A stretch of DNA of 64,000 nucleotides from Cunninghamella blakesleeana. Taxonomy: Eukaryota; Mucoromycota; Mucoromycetes; Mucorales; Cunninghamellaceae. Within the stretch, counting starts at the first letter, position 1. Each line of letters begins with the position of its first letter. The position numbers were made by a program, and so were the translations under genes. Under the pieces are notes generated by a model. It was not told the origin of the DNA and did not search any database. It saw nothing but the letters and a program-made list of their open reading frames with translations. Positions 1-64,000 of the stretch are shown piece after piece. The stretch is from positions 5,803,501 to 5,867,500 of the forward strand of contig JAFCIZ010000001.1 in assembly GCA_017871115.1 (NCBI GenBank), read 5' to 3'.

Positions 1-446
1 CTTTATTTTTCAAATACAGCGACTTTCTCTTTCTTTCTATTCGAAAAAGGCATTGTAGGTAACATATACTATAGTTGGATGGATATATACATACTCTTTA
101 AAATAGTCTATCCATCATTATTTTTTTTAAATGGATGAAAGGATGGATTCAATAATGGATGGATGTTTATTTGATTAATAAGAATGGATAGCGATTTTTT
201 TAAATGGATGGATCACCAATTTGAAATTATAGAATAAAAAATGGATTGAGATATTTATATAAATGGATTCAGCATATATTGATGGATAGACTTATTTTTT
301 TAGACTGTTATAATATTACCCAAACGATATATAAAAATGAATAATATATATAGAATATAATAACTAGACATATTGAAGGATATAAAAACTGACATATATA
401 ATATATATATATATATACATATACAAATACGTAAATTATATAGACC
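1..446 (+). promoter_or_regulatory. RPL13 upstream region with GGATGGAT repeats and probable leader intron
   Basis: This stretch holds no ORF. A pyrimidine-rich tract at about 22-40 is typical of ribosomal-protein transcription starts. It is followed by a possible donor (GTAACA at 59) and, just before the ATG, by TATATAG ending at 443, so a leader intron of 59-443 is plausible. Inside it GGATGGAT occurs at 77-84, 141-148, 157-164 and 206-213, with further single ATGGAT copies near 131, 184, 241, 264 and 281. The same motif lies upstream of RPL10 and, inverted, RPS10. Confidence 0.6.
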
Positions 447-699
447 ATGGTATTAAAGCACAATAACCAATTGCCCAACCAACACTTCCGTAAGCAATGG
501 CAACGTCGCGTTAAGACTTGGTTCGATCAAGCTGGTCGTAAGAAGTCTCGCAGAGTTGCTCGTGTTCAAAAAGCTACTGCTATTGCTCCTCGTCCTGTTG
601 ATGGTCTCCTTCGTCCTGCTGTTCGTTGCCCTACTCTTCGTTACAACATGAAGTTAAGATCCGGTCGTGGTTTCACTCTTGAAGAACTCAAGGTATATT

Positions 700-730
<31 letters not shown>

Positions 731-1522
731 AAAAAAAATAGTTAAAAAAAGAACAATAGAGATAAAAAAAAAGTTAAAATATTTTAGTTTTAATTATATA
801 TATAAATGATCTTAATTTTATTTTATTTTATTTATTTTAAATAATGACAATAGGAAGCTGGTCTTACTGCCAAATATGCTCGTACTGTTGGTATTGCTGT
901 TGATCACCGTCGTCGCAACAAGTCTCAAGAATCTCTTGAACTTAATGTCCAAAGATTAAAGGCTTACCAAGCTAAGCTTATTGTCTTCCCTCGTAGAGCT
1001 GGCCATGCCAAGAAAGGTGACTCTGAAGTAAGTTTATATAAATATTTATAGGATGATGATAATTCTTAAAAAAGAGTCGTAAAAAAAAGGTCTTTATGCA
1101 AACAATAATAATAATGAAAAAATGCTTTTTTTTATTGATTATGTATTAATATATTTATATTTTATTTTAAAAAAAATAGGCTACCGAAGTTGCTGCTGCT
1201 GTTCAACTCAAGAGTGCTCTCTTCCCCATTGAACAAGTTTCTAAAGCTCCTGAAGCTCGTGCCATCACTGCTGATGAAAAGAAGGTTAATGCTTACATGA
1301 AACTTCGTTATGCTCGTTCTGCTGCTCGTACCCTTGGTGCTCGTGAAAAACGTGCCCGTGATAAGGCTGAAGAAGAAGCTAACAAGGTAAAAAAATAATG
1401 ATAAAATAAAAGGATAAATATGGATGATATAGATAATGAATTGAAATATATTAATACTATATTTTTTTCTTTTTTTTCTTTTTTTAAAAACTTTTAACAT
1501 TGAATTCTTTTAGAAAAAATAA
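447..1522 (+). CDS. RPL13: 60S ribosomal protein L13 (eL13)
   Basis: Structural protein of the large cytosolic ribosomal subunit. Four exons: 447-692, 854-1027, 1180-1386 and 1514-1522, giving 211 aa, the usual eL13 length. The N-terminus [19 protein letters not shown] and the segment [16 protein letters not shown] are clear eL13 signatures. The context ACCATGG is a strong start. The last exon is only nine bases (Lys-Lys-stop). If the third intron is retained, the reading ends almost the same way (Val-Lys-Lys-stop), so splicing there makes little difference to the protein. Codon use is C-ending and biased (CGT, GTC, AAG), unlike the AT-rich neighbours, as expected for high expression. Family assignment is certain; the terminal mini-exon is likely but unproven. 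Confidence 0.95.
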
Positions 1523-2284
1523 ATGGACCATTCCTTTGTATAACATAACTTTAGAATACGTCTATTATTGTGCTAATTTAATTTCATTTTATCTGTATTG
1601 TTCCCTTTCAAAATAAATCCCAACATAATAAAAAGAAAAAAACGCGTAGTGAAATTTAATATCCATTTTTTCTTGAATAAAAATGAAAAATTCATGCATT
1701 TTTTTTAAAAAAACAAGTGTTGATCCATCAAGAGAGTAATTACTTTTTTCTTTGTTCAAGGCTCGGACTTTATATTAAGCTATCTATTTTTTATTAAAAA
1801 AGCATGATTTTATTACATATTAAAAAAGAAATCATGAATAAATGTCAAATTTGAATATAATATGCCAATCGATAAAGTTAAAAATAAAGAATTTGAAAGC
1901 TCATTAATACTTGGCTGGTTTTAAATGACACATTTAAGTTAGATATCCATTTATTTATTTTTTCACAATTAGCCAGTTGATTCGAAATTTTAATGAACTA
2001 GCTTTCATTTATTAATCTATAAAAAAATATTGAAGCGGGAGTTGATGTAGTAAAAAATCAAGATAAACGAATAATGAAAAATAAAAAAATATAAATGTTC
2101 ATATATATACAATTATAATGGCTAAAAAATAAATTAAAAAAAGACCATAATGACTAAATTTTATACACGCTGTAGCCTATTATTAGTTTAAATACAAATG
2201 ATATATTATAAAACGATAATTATAGCTAAAAATGAAAAAAGAAAATAGTGAAGATTTATTATGTATATAAAAGACGATCTTTTT

Positions 2285-2315
<31 letters not shown>

Positions 2316-2685
2316 GAAACTTTTTTTTTGTGGTTCATTGATTTTTTTTAAAAAGCTTGAAAATATATTAATGGTGGCTGTGTGTATGGGTTATAAAATT
2401 GTGACCAATAAAAACTTACAACGATCGACTTTTCATATACTTTTTCTTAAAAATAAAAAAATGGAATACATATTAACTTTATTAATGATATGTGTAACAA
2501 AAAAAATATGCTTGCGATCAGTTTTTATACCGAAAGCAAAACAAAGAATGAAAGAAAAAATTGAAAAAAACTGATGATTTATTATAATTGTATAAATTAA
2601 AAAAGCAAAAAACATGTGTGATTATTTAAAGGAGGATGACGTATTTTAATTAATTTATTTATATATGAATAACAATAATAATAAA
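1523..2685. other. Intergenic, convergent 3' ends (RPL13 and zinc transporter)
   Basis: AT-rich sequence between two convergent genes. Short reading frames near 2250-2610 on both strands are low-complexity (poly-Ile, Phe, Lys) and show no family likeness. A (TAA)n microsatellite lies near 2289-2314. I see no gene here. Confidence 0.6.
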
Positions 2686-3917
2686 CTAAACTTCATTCCA
2701 AGCAATCATTGTCATAAGACCTAAACCAACCAACATGGAAGTAAATTCAGCAAAAGCTTGACGTTTATCCTTTTGAACTTTTCCACTAACATTCAATAAT
2801 TCAGGTACTACACCTACAGTAGCAATATATAAAAATCCACCAGCAGTAAAAGGAATCACAAGATCACCCCAATGTAAATCTGTACCAAATAAGCCAACAT
2901 GATCTTTTTCTATGTGTGATGAAGATGAAGAAACTAAAGAAGCCTCTTGAATAAAAATCCCAATAAATGTGCCAAGGAAGGCGCCAATGGCTGTAGTAAA
3001 TTGTGCCAACATGGCTCTTTGTTTTGAAAATCCGGATTGAATTAATATAGCATAATCACCTACTTCATGAGGAATTTCATGGAAAAACACCGCAACGGCA
3101 GTAGTAGCGCCAACAGCAGGAGAAGCATAAAAAGAAGCAGCCATAGCTAATCCGTCTGTCATATTGTGAGTAAAATCAGCAAATAAATTTAAATAAGCAC
3201 TTAATTTAATACTTGAATCTTGTTGATGATCTTTTTCTTTTTCTTCTTTGTCTTCTTCTTTGTCATTATCTTGTTCCTTTGTTCCTTTTCTTTGACGTAA
3301 TCCTTCATGTTCTACATGTTGTTGACTATCTTTATCTGACTCTTTTTTATTATCTTCTTCTTTATGATGATGAGAGTGAGAATGGGAATGGCCGTGACCA
3401 TGATCATGTCCACCGCCACCATTAAGTACTCGCATCATTTTGTCCATAACAAAGAAAAAGAAAAACCCTCCAAAAATGCCTAAACCAATAAGTACATTTT
3501 TTTTGTTGTCAATTTCTACTACTGCTGTATGAGAGTGAGAGTGTCCTTCTTCATGTTCTCCAAGAAAAGCGTGAGGTAATAAATGTAAAAAGACATCACC
3601 AAGTAATCCACCTAAATAAATATACAATACAATTTAAATTAGATGTAAGTATTAAATATATTGTCCTTTTAATAAAAAGCGCGTTTTTTTTTTCTTTCTT
3701 CATCCCTTTTTTACATAGATGAATATAATTTTATTTTATTTTTTCTATTACCAACTGCAAAGCTAACCAATACATTAAGAGCATCCGTATTAATATTAGG
3801 AGGGACAAAATAAAGTAATAAATTAGGGAAAATAGAGATATAAGCGGTAGCTAAAAGTGAATTTACCATAGCACTGCCAGGAAATAAAAAGGCAAATGCC
3901 TGGGCTTGAAGGGACAT
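2686..3917 (-). CDS. YKE4: ZIP-family zinc transporter, ZIP7/KE4 (Yke4) type
   Basis: Membrane transporter moving zinc into the cytosol; members of this branch sit in the ER or Golgi (known for ZIP7 and yeast Yke4). Two exons, 3917-3752 and 3611-2686, join in the codon for the first Gly of GGLLGDVFLHLLPH to give 363 aa. The LIV-1 subfamily signature HEIPHEVGD (about residue 233) and the partner motif HNMTDGLA (about 203) supply the metal-site residues. Two His-rich cytosolic loops (HEEGHSHSHT; HDHGHGHSHSHSHHH) flank the third membrane helix, followed by a Lys/Asp/Glu-rich linker. The start opens directly into a hydrophobic segment. Shares a 380-base divergent promoter with the SWIB gene. Confidence 0.9.
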
Positions 3918-4297
3918 GATTTATATATTATTTATTAATATAAAATAATAATAATAATATAATAATAATAATAGTAATAATAATAAAAAAAGAAAGAAAA
4001 AAAGAAGAAAAAGAAAAAGAGAGATAAAACAATTTTTTATTATTTTTTAAAAAAGAAAGAAAATTGGCACAAAATTATTAAATTAAAGGTCCGGTTTATA
4101 TTTTTTTCACCCTTCTGTATTAAAAAAAGGAAGTGCTGATTTATTTATTTTTTATTTTTTCTTCCACTTTACTTTTACTCTTTTTCTTCCTCTCTCCTTT
4201 TATATATATATATCTATATAGGTATATAGGTATAGATATATAGATATATCCGGTAACCGTTTTATTATTCAGTTTATTTTATAAATATTCATCAGAT
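3918..4297. promoter_or_regulatory. Divergent promoter between zinc transporter and SWIB gene
   Basis: Contains (TAA)n and (TA)n runs, a T/C-rich stretch near 4150-4200, and a 9-base palindrome CGGTAACCG near 4251. No further known element is recognised. Confidence 0.4.
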
Positions 4298-4364
4298 ATG
4301 GATGTCAATCGTTTTAAACCTAGAATTATAGGTGCAATAAAAAATAATAATAAAGCTCTATAGA

Positions 4365-4396
<32 letters not shown>

Positions 4397-5341
4397 AAAA
4401 ATAAAAATAAAAATAAAAATAAAAACTTGTACACTAATACTAATATTGTTATTATATATTATTATGATATGATATTTTATTTACAAATATTATAGAAATA
4501 TTACGTTCTTCAGATCTTGATACCATTACTAGCAAGTCAGTACGTAAAATACTTCAAAGAGAAACCAGTGAATCTTTAGAGGAATATAAAAAACCGCTCA
4601 GTGCCTTGATTATAGAATGTTTGGATATTGTTAATGATCCAACAACAGCAAACAAGTCCTCTCCAGTAGTAACATCACATAACAACGATACAACATCGAC
4701 TAAAATAAAAAATCCTTCTACTGCAATACCATCTAAGAAACCAACAATAAATAATAAAAAATCAACAAGTAAAAAAAGAAGTTCAGCAACAATTGATTCA
4801 GATGATGAAGATAATTCAAATAAATCGACAAAGAAAATTAAAAAAGCACCCAAAAAAAGAAATATAGATGAAGCAAAAATACAAAAAAATCCTTTTACGA
4901 AATCATGGTTATTAAGTTCAACATTAAGTGATGTGGTTGGTGTTAAGACGGTAATTTAATTTTTTTATTTCCCCTTCTTTTTTTTTTAAAAAAGAGATAT
5001 TTAACTTATCCCTTATTTTACTTTTTGGATATACATATACTTATTTCATTATATATATTATATTATATTATATTGCAATATATTGTATTATTGTTATATT
5101 CTTTGTACATGTTTTGATTATTTAGTTATCAAGACCAGGTGTTGTAAAAGCTTTATGGGTGTATATAAAAGCAAATAATCTTCAAGACCCAGCTAACAAA
5201 CAAAATATTTTATGCGATGATAAATTAAAGCGTGTTTTTGAAGGGGAAGATAAGGTCAACTGTTTTACTATGAATAAATATATCGGAAAACATCTATCAG
5301 ATTTACCTGAAGGTTACTTGGAACAGAATAAAATTGAATGA
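4298..5341 (+). CDS. DEK_C plus SWIB-domain protein (Uaf30/Tri1 type)
   Basis: Probable chromatin or rDNA-transcription factor. Three exons: 4298-4331, 4496-4950 and 5126-5341, 234 aa. The N-terminal DEK_C domain (MDVNRFKPRIIEILRSSDLD, then TITSKSVRKILQ) spans residues 1 to about 55. A Lys/Ser/Asp-rich linker with SDDEDNSNKSTKKIKK follows. The C-terminal SWIB/MDM2 fold starts at about 160 (LSRPGVVKALWVYIKANNLQDP, ILCDDKLKRVF). The same order is found in yeast Tri1 and in Uaf30, a subunit of the Pol I upstream activating factor; which one this matches cannot be decided here. The first donor is the unusual GTGCAA; skipping it gives a stop at about 4363. Confidence 0.88.
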
Positions 5342-5818
5342 TTTAATATTAAAAATTTAAAATTTAAAAATAAAATTAAAAAAAACTAGATAAGCATTTC
5401 ATTACCTAATAATCATAAGTCATATAGCATGATTTTTTTTTTTATTTTATCTTTTAATAGTTTTATTATTTTTTTGTTTATATCTGTCTTTTAAAAGCAA
5501 CCATGTTATATATATATATATATAATTCTTTAAAAGGATATACCAATTATCTTTGTTTTATTATGAAAATGCCAGTCCCTTTAGTTTTTTATCCGCGTGA
5601 TTGTTTGAAATGATTGTTTATATGTTTCCACTTTTCCACTTAGCTTTTTTTATTCTCTCTTTTCACTTCTCCCCCCTTTAATTTTTTTTTTTTTTTTTTT
5701 GCTTTTTTCCCCTACTTAAAAAAAATATTTTTGATTCTTTATTTTACCTTTCTTTCTTTATCTTTATTTTTTTTTTTTTTAAAAAAAAAAAATCTGTTTA
5801 TTGTAATAAAAGAAAGAC
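5342..5818. other. Intergenic, promoter of the Ser/His-rich gene
   Basis: Contains C/T-rich stretches (5640-5730) and a T-run/A-run junction at about 5767-5791 just upstream of the next start. No gene seen. Confidence 0.5.
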
Positions 5819-6895
5819 ATGTCATTAATGGAAACCCGTCCAAGATCATCAAGCTATAGTAGAAAAAGTCATATTATAGCAAGTTACCCTAGTGTAACCA
5901 CAGCCATTACATCGTCCTCACCACCATCCAAACATCATAGTAGAAGACGTAAAAGTCAACATCGATTAAGTAATGCGTCTTTAGTATCCTCCTCATCTTC
6001 TTATCATAGTTTTTATTCAACCTCATCCTCCACAGCATCCACGAGAAGATCTTATGAATCATCACCCAATCATCATCATTCTTCGTCATCATATAATCCT
6101 TTAAAAACTGTGGAAACTATTTTTTCAAATATTATTGATGCGCTTATATTTACGTCAGCTATTGCAGTGACAGCTTATAATTATTGGAGAGGATATATTA
6201 TAGAACAACAGCAACCAAGGTTGTCATCTAGTCAACATTCATCATCATCTTCATCATCTTCATTATCCTCTTCTTCATTAATAATGGATCACCACCATAA
6301 TAACAATAAACACCATCATCATCACAATAGTAATAATATGAAACGATTAAATTCTTTATCACCATCGAATCATTCTTTATCATCTCCAAAATTAATTACT
6401 TCTCCTTCTCATCACAATCATCAACAACACCACCAACAACGTTCTATATCCTCTTCTCCTCCTTTATCATCATCACCACCTTTAAATACTTTTTCTAAAT
6501 GGAAATCCGATATACAGTTGGATTTGAAACGTATGGAAATAGAAACCCCTCCTCAACCTCAAACACAAGGAAATGTAACAAGCAAAAAAAGAATGGTAAA
6601 AAAAGCATGTGCTAATGAATAGATTTTTTCTTTTTTTTAATTTATAATTATAAAAAGAGTCATGGATAAACAAATATTAACCTTTTTTAATTTTTATTAT
6701 TATTATTATTATTAGAATCATCTTACCAAAACTTCGGAACACAAAACAGAAAAAGACGAAAAAGAAAGTATATCAACTAATGACAATGATGATGATGATG
6801 AAGAAGAAGAAGAAGAAGAAGAAGATCGAATGGATCGTATGGATGAAACAGTATTAGCTTTAATTCGTCAAGGTCAAGAAGCATTAACTAGTTAA
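5819..6895 (+). CDS. Low-complexity Ser/His-rich protein with one hydrophobic segment, unknown function
   Basis: Two exons, 5819-6595 and 6716-6895, giving 318 aa; the join follows KKRM with donor GTAAAA. I do not recognise the family. Most of the protein is disordered: Ser-rich to about residue 95, poly-Ser and His/Asn-rich runs at 140-220, and an Asp/Glu block near 276-290. Two segments look folded. One is LKTVETIFSNIIDALIFTSAIAVTAYNYW at about 96-124, partly hydrophobic and possibly membrane-associated. The other is the extreme C-terminus MDETVLALIRQGQEALTS, an amphipathic helix. The exon-2 reading is supported by unbroken frame and a good TATTAG acceptor. Without splicing, the first exon stops after eight more residues. 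Confidence 0.65.
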
Positions 6896-6941
6896 ATTTT
6901 ATATTTTTTGTTCTTAACTTATTTATCTGTTATCATTTATA

Positions 6942-6975
<34 letters not shown>

Positions 6976-7423
6976 TATTATTATTTATTACTATTATATC
7001 CAAATTTATTCTATTTTTATATTATGATGATAATGCTGATGATGATGATTATTATTTATTTACAATAATAAATATACTAAAAAAAAAGCTTTTTTTTTTT
7101 TTTTTTGTATGAACCAACATGTGAAGGAGAAAGGGAATTCCGAAAAATGAACTTGGCGGATCTCCAATAGATATGCAATAAAATTTGAATTATCCTTATA
7201 AAACGTCAAACATTTTGCCCTTATTTTTTTTTTTTTGCTACACATACACAAACATACACACGCACAAAATCTTTTCCCTTTTCCCCCTTATTATTTCAGG
7301 TATGTTCATAATATATTATACTATTTTTCTTCCTTCCTCTTTTATCTTTTATCGTCTTTTGTCTTTTTTTAGTTTATCAAATTTTAAAAAAATGGAATAA
7401 AATAAATGGCTTGATTTATTTAT
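6896..7423. other. Intergenic, convergent 3' region with (ATT)n microsatellites
   Basis: Holds (ATT)n at about 6942-6975, a GATGAT run near 7025 and T/A tracts. A 71-codon frame at 7185-7400 is Phe/Ile/Tyr low-complexity and is not credible as a gene. Confidence 0.5.
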
Positions 7424-7638
7424 TTATTTATTTATTGATGAGTCATCCTTGGCTTGTTTTTTATTACATTCTGCCTGCCTTAATTTCATTAAAGTAATTG
7501 TTTCATAATCTTGGTGTGATAAATTAGGTGCATTTGAAAAGTTTGCCTATTTTTAAAAAAATAAAATAAAATAAGGAAAAAAATAATTAATAAACATTCA
7601 TTCTTTTATCTTTTTTTTTTATCTTTTATGCATGAAGC

Positions 7639-7680
<42 letters not shown>

Positions 7681-8938
7681 TTTACCATTGGAGGAGGTAT
7701 TTTAATATTTTTAAATATGGATGATGAGGATGAATGGTTTGTTTTAAATAAAGGCTTTCCAGGAGAGGATGTCATGGAAGATCTAGAATCTGTTGATAAC
7801 ATGGCACGTAATTCTTTTCTTTTTTCTTCATCTCTATTCATTTTTGTAATGATAGCTGGTTCTTGACCTGAAGCCCATTCTATTGTTTCAAACGATGATA
7901 ATGCTGGATTGGTATATTTACTTGTCATTACTGCATGCTATACATGAATAGATATATATACATATATATATAAATAAACAAATCATTAATACAAAAATAT
8001 ATATGTATATATAGACTTTATTTAGATAAAGTTTTTTATTTTTCCTTTTTTCCTTTTTTAAAAAACAAATACTTACTGCATTCACTACTGAATTAAAAAC
8101 AACCAGGGCACGACATTTTTTTTTTTCTGCCAAGAGCTCTACATCCGTAGCACCTAAAGGTTGAAGTAATGCAATTAAATCCTCTGTTGTAAAAGGGTGT
8201 TTTTTCTTTTTCCATTTAAATTTCAACGCATAATCTACATCTTTTGTTTCTGGGACTTTTTCTATTAATAATCAATCCATCGATAAAATAAAAGGTATAT
8301 TTATAAAAGTCAAATAAACAAATAAATGATCCATATACATATATTATATTTATTCTACAATTATTCCATATTCATTCTATTTTCAATTTACCTTCTTCCT
8401 CTTTTCTTTTTCTTAATTCTTCCTCTTCTTGTCTTTCTCTCTCCCTTTGTTCTCTTCGTTTTGCTAGTTCTGCTGCATGCTGAGCTTTTAATTGATCTTG
8501 TTCTTGTTTTACTTTTTTTGCCTTTTGTTCTTGTTCTTCCAGCTCTTCTTGTGCTTTACGTCTTTTACTATCCATTTCCTGTTTTTTCTTTTTTTGTTCT
8601 AATCTTGCTCTATATATATTATCGTAAGCGGCTCTTCTTTTTGGATCCAATAACGTTTCATATCCTTGTGTTAATTTATGAAATAATACAGCTATATAAA
8701 GTATAATATAATATATATACAAGTTAGATTAAAAGAGTTGGTAATATTGGATCTATATTATATATATATATATATCTGTATAATAGAAAATGAAAAGTTT
8801 ATATATACCTGCATCAGGACTTGGATTTTTATCTGGATGTACCGCTAGGGCTTTTTTTCTATATGCCTTTTTAATATCCGTATCTATAGCTGTGATTTGA
8901 ACACCTAACAATTCATAATAATCTATATTATCATCCAT
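7424..8938 (-). CDS. DNAJC17: DNAJC17/Cwf23-type J-domain protein with C-terminal RRM
   Basis: Spliceosome-associated J protein (established for human DNAJC17 and fission yeast Cwf23). Five exons: 8938-8809, 8691-8392, 8261-8077, 7937-7686 and 7546-7424, 329 aa. The J domain covers residues 5 to about 72 with the HPD tripeptide in AVHPDKNPS and the end motif [13 protein letters not shown] long charged helix rich in Lys, Glu and Gln runs to about 145. The RRM-like region follows: [29 protein letters not shown], then [12 protein letters not shown]. The tail [10 protein letters not shown] and [17 protein letters not shown] end match family order. Length is close to human (304 aa). The fourth-exon acceptor (TAG then CAT GCA GTA) was chosen because the alternative AG gives a stop. 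Confidence 0.9.
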
Positions 8939-9841
8939 TGTTTAGATTTATTATTCTAATAGAGTAAAAAAAAATTGGAAAAGAAAAAACTGCGAGAAAA
9001 AAAATCATGAATTTAAAAATCCTTTTAAACTCCGAGTTTTTAAAAAATGTGCATTTTTTTCTTCATCTTTTTTATTATGCGTATTAAATTATTTCGATAC
9101 TTGTATACATAGTAAAATACTCTAGCTCGTTTGATTTATTAAAATTATGTAAAATAATATACATACTGTTTTTTTCTCTTATTATTATGCATTTACACAG
9201 CTGATTTTCTTTTCAATAAGTAATTGGTCATAAACTATTTAATAAGTATCATGTACGTTTTTTGAACACTTTCAATTCTCCAATTGTTTTTTTAGCAGCT
9301 TATATCTTATTTATATATTCAAGTATATTATGATCTAAATAAAATAAAATATAAAAATCATGAATGCCACACATAGTGTACTTTAACTACATACAATTAT
9401 ACTCAAAGACTTGCATAGATATTTCCTTTTTAAGATATCCGATTGACCTTTAAAAAGAATGGTAGAATGAAGTATAGTTTTATTTCTATTTTTCAAAAAA
9501 AAAAAAAAGGTAAACAATTGGATATAATTTAATATAATAATCCATAAATAACAATTATCTTGGTGAACGGTTATGATTAATAAATGGTTCTTTATAACAA
9601 AAGAAAGTTAGTATAGAGATAGATAAATATTAAGTAGGTGACTGTTATAGCTTAGTGGGGATCAAAATTCATTGGCTTTGCGGTCAGGACTGTTGTATAA
9701 AAAAATTTACTTGAAAAATTTTTTTTTTCACCTTTCTTTTTCTCATTAAATTTTTTTTCTTCCCTTGTCTTTTTTCTTTCTTTTGTTTACACTTTTATTT
9801 TTTTATATATATATATTATTTAATTTATTAATTTATTTTAG
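8939..9841. other. Non-coding stretch upstream of the snoRNA host gene, with a possible structured RNA
   Basis: No protein gene. A candidate intron (GTAAAC at 9510 to AG at 9841) encloses a stretch of higher GC at 9540-9705. It can form a stem of GACTGT with GCGGTC around a second stem of AGCTTAGTG with CATTGGCT (about 9650-9686). It lacks convincing C/D boxes or an H/ACA tail, so I do not classify it. TATATATATATA near 9804 may be a host-gene TATA element. Confidence 0.35.
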
Positions 9842-9970
9842 TATAGTATGATTTATTATAGATAAATAATATATATATTTCTTTATTTTATAATGTAAGT
9901 AAACATAATTCTGTATATATATGTATATTATTAAAAATAATTGGGAAAAGAGAATATTAAAGAAAAAATA

Positions 9971-10066
9971 GAAATGACAAGTGATGTTATTCTTTTTACG
10001 TCAAACAAACTAGAGTTTCTGATTAAAATATATGCTGTGAACTTTATATTCTGATATTGTCATTTC
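9971..10066 (+). ncRNA. snR78: C/D box snoRNA, snR78-like (predicted 25S Um2421 guide)
   Basis: Box C GTGATGT at 9981-9987, D' CTGA at 10019-10022, D CTGA at 10051-10054. A perfect 9-bp terminal stem joins GAAATGACA (9971-9979) and TGTCATTTC (10058-10066). The 11 bases CAAACTAGAGT (10006-10016) before D' are the antisense of the 25S segment ACUCUAGUUUG. The fifth base from D' pairs with the U of GACU. That is the Um2421 site methylated through snR78 in yeast (rRNA sequence and site from memory). Confidence 0.8.
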
Positions 10067-10251
10067 TTTTTAATATTTTTTTTATTTGAAAAGCATTCCT
10101 TACAAAAAAACATTTCTAATTAGTATTTTGCTTTTTATTTATTTATATAGAAATTACATTTTTTTTATATTTTATCCCTCTATCACGGAATTCATATTTA
10201 AAAAAGGTAAACATTGTAAAATATATACAATATTTTTTTTAAAAAAATAAA

Positions 10252-10341
10252 AAATTATCGATGATGATTGAAAACTTTGTTGGAATTACCGTCTGATATT
10301 AATGAAGACAATTTTCGCTGGCTGCATTGCTGAGATAATTT
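10252..10341 (+). ncRNA. snR77: C/D box snoRNA, snR77-like (predicted 18S Um578 guide)
   Basis: Box C ATGATGA at 10261-10267, D' CTGA at 10293-10296, C' ATGAAGA at 10302-10308, D CTGA at 10330-10333. The terminal stem is AAATTATC (10252-10259) with GATAATTT (10334-10341). The guide GGAATTACCGT (10282-10292) is antisense to the universal 18S segment GCGGUAAUUCC, with one G-U pair. The fifth base from D' is an A opposite the U known as yeast Um578. This is the most textbook-like of the five. Confidence 0.88.
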
Positions 10342-10492
10342 ATTATTTTTAACATATATAAATATATCATTTATTCTTTTTATTCACTCTACTTTTATTT
10401 TTTGTTTTTTAGATTGATATAATATGATCTTTTTTCTTGGCTAAAAAGATTTTATTTATGGTAAGTTCTTTTTATTTTTACAAATGATGGAT

Positions 10493-10592
10493 TATATTAT
10501 CAAATGATGACATTCTAGATGACGAGTCAGACGAGTATTTCGGTGTTGACAACCTTTTTTATTTACCATTCATGCAATACTGACATAATATA
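10493..10592 (+). ncRNA. snR75: C/D box snoRNA, snR75-like (predicted 25S Gm2288 guide)
   Basis: Box C ATGATGA at 10504-10510, variant D' CAGA at 10528-10531, C'-like TGTTGA at 10544-10549, D CTGA at 10580-10583. The stem is TATATTAT (10493-10500) with ATAATATA (10585-10592). The guide TAGATGACGAG (10516-10526) is antisense to 25S CUCGUCAUCUA. The fifth base from D' pairs with the G of CUCG, the Gm2288 site served by yeast snR75. A second 10-base match, CCATTCATGC (10566-10575), to 25S GCAUGAAUGG lies before D but leaves four unpaired bases next to the box. Confidence 0.8.
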
Positions 10593-10816
10593 ATCCATAT
10601 CATTTTTTTAATATTTGATACATATATATATATATATATATATATTTGATTAATCATATTAATCTAATTTTATATTGTATATTTTTTATTTTTTATTTTT
10701 TAAATTAGATTTTTTTTATATATGATCATTGCTTCAATGAGTTATTGAATAATATATAGCCTATTGAACATCCGTTTCGGTAAGTTTGAAAAAATTATAA
10801 AGTTTTTTCTTTTAAT

Positions 10817-10900
10817 AAAAAAACGGATGAGATTAGATAAATTTTTGACAAGCATATGTCTGACTTTATTGTGTTGAAATTCTACTATCTGATTTTTTTT
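10817..10900 (+). ncRNA. snR74: C/D box snoRNA, snR74-like (predicted 18S Am28 guide)
   Basis: D' CTGA at 10860-10863, C'-like GTTGAAA near 10873, D CTGA at 10889-10892, flanked by an A-run and a T-run that can form the terminal stem. The first box is weak (ATGAGAT at 10827-10833 instead of RUGAUGA). The 12-base guide GACAAGCATATG (10847-10858) is antisense to CAUAUGCUUGUC near the 18S 5' end. The fifth base from D' faces A28, the site of yeast snR74 and animal U27. The guide match is strong despite the poor C box. Confidence 0.78.
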
Positions 10901-11089
10901 ATAAGGCTATTTTTTTATACAATTATTACTTTATCAGTTTAGTAACATTTTTTTTTGTTTTCATATATTGTTTTATTTAGATGAAATGAATAGTTCAATG
11001 TGGCTTAAATATTTACATGGGTGGCTTTATTTTTATCTCACATAATGGTAATTAAAAAAAAAATGCTATTTCTTTTTGAATGAAATAAG

Positions 11090-11180
11090 ATGGAAGTGAT
11101 GAATATTTATCACGACGGTCTTCCGAATTAAAGATTGAGGATAATTGGTTTGACAACCTAGCTTATATCTGAGTATTTCT
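11090..11180 (+). ncRNA. snR73: C/D box snoRNA, snR73-like (predicted 25S Cm2959 guide)
   Basis: Box C GTGATGA at 11096-11102 and D CTGA at 11169-11172, with a variant D' CCGA at 11123-11126. An external stem pairs GAATGAAATAAGAT (11078-11091) with ATCTTTTATTTCATTC (11181-11196), with a small bulge. The guide CACGACGGTCT (11111-11121) is antisense to 25S AGACCGUCGUG. The fifth base from D' faces the first C of ACC, which I count as C2959 from the A-loop U2921, the snR73 site. No target is recognised for the sequence before D. Confidence 0.78.
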
Positions 11181-11285
11181 ATCTTTTATTTCATTCATTT
11201 TATATTTTATTTAAAAAGGAATTGAAAATTATAGTTTTATTAATTAAGGCTTATTTTTTATTTTATTTTAATAGATTGATAACCG

Positions 11286-12569
11286 GTAATAGATAGATAT
11301 AGATGATAGTTTTAGTATTTTAGTTTAGATTCTTTAATTATAACATAATTTATGTAATAAATTAACTTATTTAAAAAAAATGAAATGATCTTTTAACTAT
11401 TATTCTAGAATTAAATATATATCTAATTATATATACAAAATACCAATTGTGTACTACCCATACCCATACCCATACTTTCTAATTGGGATCATTATTTTTA
11501 GTAGTTTTCGTAAATTACGTTAAAAAGTTATACAAGAAATTCAGTTTTTTCCACGACTAATGGACGAATTGTTTTGAAATTTTATCAGTTCGCTAACATA
11601 ATCATGTTCTATGTGTAAACTGATTTTCATACGTTGATTATAAATGTTAATGAGTTTATTTAGATTTATTATCAAGTTAAAAATTCAATCACCTCTATAT
11701 ATAGTAACCCAATTGGTTTAAAACTATAACGGCTGTAAACAAAACCGTACTTTAAAAGTAGGTTAACTTTCATAGAATGACTATGAATATTGGCTAATTA
11801 ATTTGAGGAATCATATTCATGCCATGCATTTATTTTTCTCCATCAATAATAAACTAGCTGAATGAAAATTTTAATAGATGGTTTTTATAATCATTCACTA
11901 ATATAGTTTAATTTTTTGAAAATAATCATATATATTTATGGAACAAATTAAATCGTCAATCTTAATCAAGTATTTTCTTTCTTAGAGTGTTTCGTATTAT
12001 ATTTATTCTAATATATTTGTTGTAAAAGGTAAAATACAATAAAAAATAAGTATAGAAGGTATATTTATATATGTATTAAAGTACAAGATGGTTATTATAA
12101 TCTTCACTAATTTAAAAGATAGTTAAAGCATAATCATTGTAAAAAGTCGGAATTTAAAAATGATCATTTTTGGAAATTAATTTTAGTGTAAAGGAAAAAG
12201 TGGGTTCTGAACGAATTGAATCTTTCTCTTTTTACTTTTTTGTACTTGGTAAGTGCATACATGTATATTAAAAAAGAAAAGAAAACATAGATGGATAATA
12301 AAACAATAAAGACAAACGAATGAACGATATTGTATGGGTGGATAAAATGGATATATGGACGGATGGATGGATGGATTAAAAAAAAAAAAAGGATAATCAG
12401 CGATGGATTTTTTTTCTTTTTTGTGATAATGAATTGAATGAATCTATGTATATATATACACTTTTAAAGGAAAAATTGATAAACTAAATTACAATTATAT
12501 ATATACTCTCTCTTTCTCTCCCTTTCTTTCATTTTTTTTTAATAATGATAATAATGTAAATATATAGCC
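11286..12569. promoter_or_regulatory. Intergenic region upstream of RPL10: TACCCA triplet, GGATGGAT cluster, possible leader intron
   Basis: No protein gene. Three tandem TACCCA units lie at 11455-11472 (followed by TAC). A perfect palindrome AAAAATGATCATTTTT lies near 12156-12171. A pyrimidine-rich tract at 12220-12245 is followed by donor GTAAGT at 12249, and TATATAG ends at 12567 just before CCATGG, so a leader intron 12249-12567 is possible. GGATGGAT repeats fill 12361-12376 within it. A second C/T-rich tract at 12507-12531 could instead be the transcription start, which would make the repeat a promoter element. Confidence 0.5.
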
Positions 12570-13220
12570 ATGGGTCGTCGTCCTGCTCGTTGTTATCGTT
12601 ATTGTAAAAACAAGCCTTACCCCAAGTCTCGTTACTGTCGTGGTGTCCCTGATGCCAAGATCAGAATTTATGATTTAGGTCGTAAGAAGGCTCATGTTGA
12701 TGACTTCCCTCTCTGTATCCACTTGGTATCCAACGAATACGAACAATTATCTGCTGAAGCTCTTGAAGCTGGTCGTATCTGTTGTAACAAATATATTGCC
12801 AAAACCTCTGGTAAAGATTCCTTCCACATGCGTATCCGTGTCCACCCTTACCATGTTACCCGTATCAATAAAATGTTGTCATGTGCTGGTGCTGATAGAT
12901 TGCAAACTGGTATGCGTGGTGCTTTCGGTAAACCCAATGGTTTAGTTGCCCGTGTTAATATTGGTCAAATCATTTTCTCTGTTCGTACCAAGGATTCTAA
13001 CAAAGCTACCGTTATTGAAGCTTTAAGACGTTGCAAGTACAAGTTCCCTGGTCAACAAAAGATTATTATTTCCAAGAAATGGGGTTTCACTCCTCTTTCT
13101 CGTGAAGAATACGTTCAAGCTCGTGCTGAAGGTAAGCTTCGTCCTGATGGTTGTTACGTCAAGTTTGTTCCCCAAAAGGGTTCTCTTGACAACTACTTCA
13201 ACGTTGCTTCTCGTGCTTAA
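12570..13220 (+). CDS. RPL10: 60S ribosomal protein L10 (uL16)
   Basis: Large-subunit protein near the peptidyl-transferase centre, joined late in 60S maturation. A single uninterrupted coding exon of 216 aa (yeast 221, human 214). The sequence [21 protein letters not shown] and the body [35 protein letters not shown] and [13 protein letters not shown] are unmistakable. The flexible P-site loop around [19 protein letters not shown] is intact. Strong codon bias as in the other ribosomal genes. The start lies in CCATGG. Confidence 0.98.
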
Positions 13221-13793
13221 ATTTGATCTTTTTTTTAATTTTTTTTTTCCAATTATATTAAATAAAAAAAAACTATGATTACTTTCATTCTTTTTTAAAA
13301 CATTTAAGTAAATTAAAAATGAATAGAGAAATGAGAAAATAAATAATAAAACAAGATAAAGGGAAGAAAAGGGAATATATAATAATACCAATTGTCTAAT
13401 ATATATATATATTTATATATATATAAATAATATATATGTATAATAACAAAAGATGCATATAAAAATTAGTGTGTCCTGAATGTTGTTAACCCTAAAAAGG
13501 AAATTTAAAGCCCGCTAATTATTATTTTTAAAGTTCATTTTTTTTTGTACCACTTTTTTTAATAAATGTTTTTTTTATTGTGTTGATTATTTTATTATTC
13601 TCTCTTTTTTCTTTTTTTTTTTCTTTATTTTATTTTTCCCTCTACATTCCTTTTAAATACATCACCTTTTTATTTCCCTTCTCTTTTTCTTTTTTTCTCT
13701 TAAAAATAATACTATTTTTACTGCTACCTTCCTTTTTTTATAGTTAAATAGTAACAATTGATTAATAATAATAATAATAATAATAGCAACAAT
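13221..13793. other. Intergenic between RPL10 and coiled-coil gene
   Basis: Contains (TA)n near 13400-13436 and a long C/T-rich stretch at 13590-13740 that probably belongs to the promoter of the downstream gene. No gene seen. Confidence 0.5.
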
Positions 13794-15854
13794 ATGGACA
13801 ATCCAATTAATAATAATAATGAAAACCCAACAAATCTTAAGACGGAACGATCTAAATCTGTATCTATTAGGTCAGCCAGCAAAATAAATCCTGATAGAGA
13901 GCGTGAGCTTCAACGCTTAAAAACACTTGGCGTTGTTTCGGTTTTAAATAAAACTTTTAACTCTCAAGACAATGGTTTGGTATTGACACCTACAATTCCT
14001 CTTTTACCTTCACCTTCTTCTTCTTCAACAACTTCTACTTCAACAGCAACAACTACGACAACAGCCACCAACAAAAAAAAGAATAATAGTAAAGTTCTTT
14101 CTAAATCGTCATCTACATCCCATTTGTCCTTTACATCAAAACAATCTTATGCTTCGTTTAATATAGATACAGATAATAAACATGAACAATGGGTGATCTC
14201 TCTCTTACCTCCTGAATATAGTGAGCCCTATGTACCTGGGAACTTTAATGAAAAAGGAAATTCATTAGCGTCGGAAGTGGATTCAACTGATTTATCTTAT
14301 ACAAACGATGATAATTATCATATCTTACTAAAAGAACATCAGCATGTAAAAGAGCTTTTACTTCAAGCTGAATGCACAACAAAAAATACAATCCAATCAT
14401 GGACTGAACAAAAAGCAATGGATTCTTTTAAAGTTCATCAATTATCCCAAATTATTTCGAAACAAGATCAAGTAATTCTTGAATTAGATAAAGCCTTATC
14501 ATCAACTTTGGAAGAAAATGAATTATTAAAATTAAACCAGAAACAACAAGATGGCTCAAATAGGGATGCAGATGAAAAAGATAAAATTAATTTAGAATTA
14601 AAAAAGGAATTATATATGCTTCGTAAAGAGGTAGCTGGTTTGCAAGAGCAAAAGTCAGATTATGAGCAAAGGATCATAGCTTTGTGTAGTGAATTGGAAA
14701 CAAGTCAGGATCAAACCCGTAAACTAACATTAATGGCTGATGAATTAAAACGGGATTCAGATGAACAAAAAATGAATATTAGTGAAAAAATAGAAAAAAT
14801 GGCCAAATCATTGTTAGAAAAAGATATAGTGATTCAAAAGTATAGAAATAAATCTAGAAATAGTTATATGGATTTAATGCATCAATACATTGGTCATGAT
14901 TTACAGCTACAGCAACAAAGAAGACGTTCAAGAAGATCATCTCAACAACAACAAAACCAATACTACCGTGATAGTCAGTATTCTTTTAATAGAGATAGCC
15001 AATATTTAGACGATAATGCCACAGTACACAGTACCACCTCCTATGGTTCCTCTTATAGTGACAGAAGCTTTTCAGGTTCTAGGCTATCCTACTCTTCCTC
15101 TTCTCCCATGAACCGTCCAAAGTTGATCCACAGTAATAGTGTTGGCAACAAATATGCTCGTGATACATTGCCTAAAAGAAAAGAAAAAGCAAAAGGAACT
15201 GTTTTATCTTGGCCACCAATGGAATCAATTCCTCCTCCTACAGGACCACCTCCTACCACTCCTTTACCTCCTTTACCTATTTTGGAAAACAATAGTACTA
15301 ATGAAAAAGAAGAAATTGATCCTGTGTTAGAAAAAGAAAAAAATAACAGTAACAATAACGACCAACAGCAAGTTAAAAAGATATCAAAAGATGAAGATGA
15401 AGAGTTAGATGAAATCAAATCATTGGATTCCTCCACTATGTCCTCACAACACCATTTATCAATCAATCCTGATGATGAACAGCTTCGACAAGGTATATCG
15501 TCGTCTTTAGAAATGCTTATGTTATTGCAATCACCTTCCAAGTTTGATTTAGAAGAAGAAGAAGCAATGAAAGAAGCTTATCGTGAATTTACCGAACAGT
15601 TACAAAGCAGATTAAGTATCTCCAAAGAAATTGATCAATTACAAGTATGGGATCATGAAGCTTTAGAAAGAATTCAAAAAAGATCATCCAATTTGTCTTA
15701 TCCTACCACAACTACTTCAACTGCATCTTCTAAAAAATCAAATACTTCTTCTATGATAATGGATAAATCTTCTTTCAACAGTGATCATCATCATCATCAT
15801 GAAAAAGAAAATACTGCATTTTGGAAGGGAATGAAAAAGAAACTTCGAGTTTAA
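13794..15854 (+). CDS. Coiled-coil, low-complexity protein of unknown function
   Basis: Single exon, 686 aa from the first ATG (13794); the upstream in-frame codon at 13758 is TTG and is not used as a start here. I do not recognise the family. An Asn-rich head leads to DRERELQRLKTLGVVSVLNKTF, which looks conserved. A Ser/Thr-rich stretch follows, then IDTDNKHEQWVISLLPPEY and a long coiled coil at about 185-350 (heptads in VILELDKALSSTLEENELLK and LRKEVAGLQEQKSDYEQRI). After that come Tyr/Ser-rich and Pro-rich (PPPTGPPPTTPLPPLP) linkers. The end has a helical segment (EEAMKEAYREFTEQLQSRLS) and a basic tail (WKGMKKKLRV). The layout suggests a cytoskeletal or scaffold protein (inference only). 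Confidence 0.75.
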   Translation: MDNPINNNNENPTNLKTERSKSVSIRSASKINPDRERELQRLKTLGVVSVLNKTFNSQDNGLVLTPTIPLLPSPSSSSTTSTSTATTTTTATNKKKNNSKVLSKSSSTSHLSFTSKQSYASFNIDTDNKHEQWVISLLPPEYSEPYVPGNFNEKGNSLASEVDSTDLSYTNDDNYHILLKEHQHVKELLLQAECTTKNTIQSWTEQKAMDSFKVHQLSQIISKQDQVILELDKALSSTLEENELLKLNQKQQDGSNRDADEKDKINLELKKELYMLRKEVAGLQEQKSDYEQRIIALCSELETSQDQTRKLTLMADELKRDSDEQKMNISEKIEKMAKSLLEKDIVIQKYRNKSRNSYMDLMHQYIGHDLQLQQQRRRSRRSSQQQQNQYYRDSQYSFNRDSQYLDDNATVHSTTSYGSSYSDRSFSGSRLSYSSSSPMNRPKLIHSNSVGNKYARDTLPKRKEKAKGTVLSWPPMESIPPPTGPPPTTPLPPLPILENNSTNEKEEIDPVLEKEKNNSNNNDQQQVKKISKDEDEELDEIKSLDSSTMSSQHHLSINPDDEQLRQGISSSLEMLMLLQSPSKFDLEEEEAMKEAYREFTEQLQSRLSISKEIDQLQVWDHEALERIQKRSSNLSYPTTTTSTASSKKSNTSSMIMDKSSFNSDHHHHHEKENTAFWKGMKKKLRV

Positions 15855-16677
15855 ATTATTTTTTATTTTTTTTTATATAAATAATGGATTTGCTGGTTCA
15901 ATTCTTTTTTTTTAATCAATTAATTATTTTTATTATTATTCGTTCATTCTTTTATTTTATTTATTATTATTTTATATTAATATATTGTTTTTTTTTTTTT
16001 TAAAAAAAAAAGCCATTTATTATATTATATTTTTTATCATTTTTATGTATTTATATTTTGCTTTTTTCACTATATTTTAATTTTAATTTCTTTTATTTTA
16101 TTTTATTTTCTATTCTTTCCTTTATTATTATTTGAAAATATTTAGTTTAAACTATTTTATATACGTATATATATACTTATTTTTTGTTTCTCTTTTTTTT
16201 AAAAAAAATATAAATACATGAAATAAAATTTAAAAAGTGTGTTTGTCAAAATCGATTTATATATTTTAGGGCGGCATTTTAAAAATTGTCTTCGCCCAAT
16301 TATTATTTTTCAAATTTTAGCAAATAGGTATTAGATTCTTCCTCTTTTTTTTTTCGTCAATAACCGTAAGTGAAAGAGAAGCTACAACATTCATCCATCC
16401 ATCCATCATATCATACACGTATTATGAATCCATCTATTTACTAATCCTATCTTTTATTTCTTTTGATATCAATGTATATTTGTAAAAAAAAAAAATTATG
16501 CATCCAAAATCCAACAATTAAATATATACATATATATATATAGGATTCGTCGAGTTTTGTGTTAAAGGTAAATTTATTTTTATTTTTTTTAAAAAATAAA
16601 TAAATAAATAGACTCTATCAACTCACTTATTCAATATTTTATTTATTTCATTTTATATAGGCTTTTATTCAGTAAAT
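15855..16677. promoter_or_regulatory. Upstream region of RPS10: inverted GGATGGAT motif and leader intron(s)
   Basis: 3' end of the preceding gene, then the RPS10 leader. A pyrimidine tract at 16335-16356 is followed by donor GTAAGT at 16366. ATCCATCCATCCATC at 16393-16407 is the complement of the GGATGGAT motif. TATATAG at 16537-16543 could end a first leader intron. A well-formed second leader intron is 16568 (GTAAAT) to 16660 (TATATAG), leaving 17 bases before the ATG. Confidence 0.55.
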
Positions 16678-17572
16678 ATGCTTATTCAAAAGGAAAACAG
16701 AAAAGCCATTTATGAAGCTCTTTTCAAGGGTAAAATAAATAAACTAAAGCTCTATATGCCAACTTTTTTTACACAAAAAACTACCCCTATATGCTTAAAA
16801 GTATAATAGTCTAACTTTTTTATTTTTACTTTTCTCTCTTTCTTAATATCGACTTGAATGGAATGATATAGATGGTGCTTTAGTTGCTGCCAAAGATTTC
16901 AATGCTCCCAAGCATCCCGAAATCGATGTTCCTAACTTGGAAGTCATCAAGTCTATGCAATCTTTAACTTCTAAAGGTTACGTTAAGACTCAATTCTCTT
17001 GGCAATACTATTACTACACCCTCACTGACGAAGGTATCGATTACCTCCGTGAATGTAAGTATCTTTTTTTTTTCTAATAAATAGATATATTATGGATATG
17101 GATTAATTAATTGGTCGATTACTTATATAAACATATATATATTAAATTATTTTAGACCTTCACTTACCCACCGAAATCGTCCCCGCTACTTTAAAGAAGG
17201 CTGCTCGTCCTGCTGCTCCTCGTCGTACTTGTAAGTTGTGATGCACATTTTTATTTTCATTTTAAAAGTTCCTCTGTTCTTACATATATATCTTTTTATT
17301 TTTATTTTATATCAAAATGTTATGTATAGTCGGTGAAAATCGTGAAGGTCCACGTGGTCCCCGTGGCGATCGTGATGATTATCGTCGTAAGGAAGGTGCT
17401 TCCGGTGATTTCAAGCCTGAATTCCGTGGTGGTTTCGGTAAAGTGACATTTTAATAACATATATGTGGTTAAATTATAATAAAAAATAAAATGAAAAAGT
17501 TATTTTATATACTAATAATGATATTATTATTTTTAATTTTTCTATTAAATAGGACGTGGTCGCCGCGAATAA
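16678..17572 (+). CDS. RPS10: 40S ribosomal protein S10 (eS10)
   Basis: Small-subunit beak protein. Five exons: 16678-16729, 16872-17054, 17156-17230, 17330-17437 and 17553-17572, 145 aa, the normal fungal length. All junctions keep frame, and four of the five exons end one base into a codon. The head [21 protein letters not shown], the core [22 protein letters not shown] and [21 protein letters not shown] define the family. The tail is the usual Arg/Gly region ([21 protein letters not shown]), a typical target of arginine methylation. Five exons in such a short gene contrasts with intronless RPL10. A leader intron precedes the start. Confidence 0.96.
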
Positions 17573-20118
17573 ACTATTTTTCTATCTTTTATTCACCTTT
17601 TGTTTCTTTTACATTGAAAATAAACATTTGATTCATCATTTATAATTTTTTTTTACTTTTTTGTGTGTGTAAATAAATGATTATTTGAAATTAATTAAAA
17701 AACTTATAACTGATAATGCTTAAGAATAAAACGATCTAATTATAATGATAAAGGGATTTGATCATATATAAGAATGATGTAATTCGAGTTCCAAAATGAC
17801 CATTTTGGAGTACCTATTTTTTTATGCATAATTTATTATTTTTCAAAAAAAAGTAATAAAAAATAATAATAATCATGTTCCCATACTTTCATATAACGAA
17901 AACTCATTCATTTTTTTGAAATCAATCATTAAATAACACATTAAAAAAAAAAAAAAAAAAAAAATTAAAAGACACATAATTATTTAAAAAATCAAAAAGA
18001 ATGCAGAATTTGTTATAAAAATAAGTTGCCAGGTTCCTATTACGCTTCGTTAAACCATAATTAAAATAGCAATTAATACATTTAATTGGGGCCTATCATT
18101 ACTTCTACAATTACCGCCTTGTATAGTATGACCTTGTAAGATTCGCTTACCTGCTTAAAAGCTTTATTCAGTGTTATCATACACCAATCCTCTTATCAGC
18201 ATGATTAATGTGCAATTGAATAATCTTTTATTACTATTTACAAATATATGAAATTATCGCTGGATTCACAGTTGGCCATTAATACTAAAGACCCTTTTCA
18301 AAATTAATAAATATTCAAATTCCTGTCATATATTTTTTTGATGAGCCCACCCCAGGTGGAAATGATTTCAACCTATATAAATTACACAACATATATAAAT
18401 TATAGTTTGGTACTTGTATAATTCTATTTTCCTTTTATTTACTCCTTTAACTATTAATTTTATTTTATTATATTTTTTTCACCAGTACGGCTTTTATATT
18501 ATTTTTACTTTTTCATCCTACTTTTACGCTGTATCTATAAGTATAAAATGCATCCCATAAATACTACATTTTTTTAATAAATAATAAACTTTACTCTGTG
18601 ATAGATATAATTACTGTGGGGAAAATTAAATTATCATTTTAAATTAAGGTAATAATATTGAATAACCGAAACCTAGCTACATTGAATAGCAAATTTAAAT
18701 TATATTCTATAGATTATACAACGTTTCACCCCTCTCCAGCGCCCTGTATATATTCATATGTTATGCATAAAGAAATTCCAAATGACCACATTGATCGAGT
18801 TTAGTTACGTACAAGGATAGTTTTCTCTTATATAATTGTAAAAAAATTCTGACCAAATCAATGGCTTTAAATAAAAAATGGAAACTAAAGTAACTATAAC
18901 CGATATTTATACTTGTGTTCCTAATGTATCAAATATAACAAAAATCATAAAGGTCTTTGATCATGCGATAGATTTCATTTTAAATTTTTTTTATTGATGA
19001 ATAAAGAAAGAAGGATACAAAGAGTATGTATATTCTCATAATGTAGATATCGATAGTATCGGTGAATAAAAATAAAATAGCTCTAAAATCAGTCAATCTA
19101 TTTATATTATTCGCAGCAAGAACATGTATACATACATTTCTTTAAAAACAAAAAATAAAAAAATAAGAATATTTACCATAATAGAGATAATCACCAAGTA
19201 TAAAATACGTCAGTATCAAATAATAAATGGTTAGCACATCAGTGTCTAATACCAGAAATTAGAAAAAACAGTCAACAGGAATAATAAAAGACCACCACTA
19301 GAATTATAATAAGTTATTTTCAAAAATGACCGACAAAAAATCAATTATTAAAGGCAATCACGAGTATGAAATCATAAGGAAACTTTCAGGATTCATAAAA
19401 GATCAACCGGAAATTAGAATTTTCTATTTTTTTAAACACAACAATTTTATAGATTGGTTTCTATAATATAATCATTTTAATATAAAAATATAGGATACTT
19501 TTATCAGAATAAAAAAGACCACTAGGAATATTAGAGAATTATTAACTAAAAAATCAAATTAACCTATTTAATTAATTATAAAAAAATATATATAAATAAG
19601 ATTAACGCGATACAAGATACATATACATGCATATACATGTAATAGTGCTAGTAATATTAATAATAATTATAAAAATGGCATTTATCATAAACACATGGCT
19701 TTGGCATATATAAAAGAGTTGAAAAAAAGATAAAGAAAATGATAGAGCACCGTAAAAAATTGGAATTTTTATAAAATAGTTAGTTTGCCCTGTTTATTTT
19801 TTTTCTCACTACCTTATTTTATTCTTTATCTTGTAATAAAAACTTACTACAAGCTTCAATAGAAATCAACTGTTATTTCTAAAATATAATGATAGATTAT
19901 TATACAACCTCACTATTGTTGTTATTATTAAAATTATTTATATTTCTTCAAATGTATATATACATATTATTTAAAACAAATAAATAAGTATTTTTAATTA
20001 TAATAATATAAAAAAAGACATATACATGTATATATATATATAATGATTAAAGTATTATAAAAAAAAGTAATAAATAATCCACTATTTATTTTCCATTAAC
20101 CTTTTTTTTTAAAAAAAA
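17573..20118. other. 2.5 kb gene-poor region
   Basis: No credible protein gene on either strand. A poly(A) run of 23 bases lies near 17942-17964. A perfect 8-bp inverted repeat CCAAAATG/CATTTTGG is at 17791-17808. A short GC-richer patch with CCACC/GGTGG complementarity is near 18349-18361. I checked it for tRNA, snRNA and C/D signatures and found none convincing. Confidence 0.4.
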
Positions 20119-22620
<2,502 letters not shown>

Positions 22621-23428
22621 GTGGAAAATGAGTGTGTTGGTAAAAAACAAAGGAAAGAAAAGAGAAAAGGAATTAGGAATTAAAATATTTTTAAATAACA
22701 AAAAAAATTTTTTTAGCTGAATTTGAATTTCTTTGATTTCCAAGATAAATTCGTCAATTCATTAGAACAGAGCGTTTTTTAAATAATACTATGAATTCTT
22801 ATTAAGTTATCATGCTTAATAAATATTCATTATTATTATATATTATTATCTATGAATTATTATGTAAAGGTATAATAAATACACTTAATGGTATAATAAA
22901 TTACATTCATTATAGATAAATAAGGAAAAGGAAAAGAAAAAAAAAAAAAAAAAAAAAAAACAGGAGAAATTATTTTTGACAGCTTATAATTTTTTTTATT
23001 ATAATACAAAATCTACACATGTAATTCATTTCACTATAAAATAACTAAGTTAGATGACTAGTAAAATAGTAATATTCTTGGGATTCCATTAGTGTAACCT
23101 TAAATCATTTATTATTTTATTGTTTAAATTATTATAATTATTATTTTTTTTAAAATGGTAATAAGTAAAAAAAAAAATATAAAAATGGTAAAAATAAAAA
23201 TAAAAAAGTAGCTATTTACAAATAGAGAGAGAGAGAGAGAGAGAAGTAAGAAAGAAAAAGAAATGGTTATTATAATAATGATGATGATGATGATGATGAT
23301 GAAAAAATTCTTTTTTTAAGAAAGGGGAAGGGGGTATTTCATTAAGCAGGTACGTAAATAAAAAATAAAAATATAAAAAAAATAAAATGACGATAATATA
23401 TATATATATATATATGTATATATAATAA
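22621..23428. other. Intergenic between PABP promoter and secreted unknown
   Basis: Poly(A) run of about 24 bases near 22938, GAGA microsatellite at 23226-23243, (GAT)n at about 23277-23302 and (TA)n near 23398-23414. No gene seen. Confidence 0.5.
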
Positions 23429-24503
23429 TTATTCAACTAAAAAATCTTCCATAATAGATTGAATGACATCTTGAATACGTTCATCAAATTGTGAATATAA
23501 AGTACCTTCAATATCACTTAACCAAATATGTAACCATTCAATCATTGACTTTGTTGATTTTGATTGCTGCTTTTCATTATAAAATTCGATTTCATCTTTA
23601 TTCCAATTAAAATTGTCATCCATCATTATCAATTCGTTCATATCCATATCATCGTCATTTACTGTATCCACTGCTTTCAAGGGAAGTCGTTTATTAGATG
23701 ATAAAGAAGAAGATTGTTCAGAATTTGTTAAAGGGACTGATTGACGAATAATAATATCAGAAGCTTCATTAGCATTAATAATAAGTCCTAATTGAAAGGA
23801 TATACGTTGATTTAATAAAATGATGGTTTCACTAAGTTGATTAGCAATATTTGGTGAAGCAATGGCTGCAGTGTCCAAGGTATCTTTATTATCATTATCA
23901 TTGTTGTTTTTGATCATTCTTAACGGTAAACTAGGTAAATTAGAATCTACTAAAGGTCGAACTGAAGCTATTAAATTGGCTCTCATAAAGTTTAAATGAT
24001 CCCGAAGTGCATGAAGGAATGGGCATAAAGAGGCTTGACAATCACTTACTATTTATAAAAAAAATATAGGAGAAACATATAAAAAGATCAGGTCAGTAAA
24101 AAATAAGTTGGTTCGTTTTTTATATATAAAAGGAGAAGCAGAAAAAATAGGAGGGAAAATAAAGATTGTTGTATCCTCTTTTTTTTTTTCTTTTTTTACC
24201 ATGATCAGGATAAATTAAAGTATATGTATGAGGAGCAGAGCTTATAATATCTTCAATAGTAGTTTCCATAACTTGATCCACAATATTTTCATAATAATCA
24301 GTTAAGCTATTAGATAGCATATATGAATTGATTTGCGTGGAAGGGATAACATATGGTGATAAATCTATAGTAGTAGTAGTAGTAGTTGTTGTTGTTGATG
24401 TATCTTTGACACTTAATACTTGTTGTTCATCTTGAATATTAAGTGGTAATGCAAATATATTAATGGTTAAAAAAAATAAAATATAAAAAACACTATAAAA
24501 CAT
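23429..24503 (-). CDS. Probable secreted protein of unknown function
   Basis: Two exons, 24503-24200 and 24048-23429, 307 aa, joined inside a Val codon (PDH-V-SDC). The N-terminus MFYSVFYILFFLTINIFALP is a good signal peptide with cleavage near residue 18-22. A poly-Thr run is followed by helical segments (LTDYYENIVDQVMETTIEDI). Two Cys in SDCQASLCPFLHALRDHL could form a disulfide. An acidic stretch (NDDDMDMNELIMMDDNFNW) and the helix WLHIWLSDIEGTLYSQFDERIQDVIQSIMEDFLVE close the protein. I do not recognise the family. Confidence 0.65.
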
Positions 24504-24525
24504 GATAAAAAAGAAAAAAGAAGAC

Positions 24526-24556
<31 letters not shown>

Positions 24557-25944
24557 AAGAAAGTAAATAAGGAATGGAAAGGGGAAAGGATATTATTATT
24601 ATTATAAAAAAATGAAAGAGATTAAGAAAAGAAAGAAAGAGAAAGAGAAAGTTGAAAAAATTAGAAAATAATGAAGCGCTGTTTTAAAAAATTGCCAAGG
24701 TTACACTTAGCGATTTTTCTTGTACTTCTACTCAATAAAAATTAATTTCATGATACATATACTTCTTTCTTTTTTTCATGGCACTAGTCTTTATAAAGTA
24801 GTAACATTTACAAATAGAAAAAAAATATCCTTCGATACTTAAACTTTAAAAAAAAAATAATAAAACAAGTTCAAGCTAGTTTTCTTTTTTCTATTTTTTT
24901 TTTTATTATGAGAGAAAGTAAATTCTATCCATTCATATTATGTTACTATTATAATATGGCATGATATCTTTTGTAATGTAAAAATTATATAAAAATATGG
25001 AGTTTTAAAAAAAAAGCTCAATTTTTTTGACTATTGTAACTATGTTTTTTATGATGATCATTTTGAAAATCAAATGATAGAAAAATTAATAAAAGTTAGT
25101 ATATAGTTTTTTAGTATTTTATCATTATTAAATTTTGAACTTTATTGCTATAGCCTACTATTTTAAAAAAGATGGGGAAGAAAGGAAAGAGGAAAAATAG
25201 ATACGGGATTTTAAAATGGGATCTTCTCAATTTAAAAGCCATATAGTTCCTGAAAATTTACAAAAATTAAAGCACCGATATATATATTTAAAAGAGAGTA
25301 GTATATTAACATTTACTTTATAAAGATACTTGTATACTATATATGATATAATTATGTACTTACAAACATACAAAATGATTGTATTTTTAAATTACATTGT
25401 GAGAGAATGAGATGCTTGTATTAGTGATTTGTATATATTGGAGTATAATTGGGAGGTATAGTAATTCTATTATTTAAAATTATAATAAAATTATTAAATT
25501 GGTCAATGAAGTTGATATGAAAAAAGAAAATAATATATTATTATGATGAGATTATTGCTGCTGTTGTTATTGATATGGGTGCGTGGAGTAATTTGGAGGT
25601 AATGGGTAATTAAGTAGTGAGATTGGACGCTTTACAAAATAATAGAAACAATAGTGATGTGAATAAATTAACCTTTGTTTATGTAATGATACTTTTTCAT
25701 TCTATTTTATATATGGAAAAGGGAAAAAAACCAGGTAAGAAACAAAAATGAAAAAAATATTATGCTATAAAAAATTCTTTAATCACTTTTTTTAAATCCT
25801 AAAAATTAAATACAAAAAAAAAAAAAAATTAAATCCTAAAAGCATCTGAGTTTAAATCACATGAATTATCAGAAACTGGATTGTTGAATTCTCAAGCTTT
25901 TCTTTTATAACCATATTTATCGAAAAAAAAACAGGCTTTTTTTT
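24504..25944. other. 1.4 kb intergenic, divergent promoters
   Basis: AT-rich. Contains (TA)n at about 24536-24553, GAAA-type repeats at 24615-24650, and no convincing coding frame or RNA gene. Confidence 0.45.
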
Positions 25945-27592
25945 ATGCTACCACCATCTATCGTGTCAAATAAAATTAAACTTTTAAATTTACTTCTAGA
26001 TAAACAAGGACAAAAAGGTAAAATAATAATAATACACACACAATTTAATAAAAATAAAACATAAAAATTTGTTTTATTTAAAAAGATAGCTAAATAGTTT
26101 ATTATTATTTTTATTTTAGACTTAGTACAATGTGGGTTCGCTATCAATTCATTATATCAAACAGCATTAAATGCAGTTGCCGATATCAAAAAAGATAATA
26201 ATAATAATAATAATAATAGCGATGACAATACAAAAATAACTACAATACTTCAACAAATCGAGGCTGTGTTAGACATGACCAATGAAACTATATTATCATA
26301 TTCTTATAAAGATGTACCTATTTATTGGCGTCGATTGCTTATGGACACTAGTTTATTAAAAGTAATCTGTCTATTAGAAAAGGAAGAAGAAAATAGAGAA
26401 ATGTATAAACAACTTATAGAAATATTAGATACTGCTCTTATTGTAAGTGGAGGACCTGGGGAACATAGACGATCTATGGCTTTAGATCTTATTAATGATT
26501 TACATATTCTTTCTCGATCGTCACTTGATAATAAAAAAAAAAGTAATAATAATAAGAGAAATGATGGACTATTATTTACCTTGGATACAACTACACCTTT
26601 ACCTCTAATTCGGTATCCTATTACTATTTTATCAACACCTCCAGATTATCACTGGTTTGAAACTTATATCAATGTAGCTTCCGCTTCTCCATTACATTTA
26701 AAAGGCGAATTAATGCATCATTGGCCTGCTTTAACTACAAGACCCTGGTCAAGAATAGATTATATATTAGATAAAACAGGAGATCGGTTGGTACCAGTAG
26801 AAATTGGTAGCCAATATACAGATACTCATTGGCAACAGAAAATGATGACTATGGAAGATTTTATATTAAATTATATTTTAAAAAACGAAAATGAAGAAAA
26901 AGAAATAGCTTACCTTGCACAGCATGATCTCTTTTATCAAATTCCTTTATTAGAAAATGATATCTCTATCCCTGACTACTGCTTTATCTGTCCTCAACCT
27001 ACTATTTATTATACACCAAAAAAAGAACAATTAGACAATGATAATGACGATCATCATCCTATAATTAAAAATGCTTGGTTTGGTCCAAAGGGTACTGTTT
27101 CTCCTTTACATCACGATCCATATCATAACCTTTTGGCTCAAGTTGTAGGGAGAAAATATATTCGATTGTATGCTCCGACCGATTCAGACGCTTTATATCC
27201 TTATGATGGTATCATGTCCAATACTAGCCAGGTAAGTTAAACAATAAAAGTCATCTTTAAATCAAATATTCTTTGTTTTCTTTTTATTTACTATTTTATT
27301 ATTATTAATAGATAGATATAGATAATCCTGATCTAGTTCAATTTCCATTATTTAAAAATGTTAATTATATTGAATGTATCCTTAATCCTGGTGAGATGTT
27401 ATATATTCCTGTAAATATTTTTTTAAAAAATAAATAAATAATTAATTAATTAATTAAAATATAATTAGAGTATCTAATAATATAAATATTAAAAATACAA
27501 CACTAACCATTCGTTATTTTTTATTATAGCCGAAGTGGTGGCATTATGTTCGTTCCTTGGATACAAGTTTTAGTGTTAGTTTTTGGTTTTAA
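25945..27592 (+). CDS. KDM8: JmjC-domain oxygenase, KDM8/JMJD5 type
   Basis: 2-oxoglutarate/Fe(II)-dependent oxygenase; human JMJD5 is an arginyl hydroxylase once described as an H3K36 demethylase. Four exons: 25945-26017, 26120-27231, 27312-27410 and 27530-27592, 448 aa (human 416). The JmjC core has the iron ligands H355 and D357 in [10 protein letters not shown] and H433 in [20 protein letters not shown], the typical JMJD5 ending. The family block [10 protein letters not shown] and the N-terminal helical part are present. A Lys/Asn insert interrupts the N-terminal region. Start chosen as the ATG opening [21 protein letters not shown], which splices in frame to exon 2. The last exon encodes only 20 residues but carries a catalytic ligand. 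Confidence 0.92.
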
Positions 27593-27846
27593 TTAAAAAA
27601 AATTCAATTGAAGTGTAGTCGAAAAACAGTATAAAATGCATTTATATGTATATTTTAATAAACAAAATAATAATCCAGTATTTATTTTATACGAAATTAT
27701 ATTAAATAAAAGGAAAAAAAATTAATCAAACAAATAAATTAAATTGTATAAAAGAAAAGAAAAAGAAAATATGAATAAAGATATATTATATTATAAACAG
27801 GGTGCTGCTGTGTGTAATTTGAGATTATTTCATTTTCAGTGGTATT

Positions 27847-30800
27847 TTAGTTTTGTGCAAGTAATCTAGAACTGGGTAAAGGTGGTGTATTGTCATCTGT
27901 TTGAATACTTTTAAGTAAATCTTCTGCCCTGATAGCCACGGATTCACCTCGTTGTAAACGTGCTTGACGTGCTGCACTTCTATCTCCTCTCCGTTTAGTG
28001 TTGGTTTCCATTTCCCCTGCACGCAGTTTATCTAATAAATTATCCATGATATTCTTATCTTCATTGTTATTTTGATTTCCATCTATAAGTAATAATGACA
28101 ATAATGAAATAAAATCACAATAATAAAAATTAAGCATTTGATCTCTTCAATGGATGTTATAATTATTATAATAATATTTATATAACCATTTTTACCATCA
28201 CTAATATCTACACCACGGGCTTTTTGTGCTTTTATCTTTTCTTTTCTTTCAACATCAATACGGCGAGCACGCTCCATGCTTTCTAATCTTTGCTTGGCTG
28301 CTTTATTATCGTTCATTGCACGCTAATTTTTTTTTTAAAAAAAAAATATTGAATGAATACACTTTTAAATGGCATAATCATGTTATAATTATCAACAGAT
28401 ATGTATATTACCTCCCAACTAGATGTAAATGTTTTAAATATACCAAAGAATTCATCAGGTTTCATTTGATCAGGATTTTCACCATAGAAGGAGACAACAT
28501 CTTTATATGCTACATCCATAGATGTATAGCGTACTTCCAATTGTTCAAACTTATCAATAGCCATATCTCTGAATTGTTTCATTTTCTTTGCATAATTATC
28601 ACCTTCAGGGGCCTCATAATTATCATCATAGTGATTTTCAATTTCTTGTAAAAGTTTTTGTAATCCACTTCTGATTTCGTTATAATCTTTCACCATATCT
28701 TGTAAAGTTACTCTACATGCTTGACCAGTTTCCTGCAAATCATCCAAAAACCCATGAAGACGGGGTATTTTATTTTCTATGGTTTCCACTAAGAAATGAA
28801 GTAATGTTGTGTCACCTTCTGTACCTTTTGTATCCAAGAGCTAATCATTTTTTTAAAAAAAAGAAAAAAGAAAAAAGAAAACGAAAAGTATAAAATTAAA
28901 TATTGATTTATTATTACTATTATAATTATTAGCATTATTTTTATTTTTATTTCCATTTGTAATATCAATTTATTACCTTATTAATACTGCTGATTCTGAT
29001 ACCAAATGCACCACCTTGAAAAGTTGTTCCATTCATGTAATTACCAAGTACAAGAATAAGCTATAAAAATTAAAAATTAAAATAAAAAGAAATTAATGAG
29101 AAACAATTATATATGTGAATCATATATAATGTTTATATAAAGTATTTTATTACCCTAAGTAGCTCTTTAAATGATTTAGAATCTTTAAGAGATATGGATG
29201 CTTCCAAGACAGAGGTCATATTCTAAATATATTATATAGCAGCATTATTATTATTTTTTAAAAATAAAAATAAAATAAAAGGATAGTAGTAATTAATATA
29301 AATAATCTTTAAATAAATTTTAATAGTTGTATAATATCAATTTTACATACCTTTTTTAACTGTTGGTATTTTTCTTCAAAGGTGCTTCTAAATAACATAT
29401 TTTCAATTCTTTCTTTATATCTTTCAATTTTCATGATCTAATATAAAATAAATAAATAATATAGATATGAAGTGAACATTGTTTTCATATTTCATTCCCA
29501 TTTACATTTTATTATGTATTTTTACCTCTACACAAAATGAGTCAGGTTTAGAGAGCTGTTCTAAATCTTCCTCTGATGCTGTTTTAACAAATACAGAAAG
29601 TTTTCCCATTTCTTCAGGTGTAGGTATATTTAATTGAAGGTTATTCAATAAATTTTCAGTACAAAAATGATCATCAACAGCTAAAATACGACTTCGAACT
29701 TCCTCAAAGGTTAGATATTTAAATTTAGCAAGTAATGCAATGTCTATAATTTTTTTAAAATAAAATAAAATAAAATAAAAATAATGAGTATATTTTCATA
29801 AGTATTTTTTTTATTTATTCATTTTTGACAGTACTTACTAATATTGTATGCTTTTTTAGGATCCAATATACAAATTTCTTTTCGTTCAACAATGATTCGT
29901 TTTTTTCTTTGTATGACTTTTTGTGCAAAAATTTCTTGTACGGAATTAAATACACCAATAGCGTCCAATTCATCTTCTAAAGCATATTCATCTATATCAT
30001 CTCCAGCCCATACAGTTTTATTAATACCTGCAGCATGCATCTTTGTCCATTGTAAAGCACGAGTTTTAACATTTGGTTGATATCGAATAGCTTTCCTTGC
30101 TGGTAATAAAGATGGAGCAGGAGCCATTGGAGCACCAGGAGGAGGTGGTGGTGGCGGAGGAGTGCCATTATTTGAATGAGCAGTTCCTGAAGAAGGTGGT
30201 AGAATACCGGTTACATTAGTAGGCTCAATTAAAATTGTTTTTCGTTTTAATTCAGAAATAAATGGTGGGGGTAGATGAGCTGAAGTTTTAGTTCCAAATG
30301 CAGAAGCGGACGAAGTAAATGGAGGAGGAGGAGGAGGAGGTGGAGGAATATAAGGACTGTGACCATCTACTGGTGGTGGTGGAGGAGGAGGAATATAAGA
30401 AGTAACTCCATCTACAGGAGGAGGAGGGGGAGGGGGAGGGATGTATGAATTTGATCCATCTATAGGTGGTGGTGGTGGTGGTGGAGGAGGAGGAGGAATA
30501 TATGAATTAGATTCGACTGCAGAAGAGGTAGAGGCAGGTAAGTTTGATGAATCTTTAAGAGGAAGAGGTGGTAAAGTTGGATCGGATCTATCTTTAGGTG
30601 GAGGGGTTGGTATAGATTTAACTGAACCTGATGTAGTCGTAATATTCTGTTGAGAGGAACTTGAAGTATTGGTACTAACTTTAGTTGGTGTGGTATATGT
30701 CGATGATGAAGAAATAGTAGGTTGCTGATCAATGGAAGTAGAATGAGCAGGTGAGCCTACCGTATTCGACTCAATGGAAGATGCTAATGGTGCATTTGAA

Positions 30801-33674
30801 TCGATTACATTAGCAGAAGGACTAGTTGTAGATACATTGCCACTGTTTTCAAAGGGTGGGATAACTGAGTCTTTTAAGCTGGCTACAGTTGAAGAAGCTG
30901 AATCATAATTATCATTATCAGATCTTGAAATCGATGAAGTACGCAAACCAGTTATATTAGTGGTATCAGAAGGTGAAGTTATAGAGAGATTGGTTCTGGT
31001 TTCAGAAGATTGTAGAGTTAAATCATTTATATTAGTATCGTGCGGAGAAGCCGAGTTACTTTTGCCGATATCAGACTTTGAAGATAAATTAGATGTGTTA
31101 GAACCAATAAAATCTGGGATTGAGGAGTTTGTCGTATTTATATCAGATGGAACTGCAGAAGGAATAGGTGCTGCAGTATTTGATACCAATTTTGATGAAG
31201 ATGTAAAAGAAGATGATGGCGAATTTGCATTGACTGATTCACGTATGGAAGGAAGAGAATTATAGGATTTACCTTCACTATCTGAAGGATATTGCGTAAG
31301 AGTATCAGTTGATGAATTGTCTATTACACTATTATTCCTTTCTTTTGGTTGGATTGAAGAGCTTTCTTGTTGTTGCATTGAAGAAGTACGTGTGGAAGTA
31401 AGTGATGATTTTCTATCACTAGTATAACCAACATGTTGTGGATGATGCTGTTGCTGATATTGATTTTGTTTGTATTGGTTGTGCTGTTGTTGGTATGGTT
31501 GTTGTTCTACTTCAACCCTACTTTCATAATTCGATTTTCCTAAATAATCATTTGTATTTTCATGCACGGATGTATCATTTGCCATATTTTCTACTAGATT
31601 ATTAAACTCATTCTGAACATCGGCTCTATTTATTTTTTCATCTACAACATTATCATCGTTTTTACTAGGGTAATATGAGTTTTGTCCACCACGACGAGTT
31701 GACCCAATAAGAGGTAAAGTACCAGGAATAACAAAACCACTTGGAGCACTAGATTCTAATTGATTTGAAAGGGTCGATTTAAATTTATCTTTTAAACCTT
31801 CAGCCTTAGGTATGATCTAAGGGTAATATTATTATTAAAAAAATGAACGCATAGATATAAAAATGTAATTTAATAAAATATAATGTAAAGTACTATATAA
31901 TATAAAAATAATTACCTCTTTTTCTTCGCTACCAGATTTTCCTTCCAATATGGCTTGAGCGCGTAATCGATCATATGCAGAAGCTGGTTTTTCATTATCA
32001 GGTTTATAATCTTGATTATTTGATGCATTGGATGATTGAGCAGGGTTTTCTTTTAATTCTTTAAGTTGTTGTTCCATATCTGCTAAATTTGCCTTATATT
32101 CATTTTGTACATCTTTCAATTTTCGTTGTAAAGTAGCAATTGTATGACGAGACATTCGTAATAAATCTTCTAAAGAATTTGTTTTATCTCTCAATTGTCC
32201 AATCAAGCCATCTGTATATATAAAAATAAAAATTATAAAGACAAAAAATTAATGCGATAAGATTACTGATTTGGTGATTTTTTATTGCTAAAATGATTTA
32301 TTTTAAAATATTACCTTCTTGCATATTCACTTCAGTTTCTAAATCTTCTTTTTCTTTAATAGCTCTTTCATATAGTTTTTTTAATTCTTTAATTTCATCA
32401 AGTGCAGCTTGTAATTTATCTTGTTCAGCAAATTTTTCAACTAATGATGCCACAGTTAGTCCAATGCCAGAAGAGTATTCATCCGATGTAAGCCCTTTTC
32501 TATCCAATACCATTTGAGAAACTATATTATCTAAAAGTTGATAACAGTGTGCGCTATGAAGAAAAAATAAAATAAAAAAATAGAAGGTAAATTATTAAAA
32601 TAAACTGTACATTTTTTTTTTTTTTTTGCTATTTTAAATAAATTCTTTTGACTGCTTACTTCTCAGGGCCTTGATCTTGAATAAGTAGCATATGTTGTAA
32701 AGCACTTAAAAAGAAACCATAACTTTTTGTTCCTTCTACACGGTCTAAAATAGTTTCGAATATATCACGAGGATCATTCATATTATTAAGGAATTGTTCA
32801 TGATAAGTATCAAGCATGTCATCATGATCATTTTCACTCATTTGTTTATAAATTGCTATATGTCGTTTTAATTGTTCGTTATTAAACTCCATCATTTTAT
32901 CCATAATACGTTGAAGACCACAGGCATTTAATTGATTTCTTAATTGAATACGTACTTCAGGATCTTCCATAACGCTAATGATCGAGTTGACCAACATCAT
33001 ATTAGATAACTATTAAATAATAAAAAAAATAAGAGTAAAAATATAAGCAAAAGTAAGATTCAAGAATTCAAGAATCTATTATATATATATATATATATAT
33101 ATATACATTATTTTTATCTATCTATTTATCTATTTATATATCTACTTACTGCATAATCACTGAGATGGCTATCAAGAGAACCTTGAGAACCAAGTCTTTT
33201 AACGTCTTCACTTGCCCCGACGAGACTTCCCATTTTGCCTCTTCCTTCTAAAGTAGCTTCTAGTATTTTCAACCAGCCATCAAATCTGCCATATTCATGT
33301 CTATGTTCCTTTAATTTTTCCATACCTTGTAAAACAATCCCTTGCCCTTTTGGTACTTCAAGATGACATACAAACGTAAGTTCTTCACAAACTAATTTTC
33401 TTGTTGTTATTGATGGAGATGTTAATGATAACATAATATGATAAACGCATTGAGGATTAGATATGATTTCACGAGCACCCCACTATATATATATATTAAT
33501 TATAAATATAATTATTATTTATCATTAGCATTACTACTTTAACCCATATTATTTTCACACAATTATGTATATATATATATATATATGTATATATGCCATA
33601 CTCTATTGTTAATCAAGGATTTTAAACATCTTAATATTTCAGTTTCCATTTGCAAATCTACATCAGTTCTATTT

Positions 33675-33707
<33 letters not shown>

Positions 33708-34761
33708 GCGATTAATATTATTAAAAATTGAATTAATATAAATGAATACATTATTCTCTTTATATTTAAAATTTACCTTTTTTCACGTCTGTTAAGTATA
33801 CTGATCACATTTGTAATGACTTGTATACCTCTTGATTCAATAAACTGACGAACCCAGCTATATATATATACATATATTTAAAAAAATTATATGGATAATC
33901 CAATCAATAATAGTTCATTAAAATAGTATATAAACATATATAGATGTATATAGTTACCTTATTGGCATGGTTCTTAAACTGACAGCAAGATGAGCAACCA
34001 TTCTTGGAGTCACACCTGACATATCTGGTTCCAAAAATTGCTTGATGTAAAACTCAGGTGTACTTGAATCAGGCTCTTTATATTCATGGTTATTTTTTTT
34101 ATTTGTGGTATTTGATATGGAAGGTGTGGGTAATTTTATATTTGTTTGTTTATCTTGAGAAACCATTAACCATTTTTTCTCTGTTGGGAAAGCCAACATA
34201 GCAGCACGAGCATTAGGATCATGAATACCACGGCGGGTCTATCATAAATAAAAATCCATATAAAATATACCCATTATTAATTTACACATATATTAATATA
34301 TCGATGCCTTTTATATATAATAAGAATAATAATAATAACAATATAGCTAGATCACCCTTTACCAACATTTTTTCAAAATGATCTTCCACTTCTCTTTCTG
34401 TTAAACCATTATAAGTTACTGTTCCACTATTTTTAGGTAAGGTTTGTGTATCAGATTGTGACAAATCCACTATAAAAAGAAAATATAATATAATAGTTTG
34501 TCAATATCTAATAAATGATAACGACAACAATAATAACAAATACAAATAATTATAAAATTATAATAAATATAATAATTTACCGCTATAATAGTCATCTAAA
34601 GTATATGAATTTTCTTCTTGATTAGATGAAGTATTTGAAGACCAGGTACGCGGAGGTGGAAGAACATTTGTATCACTTACTCGAGGAGCAGATATATTAG
34701 GTTCAGCTTGAAGTTTACCACGCTGCTTTGACTTATTTTTGGCTATGCCAAATATTTCCAT
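27847..34761 (-). CDS. Diaphanous-related formin
   Basis: Rho-regulated actin nucleator for polarised growth and septation (Bni1/SepA/For3 class). Seventeen exons: 34761-34581, 34469-34363, 34238-33958, 33857-33777, 33668-33602, 33482-33150, 33009-32660, 32553-32315, 32211-31916, 31816-29839, 29743-29526, 29437-29351, 29222-29154, 29060-28977, 28840-28412, 28322-28196 and 28082-27847. All phases agree, giving 1720 aa. GBD/FH3 begins near residue 85 (EREVEDHFEKML, FPTEKKWLMV, WVRQFIESRGI, NNRWGAREII). A coiled coil lies at about 515-640. A long Ser/Thr/Asn-rich linker precedes FH1 (several poly-Pro blocks of 7-12, about 1050-1205). FH2 starts near 1230 (TRALQWTKMHAAGINKTVW; LGNYMNGTTFQGGAFGIRISS). 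The DAD near 1650 reads IMDNLLDKLRAGE followed by KRRGDR, so autoinhibition is expected. Confidence 0.93.
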
Positions 34762-35768
34762 TGTATTATAATAATATTTACAATAGAATTAAATTAATTT
34801 ATATATATGTATATTGATATAGATGGAAAAAAAGTAAAAGAAAAGTAAAAATAAAAAAAGAAGCCCTCATTTTTTTTTAAAAAAAGTATCATATTTTTTT
34901 AAATCCCGATATATTTTTCCCCTTTTTCGCTACCATTTTTGTCAGTTATTGTTTTTTTAATTTTCTACTCTACTCCCTTCTTTTTTAAAAAAAATCTTAT
35001 AATTTTTTAAGATAATAGTAGTAATAAGATTAATAAAGATTATAACTAAAATTGTTATACTTTTTTCATATAAAAAGAGTCACCCTCCTTATTTTATTTT
35101 ATTTTTTTACAATTGATCAACTAAAAATAAAAAATGACAATGAAATCATTCAAATTAATTTGCATTGCTTCAGTCGCACAAATCTTATTTTAAAGTTATG
35201 TACTTTTTTATTAAAAAAAAAAAAGAAAAAAGAAAAAAAGTATTGATATTATTGAAACATTTATGTATCACTAAATATTTACTAATAAAAAAGTTCATAT
35301 TACATTGAATAAAAAAAACAAAATTGTAGTGTTATTTTATGAATAGAGTAATAATAAATATCGAAGGATCGAGGATAATAGCTTAATATAGTGATAATGT
35401 AGTCTCAATTGCCCTTATGATCATTTTCAAGACTAGCATACTAACCAAAAAAAAAAAAGAAGGAATAAATAATCAAGAAGTGATAAATTAATTTTAACCC
35501 TTTTTATAATTACTACCCTTAACTTTTCAATTTGCATAATATATCTAAACTCGAAAAAAAAATTATGATCGATCAAAAAAAAAAGAATTACATGATATGC
35601 AATTCTACTTTATTTATATATAAATATGTATATGCCAATTTAGGCTATACTAGTAAAATACTGATTAAAAACTATTTTTACTTTGTTACCTTAAGAGTGA
35701 ATTATAGGTGCATTAATAATTATTATTATAAAGGTAAGGTTTATAAAGGTATAAATTAGGAATAGGCT
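34762..35768. other. Intergenic between formin promoter and RFT1 3' end
   Basis: T/C- and A/T-rich, with T-run/A-run junctions near 34871-34887 and 34983-34995. Small frames at 35052-35246 and 35532-35759 are low complexity and not credible. Confidence 0.5.
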
Positions 35769-37845
35769 CTATTCTTTTTTTGCTTTGGCTAATCTTTTAA
35801 TTTCGGTAATAAATGCTCTATCTTTCCAATATCTAAAATTAATATTTATATAAAAAAATTAATATATTGAATGAGTTTTACTTTATATACAATTTTTCTA
35901 TAAAATAATTAAATAAATAAGCACTTACATTATTAAACAAACAAAACCAAAGCATAAACCACCAATACTAATGTGAATTGCTTTTTGTTGTAAGGTTCTC
36001 CACCCGATCCACTGTTGCGATAAGTATGTAATGACCCAACTAAAGCCAAAAGCAAATAAAGTCAATTTATTTGGCAACCAAAGTCGAAATGATAATTTTT
36101 TTTCATAACCTTTAAAGTAATGAGTAATAAAATACCAACTATATTTAATCCGAATACCAAGGTTCACCATATTAGCTAGAATCAATCCAATAGCGCCAAG
36201 TCGTAAAATATACATAAAGATAATACCAGCACCCATAAAACATAATGAAAAACCAATCATATAATAACTTAATTTTTTTAGATTTGATTTAGATGCTACA
36301 GCTTGAACAAAACCTTCTGTAATACCATTAATACCCATAATAGGTACATAGATACAGTAAACAGATAAAACTAATGGTGCATCTTGTCCTTCTGACCATT
36401 TTTTTCCAACTAATAAATCAATGAGAGTGGAGGTATAATTGGTTGCAAAGCAAATAAATATTAATCCAAGAAGAATGTGAAATCGTATAATTACCATTAG
36501 TACGTCAATGGCTAATATTTTTGAGTTTTCTGAAATATTGTTATTCTTTGCTGATTCATCTTTATTTAATAATTTTGAGAATAATGTACGCCCAGTTTCT
36601 TCTAAAGGTTGAAATAAAATTCGCACCACCAAAGACCCTAAAAAAAAAAAAGAAAAAGTTATATGCATATTTAGTTGAAGAATTCTATTGTTTTTGTTTT
36701 TACTATTATTGTTATCCATGTTTTTTCACATATATAAATCTACTTACCATAATTAACCACAAAGGCATATACGCCTTGATCTGCATCAGTACTTAAAGCA
36801 GATATCAACATTTTATCGCCTTCAGTAAGTACATGTTTCAATAAGGATTGCTTTGTCAATGTAGAACCTAATGCTTTTAAGGTAGGATCAAACCAGTAAA
36901 TTCTTTTTTAAAAAAAAAATAATAAAAATAAAATAAGCTGGATGAAATTATTTACTTTTTTATTTTTTTATTTTTTTTAAGAAAAGACTTATATAACCAT
37001 TATTGTTTATCTTACCTTCCATCGGATGTTTTCAATTTTCTTGGGAATAAACTTGATAATGATATATCCCCTTGCTTTACTTTGTATAAAAAGAAACCAG
37101 AATAACCAATAGCCATCGTTACACCAAAAGCAAATTGAGCCACAGCAAATGCCAATAAACTATACTTATTATTTGTACTTGAATGATCCATAGCGCCCAA
37201 TAGAGTTAAACTAAAAGTGAGCAAACATCTTAATACAACTGCAATGCCTTCTACTGAAACACGTAATTGAAAATACATTCGATTCAAGGACAAAATAAAT
37301 AAAGGTTCTATACAGAGTTCAATCAGAGCTGCAGCACCAAATAATAAAACAGATGTCCGATAATAAGGGTATAAGGCGGCTGTTGTATCATCAATGGTAG
37401 TTAAATAGTAACCACAGGCAATACAAGTCGTTATTAAACCTAAAATCGTTGGTATATAGGACAGATTCATCACCTTCTGCTCGATACCTATCAAAGTATC
37501 ATCAAGTATCGGCTCATTTTTTGTTGTTGTTGCCGTATTTGATTTACTGGAATTGTTGCTGTCATAATTTTGCTCTTTAAAAGTGTCTCCACGTATAAGT
37601 GCACAACGATAGCCTTCTCTAGATATAAATAAAATGGTGGATAATAATAACTCTAACTTGACAGACGCGATACCAAATGTTTCCGGTGTTGTATATCTTA
37701 AAACAATTTGATGTAATATAAAAGTTAACATCCGCGATAGTAATTGAAGAAAAATAAGATAAGAAGCTCCTTTTGCTGTTGATGATAACAACTTTTCATT
37801 CTCATCTGCTTCTTTTTCGTTATTTGTGTTAGTTTTTATTGTCAT
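35769..37845 (-). CDS. RFT1: RFT1, dolichol-linked oligosaccharide flipping factor
   Basis: Polytopic ER membrane protein needed for lumenal availability of Man5GlcNAc2-PP-dolichol in N-glycosylation; whether it is the flippase itself is debated. Four exons: 37845-37016, 36902-36748, 36637-35929 and 35832-35769, 585 aa (yeast 574). Family blocks: ASYLIFLQLLSRMLTFILHQ, FGIASVKLELLLSTILFISREGYRCALIRG, DKMLISALSTDADQGVYAFVVNYGSLVVRILFQPLEE and PIMGINGITEGF. Many hydrophobic segments. The start is the ATG opening MTIKTNTNNEKEADENEKLL; upstream in-frame Phe-rich codons are leader sequence. The second intron acceptor is an unusual AAAAAAG within an A run. The last exon adds the basic tail IKRLAKAKKE. 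Confidence 0.93.
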
Positions 37846-39001
37846 ATTAATATATATAATCACATAAAGTCTTTTATAAAAAAACACCAGAAAGAAAAAA
37901 AAAGAAAGAAAAAAAAAGAAAGAAAAAAAATTGTTCAAATTATTATTGAAAAAATCTACCATTTAGCTGACATTTAATTTTTTTTTTACTCAACTGTTTT
38001 TTATGCTCTGTGATTAATTAAGTTTGCACTACTTTGGATCTAATATTATTTTTGGCCATTCATTTATTTGTTATTTTGTTAGTTATATCATTAAAAATTG
38101 CATTAAAAAATAAAAGATAAAAATAATTATTTGTTTTTTTAAAATTAAAAAAATGAATAGAATTTATTTAATAATAGTAAAAAATGTATAGAATTTATTT
38201 AATAATAGTAAAAAATGAATCGTTACTAGGATCCAGTACCCCATATTAAACCACCATTAAAATAGAAACATGTGGCAGAAAATTCATAAGAATTACACTT
38301 TCTTAATAAATAAATGGGTCTTAAAATATGGTATGAAATGCATAAAAATCAACATCTAGGTTTAATAGAAGAAACAAGTCAACTTTATAAAATAATTTAT
38401 TTGAAATAAAGAAAAGGAAATGAAAGTTAGCATGAAAAAGAATTAAACAGCTTTGTCCTATATATTTTTTTTTATATTTGATTTATATTTGGCCTTTACC
38501 AATTTTATTATTCTACTTACAATACTACTAATTAGGCGATAGAGAATAAACAACATAAAATGGTGAGAGAACAATAGAGAAAAAAGTATTTATTGAGCGT
38601 AAATTTCCTTTTATGGGTACAATTTTTTTATAAAAAGCGCATGTATTGCAAATATCCATAATATATATATATATTATCACAAAATTCGAGCAAAATAAAC
38701 ATGTTTTTTTTTGTTTTTCATAAAATATCAAGAGTATCTTTATATTTATTCATGTAATTTAAAAGCATATACATATACATATATAGTAAAAAAAAATAAC
38801 TAGCTCATAACCAGATGTATCTGAACATTTATTTAATTATATGAAGGCAAAAAAACATGGCATATATAAATTAAAAGAATAAATGAATCATCAAATATTT
38901 ATTGTGTGTAAAGATAAAAATAACTATTAAATAATAATAATACTAATAATAAAATTAAATTCAATATAAAAAATGATAAAATAAGAAAGCAACGAGCTAA
39001 C
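37846..39001. other. 1.15 kb intergenic with a 31-bp tandem duplication
   Basis: AT-rich, no gene seen. A direct repeat is annotated separately at 38148-38220. Small frames near 38528-38731 are low complexity. Confidence 0.5.
38148..38220. repeat. 31-bp direct tandem repeat, two full copies plus 11 bases
   Basis: Copies begin at 38148, 38179 and 38210 (partial) with unit start AAAAAATG. The first two differ at one base (A or T after ATG). Likely a recent slippage duplication. Confidence 0.8.
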
Positions 39002-41995
<2,994 letters not shown>

Positions 41996-42564
41996 ATAAA
42001 TAAAATAAATTATTCTATAAAAATAAAGGTGAAGAAAAAGAAGAGTAAAAAAAAATGCGTTGGGATTTATTTTTCTAAAAAATGCGGAATTTAAATTTTT
42101 AAAAAATAGAACTGAGGTTGTAATCATACTACTAATAGATTATATATTTTTATTGCTTAATGAAGTAGCATAAAAAAATACTATCATATGCGAAAGCAAG
42201 GATATATCGATTTATTAAGATGCTTATGATAAAAATACATATTTTTTGAATAAATTTTGTTGATAAATAAAAGTATAAAATTACATTCTAAATATAACTT
42301 TCACTGGAGTTCACTATTTATTGAAAGAAATGACAAAGTATCGCCATTGTTGTTTATTTTTTATGGTCATATTGAATTAAAGAAATGAAATGATTCAATA
42401 TGTTATTTTTTATATTGCTTGATTGATTCTTTACTTTTTTTATTATTATTAAAGAATGAAATGGGTAAATAAATAAATATAAAATGAAATAAAAATAAAA
42501 GTAATAATATTATGTATATGATTTAAGCTTTTTTTTATAAAAATAAAAATAAAATAAAATATAT
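41996..42564. other. Intergenic between helicase promoter and calreticulin 3' end
   Basis: AT-rich 5' flank of the helicase and 3' flank of calreticulin. No gene seen. Confidence 0.5.
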
Positions 42565-44117
42565 CTACAATTCATCGTGCTTATCGTGTTTTTCTTCTTC
42601 CTTCACCTTTTCTTCTTTGATTTCTTCTTTGATTTCTTCCTTGATTTCTTCCTTGATTTCTTCTACCTTGATTTCTTCTTCATCCTTGGCTTCAGAAGGT
42701 TTTTCATCATTTCCAGCAGTCACTTCTTCATCTAAATCAATTTCAATAGCTTCACTATCATCATCATTAGGAGATACATCATCATCTGTCTTGACCTTAT
42801 CCTTTTCTTCATAAGCTTCTTTAGCCTTGACTTCTTCCTTAGCTAAAGCTAAAGATTCTTCACGTACCTTTTTAGCTTCTTCTACATCATCTGTAATTAA
42901 AATATTATCAAAGATTGTTCCAGACTTAACTTGCCATAAATCAATACCAATGTTATCAAAAGTATAATGATAGATTTCATTGTCGACCTTGTATTCAGGG
43001 TTTTCAATTTCAGGGTGTACCCATTCGCCTTTATATTCGGGATTAGGAATACGTTTAGGAGTCCATTCACCTTTATATTCAGGATTGTTGATACTAATAT
43101 TGTTAATAATAATAATAAAAGAAAACGTTATTATAATGACCATAGATTAATTTTCGGGGTGTGTGTGTGTTTTTTTTAAATAAAAAAAAAAGATATATCT
43201 ATCACTTACGAAGGAGCTTCCCATTCACCATCCATATCATCATCCCAATCTTCGGGTTTAGTAGCTTCAGGATCAGGAATTAATTCAGGAATACTATCCC
43301 AATCAGCAGGCTTGACATCATTAGGATCATCAATTTCTTCTTCATCCACCCAATCTTCAGGTTTAGATTGACTAGGATCTTTGATAGTTTTTGGAGGTAA
43401 GAAATCCCAATCTTCTAATAAACTACCTTCAGCCTTTTCTTCACCATCAACTAAGATTTGATAGGTTTGATTAGGTTTTAAAATGAATGTATAAGTATGG
43501 GTGAACACGTCAGTGGGTGCAGGTACAGTTTTCTTTAAATCGTAATTTTTGCCCTTGTATTGAAGAATAGCATGGACCATAGCTTTGGTACCACAGATAT
43601 CAGGACCAAACATAATGTTGTATTCGCTGTCACCATTGAAACTTTTAGGATCGAATTTATCAGAGAAAATCTAATTAAATATTAATATATGTAAATAGAT
43701 AAAAATAACGAGGGTAAGGTTGATTGATTATTTTCCCTATTTCTTTTTTTATTTCGCAGGTACTTTATTTTATTTTATATTTACCTTAACATAACTTCCA
43801 CCGCAATCAATGCTTTGTTCATTTTTAACATCGAATTGCGCAATAAAGTCTTTATCCTTATTATCAAAAGATTTTTGGAATTTGGTTGAAGAAGCATAGA
43901 AACGATAATCTTCAGTTGTACGTAACCCAGCATTTTTATCAGCATCTACATACCATTTACCAGGAGAAACTTCGAAGGCACCCAAGTTATCGCTAGCGGC
44001 AGAAGTGGTCCAACGGTCCTTCCATCCTTCTCCATCAGAAAAAGTTTCGTGTAAAAAGACTTCAGCAGTAGCAAGACTAGCAAGACCTAAAACAGCAGCA
44101 ATAGTAGGAATCTTCAT
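42565..44117 (-). CDS. Calreticulin, soluble ER lectin chaperone
   Basis: Binds monoglucosylated glycoproteins and calcium in the ER lumen. Three exons: 44117-43785, 43670-43210 and 43093-42565, 440 aa. A signal peptide (MKIPTIAAVLGLASLATA) precedes EVFLHETFSDGEGWKDRW. The lectin core has GPDICGTKAMVHAILQYKGKNY and the paired Cys of IDCGGSY and PDICG. The P-arm has three KPxDW-type repeats (KPEDWVDEEEIDDP, KPADWDSIPELIPDP, KPEDWDDDMDGEW) and three NPEYKGEW-type repeats. The C-terminal domain is acidic with four tandem KEEI units and ends HDEL. There is no membrane helix, which separates it from calnexin, the usual fungal homologue. Confidence 0.95.
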
Positions 44118-45192
44118 TTTTATTTTTCAACTGTATATTGTTTTTAAAAAAAAATAAATAAAAACGATTTATTTAATATATATATAAATATAAAAAATAA
44201 GTATAAGAAATGGAAAAAAAAAGAAGTGAAAAAGAAGGTGATGGAAAAAAAAGCGCTTTAAATTGAAAATTGAAATTGACGTGGCAATTTAACTTAATGG
44301 TGGAATTTAAACCAATCAATTTAAATAAATATGGCGGCGTTTTAACTAAATATATAAATTTATGTGTATAAAAATAATTTGAAAAATGATGATCATAAAT
44401 ATTAAAATAGAAATAGAAATATATAAAAAATATAGAAATACAAAAATCATTTTTTATATCTATTTCATAATAATAATAATGGTAAGCGTAATATTAATAA
44501 CAATAACAATAATAACAATAGTAATAATAATAATAATATTAACAATAATAAAAATAAATATACCTTATTATTTTTTCAGGAAAAAAACACGAAAGTTTAT
44601 AAATCATGCCCAGTGTCAAATTGAAAATCCCAGTAAGTACAGAAAATATATCAATTGTATATTTCCATTAAATATTTTAATACTATTTATTATATCTCTT
44701 TTACTAATTTTTGCTTTATTTAATTTTTTTTTTAAAAAGTCTATATAATTATAAAAAAAAAACATGCATAGTACTCTTTATTTAAAAGTTGGTAAATAAA
44801 TTTTAATAAATTCAAATTCAGGAACCATTAAATTGAATGCATCCATTCACGTTTTTTATAATGTAAATATAAGATTGATGAAGTGGTAGAATTTTTTTCT
44901 TTAAAAATAAATGTATGACCATCGAATAATCACTTTAAATATCTTGTATATTTTTGTATGCAAATGTCTTTTTTTATTGAAATATATATACTTTATAAAA
45001 CGGTGAGTATAAATCCTGATTTCATTAAAAATATATTTTCATGAGATATTTATTACATTTATGTTTAAATAATGAATTAAAGTTCTAAAGTAATTATGAA
45101 ATATTATTATTATTATTTCTTACAAAAAAAGTGAATAAAAACAAAATCTAATCAATGAAATCATCCAAAGTTTGTTCTCTTCTTTTTTCGTT

Positions 45193-45194
<2 letters not shown>
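44118..45194. other. 1.1 kb intergenic
   Basis: AT-rich, with the calreticulin promoter at the left. A 120-codon frame at 44386-44748 is Ile/Asn/Lys low complexity and rejected. No gene seen. Confidence 0.5.

Positions 45195-45246
<52 letters not shown>
45195..45246. repeat. Poly(T) tract of about 52 bases (poly(A) on the thioesterase strand)
   Basis: An uninterrupted homopolymer that begins right at the stop codon (TGA) of the thioesterase gene, so the coding strand reads stop then A52. Length may be affected by sequencing slippage. Confidence 0.85.
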
Positions 45247-45982
45247 CAATCTACTACTACTAATAATTTTTCAATTTCACTTTTGAATTGTTCAGGTAAA
45301 GCGACAGGTCTTCTGGTTTCAGGATGAACAAAAACGTGGGTGAATCCACCTACAACACAAGCCAATTCCTGTTTACTATTACTATCTTTTTCAAATATCC
45401 CAACACGATAGGTGACACTGGATCGACCAATTTTAGAAATCGATAAACCAACATCTAGCACTGAAGGATAGGATGCTGAGGAATAAAAATTGGCGGAGGA
45501 GCTGACAACTAAACCAATTGGTTTAGTATTACTTTTATCGGTAGGGTCTAATCCACAATTTCTAATTAAATATTCATTCACAACAGTATCGATATAATGA
45601 TAATAAATTGAGTTATTAATATGGCCATATTGATCATTATCAGTCCATCTATTATAATCAATAAAAACAAAGAAAAACAAAGCAGAACGTTAATAGATAA
45701 AATATATATTTATGTATAAATAATGATTTTATTTCTTCTCCTTCCTGTTTTTCTTTTTCCTTTTTTTTTTTCTAGTTTTTATATTTATCTATGTGTATAT
45801 ATCTCTATTTATGCTTAAACGTACCTCGTTTGAATAGGTAAGAAATACTTGTAATGACTTTTTTCTCGAAAAGTTGGTGGTGGTGAAGCTTTTGTAGAAG
45901 CAGTAGATGCAGCTCTTACTGAAGTAGAAGTGGCAGCAACGTGTTTAGCAACCATAGATAATCTGCTTTGGGATACATTCAT
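45246..45982 (-). CDS. Hotdog-fold acyl-CoA thioesterase (4HBT family), probably mitochondrial
   Basis: Hydrolyses acyl-CoA thioesters; substrate unknown. Two exons, 45982-45825 and 45648-45246, 186 aa. The N-terminal ~40 residues are rich in Ser, Ala, Arg and Thr with no acidic residue before about 41 (VAKHVAATSTSVRAASTASTK), as in a mitochondrial presequence. The domain opens TRWTDNDQYGHINNSIYYHYID, with the catalytic Asp and GHINN of the YbgC/FadM type, and closes with ACVVGGFTHVFVHPETRRPV. The protein ends LLVVVD directly at the poly(A) tract. Confidence 0.88.
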
Positions 45983-46252
45983 TTTTTTAAAAATATGTGT
46001 ATGTGTTTATTAAATAAATACCCAATTTATTTGAAGAAGGAGAAAAATAGCTAGAAAAAAGAAAGAGATAAAAAAAATTTATAATCCTTTTTTGTTTAAA
46101 AAACTTTAATCCAATCCAAAAAATAAGACGGGATTTAAAATCTATCAGTTTTCTTAAGCACTACAATGATTTTTTTTTACCTTCTTTTTATTATTATTAT
46201 TACTATTATTGTTACTAGTAATTTCTACTTTAATAAATATAGATAATTCTAA

Positions 46253-47211
46253 ATGGATCAATACGGTTTTGAAACTAGATTATGGCATCTTGAACATATT
46301 TTAACTGGTGACCAAAATATTCAAATATCACGTTTAGCCATTCCTTTATTTCAACGAAACCAACAACTTTTGAAAGAATTGAATAATATACAAAAAGATA
46401 ATAAACTTTTAAAAGATTTTGCAGCCAAATGTAAAAACAACCATAAAAATAAAATGAAAATATAAAAATAATAATAATAATATTTGATATATTAAGATAT
46501 ATTCCTTCTTTTTGTTATTATTATTATTTGTAGATGATCCTTATGCTAAATTATTAAATCCAGTTAATTCAACTTTTGAAATAGAACGAGAACTCTTACA
46601 GCCAGAAACAAAATTAGAATTAATATTTGCAGCTTATGATGATTTAGAAAAATTTGCAGCAGAAGTCAAACAAATTAAATTATTAGAACATGTTATTAAT
46701 GGCGATGACTTTACAGGTACATACAAACTGTTTATAAAAGGAAAGCTATATATATATATGTATATATAAAAAAAGCAAGTTTTATTGATTTTATCTTTTT
46801 TTACATACCATTATTTTTTTAAAAAAAACATAGCTGTTGAAGATCTCGGTCCTCAATTAACACCATTAGAAGTTTATCATGAAGAACAAGTTAAAAAATT
46901 AAATGATATTACAACTCGTGTATCAAAAGCAATGGACACCTATAATGGCATTGTATCCTTTTTTATTTTATATATATTTATATGAATACTATTTACCTAT
47001 TGATGGATTATTTAAATTTTGTAGCTATTTATCCTTAACTACCACGATTTCACTTTAATTTTTTTGATTTTATTTTATTCTTCTATAGATTAATACTTTA
47101 TCAGAAATATTTATTGCTTGGGATGATGTATTATCTACTTTAGAAAATCACGTAGCAGCTTTAGAGAAGAAGAATAAAAAAGAGGAACCAAAAAAGGAAT
47201 TAACGGAATAA
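46253..47211 (+). CDS. DCTN3: Dynactin subunit 3 (p24/p22-like)
   Basis: Shoulder subunit of dynactin, the dynein activator for retrograde transport along hyphae. Four exons: 46253-46430, 46534-46716, 46834-46952 and 47089-47211, 200 aa (human 186). It is nearly all helical with coiled-coil spacing. The stretch LLEHV and the C-terminal part ITTRVSKAMDTYNGIINTLSEIFIAWDDVLSTLENHV align by eye with human DCTN3 ([25 protein letters not shown]). The end is Lys/Glu-rich. The family is divergent, so confidence is moderate to high. Confidence 0.8.
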
Positions 47212-47412
47212 ACTTCGGCCGGACTTGAAATATCTCCATCCAATAAAATTTCCAACTGTCAATTTTTTTTTTACTTTCTCTTTCCTTTCTATTTTTTCTT
47301 CCTATCTTTTTAATAAAAAATATATATACTCTTTATTTATATCAACAATTCATTTCTTTTTTTTTTTTTTTTTTTTTTTATTTAAAAAAAATACCTTCTT
47401 CAACCTATTGGT

Positions 47413-49241
47413 ATGAAATTATTATCGAATGACAAACTTTCATTTGGATCTTTTAAACCTATTGTACTAAGAGGCTCACCTAAAGAAAATGCTTCATCCG
47501 TCTTTACAAGTGAAGTAATACTATCATTATCAAAACCTGAAAAAATAGCGAGTATAGTTATTCATTTTAAATCGACAAGTATTACTTTTTGGCCAGAAGG
47601 TAGATATATACATATTTTAAAACGAAAGAAAGAAAGAATTTGCTTTATTTTTAACCAGCTTTTCTATTATTACTTTTATCTATTATCATATAAGGTATTG
47701 GAGCTAGAGCAGCAACAACAAGTTATGAGAAACAATTAGCTTTACAATCACTTAGTTTAATCAATGAAAAAACACAACTTCAACCTGGTATACATAGATT
47801 TCCTTTTACATTTATCATTCCTAATGTAAAAAAAAAGTAGCATAAAAATGAAAATGGATAAAAATAGATTGATACAAAAACAACAACAAAAAAAAAAAAA
47901 GATATATAAAAGAGCAATAAATTAATTTACGTATATATTTATATTTATCAGTCTTATATAGATACTATAGATGACGAATTTGCAAAGGTTCGACATATAG
48001 TAGAAGCAGTTGTAACACGTACAGGGAAAGCTATCTTGAATCAATATCGTATCAGCAAACCAGTATTAATTTTACGTACTTATATGTGCAATTCCTTACT
48101 AGTCAATAATTCAATTCAGGATTTATCACAAACGTTTGAAAAGCATTTTACAACGGGAGATATAGAAATTATGGTAGAAGCAGCAGCTTTTTCATCTGGA
48201 GATATATTTTATCTCAATATCATCGTACAGCCTCAAAGAAAACATGGTCGTTTGGAATACATTGGATGTCATGTCACAGAATCAAGAAAATATTCAGTAT
48301 CAGAAATGGGAGCTTGGCGAACTGATTCCGAAACGTTTCCATTGTATTTTGCTCACGCTACACCTTTATCTACCTTTATGGGATCCTCCTCCCCAACAGC
48401 AATAGCAACAGCAACATCACCTTCAACTTTTTCAACAGAAGATATGGACCAAATTTTCGATAAACAAAAGCCTGGAGTTGAATTAACAGATGTCTTTGCC
48501 TATCGTGTCGGTTTTGCAACACCTACATGTAAAGAAAACTTTCATCATACAAGTTATTATAATGAAATCCTATTCCGTCATCGATTACATATTCATATCA
48601 CCTTGTCTTATTTAGATGAAGAAAAACAGCATTATTCAACGGCTACTTTAATCAATGACAATAATACAAGTGATTATTTTACGGAAGGATCTTCATCTTC
48701 ATTAAATACAACAGCACCTTCCTCACCATCATGGCAAACGGTTTTATCCAAATTAAGAAAAGGAAAATTAAATAATGGCAAAAATAGTACTAATGAAGAA
48801 GAAGAGGGAAGAATATATGAAAAAATGGACGTGGAAACGCCCATGACTATATTTGACTGTAGACTAAAAGAGGATTATGGTCATCTGCCCTCTTATTTTG
48901 AAACGGGAACTGTTAAACCAAGTTTTACTACCACTATGCCTATGGATTTATTGTCAACAGCTAAAGAAAAAGAATTGCAGGCCAATTCTAATAACGATGA
49001 TGGTGATGATCAACAGCATCTGGATTATCATAAAAAAAAGAAAAAAGAAGAAGAAAAAAAACCCAATTCAAAATCAAAATCAAAATCATCGATGCCATAT
49101 GCTTATTTATGTGAATGTTATTATGAATTTTGTCAATTAATGGAAATAAATACTAAAAATAATCATGAAACAACGATAATATCTGATGACGCTTCACTTC
49201 AAAAAATACCATCCATACCACCTCCTGATTATATAGATTAA
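47413..49241 (+). CDS. Arrestin-related trafficking adaptor (alpha-arrestin)
   Basis: Adaptor that recruits Rsp5-type ubiquitin ligase to plasma-membrane transporters. Three exons: 47413-47599, 47695-47825 and 47952-49241, 535 aa. The arrestin-N fold reads GSPKENASSVFTSEVILSLSKPEKIASIVIHFKSTSITFWPEG and LQPGIHRFPFTFIIPN. The arrestin-C region reads GDIEIMVEAAAFSSGDIFYLNIIVQP. The C-terminal third is Ser/Asn/Lys-rich and the final residues SIPPPDYID contain a PPxY motif for WW domains. The 202-base gap to the dynactin gene is its promoter. The second intron acceptor is ATAAG rather than the usual TAG. Confidence 0.9.
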
Positions 49242-51296
49242 TAGATTTAAGCTAAAAAAAAATTAAAAAAAAAATTAAAAAAAAATTAAAAATTAAAAAT
49301 ATTCTCATCATTTTAATAAAATACAAATATAATAAATAGTATGATCATTTTTAATACAAATATAACATTATTTTCATTTTTAATACAATATAATATTATT
49401 TTCATTTTCTTTAATATAGTACAATATAATAATAATAATAAACATTTTTTTTTAAATTATTACCATCATCATTTCATATTCATTTTTTTAAATCCAATCA
49501 TATTTCATTTTTTTTTATTAAAGGTTATGCAAAAATAATAAAAAGGATGAATAAATAATAATAATAAAAAAAAAGGGTTATACGAAAATTTATATTCTAA
49601 TGTTATACAAATATAAATATATATATATATATATTTTCTTCATTTTCATAATTCATAATTTTTTGTCGATGAAGTGAGTTTTAATGTTGGACATTTAATT
49701 TTTTTTTAGTAATTTAAACCAAGGTTACATTTTTTAAATTAAGAATAAATATCTGATAAATATCAAAATAATAAAAAAAAATAAAAATTCAATTTCTATT
49801 ATTATAAAAATTATATATAATTATTAGAAATATTTTTTTATGCAGTATTATATAAAACAATAATATTATATAATACGATCAAAGTTTCTTTGATACTTGT
49901 ATTATATGAAGTATAATATTATATTTTTATATATAGAAATAGGTATATATATTTATATATATATAAATATATATAAATATATATAGAAGTTTTATGTTCT
50001 AGACTTTATACACACACACGTACATATATATATATATATAAACAAGGATAAAAAAAAAAAGAAACTAAACTAAAATCAAATATAATAAACTTCGGTCATT
50101 TAAATATGATAAATAATATATAGGAAAATGGCATGGTAACAACAATCTTTTCCAATGTTTACAAAAAGGTTAAACACCATTCATTTCAAGTGATTGGTAA
50201 AAATAAATATCATGTCATTCTTATTTAAATTAACTATACTCTTTTTATATATATGTGTAAATGAGTATGTGTGTGTAACGCCATGTGTCGTAGATGTGTT
50301 ACCATAATCCTATTTTGCAATTCGGGTTATGTATCCCCGCTATTATATACTTTTACAAGCCATTGAAATAAGAATAAAGGGGATAATGATAAACCACGTT
50401 ACTGATTTTTTTTTTATGGTTGATCATTTCATATATTTATATATATATATATATATATTTATATAAATATATGCAGATCAAAATAACATAATCAATTGAT
50501 GATTTATTTATATTTATGTATTTATATAACTATAAAGTTATATTTATCATCTAATTCAATTTATAATTCGGTTTATCATTATATATAGTAAATCGTCGGC
50601 GAAATCCCTATTGTTTTTCAAGTTTATATAACATAATAAAATATGTATATAATATATATATGTAATTATTTCAAAACTCAATCTTATTATATAATTCATC
50701 AATTAAATAACCTCAGCATTTTTCATTTTTTTATTTTGATATTTTTGATCTCAATTTAACTAATTTTTATAATAAAAATATCGAGTATGAATAAATAAAA
50801 AAAAAAAATAATAATACTATACTCATAGTTGCTTAGATACACAAAATAGATAGAATGAAGTTAAAGTCCTTTTTTTTTTTTAAGGTACACCTGATTCGGT
50901 AAACTGTCAATTAAGAGCTGGAAAAATAAGTAAGACTGGGAAATAAAAAAAAATAAAGAGGAGCGAAAACCTTATTGATCTCCGGTGTGTAACCTTAATT
51001 TTTTTTATTTTTTTAAAATTCCACTATTTTAATTTTCTCTTTCTTTTTCTTTTTTCTTTTTTTTCTCTCTTTTTTATATATTATATATTATTATTCTTTA
51101 TTATAAATATCTTATTTTTTCTTAAAAAAAAAAAAAAAGTTTACTTGTTCTTTTTCAATTCCCCACCCTTTCATTACCAATTCCTTTCATTTTTATTATA
51201 ACAAACTTTTTATTTATTATATCATTTATTATTAAACTACATATCCAACCAACTTTTTATAAATACATATATATACATATCAATACATAGAATAGA
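49242..51296. other. 2 kb intergenic, promoter of the homeodomain gene
   Basis: Low-complexity A-tracts with ATTAAAA spacing (49254-49300), several (TA)n tracts (49618-49634, 50022-50040, 50436-50458) and a C/T-rich leader (51030-51200). No tRNA, snRNA or coding frame is convincing. A long regulatory region is common for transcription-factor genes. Confidence 0.45.
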
Positions 51297-51503
51297 ATGG
51301 AAGCAACTACAGGCGAAAATAAAGATCATACCCATGCAGGCATGAATATGATTCCTACTTACAGTTATATACCAACCACAAAACCTATTGTGTCTTCAAC
51401 TGAACCTTCTCAATCAGCTTATCTTCCAACGGCAGCACCTACTTTTAATAGTAATCATTTAAAACACCAACCGCAACACCTCCACCAACATCACCACCAT
51501 CAC

Positions 51504-51534
<31 letters not shown>

Positions 51535-53640
51535 AAGATAATTCACAACCACGTAAAAGAACGCGTGCTACACCAGAACAGCTATCTATTTTAGAAAAAA
51601 CTTTTAGCGTTAATCCTTCACCTAATAATAGAGTACGCGAACAATTATCTAGAAATTTGGGTATGTCCGAACGATCAATTCAAATATGGTTTCAAAATCG
51701 ACGTGCTAAAGTGAAAAATATGGCCAAACGATCTTCTTTATTACATGATGAAACTTTAAGAATGCAATATTATGCTGCTACTGCTGCTGCTGCTGCTTGC
51801 CAAGCTGCTAGTTTACATCAGCAACAGAATTCACCTGATAGTACCTCTGTCTCCAACCCAGACTTATATTACTATTACTACTATTATTATTATAATCAAC
51901 AGCAGCAACTTCAACAACAGCAACAGCAACAACAATTTTATCCCGGATCTACTAACCCTTCATCAATGATACCTCCTCCAAATGGTTTAAAACCACCTAC
52001 TTCTTCATCACATACAACGCCTCCTCCTCCTCCTCCTCCAATGCCAACAGCTAATGGCCATCCTCAAATAAAACCTTGGGAATCGTTAACAACTCCCTCT
52101 CCTTCATCCATTTCTCCTTCTATGTCTGCTCCTACTTTTCATTATCGTTCCGGTACTTCACCTACTTCTACACCAACACCTTCTACTTCTACTTCTTCTA
52201 ATTTAAATAATAATAATCTCTCACCTACTCCAACACCTACATCATCTACTACTTCATCTTCTTCTGCAACAAATGCCGCTGCTGTAACAGCTGGAGGTCG
52301 TGTACGTGCTCATTCAGTTGGTCATTACCCTTATAATCCTTATCAACGTCATCCTTCTCGCCATGGTTCTATGGAACCTTCTACTGTATATAATCATAGA
52401 AGATATTATTCTTCTTCTGCGTCACCTGCTCCTCAATGCCCTCCTCCTCCTCCTCCTATGAATGCTTGGGCTGCTCATCCTTCAGCTTCGTCTTCTTTTA
52501 TGTTAAATCCTAATACAATGATTCCTGAAGAAGCCGATGGTAGTACGTTAGATCCATTCCAAGCTGATCATCATGGTTATTATTCTCATTGGTCAAATAA
52601 TATGATGCAAATGTCTATGCCATTTATGCAAGGTAAATTCTTTTTTTCTATTTTTCTTTCTTTTTTTTTTTTTAATAATAATTAAATATGGATATGTAAG
52701 GGCGGGTTTTTTTTTATTAATATGTATACATATATATAATATAAATTAACATATGAAAGCGGGCTTTTTTTTTTTCTTAAAAGATATATCTATATATATA
52801 TATATATCTATAAAAGTGAAAATAGATATTAATTTTATTTTTATATATTATTATTTTTAATGATTAGATGATAGATTAGGAACTCCTATGTCTTTAGATG
52901 GTATGACAACAATAGAAGATGATGAACCTTATCATTTCTCTGCTGAAGCACTTCAAATTGGTACATGGAAAAGAATGAGCTTGAAACCTAAAGATTTAGA
53001 ATGTTTCTTTGATAAACAAATCCAAAGTATGGTCTGGCGTATTACGGATGGGCAACAACGATTTAAAATGCATATTGGTTTAGATTCTATTGAAAAGATT
53101 CAATTAGATCCATTATTGGAACGTCTAGGTTGGGCAAGATTAACCATTTCTGTTTCTTTACCTGAAAATATATCTTTCTATATGGAAGATCATCAACAAC
53201 AACAGCAATCTGGTAGTCAAGGGGAATATTGGACCCAATGTAGAGATTTTACTCAAGACAGACAAGCAACTAGTGTGCAAATCCATTATATTGATGGTCC
53301 AGCTTTGGCATTAAGAGCAGAATGGATTCGTTTGGTTTCCCAAGATCAACAGTTAAATCAATTATTTAAAAATAATATGATTCAACCTATTCAACATCAA
53401 CAACAAATGGTAGAGAATCAAGCAACATCTAATAATAATAATAACACACATATGTATGATACAGCACTTGGTCCTCATGGTCAATCTATGTTAAGTAATG
53501 CTTCAGATGTAACTCCTAATGATGTTTTGGATGTTTTACATAATCATCCTGAAAATGAATCCATGTTATCTTTGATGGAAAAGGATCAAGATAAAGATCA
53601 GCAAAATACTCAAGACTTATTACTTTTTCAAGGTGTATAA
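51297..53640 (+). CDS. Homeodomain transcription factor, HOY1/Phx1 type
   Basis: Nuclear DNA-binding regulator. Two exons, 51297-52632 and 52868-53640, 702 aa. The homeodomain is at about 86-143 (RKRTRATPEQLSILEKTF ... ERSIQIWFQNRRAKVKN) with the recognition-helix WFQNRR. It is preceded by His/Gln runs and followed by Ala, Tyr (nine in a row), Gln, Pro and Ser/Thr-rich stretches. Exon 2 encodes a folded block (YHFSAEALQIGTWKRMSLKP, FDKQIQSMVWRITDGQQRFKMHIGLDSIEKIQLDP) that I recognise as the PH-like domain of HOY1/Phx1-type fungal homeobox proteins, which act in stress or filamentation. An Asp/Gln-rich end follows. Assignment to this type is by domain combination. Confidence 0.85.
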
Positions 53641-54350
53641 TAAATAATAATAATAATGCCTATTTTTTTCTTTTATTTTTTTTTTGTCGCATTTGTATAT
53701 TTCCTTATTTTAATTGCTTTTTTTAGTTTTTAGTTTTATTTTATTTTCTTTTTTTCTCATTAATAAATAATTTCAAATATTCATTATTATTCCTAATTAG
53801 ATACTAACTTTAATCTAAAAATATAAACATCATAGAATCAAAAAAAAAAAAAAAAAAAAAACCATATCTTTAATTATAAAAATAAAACATATAATAATTT
53901 ATTTATTTATTTTATTTATTTACTTATTTTTTTTAAAAAAAAAAAAACGATATATTAATACTAGAAAAAACCAGTAAAATTTATGTAAATTAAAATGAAA
54001 TATTACGTGATCAATTTTTTATATGATGAATATCATTTCTGAATGACTTTATATCTTATTTTATTTTTTAATAGTGATAGTAATCCATGTATTCACCTTT
54101 CAGTTAGTTTTCAATATTATTTTATTTAAATAATGTTGGATATAAACCATTTATTTCAAACTTATGATTTTTTATTATTGTATATAAATTGATTTAAAAC
54201 AAATATTTTACAGTCTAAAAAAAAAAATGAAATTTATTTGAATAGTGATGATAATGTTAAATGGATGTTGTATTAATAATTTCATGTGATCCTCTTTTTT
54301 TAATTATCATTGCAGTATAATTTTTTTTTCATTTTCATTTTCATTTTTAT
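53641..54350. other. Intergenic, convergent 3' region
   Basis: Poly(A) run of 22 bases near 53840-53861 and a T-run/A-run junction near 53930-53947. No gene seen. Confidence 0.5.
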
Positions 54351-56309
54351 TTATGACCATGGATTATCATCTAAAATTTCATCACGATGCCAATCAAATG
54401 CAGAAGTACCATGATCACCAAGATGAGAAAGTGTTGCTATAGGTTTGTTATCTGCTTCAATTCCTGCAAAACCAATATCACGTTTTTCACTTGCTATAGA
54501 AGTTAAAAATTGTTCTTCTTCTTCTTCTTCTACTCTCTTAGTGTTACTATTATTCATTAAACTATTATCCCCATGCCAATTAGCAATTAAATCAGCAAAT
54601 GCTCTACGTTTTACTGGTTCAATATCATTGATCTTTTTATGAATAGAATTATTATTATTGTTATTATGATTCTTTTTGGAAGTCGCTGGAAAAGGTGTGC
54701 TCATATTAGGTGTTAAAGATAGTTGACCAAGAGGAGGATGAGTGCTCCATGGATCATTATCGCTATTATTGTTATTACTATGTTGATGGTGATTGGTATG
54801 TGTAGTAATATTTGTAGTACTAAAATTATTCGAAAGAGGTGAAGTGATAGGCGATTCTATACCATTAAAGTAATGATTATGGTGTTGATGATGTTTTGAT
54901 GTTGGTGTACTAGAAGAAGCCGTTATATTTAGTGAATCAAACTGAGTTACCGATGCATATATTTCTGGATCATCATAATTCATTATCATTGTTGTTGAAG
55001 AGGGTGAGTTATTTGTATTATTAAACTTACTTTTTAATAGAGACGCATCCATGGCAAACGCCCTTGTTGCTTCATCTTCCATCATAGCAGCCTTTTGTTG
55101 CTGTAATATTTTATCATTTTCATCCATATAATCATTATCTTTTTCTTGTTCTTGTTCTATTTCTTCCTTTTTTTCTACAACATTTATATAGTTCTCATTT
55201 TCTCTATTTAAAGGTGACTCTATTCGTTGTACAGTATCCTGTTGCTGTTGATGTTTTTTATGTATACGAGGAGGAGGAGGAGGAGGGCTAATACTTGTTG
55301 TTGACATTGAAGAAGAGATATTACGCCTAGCAGGTGGCGGTGGAGGTGGTTGTTTTTTTGTTGACAAAGAAGGCTCTAAAACTGGAGAAAAGAGTGAAGA
55401 TTGAGATTGAGATGATAAAGAGGAAGCGCTTGATTGAGTAGGTTGAGAAGACATGGTTCGTGGAGGCGGAGGAGGCGGTGAAGGCGAAGACGAAGATGGA
55501 GAATTGAAGGGGTGTGAGCCATTTGCATTTAAATGATTATTATTATTATTATTATTGGTATTAGTAGTAGCAATTGTAGTAGAAGGTGGTATAGTTGTAG
55601 AGAGTGGTTTATTATTATATTGTGTATCCGATATTTTCCCAATCGTATTACTATTATTATTCTTATTTTTACTATCATTGTCTTTATTAGTATTATTATT
55701 ATGAGATGTAGTTGTTATAGTTGTGGAAGAAGAAGTAGTTACTTTTTTTGTAGCTGTAGAATTAGTTGACACCGTTCTTTTTGATGCCAAGCCTGATTTC
55801 TTTCCACCACCAAATAAAAAATCTTCATCTTCATCGTCATCCGTTAATTTATTTAAACCAGTTCGTAAAGAAGTTGAGGTACGCATAGATCGTTTATTCC
55901 CAAACTTACTAACATCAATATCACCGAAAATACTACTAGTATGATGACTATTAGGTGAATTTGTTTTTGGAGACATTAAAGGATCTATTGGAGAACTAGA
56001 CTGACTTGATCTAGTCGATAAAGGATCATTAGATAAATTACTAGCGTTTAAAGGATCTATAAATAAAGAAATATGAATATATATAATATAGAGAGTATCG
56101 TTAGATATATATTTTCTTCGATATATATAAAGGTATTTATTATCATTATTATATAGTTTATATTGTTATACAGTGATAAAAGTTGTGCATATATATATAT
56201 ATATATAAAAGACCATTTTTCTTATTTTATGTTATATTATTCCTATTACTATTTTACCATCACCAAATAAATGACCATGTTTTGCTCTTTGTTTCGACTT
56301 GAAGGACAT
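54351..56309 (-). CDS. Large disordered protein with DPW/NPW motifs, unknown function
   Basis: Two exons, 56309-56258 and 56056-54351, 585 aa. Exon 1 encodes MSFKSKQRAKHGHLFGD and joins in a Asp codon to DPLNASNLSNDPLS. I do not recognise the family. Visible: DPL/DPW-type peptides (GDDPLNAS, IDPLMSP, NDPWSTHPPL) and a terminal DDNPWS, which resemble clathrin-adaptor or EH-domain ligands. There are also poly-Pro blocks (SPPPPPPRTM, QPPPPPPARR, SPPPPPPRIHKK) that could bind SH3 domains, a short coiled coil, and a conserved-looking C-terminal helix VKRRAFADLIANWHGD. An endocytic or actin-patch scaffold is a reasonable guess only. Confidence 0.7.
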
Positions 56310-57282
56310 TTATAAAATATAGATTTAAAAAATGAAAAGGAAAAAAAAAAAAAAAATAGAAGGAAATAGAAAGAAGAAGAAAGGAAAATAATAAAATAAG
56401 GGTAATTATATATAAAAATATAAAAAATAGCGGAGAATAAATCTAACATTGATCTTTTTTTATTATAATTTAAATTGATTTTAGAAAGGTACCAAGTATC
56501 AATAAGTATATATAAATAATAATAATTATACTTTATATATTGATATATTTTATTAATATATGTATACAAACCCCTATTTTATTACTATTTTATATACTTA
56601 TTTTAAAGTTTTTTCTTATCTAAAGTAAAGAAATATTTTTTAATAAATCCGTTTATTGTCCCTTTTTTTAAGGTTTATTTAAGCATAAATACCATATATA
56701 TTTGTGTGAAATAATAATATACTACTAATTATAGTTATACTTGAATCACTACTCATTTTTATTTTTATTATATACTAAGTATGATCATATTTCAAAGCAT
56801 AAGATACATATAAAATTGATAAAGATTAATTTATATTTAAAATGGCATTAATAGTTACTCTACGTTATTCAAATAAACAAAAAGCTGGGGTAAGGTATTG
56901 TAAATTAGAATTAGTACAGCAAATAGCCTGAATCCAAAATAAAGATACTGATCTTCATCCAATTATATAGGAGAAAAATAATCAAAAGATGGATACCAAT
57001 GCGCGAAAAAAAAAAAAAAAAAATAGCAAATGGATAATTAGAACAATATTTAATTATTACATTATTTTTATTATATTACAAATGGTATCATTAGGATAAT
57101 TATTATTATTGGAACAACTTTTATCAATATAATTATTATATTATAAATGTTGGTATTAGGACAATTATTATTTTTTATAATTATTATTGATTATAATAGC
57201 AGTAGCAGTCGTGTTTGTAGTTGATATAGTTATAAATGTAGATGTAGTAGTAGTTGTAGTAGTTGTATTTTTTTTTTTTTGT
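56310..57282. other. Intergenic, about 1 kb
   Basis: AT-rich. A degenerate direct repeat (ATTAGGA followed by AATTATTATT) occurs near 57091 and 57150. (TAG)n-like repeats lie at 57190-57268. No gene seen. Confidence 0.45.
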
Positions 57283-57869
57283 TTATCGTAAAGGTCTAAG
57301 TCTAACATTCCGCGAATCTAAAATCTCCATATTTTGTTGAGAAGATTCAGTATGTCGCCGCTTTCTACTTCTTTCACCATTTACTGATTCGTTTGATGGT
57401 GAACTTGAACCACGTTTTTTGCTATTAAATATATATTTATATATATTTATATAATAAGTTGACTCGTATACAAATAAATACACTCTTTTTACTATTAAAA
57501 TAAATTTCCATTTTTTTTAACTTTTAATTTACCTTTTTTCCAACGCCATGCTTCGATATTTATATGCCTAATTTATATATATATATATGTTAATGCATGT
57601 ATATGCGTTTATAAAATTTTTATATAACTTACTTCATTTCTTAAATATTCTTCATTTTTAAGATATACTTGTTTTTTATAATTCCATGTTGCTTCTATTC
57701 CTTCCAAACGTTTTTTTTCTACTTCATATTGCTGTTTTCTACTTTTCCAACAAAGTTCCTTTTTTATTAACTTTTCTTGTAGTTCTTTTATAGCTTGTTT
57801 TATATCATATATTTCAAGACATAATTTCGTCTATTCAATAAATAAAAAGTAAATATCAAGAACTTTGCT

Positions 57870-57941
<72 letters not shown>

Positions 57942-59205
57942 AGCATTAACAATAATAAACTATACAAATATTAATTATAATAGTTACATTTTTATCATGA
58001 TTAACTTGATAAACTTCTTGAAAATCTTCGCGAACACGCTTTTCGCACACTGATTGGAAACAAATTCTTTGTCTTTCACATTCATGTTCAAAGATTTCCC
58101 TTCGTAATTGATTCTAATTTAAAAAAAAATTGTTATTTATTAATTTCAGTCAATAATAAAGATAGTATTTATTTATTTTATTTTATTTACAATGATTTTA
58201 TTATTTTCAATTTTGGTATCATTTAAGGATTGTAGCTCTTGTTTCTATTTTTTTAAAAAAAAAATAAAGCAGGTTTTTTTTATTAATCATATAATCATAT
58301 ATAGATAATCATTAATATAAAATTATCAATTTAGTACTTACAATAGTTTTAATTTCTTCGTCGTCATCTTCTTTCATTACGGTATTTTTTTCCTTCAAAG
58401 CAGCTTGTTCTCTTTCTAAATTTAAAGTAGCAGTTAATTCTTCGTTTTTTTTAGTATATTCTTGGATCACCTTGTAAAAATGATTCTATATTGGTAAAAT
58501 TAAAATAATAAACAAGTAAATATATTGATAGTATATTTCTTTTGATTTATTATTAATATTATTATTTTATGTCTATATTTTTATAATTTATTTTTAATTA
58601 CAATGATTTCGTCGGTTTTATTAGTAGATGGACTTGTCTTATATTCTTGATCTTTTAACGGATGTAATGCAATGATAGCCTAATAAAAATAAATATGAAA
58701 AAGATAGAAATGAGAATAATCAAGTTAATTTAGTGTTTTGTTTTATTTTTTAATTAGTTTTAGTAATATTATTGTTGTTTTAAAATTAAAGCTTACTTCA
58801 AGCTTTTCTTTAATATTATTATTAGATTTAAGATGATCACTGTCTTCAGCTTTAATTTCTTTAGAACCTGACATATTTGAGCTATTTGGGAAAACTATTG
58901 GAAGCTTGTCTATTTTGAAAAATGTAAATGAATAAAAGAAAAATGAGAGGAAATTAATCAATATAGCTATTTTTTTTTCTATTGACCTTTTCTATTATAT
59001 TTATTTTATAAAACTTATTACCAATGTCTTTTTTGTTTTTGTTAGAGTTTTTATCATATGGTTTGACTATTTTAGGTAAAAGAGAAATAGCGCGCTAAAT
59101 AGAAAGATTAAAAATAATGATTAATACAAGAGAAATAACAGAAATACTATAATAATTTATGAACTAATTACTCTGCTTTACCTTTGAACTGGCTTGAGGG
59201 GGCAT
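57283..59205 (-). CDS. Coiled-coil protein of unknown function, ten exons
   Basis: Exons: 59205-59182, 59094-59022, 58909-58797, 58679-58602, 58485-58342, 58244-58191, 58113-57988, 57830-57633, 57567-57533 and 57421-57283. All junctions agree in phase, giving 327 aa. The start MPPQASSK lies in exon 1. Residues about 85-275 form an almost continuous coiled coil (ELTATLNLEREQAALKEKN, QELQSLNDTKIENNKI, QAIKELQEKLIKKELCWKSRKQQYEVEKKRLEG). The tail is basic and Ser-rich (SKKRGSSSPSNESVNGERSRKRRHTE), with RSRKRR as a possible nuclear signal, ending LDSRNVRLRPLR. I do not recognise the family; a kinetochore or spindle protein is possible but unsupported. The intron at 57831-57987 contains T40A29. 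Confidence 0.7.
57871..57939. repeat. T40A29 homopolymer junction inside an intron
   Basis: Forty T followed by 29 A form a perfect inverted repeat able to make a 29-bp hairpin in the transcript. A similar but shorter element (about T22A13) lies at 33671-33706 in a formin intron. Confidence 0.85.
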
Positions 59206-59219
59206 TGTAATATAAAGTA

Positions 59220-59257
<38 letters not shown>

Positions 59258-61271
59258 AACTGAAAAAGAAGTGAAAGAGAAGAAATAAAAAATAAAAAAA
59301 TAGAGTGAGTAAAAAAAGTTGAGTCAATCCAAATTAGGAAACGTGACCAAGCAACTTGACACAAAAAAATTATTAATAAACAAAAATAAAATACGCATAA
59401 GAAAATAATTGATAATTTATAAATTTACCAAGTAACGTCTCGTTATTATGATAATTTATTAATACTAATATTAAATATTAAATATTAAACAAAAGAAAAG
59501 CGTTTCTATAACATTTGCTTTTTTATGCTGCGGAGAATCAAATGCATTTATATACCTATGTTAATTTTTAATCATTGTTTACTTTAATGCAAATAAATAA
59601 AGTATTATATTACTAAACACTTTTTTACAAAAAAAATTTTTTTTTGTTTGCACTGATAGTAAAATAAGGACTTGTTATTTTTATTCCTATCCTCTCCTTT
59701 ATAAATATACACGTAAAAAATCAACTTCAGAAAAACCTATCCTATTATAAACGATATTGATGTTTTAAAAAGACGTTTTAAACAAAAGAATAAAACGATG
59801 TTCAATTATACTAATATATAATAATAATAATAATAGTAATAGTAATAGTAATTTTTAAAAAATAACAATAAAAATACAATAAAATAAATATAGCAAAGTA
59901 GTGATACAAGTAAAGGCAATAAATAAAAAACTAAAGTAAGTCTTCTTTTTAAAGTGGGAATAGAATACAAATATTGTTTTTATCAAGTAAATAACAATTA
60001 TAGTGCCCTCCAGGTAAAAAGTTTAAATGGCCATCTATTCGCTGACGCGTAAAATAAAAGAACATTCTTCGGTAGTTAATATTTTTAACCAGATATAGGA
60101 AAAGTCGAATTGGACGGTAAAGTATTATTTAGTAGTAGTTTTTTGTTGACATACAAGTAGAATAATATTCTGGTGTATGTAAAGGAAGATTCTTTTTGTA
60201 AAACTTGCTATATTAAAGTAGTCAAGATAATGTGTACCTGTTTCCAAGTGAATGAGCTATTCCAGAAAGCATCAATATTTTATAAGTATAGTTTGGTATA
60301 GAATACATAATATTTTTATTGAACTAATAAAATAATGAGAAATAAAAAATTGGCAGGTAAATATCAGGTAGGAGAAAAATTAAAGCTAATTAAAGACGCT
60401 CTTTTTTAAAAAATTAGTAATAATGGCTATTCATTATTATTTTTAATATGTAGGCAACTATTTTATTTTTTATCTTTTTTACTATCATTATTATATTTTA
60501 AAAAAGAAACATATCCAATAGTTACATAAGCATAAATTAAGTTTAAGAGACAAGGATCTAGTCCAAGTATAATCTTAGACTTAATTATTACATTTTGAAT
60601 ACTTTATCAGATATTAATTGTTGTCGTATTAAAATTATATTATATAATGCAGTTGACAATGCTATTGAAATGCTAAAGTATCAAGAAGATCGATTCATTT
60701 TTTCTGGCGCTATATAGATCTCTGATTTGAATTTGATTCTTTAATTTAATTACACAATATTAAAGATTATTGTAGAAAAATTATAACATAAAAATTATAA
60801 TACATACATACAACAATTATGGAATTAACATAAAAAATAGAGGTAACCGGTTTATTATTTTCAGAGATGTATGGATTTTTAACCCGAAGAGCTAATTTTA
60901 GAGCTATACTACTACATATGATGATTTTTTTTCTAATCACCCTTAAATATTGTATATCAAGTGTCAGTTCAAATACTGTTATTTTACATCTTATAACTTT
61001 TAATTTCTGGTATCTTGAATAAAGCAATAGAATTATTTTAAGGTATAGAAAAAATAAAGATACTGAAATAGAATTTTTTTTGTAGAAATATTATATATAT
61101 TAGGAAATAAAATTTAAAATATTATGAAATGGGCCTGTGCAAGACAGAAAAAAAAAAAAAATAGGCAGATCAAAAAGAAAATTAGGGCGTTGTTTAAATT
61201 TTTATACATCCAGAAAAAAAATAAAATTATTTATTTCTTTTTGTTCATTTTTTTCTTTCCATAGTTAAAAT
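59206..61271. other. 2 kb intergenic, gene-poor
   Basis: AT-rich. A (TA)n tract lies near 59228-59252. The 86-codon minus-strand frame at 60767-61027 has no family likeness or splice partners. I found no RNA gene. Confidence 0.45.
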
Positions 61272-62332
61272 ATGCTTCTTTATATACTTGCTATATATTC
61301 TATTTTATTCTTTGTACCATCCTATTCTTATACTCCTCCAACTGTTTTTCAAAAACATCTTACACCATTAGGTGTCCCTTGGGGAGGTAAAGATAAATAT
61401 ATGAAACAGCTACTTTAACCTCTTAAAAATCACTTATTTATTTTTTTTTATTTTTTATTTATCTTGTTATATAAAAGGCCCTCCTATTAAACTTTCTAAA
61501 GAGTTGTTTAAAACGAAGAATATTCCATTTAAGGAACATAATGAAGGTAATTGATAAATAATGAACTTTTTTTAATCTTTTTTTTTTTTTTTTAAAAAAA
61601 AATAAAGTACAATTACATAAGTATATATATTAATTTGTATTAATTTATATAATGTAGATTCACCTTGGTTAGGAATGGAACTTGACTTTCAATATGTGAA
61701 ACCAGTATTTGATAATCTTAATAGCACCACTCAACCTCTTTTAACGAGAAGTAAGTCGACTAAATACTATATAAAGTAATATACATCAAGTAAGCATAAA
61801 AGACACTTATCATTACTATTATGGATATATTTTATTTTCGGTTATAAATCTAGATGAAGCGCATATCACAATCATATCGCCACCGGAATATAAAATTTTG
61901 TCAAGTGCAAATATTAATATTGCTGATATCAATGCTATTGCTATGAAACATAAGGTACAATCTAGCCATTTTAAAGTCGCTTGTTTGGGGAAAGTTTCAC
62001 AACAAAATAATACCGTATATCAGCTTATTGTCACTTCTCCAGATTTAATTAAAATACGGGAAGATATATTCAGACTATACTATTCTAAACATGGAAATTT
62101 AGCATTATTTGACCCTCATGTACGTAATAATGGTGATAAAACAGGAAAAAAAAAAAGATTCCATCAGATGATTATTAACTTTATTTTTATTTTTATTCAT
62201 ATATTTATTTTATATTAATGGTAGTCATTCTGGCCACATATCACTGTTGGGTTTACTAATCATGATCTTTTTATTGAGAATGGAATATATAAAGGATTAA
62301 ATGCATGTTACAGACCAATTGCTTTACATTAA
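61272..62332 (+). CDS. Secreted 2H-phosphoesterase-like protein
   Basis: Five exons: 61272-61386, 61478-61546, 61658-61750, 61854-62119 and 62225-62332, 216 aa. A signal peptide (MLLYILAIYSILFFVPSYSY) is followed by a compact domain. Two H-x-T motifs are visible, H96-I-T in NEAHITIISPPEY and H186-I-T in FWPHITVGFTNHD, about 90 residues apart. This is the defining pair of the 2H phosphoesterase superfamily (cyclic phosphodiesterases and RNA end-processing enzymes). Substrate unknown; the signal peptide suggests the secretory pathway or cell exterior. The tail after HITVGF is short. All phases agree; the second acceptor is AAAAG. Confidence 0.75.
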
Positions 62333-62644
62333 AAGTTGAATAAATTTCACTTGATTTTAATTTTACTATATTAATGTTACGTTATTTAATTTATTATTAT
62401 GTGTTACTTTTTTTAATGATTATTATTTATTTTTCCCGTTTTCTCATAACTATTGGAAAGATTTATTTTACAATAATCAATATTATAAATTTCTGTAAAG
62501 GAAATAGTCATACATATATACACATAGAGTATAAAAAGGATCTAGTTTTTCATTTTTTTTTCTTTTTTCATTTTTTTTTTCTAAAATAAATTTACATATT
62601 TTAGTTATATTATTTTTATCATTGTCCATTCTTTCTAGATACAA
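62333..62644. promoter_or_regulatory. Amylase promoter region
   Basis: 312-base gap with a T-rich stretch at 62549-62582 and no ORF. Short frames here are low complexity. Confidence 0.4.
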
Positions 62645-64000
62645 ATGAAAACTTTAACAATATATTGGTCCCTTTTTGCTATATATTCTATAGGCAATGC
62701 TGTTCCTGTATCTCTTACCAAACGTGCAACCGCTGAAGATTGGAAAGACAGAACTATTTATCAATTATTGACGGATAGGTTCGCTACTACCGATAATTCC
62801 AATGCTTCCTGCCAGGATTTAACAAAATATTGTGGTGGTACTTTTCAAGGCATAACAAACCAATTAGATTACATTCAAGGTATGGGATTTGACGCTATTT
62901 GGATTTCTCCTATTCCTGAAAATGTGGATAATGGTTACCATGGTTATCATGCAAAAGATTTCGAAAAAATAAATTCTCATTTTGGCACCTCTGATGAGCT
63001 GACTACTTTAGTGAATGAAGCCCATCAGAGAAATATGTATGTTATGCTGGATGTCGTGGCCAATCATCAAGGTACTCCATCTACTAAAGGTGATTATTCT
63101 GGTTTTACTTTTAATTCTCCTGATTTATATCATAAGGAATGTACAATTGATTATAATAATCAAAATTCTATTGAAGTTTGTTGGTTAAGCGGTCTCCCTG
63201 ATATTGATACTGAAAATGATGCAAATGTACAAAAATTAAATTCTATTGTAAATGGATGGGTTTCAACCTACAACTTTGATGGTATCAGGATTGATACGCT
63301 CAAACATGTTAGGTAAATAATTTACTTTTTTTTTTAAAAATAATAATATATATGCATATTAAATATTTATTTTTTTCTCATCATTCATAATTTTTATTTT
63401 GTTTCTTCAATTTCTTTTGAAAAAATAGAAAGGACTTCTGGCCTGGCTATATTAAAAGCAGTAACGTTTTTGCGACTGGTGAGGTGTTTGATGGCAATCC
63501 TCAGTATGTTGCTGGATATTTAGAATCAACGAATTCATTGATTAATTATCCTTTATATTATGGAATTATAAATGTATTTACTAAAAAAAATGACATTTCC
63601 ACCTTATACTCGACTTGGCAAACTTTACAAACGGCAACTGGCAACAAAACCTCTTATTTTACCAACTTTTGCGATAATCATGATGTTAAAAGAATTGCTA
63701 CTTTAACAAATGGTGACTATAGTTTGGTAAAAAATGCTGTTACTTTTACTTTAATGATTGAGGGTATTCCAACTTTTTATTATGGTACTGAGGTACGTAA
63801 AATAAAAAAAGTAAAGTCTAAAAAAAGATGCACGTGATCTCATTTTTCATGTAATTTTTTTTAATAATAATGTATGTATATAGCAAGGTCTTTTAGGTTC
63901 AGATGATCCCGATAATCGAAAACCTTTATGGGCAAACGGAGGATTCGATACTACTTCAGATATGTATCAATTTACAAAAACATTAGTTAAAAATGGTCGA
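62645..64000 (+). CDS. Secreted alpha-amylase, GH13 (Taka-amylase type), 3' end outside window
   Basis: Endo-hydrolysis of alpha-1,4-glucan, extracellular. Exons: 62645-63312, 63429-63792 and 63884 to beyond 64000; 383 residues visible of a usual ~450-480. A signal peptide (MKTLTIYWSLFAIYSIGNAVP) is followed by a Lys-Arg site at 26-27, suited to Kex2-type processing. The GH13 regions are all readable: DVVANHQG, GIRIDTLKH with the nucleophile D217, GEVFDG with the acid/base E241, and FCDNHD with the stabiliser D308. The opening WKDRTIYQLLTDRFA and the Cys of NASCQDLTKYCGG match fungal amylases. Both introns keep frame. The enzyme looks intact as far as seen. Confidence 0.95.

Follow-up and report, generated by a model that had tools for sequence, protein, structure and literature searches.

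A box C/D snoRNA array with the order of fungal snoRNA gene cluster I, and its putative intron hosting, in Cunninghamella blakesleeana

Between positions 9981 and 11172, the plus strand of the 64-kb stretch of Cunninghamella blakesleeana DNA analyzed here (the window) carries five box C/D snoRNAs, in the order snR78, snR77, snR75, snR74, snR73. With high confidence, we identify this array as fungal snoRNA gene cluster I in a member of the Mucorales, in which a noncoding host would carry one C/D snoRNA in each of five introns (Table 1). The first-pass annotation had described five C/D snoRNAs with guides of 11 to 12 bases in this order, and both Rfam matches and guide pairings bear it out. It had also assigned a box C, a box D, and a terminal stem to every snoRNA. 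This holds for four of the five, as snR74 has a degenerate box C and a stemless fold; because its fold lacks a terminal stem, we regard that observation as partly confirmed.

Table 1. Features of the snoRNA array, with positions in the window; E-values of Rfam matches refer to 3 kb
Feature	Position	Strand	Motif, sequence, or value	Basis
Putative intron 1, hosting snR78	9895-10123	+	GTAAGT...TAG, 229 nt	Splice motifs
snR78 homologue	9981-10054	+		Rfam RF01176, box-and-stem scan, fold, pairing to yeast 25S context
snR78 Rfam match	9977-10056		30.0 bits, below cut-off 48, E 0.066	RF01176
snR78 box C	9981-9987	+	GTGATGT	
snR78 guide	10006-10016	+	CAAACTAGAGT	
snR78 D'	10019-10022	+	CTGA	
snR78 box D	10051-10054	+	CTGA	
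snR78 external stem	9950-9980 with 10057-10080		24 pairs	Fold
Putative exon 2	10124-10206	+	83 nt	Between putative splice sites
Putative intron 2, hosting snR77	10207-10412	+	GTAAAC...TAG, 206 nt	Splice motifs
snR77 homologue	10261-10333	+		Rfam RF01178, own-18S pairing, fold
snR77 Rfam match	10255-10341		57.4 bits, above cut-off 52	RF01178 (snoR77Y)
snR77 box C	10261-10267	+	ATGATGA	
snR77 guide	10281-10291	+	TGGAATTACCG	
snR77 D'	10293-10296	+	CTGA	
snR77 box D	10330-10333	+	CTGA	
snR77 external stem			16 pairs	Fold
Putative internal exon	10413-10460	+	48 nt	
Putative intron 3, hosting snR75	10461-10708	+	GTAAGT...TAG, 248 nt	Splice motifs
snR75 homologue	10504-10583	+		Rfam RF01185, arms, fold, pairing to yeast 25S context
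snR75 Rfam match	10502-10585		71.6 bits, above cut-off 40	RF01185
snR75 box C	10504-10510	+	ATGATGA	
snR75 guide	10516-10526	+	TAGATGACGAG	
snR75 D'	10528-10531	+	CAGA	
snR75 second conserved element	10566-10575	+	CCATTCATGC	
snR75 box D	10580-10583	+	CTGA	
snR75 external stem, arms	10487-10500 / 10585-10598		19 pairs; perfect 14-bp arms	Fold, arm search
Putative internal exon	10709-10779	+	71 nt	
Putative intron 4, hosting snR74	10780-10980	+	GTAAGT...TAG, 201 nt	Splice motifs
snR74 (SNORD27) homologue	10824-10892	+		Rfam RF00086, own-18S pairing, fold
snR74 Rfam match	10819-10896		37.6 bits, below cut-off 52, E 2.9e-4	RF00086 (SNORD27)
snR74 degenerate box C	10824-10830	+	CGGATGA	
snR74 guide	10847-10858	+	GACAAGCATATG	
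snR74 D'	10860-10863	+	CTGA	
snR74 box D	10889-10892	+	CTGA	
Putative internal exon	10981-11047	+	67 nt	
Putative intron 5, hosting snR73	11048-11274	+	GTAATT...TAG, 227 nt	Splice motifs
snR73 (SNORD35) homologue	11096-11172	+		Rfam RF00211, scan, arms, fold, pairing to yeast 25S context
snR73 Rfam match	11091-11176		20.2 bits, below cut-off 36, E 0.37	RF00211 (SNORD35)
snR73 box C	11096-11102	+	GTGATGA	
snR73 guide	11110-11121	+	TCACGACGGTCT	
snR73 D'	11123-11126	+	CCGA	
snR73 box D	11169-11172	+	CTGA	
snR73 external stem, arms	11077-11088 / 11186-11197		19 pairs; perfect 12-bp arms	Fold, arm search

Rfam was run at gathering thresholds on the whole window and at relaxed thresholds on 3 kb. 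The former found two RNAs, snR75 and snoR77Y, both within the array; the latter listed 20 matches, including SNORD27, snR78, and SNORD35 in the right order. All five families were recovered in the expected order, with two snoRNAs passing the curated cut-off and three scoring below it. Beside these scores, the identities of snR78, snR74, and snR73 are supported by their guides, boxes, and place. SNORD27 is the Rfam family that contains yeast snR74, and SNORD35 belongs to clan CL00056, which also contains snR73. For the fifth snoRNA, a Plasmodium family, whose model has the same guide word, and SNORD11B reached 22.4 and 21.4 bits versus 20.2 for SNORD35, all below cut-off. The Rfam snR73 model (RF01207) had no match genome-wide, a result that does not show absence, because 14 control genomes gave no match either. 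Assignment of the fifth guide to the snR69/snR71 type was considered and dropped; the fifth-nucleotide rule, applied by hand, leads to the C2959 site, in agreement with SNORD35.

In yeast numbering, we take the targets of the five guides to be 25S U2421 (snR78), 18S U578 (snR77), 25S G2288 (snR75), 18S A28 (snR74), and 25S C2959 (snR73). The same sites are numbered Um2414, Um578, Gm2286, Am28, and Cm2956 in PMC3511168. On the species' own 18S (1844 nt, Rfam), the snR77 guide pairs over 11 nt with positions 580 to 590 (target U583) and the snR74 guide over 12 nt with positions 25 to 36; the target of the latter, A28, carries the same number as yeast Am28. Both guides lie one base before CTGA and follow the fifth-nucleotide target rule. 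Across both strands of the whole window, 11-nt complementarity to 18S that ends 0 to 1 nt before CTGA occurs at three sites, namely, the snR77 guide, the snR74 guide, and one A/T run. The 25S side of the species' rDNA stretch reads N, so that the remaining guides were compared with yeast 25S contexts only. In these contexts, snR78 pairs over 11 nt at U2421, ending 2 nt before D' CTGA, snR75 over 11 nt at G2288, ending 1 nt before D' CAGA, and snR73 over 12 nt at C2959, ending 1 nt before D' CCGA. Five 5.8S genes were listed, two near the low end of contig C11 (minus strand), two near its high end (plus strand), and one on contig C12, which places rDNA near both ends of C11 (1,163,094 bases).

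The second conserved element of snR75, also present in the Rfam consensus, can pair, over 10 nt, with the yeast 25S context on the downstream side of G2288. It is separated from box D by a gap of 4 nt, which suggests an accessory pairing rather than a guide for a second methylation.

Functionless C/D-like motifs, arising by chance in A/T-rich DNA or left as degenerate remnants, could in principle mimic such an array. This reading gains from the three snoRNAs that miss the Rfam cut-off and from our box-and-stem scan (one mismatch allowed in box C, CTGA required, terminal stem of 9 or more; both strands, 64 kb), which returned a mean of 3.68 matches per shuffled window. The window itself gave seven matches, four of them array snoRNAs; snR74 was missed because of its degenerate box C. 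None of 200 dinucleotide shuffles contained four matches within 1.2 kb, the maximum on one strand being three, in 10 shuffles. As two of the three CTGA-adjacent 18S complementarities in the window are the expected guides and the snoRNA order is the same as in yeast, we give this reading almost no credence.

Whole-genome searches (31.9 Mb, 12 contigs) found one full copy of the locus. The seven other matches were fragments of 41 to 88 bases (E of 1.9e-9 or weaker), one of which falls within the array locus itself, on the opposite strand. Downstream, the L10 ribosomal protein gene at 12561 to 13217 is closest to that of Halteromyces radiatus (95% identity, among the best 120 of 6810 matches), a genus of the Cunninghamellaceae (Mucorales, Mucoromycota). 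Minus-strand open reading frames (ORFs) upstream of the array (7918 to 8950) look by eye as if they encode a DNAJC17-like protein that combines a J-domain and an RNA-binding segment; Pfam matched neither of two pieces searched.

The putative introns combine GTAAGT at three of five 5' splice sites, weaker sites in introns 2 and 5, and TAG at all five 3' ends. GTA[AT]GT occurs only three times on the plus strand of 9500 to 11600, at 86, 43, and 44 nt upstream of box C, a distance range judged post hoc, once the sites were known. The same 2.1 kb contains 20 instances of the looser GTRNNY and 34 of TAG. Three protein-gene introns of the window, placed by eye, start with GTAAGT, GTAAAT, and GTAAGT and end with TAG. 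Motif placement, TAG ends, and the similarity to these introns make splicing of the five array introns likely. The joined exons (9840 to 11380) contain no long ORF, the longest stop-free run in the three forward frames being 38 codons, or 19 from an ATG.

Boxes, guides, order, and the two own-18S pairings are read directly from the genome sequence; splicing, trimming, and methylation we infer. A single noncoding transcript would bear the five introns, each of which would be released by the spliceosome and its lariat then opened. Exonucleases would trim it back as far as the snoRNP assembled on the C/D core, as is established for intronic snoRNAs elsewhere, and the snoRNPs would direct 2'-O-methylation at the five rRNA sites given above.

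Real snoRNAs might also be freed, some or all of them, by endonucleolytic cuts of the RNase III type in long external stems, with splice motifs that are partly chance. The fold gives 24, 16, 19, and 19 pairs across the C/D core of snR78, snR77, snR75, and snR73, and Pac1 of S. pombe is said to require stems no shorter than 20 bp (PMC12508059); snR74, with 0 pairs, has no external stem that could be cut in this manner. Introns 2 and 5 begin with GTAAAC and GTAATT, as partly accidental motifs might, but all three GTA[AT]GT of the region are directly upstream of box C and all five model introns end with TAG. The intronless Saccharomyces polycistron is indeed cut by RNase III. However, the Rnt1p-cut stem-loops of S. 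cerevisiae sit between the snoRNAs, (PMC5033589), unlike the stems of the array, and PMC3596301 reports the R. oryzae cluster as intronic. We consider release by such cuts very unlikely. It is likewise improbable that an RNase III, acting on these stems (16 to 24 pairs, at four of five snoRNAs), frees the enclosed snoRNAs whether or not the introns are spliced. If true, this lineage would show a dual-route state similar to a possible forerunner of the intronless Saccharomyces polycistron.

The preferred reading, an intron-hosted cluster I, is weakened by the three sub-cut-off scores, the lack of an RF01207 match, the poor box C and stemless fold of snR74, the two 5' sites other than GTAAGT, the commonness of TAG, and the comparison of three guides with yeast rather than own 25S contexts. 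It is favored by the Rfam matches, the own-18S pairing at A28 and U583, clustering beyond that of 200 shuffles, the single full copy, and the intronic position described for Neurospora and R. oryzae in PMC2780460 and PMC3596301, respectively.

Exact snR76 and snR72 guide words, derived from yeast 25S, were found neither on the plus strand of the window nor in the five snoRNAs. Genome-wide, 10 snR76 guide bases followed by CTGA (exact letters, yeast 25S) had 0 matches. A relaxed pattern had 28, versus 17 for a reversed control; 12 of the 28 were inspected by eye and none was convincing, with 11 lacking a box C in place. Locus L015 has a box-C-like GTGATGT upstream and ATGA after the match but was rejected as snR76, with 8 guide bases paired in a trinucleotide-repeat stretch. 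Three other relaxed matches (L011, L016, and L022) have roughly 150 surrounding bases in common and, by this resemblance, probably belong to a repeated or mobile element. The snR72 guide pattern (exact letters, yeast 25S) had two matches genome-wide, one resembling a protein-coding exon (L010) and one in an A-rich stretch (L009). Both were rejected, as box C was absent by eye, and Rfam matched neither up to E 1. That no credible snR76 or snR72 emerged from a search made insensitive by exact letters, yeast 25S, and inspection of 12 of the 28 relaxed matches agrees with the R. oryzae report.

R. oryzae belongs to the Mucorales. The study of Luo et al. 2013 (PMC3596301), from which the name cluster I is taken, places the array in nearly all fungi analyzed there, with intronic snoRNAs in Euascomycetes, Basidiomycota, and Rhizopus oryzae. 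It also states that R. oryzae lost the snR76 intron, that most fungi lost the snR72 intron from cluster I, and that several members moved out or vanished in some Basidiomycota. Our array is likewise a Mucorales cluster I, and snR76 was not found in it by an insensitive search; the likeness to R. oryzae, a different organism, is drawn from the published description. Cluster I of N. crassa has, as proposed for the array, a noncoding host with intronic C/D snoRNAs, and snoRNAs for these five sites appear as intronic in Liu et al. 2009 (PMC2780460), where spliced noncoding hosts of intronic snoRNAs were shown by RT-PCR in Neurospora. There, a single snoRNA, CD5, combines the guides of snR78 and snR72, and the homologue of snR76 is CD12, whereas our five snoRNAs lack the exact snR72 and snR76 guide words tested. 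Liu et al. draw the comparison with animal UHG/gas5-type hosts, which are noncoding and harbor a single C/D snoRNA in each intron, as proposed for the array; their snoRNA content differs from that of the array.

The S. cerevisiae snR78-snR72 polycistron has the same guides in the same order for five of its seven members but is intronless and cut by Rnt1p (PMC5033589), and it includes snR76 and snR72. PMC5033589 (2016) describes intron loss and Rnt1p cutting in Saccharomyces, citing Mitrovich et al. 2010, and Luo et al. 2013 credit the de-intronization to earlier work (PMC3596301). Eleven C/D snoRNAs are reported from Lichtheimia in PMC4133162. Titles and abstract openings of the papers found on snoRNAs in Mucoromycota, Mucorales, and Cunninghamella do not name cluster I.

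The first-pass annotation had proposed an origin of the array before these fungal lineages diverged, with its order kept and its processing changed, leaving the direction of change open. Papers of 2009 to 2016 support the first proposal, which was hence already in print, and also the change itself, for which they place intron hosting first and the intronless polycistron as derived. The comparison thus supports, and does not newly establish, that Saccharomyces lost the introns and that the array would be older than the split of Mucoromycota and Ascomycota. As this evolutionary reading has been published, the array is another case of a known arrangement. It leaves current views unchanged, fits intron hosting as the ancestral state and the snR76 intron loss already reported for R. 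oryzae, and extends what is on record for this old fungal snoRNA array by a Mucorales genome close to Halteromyces.
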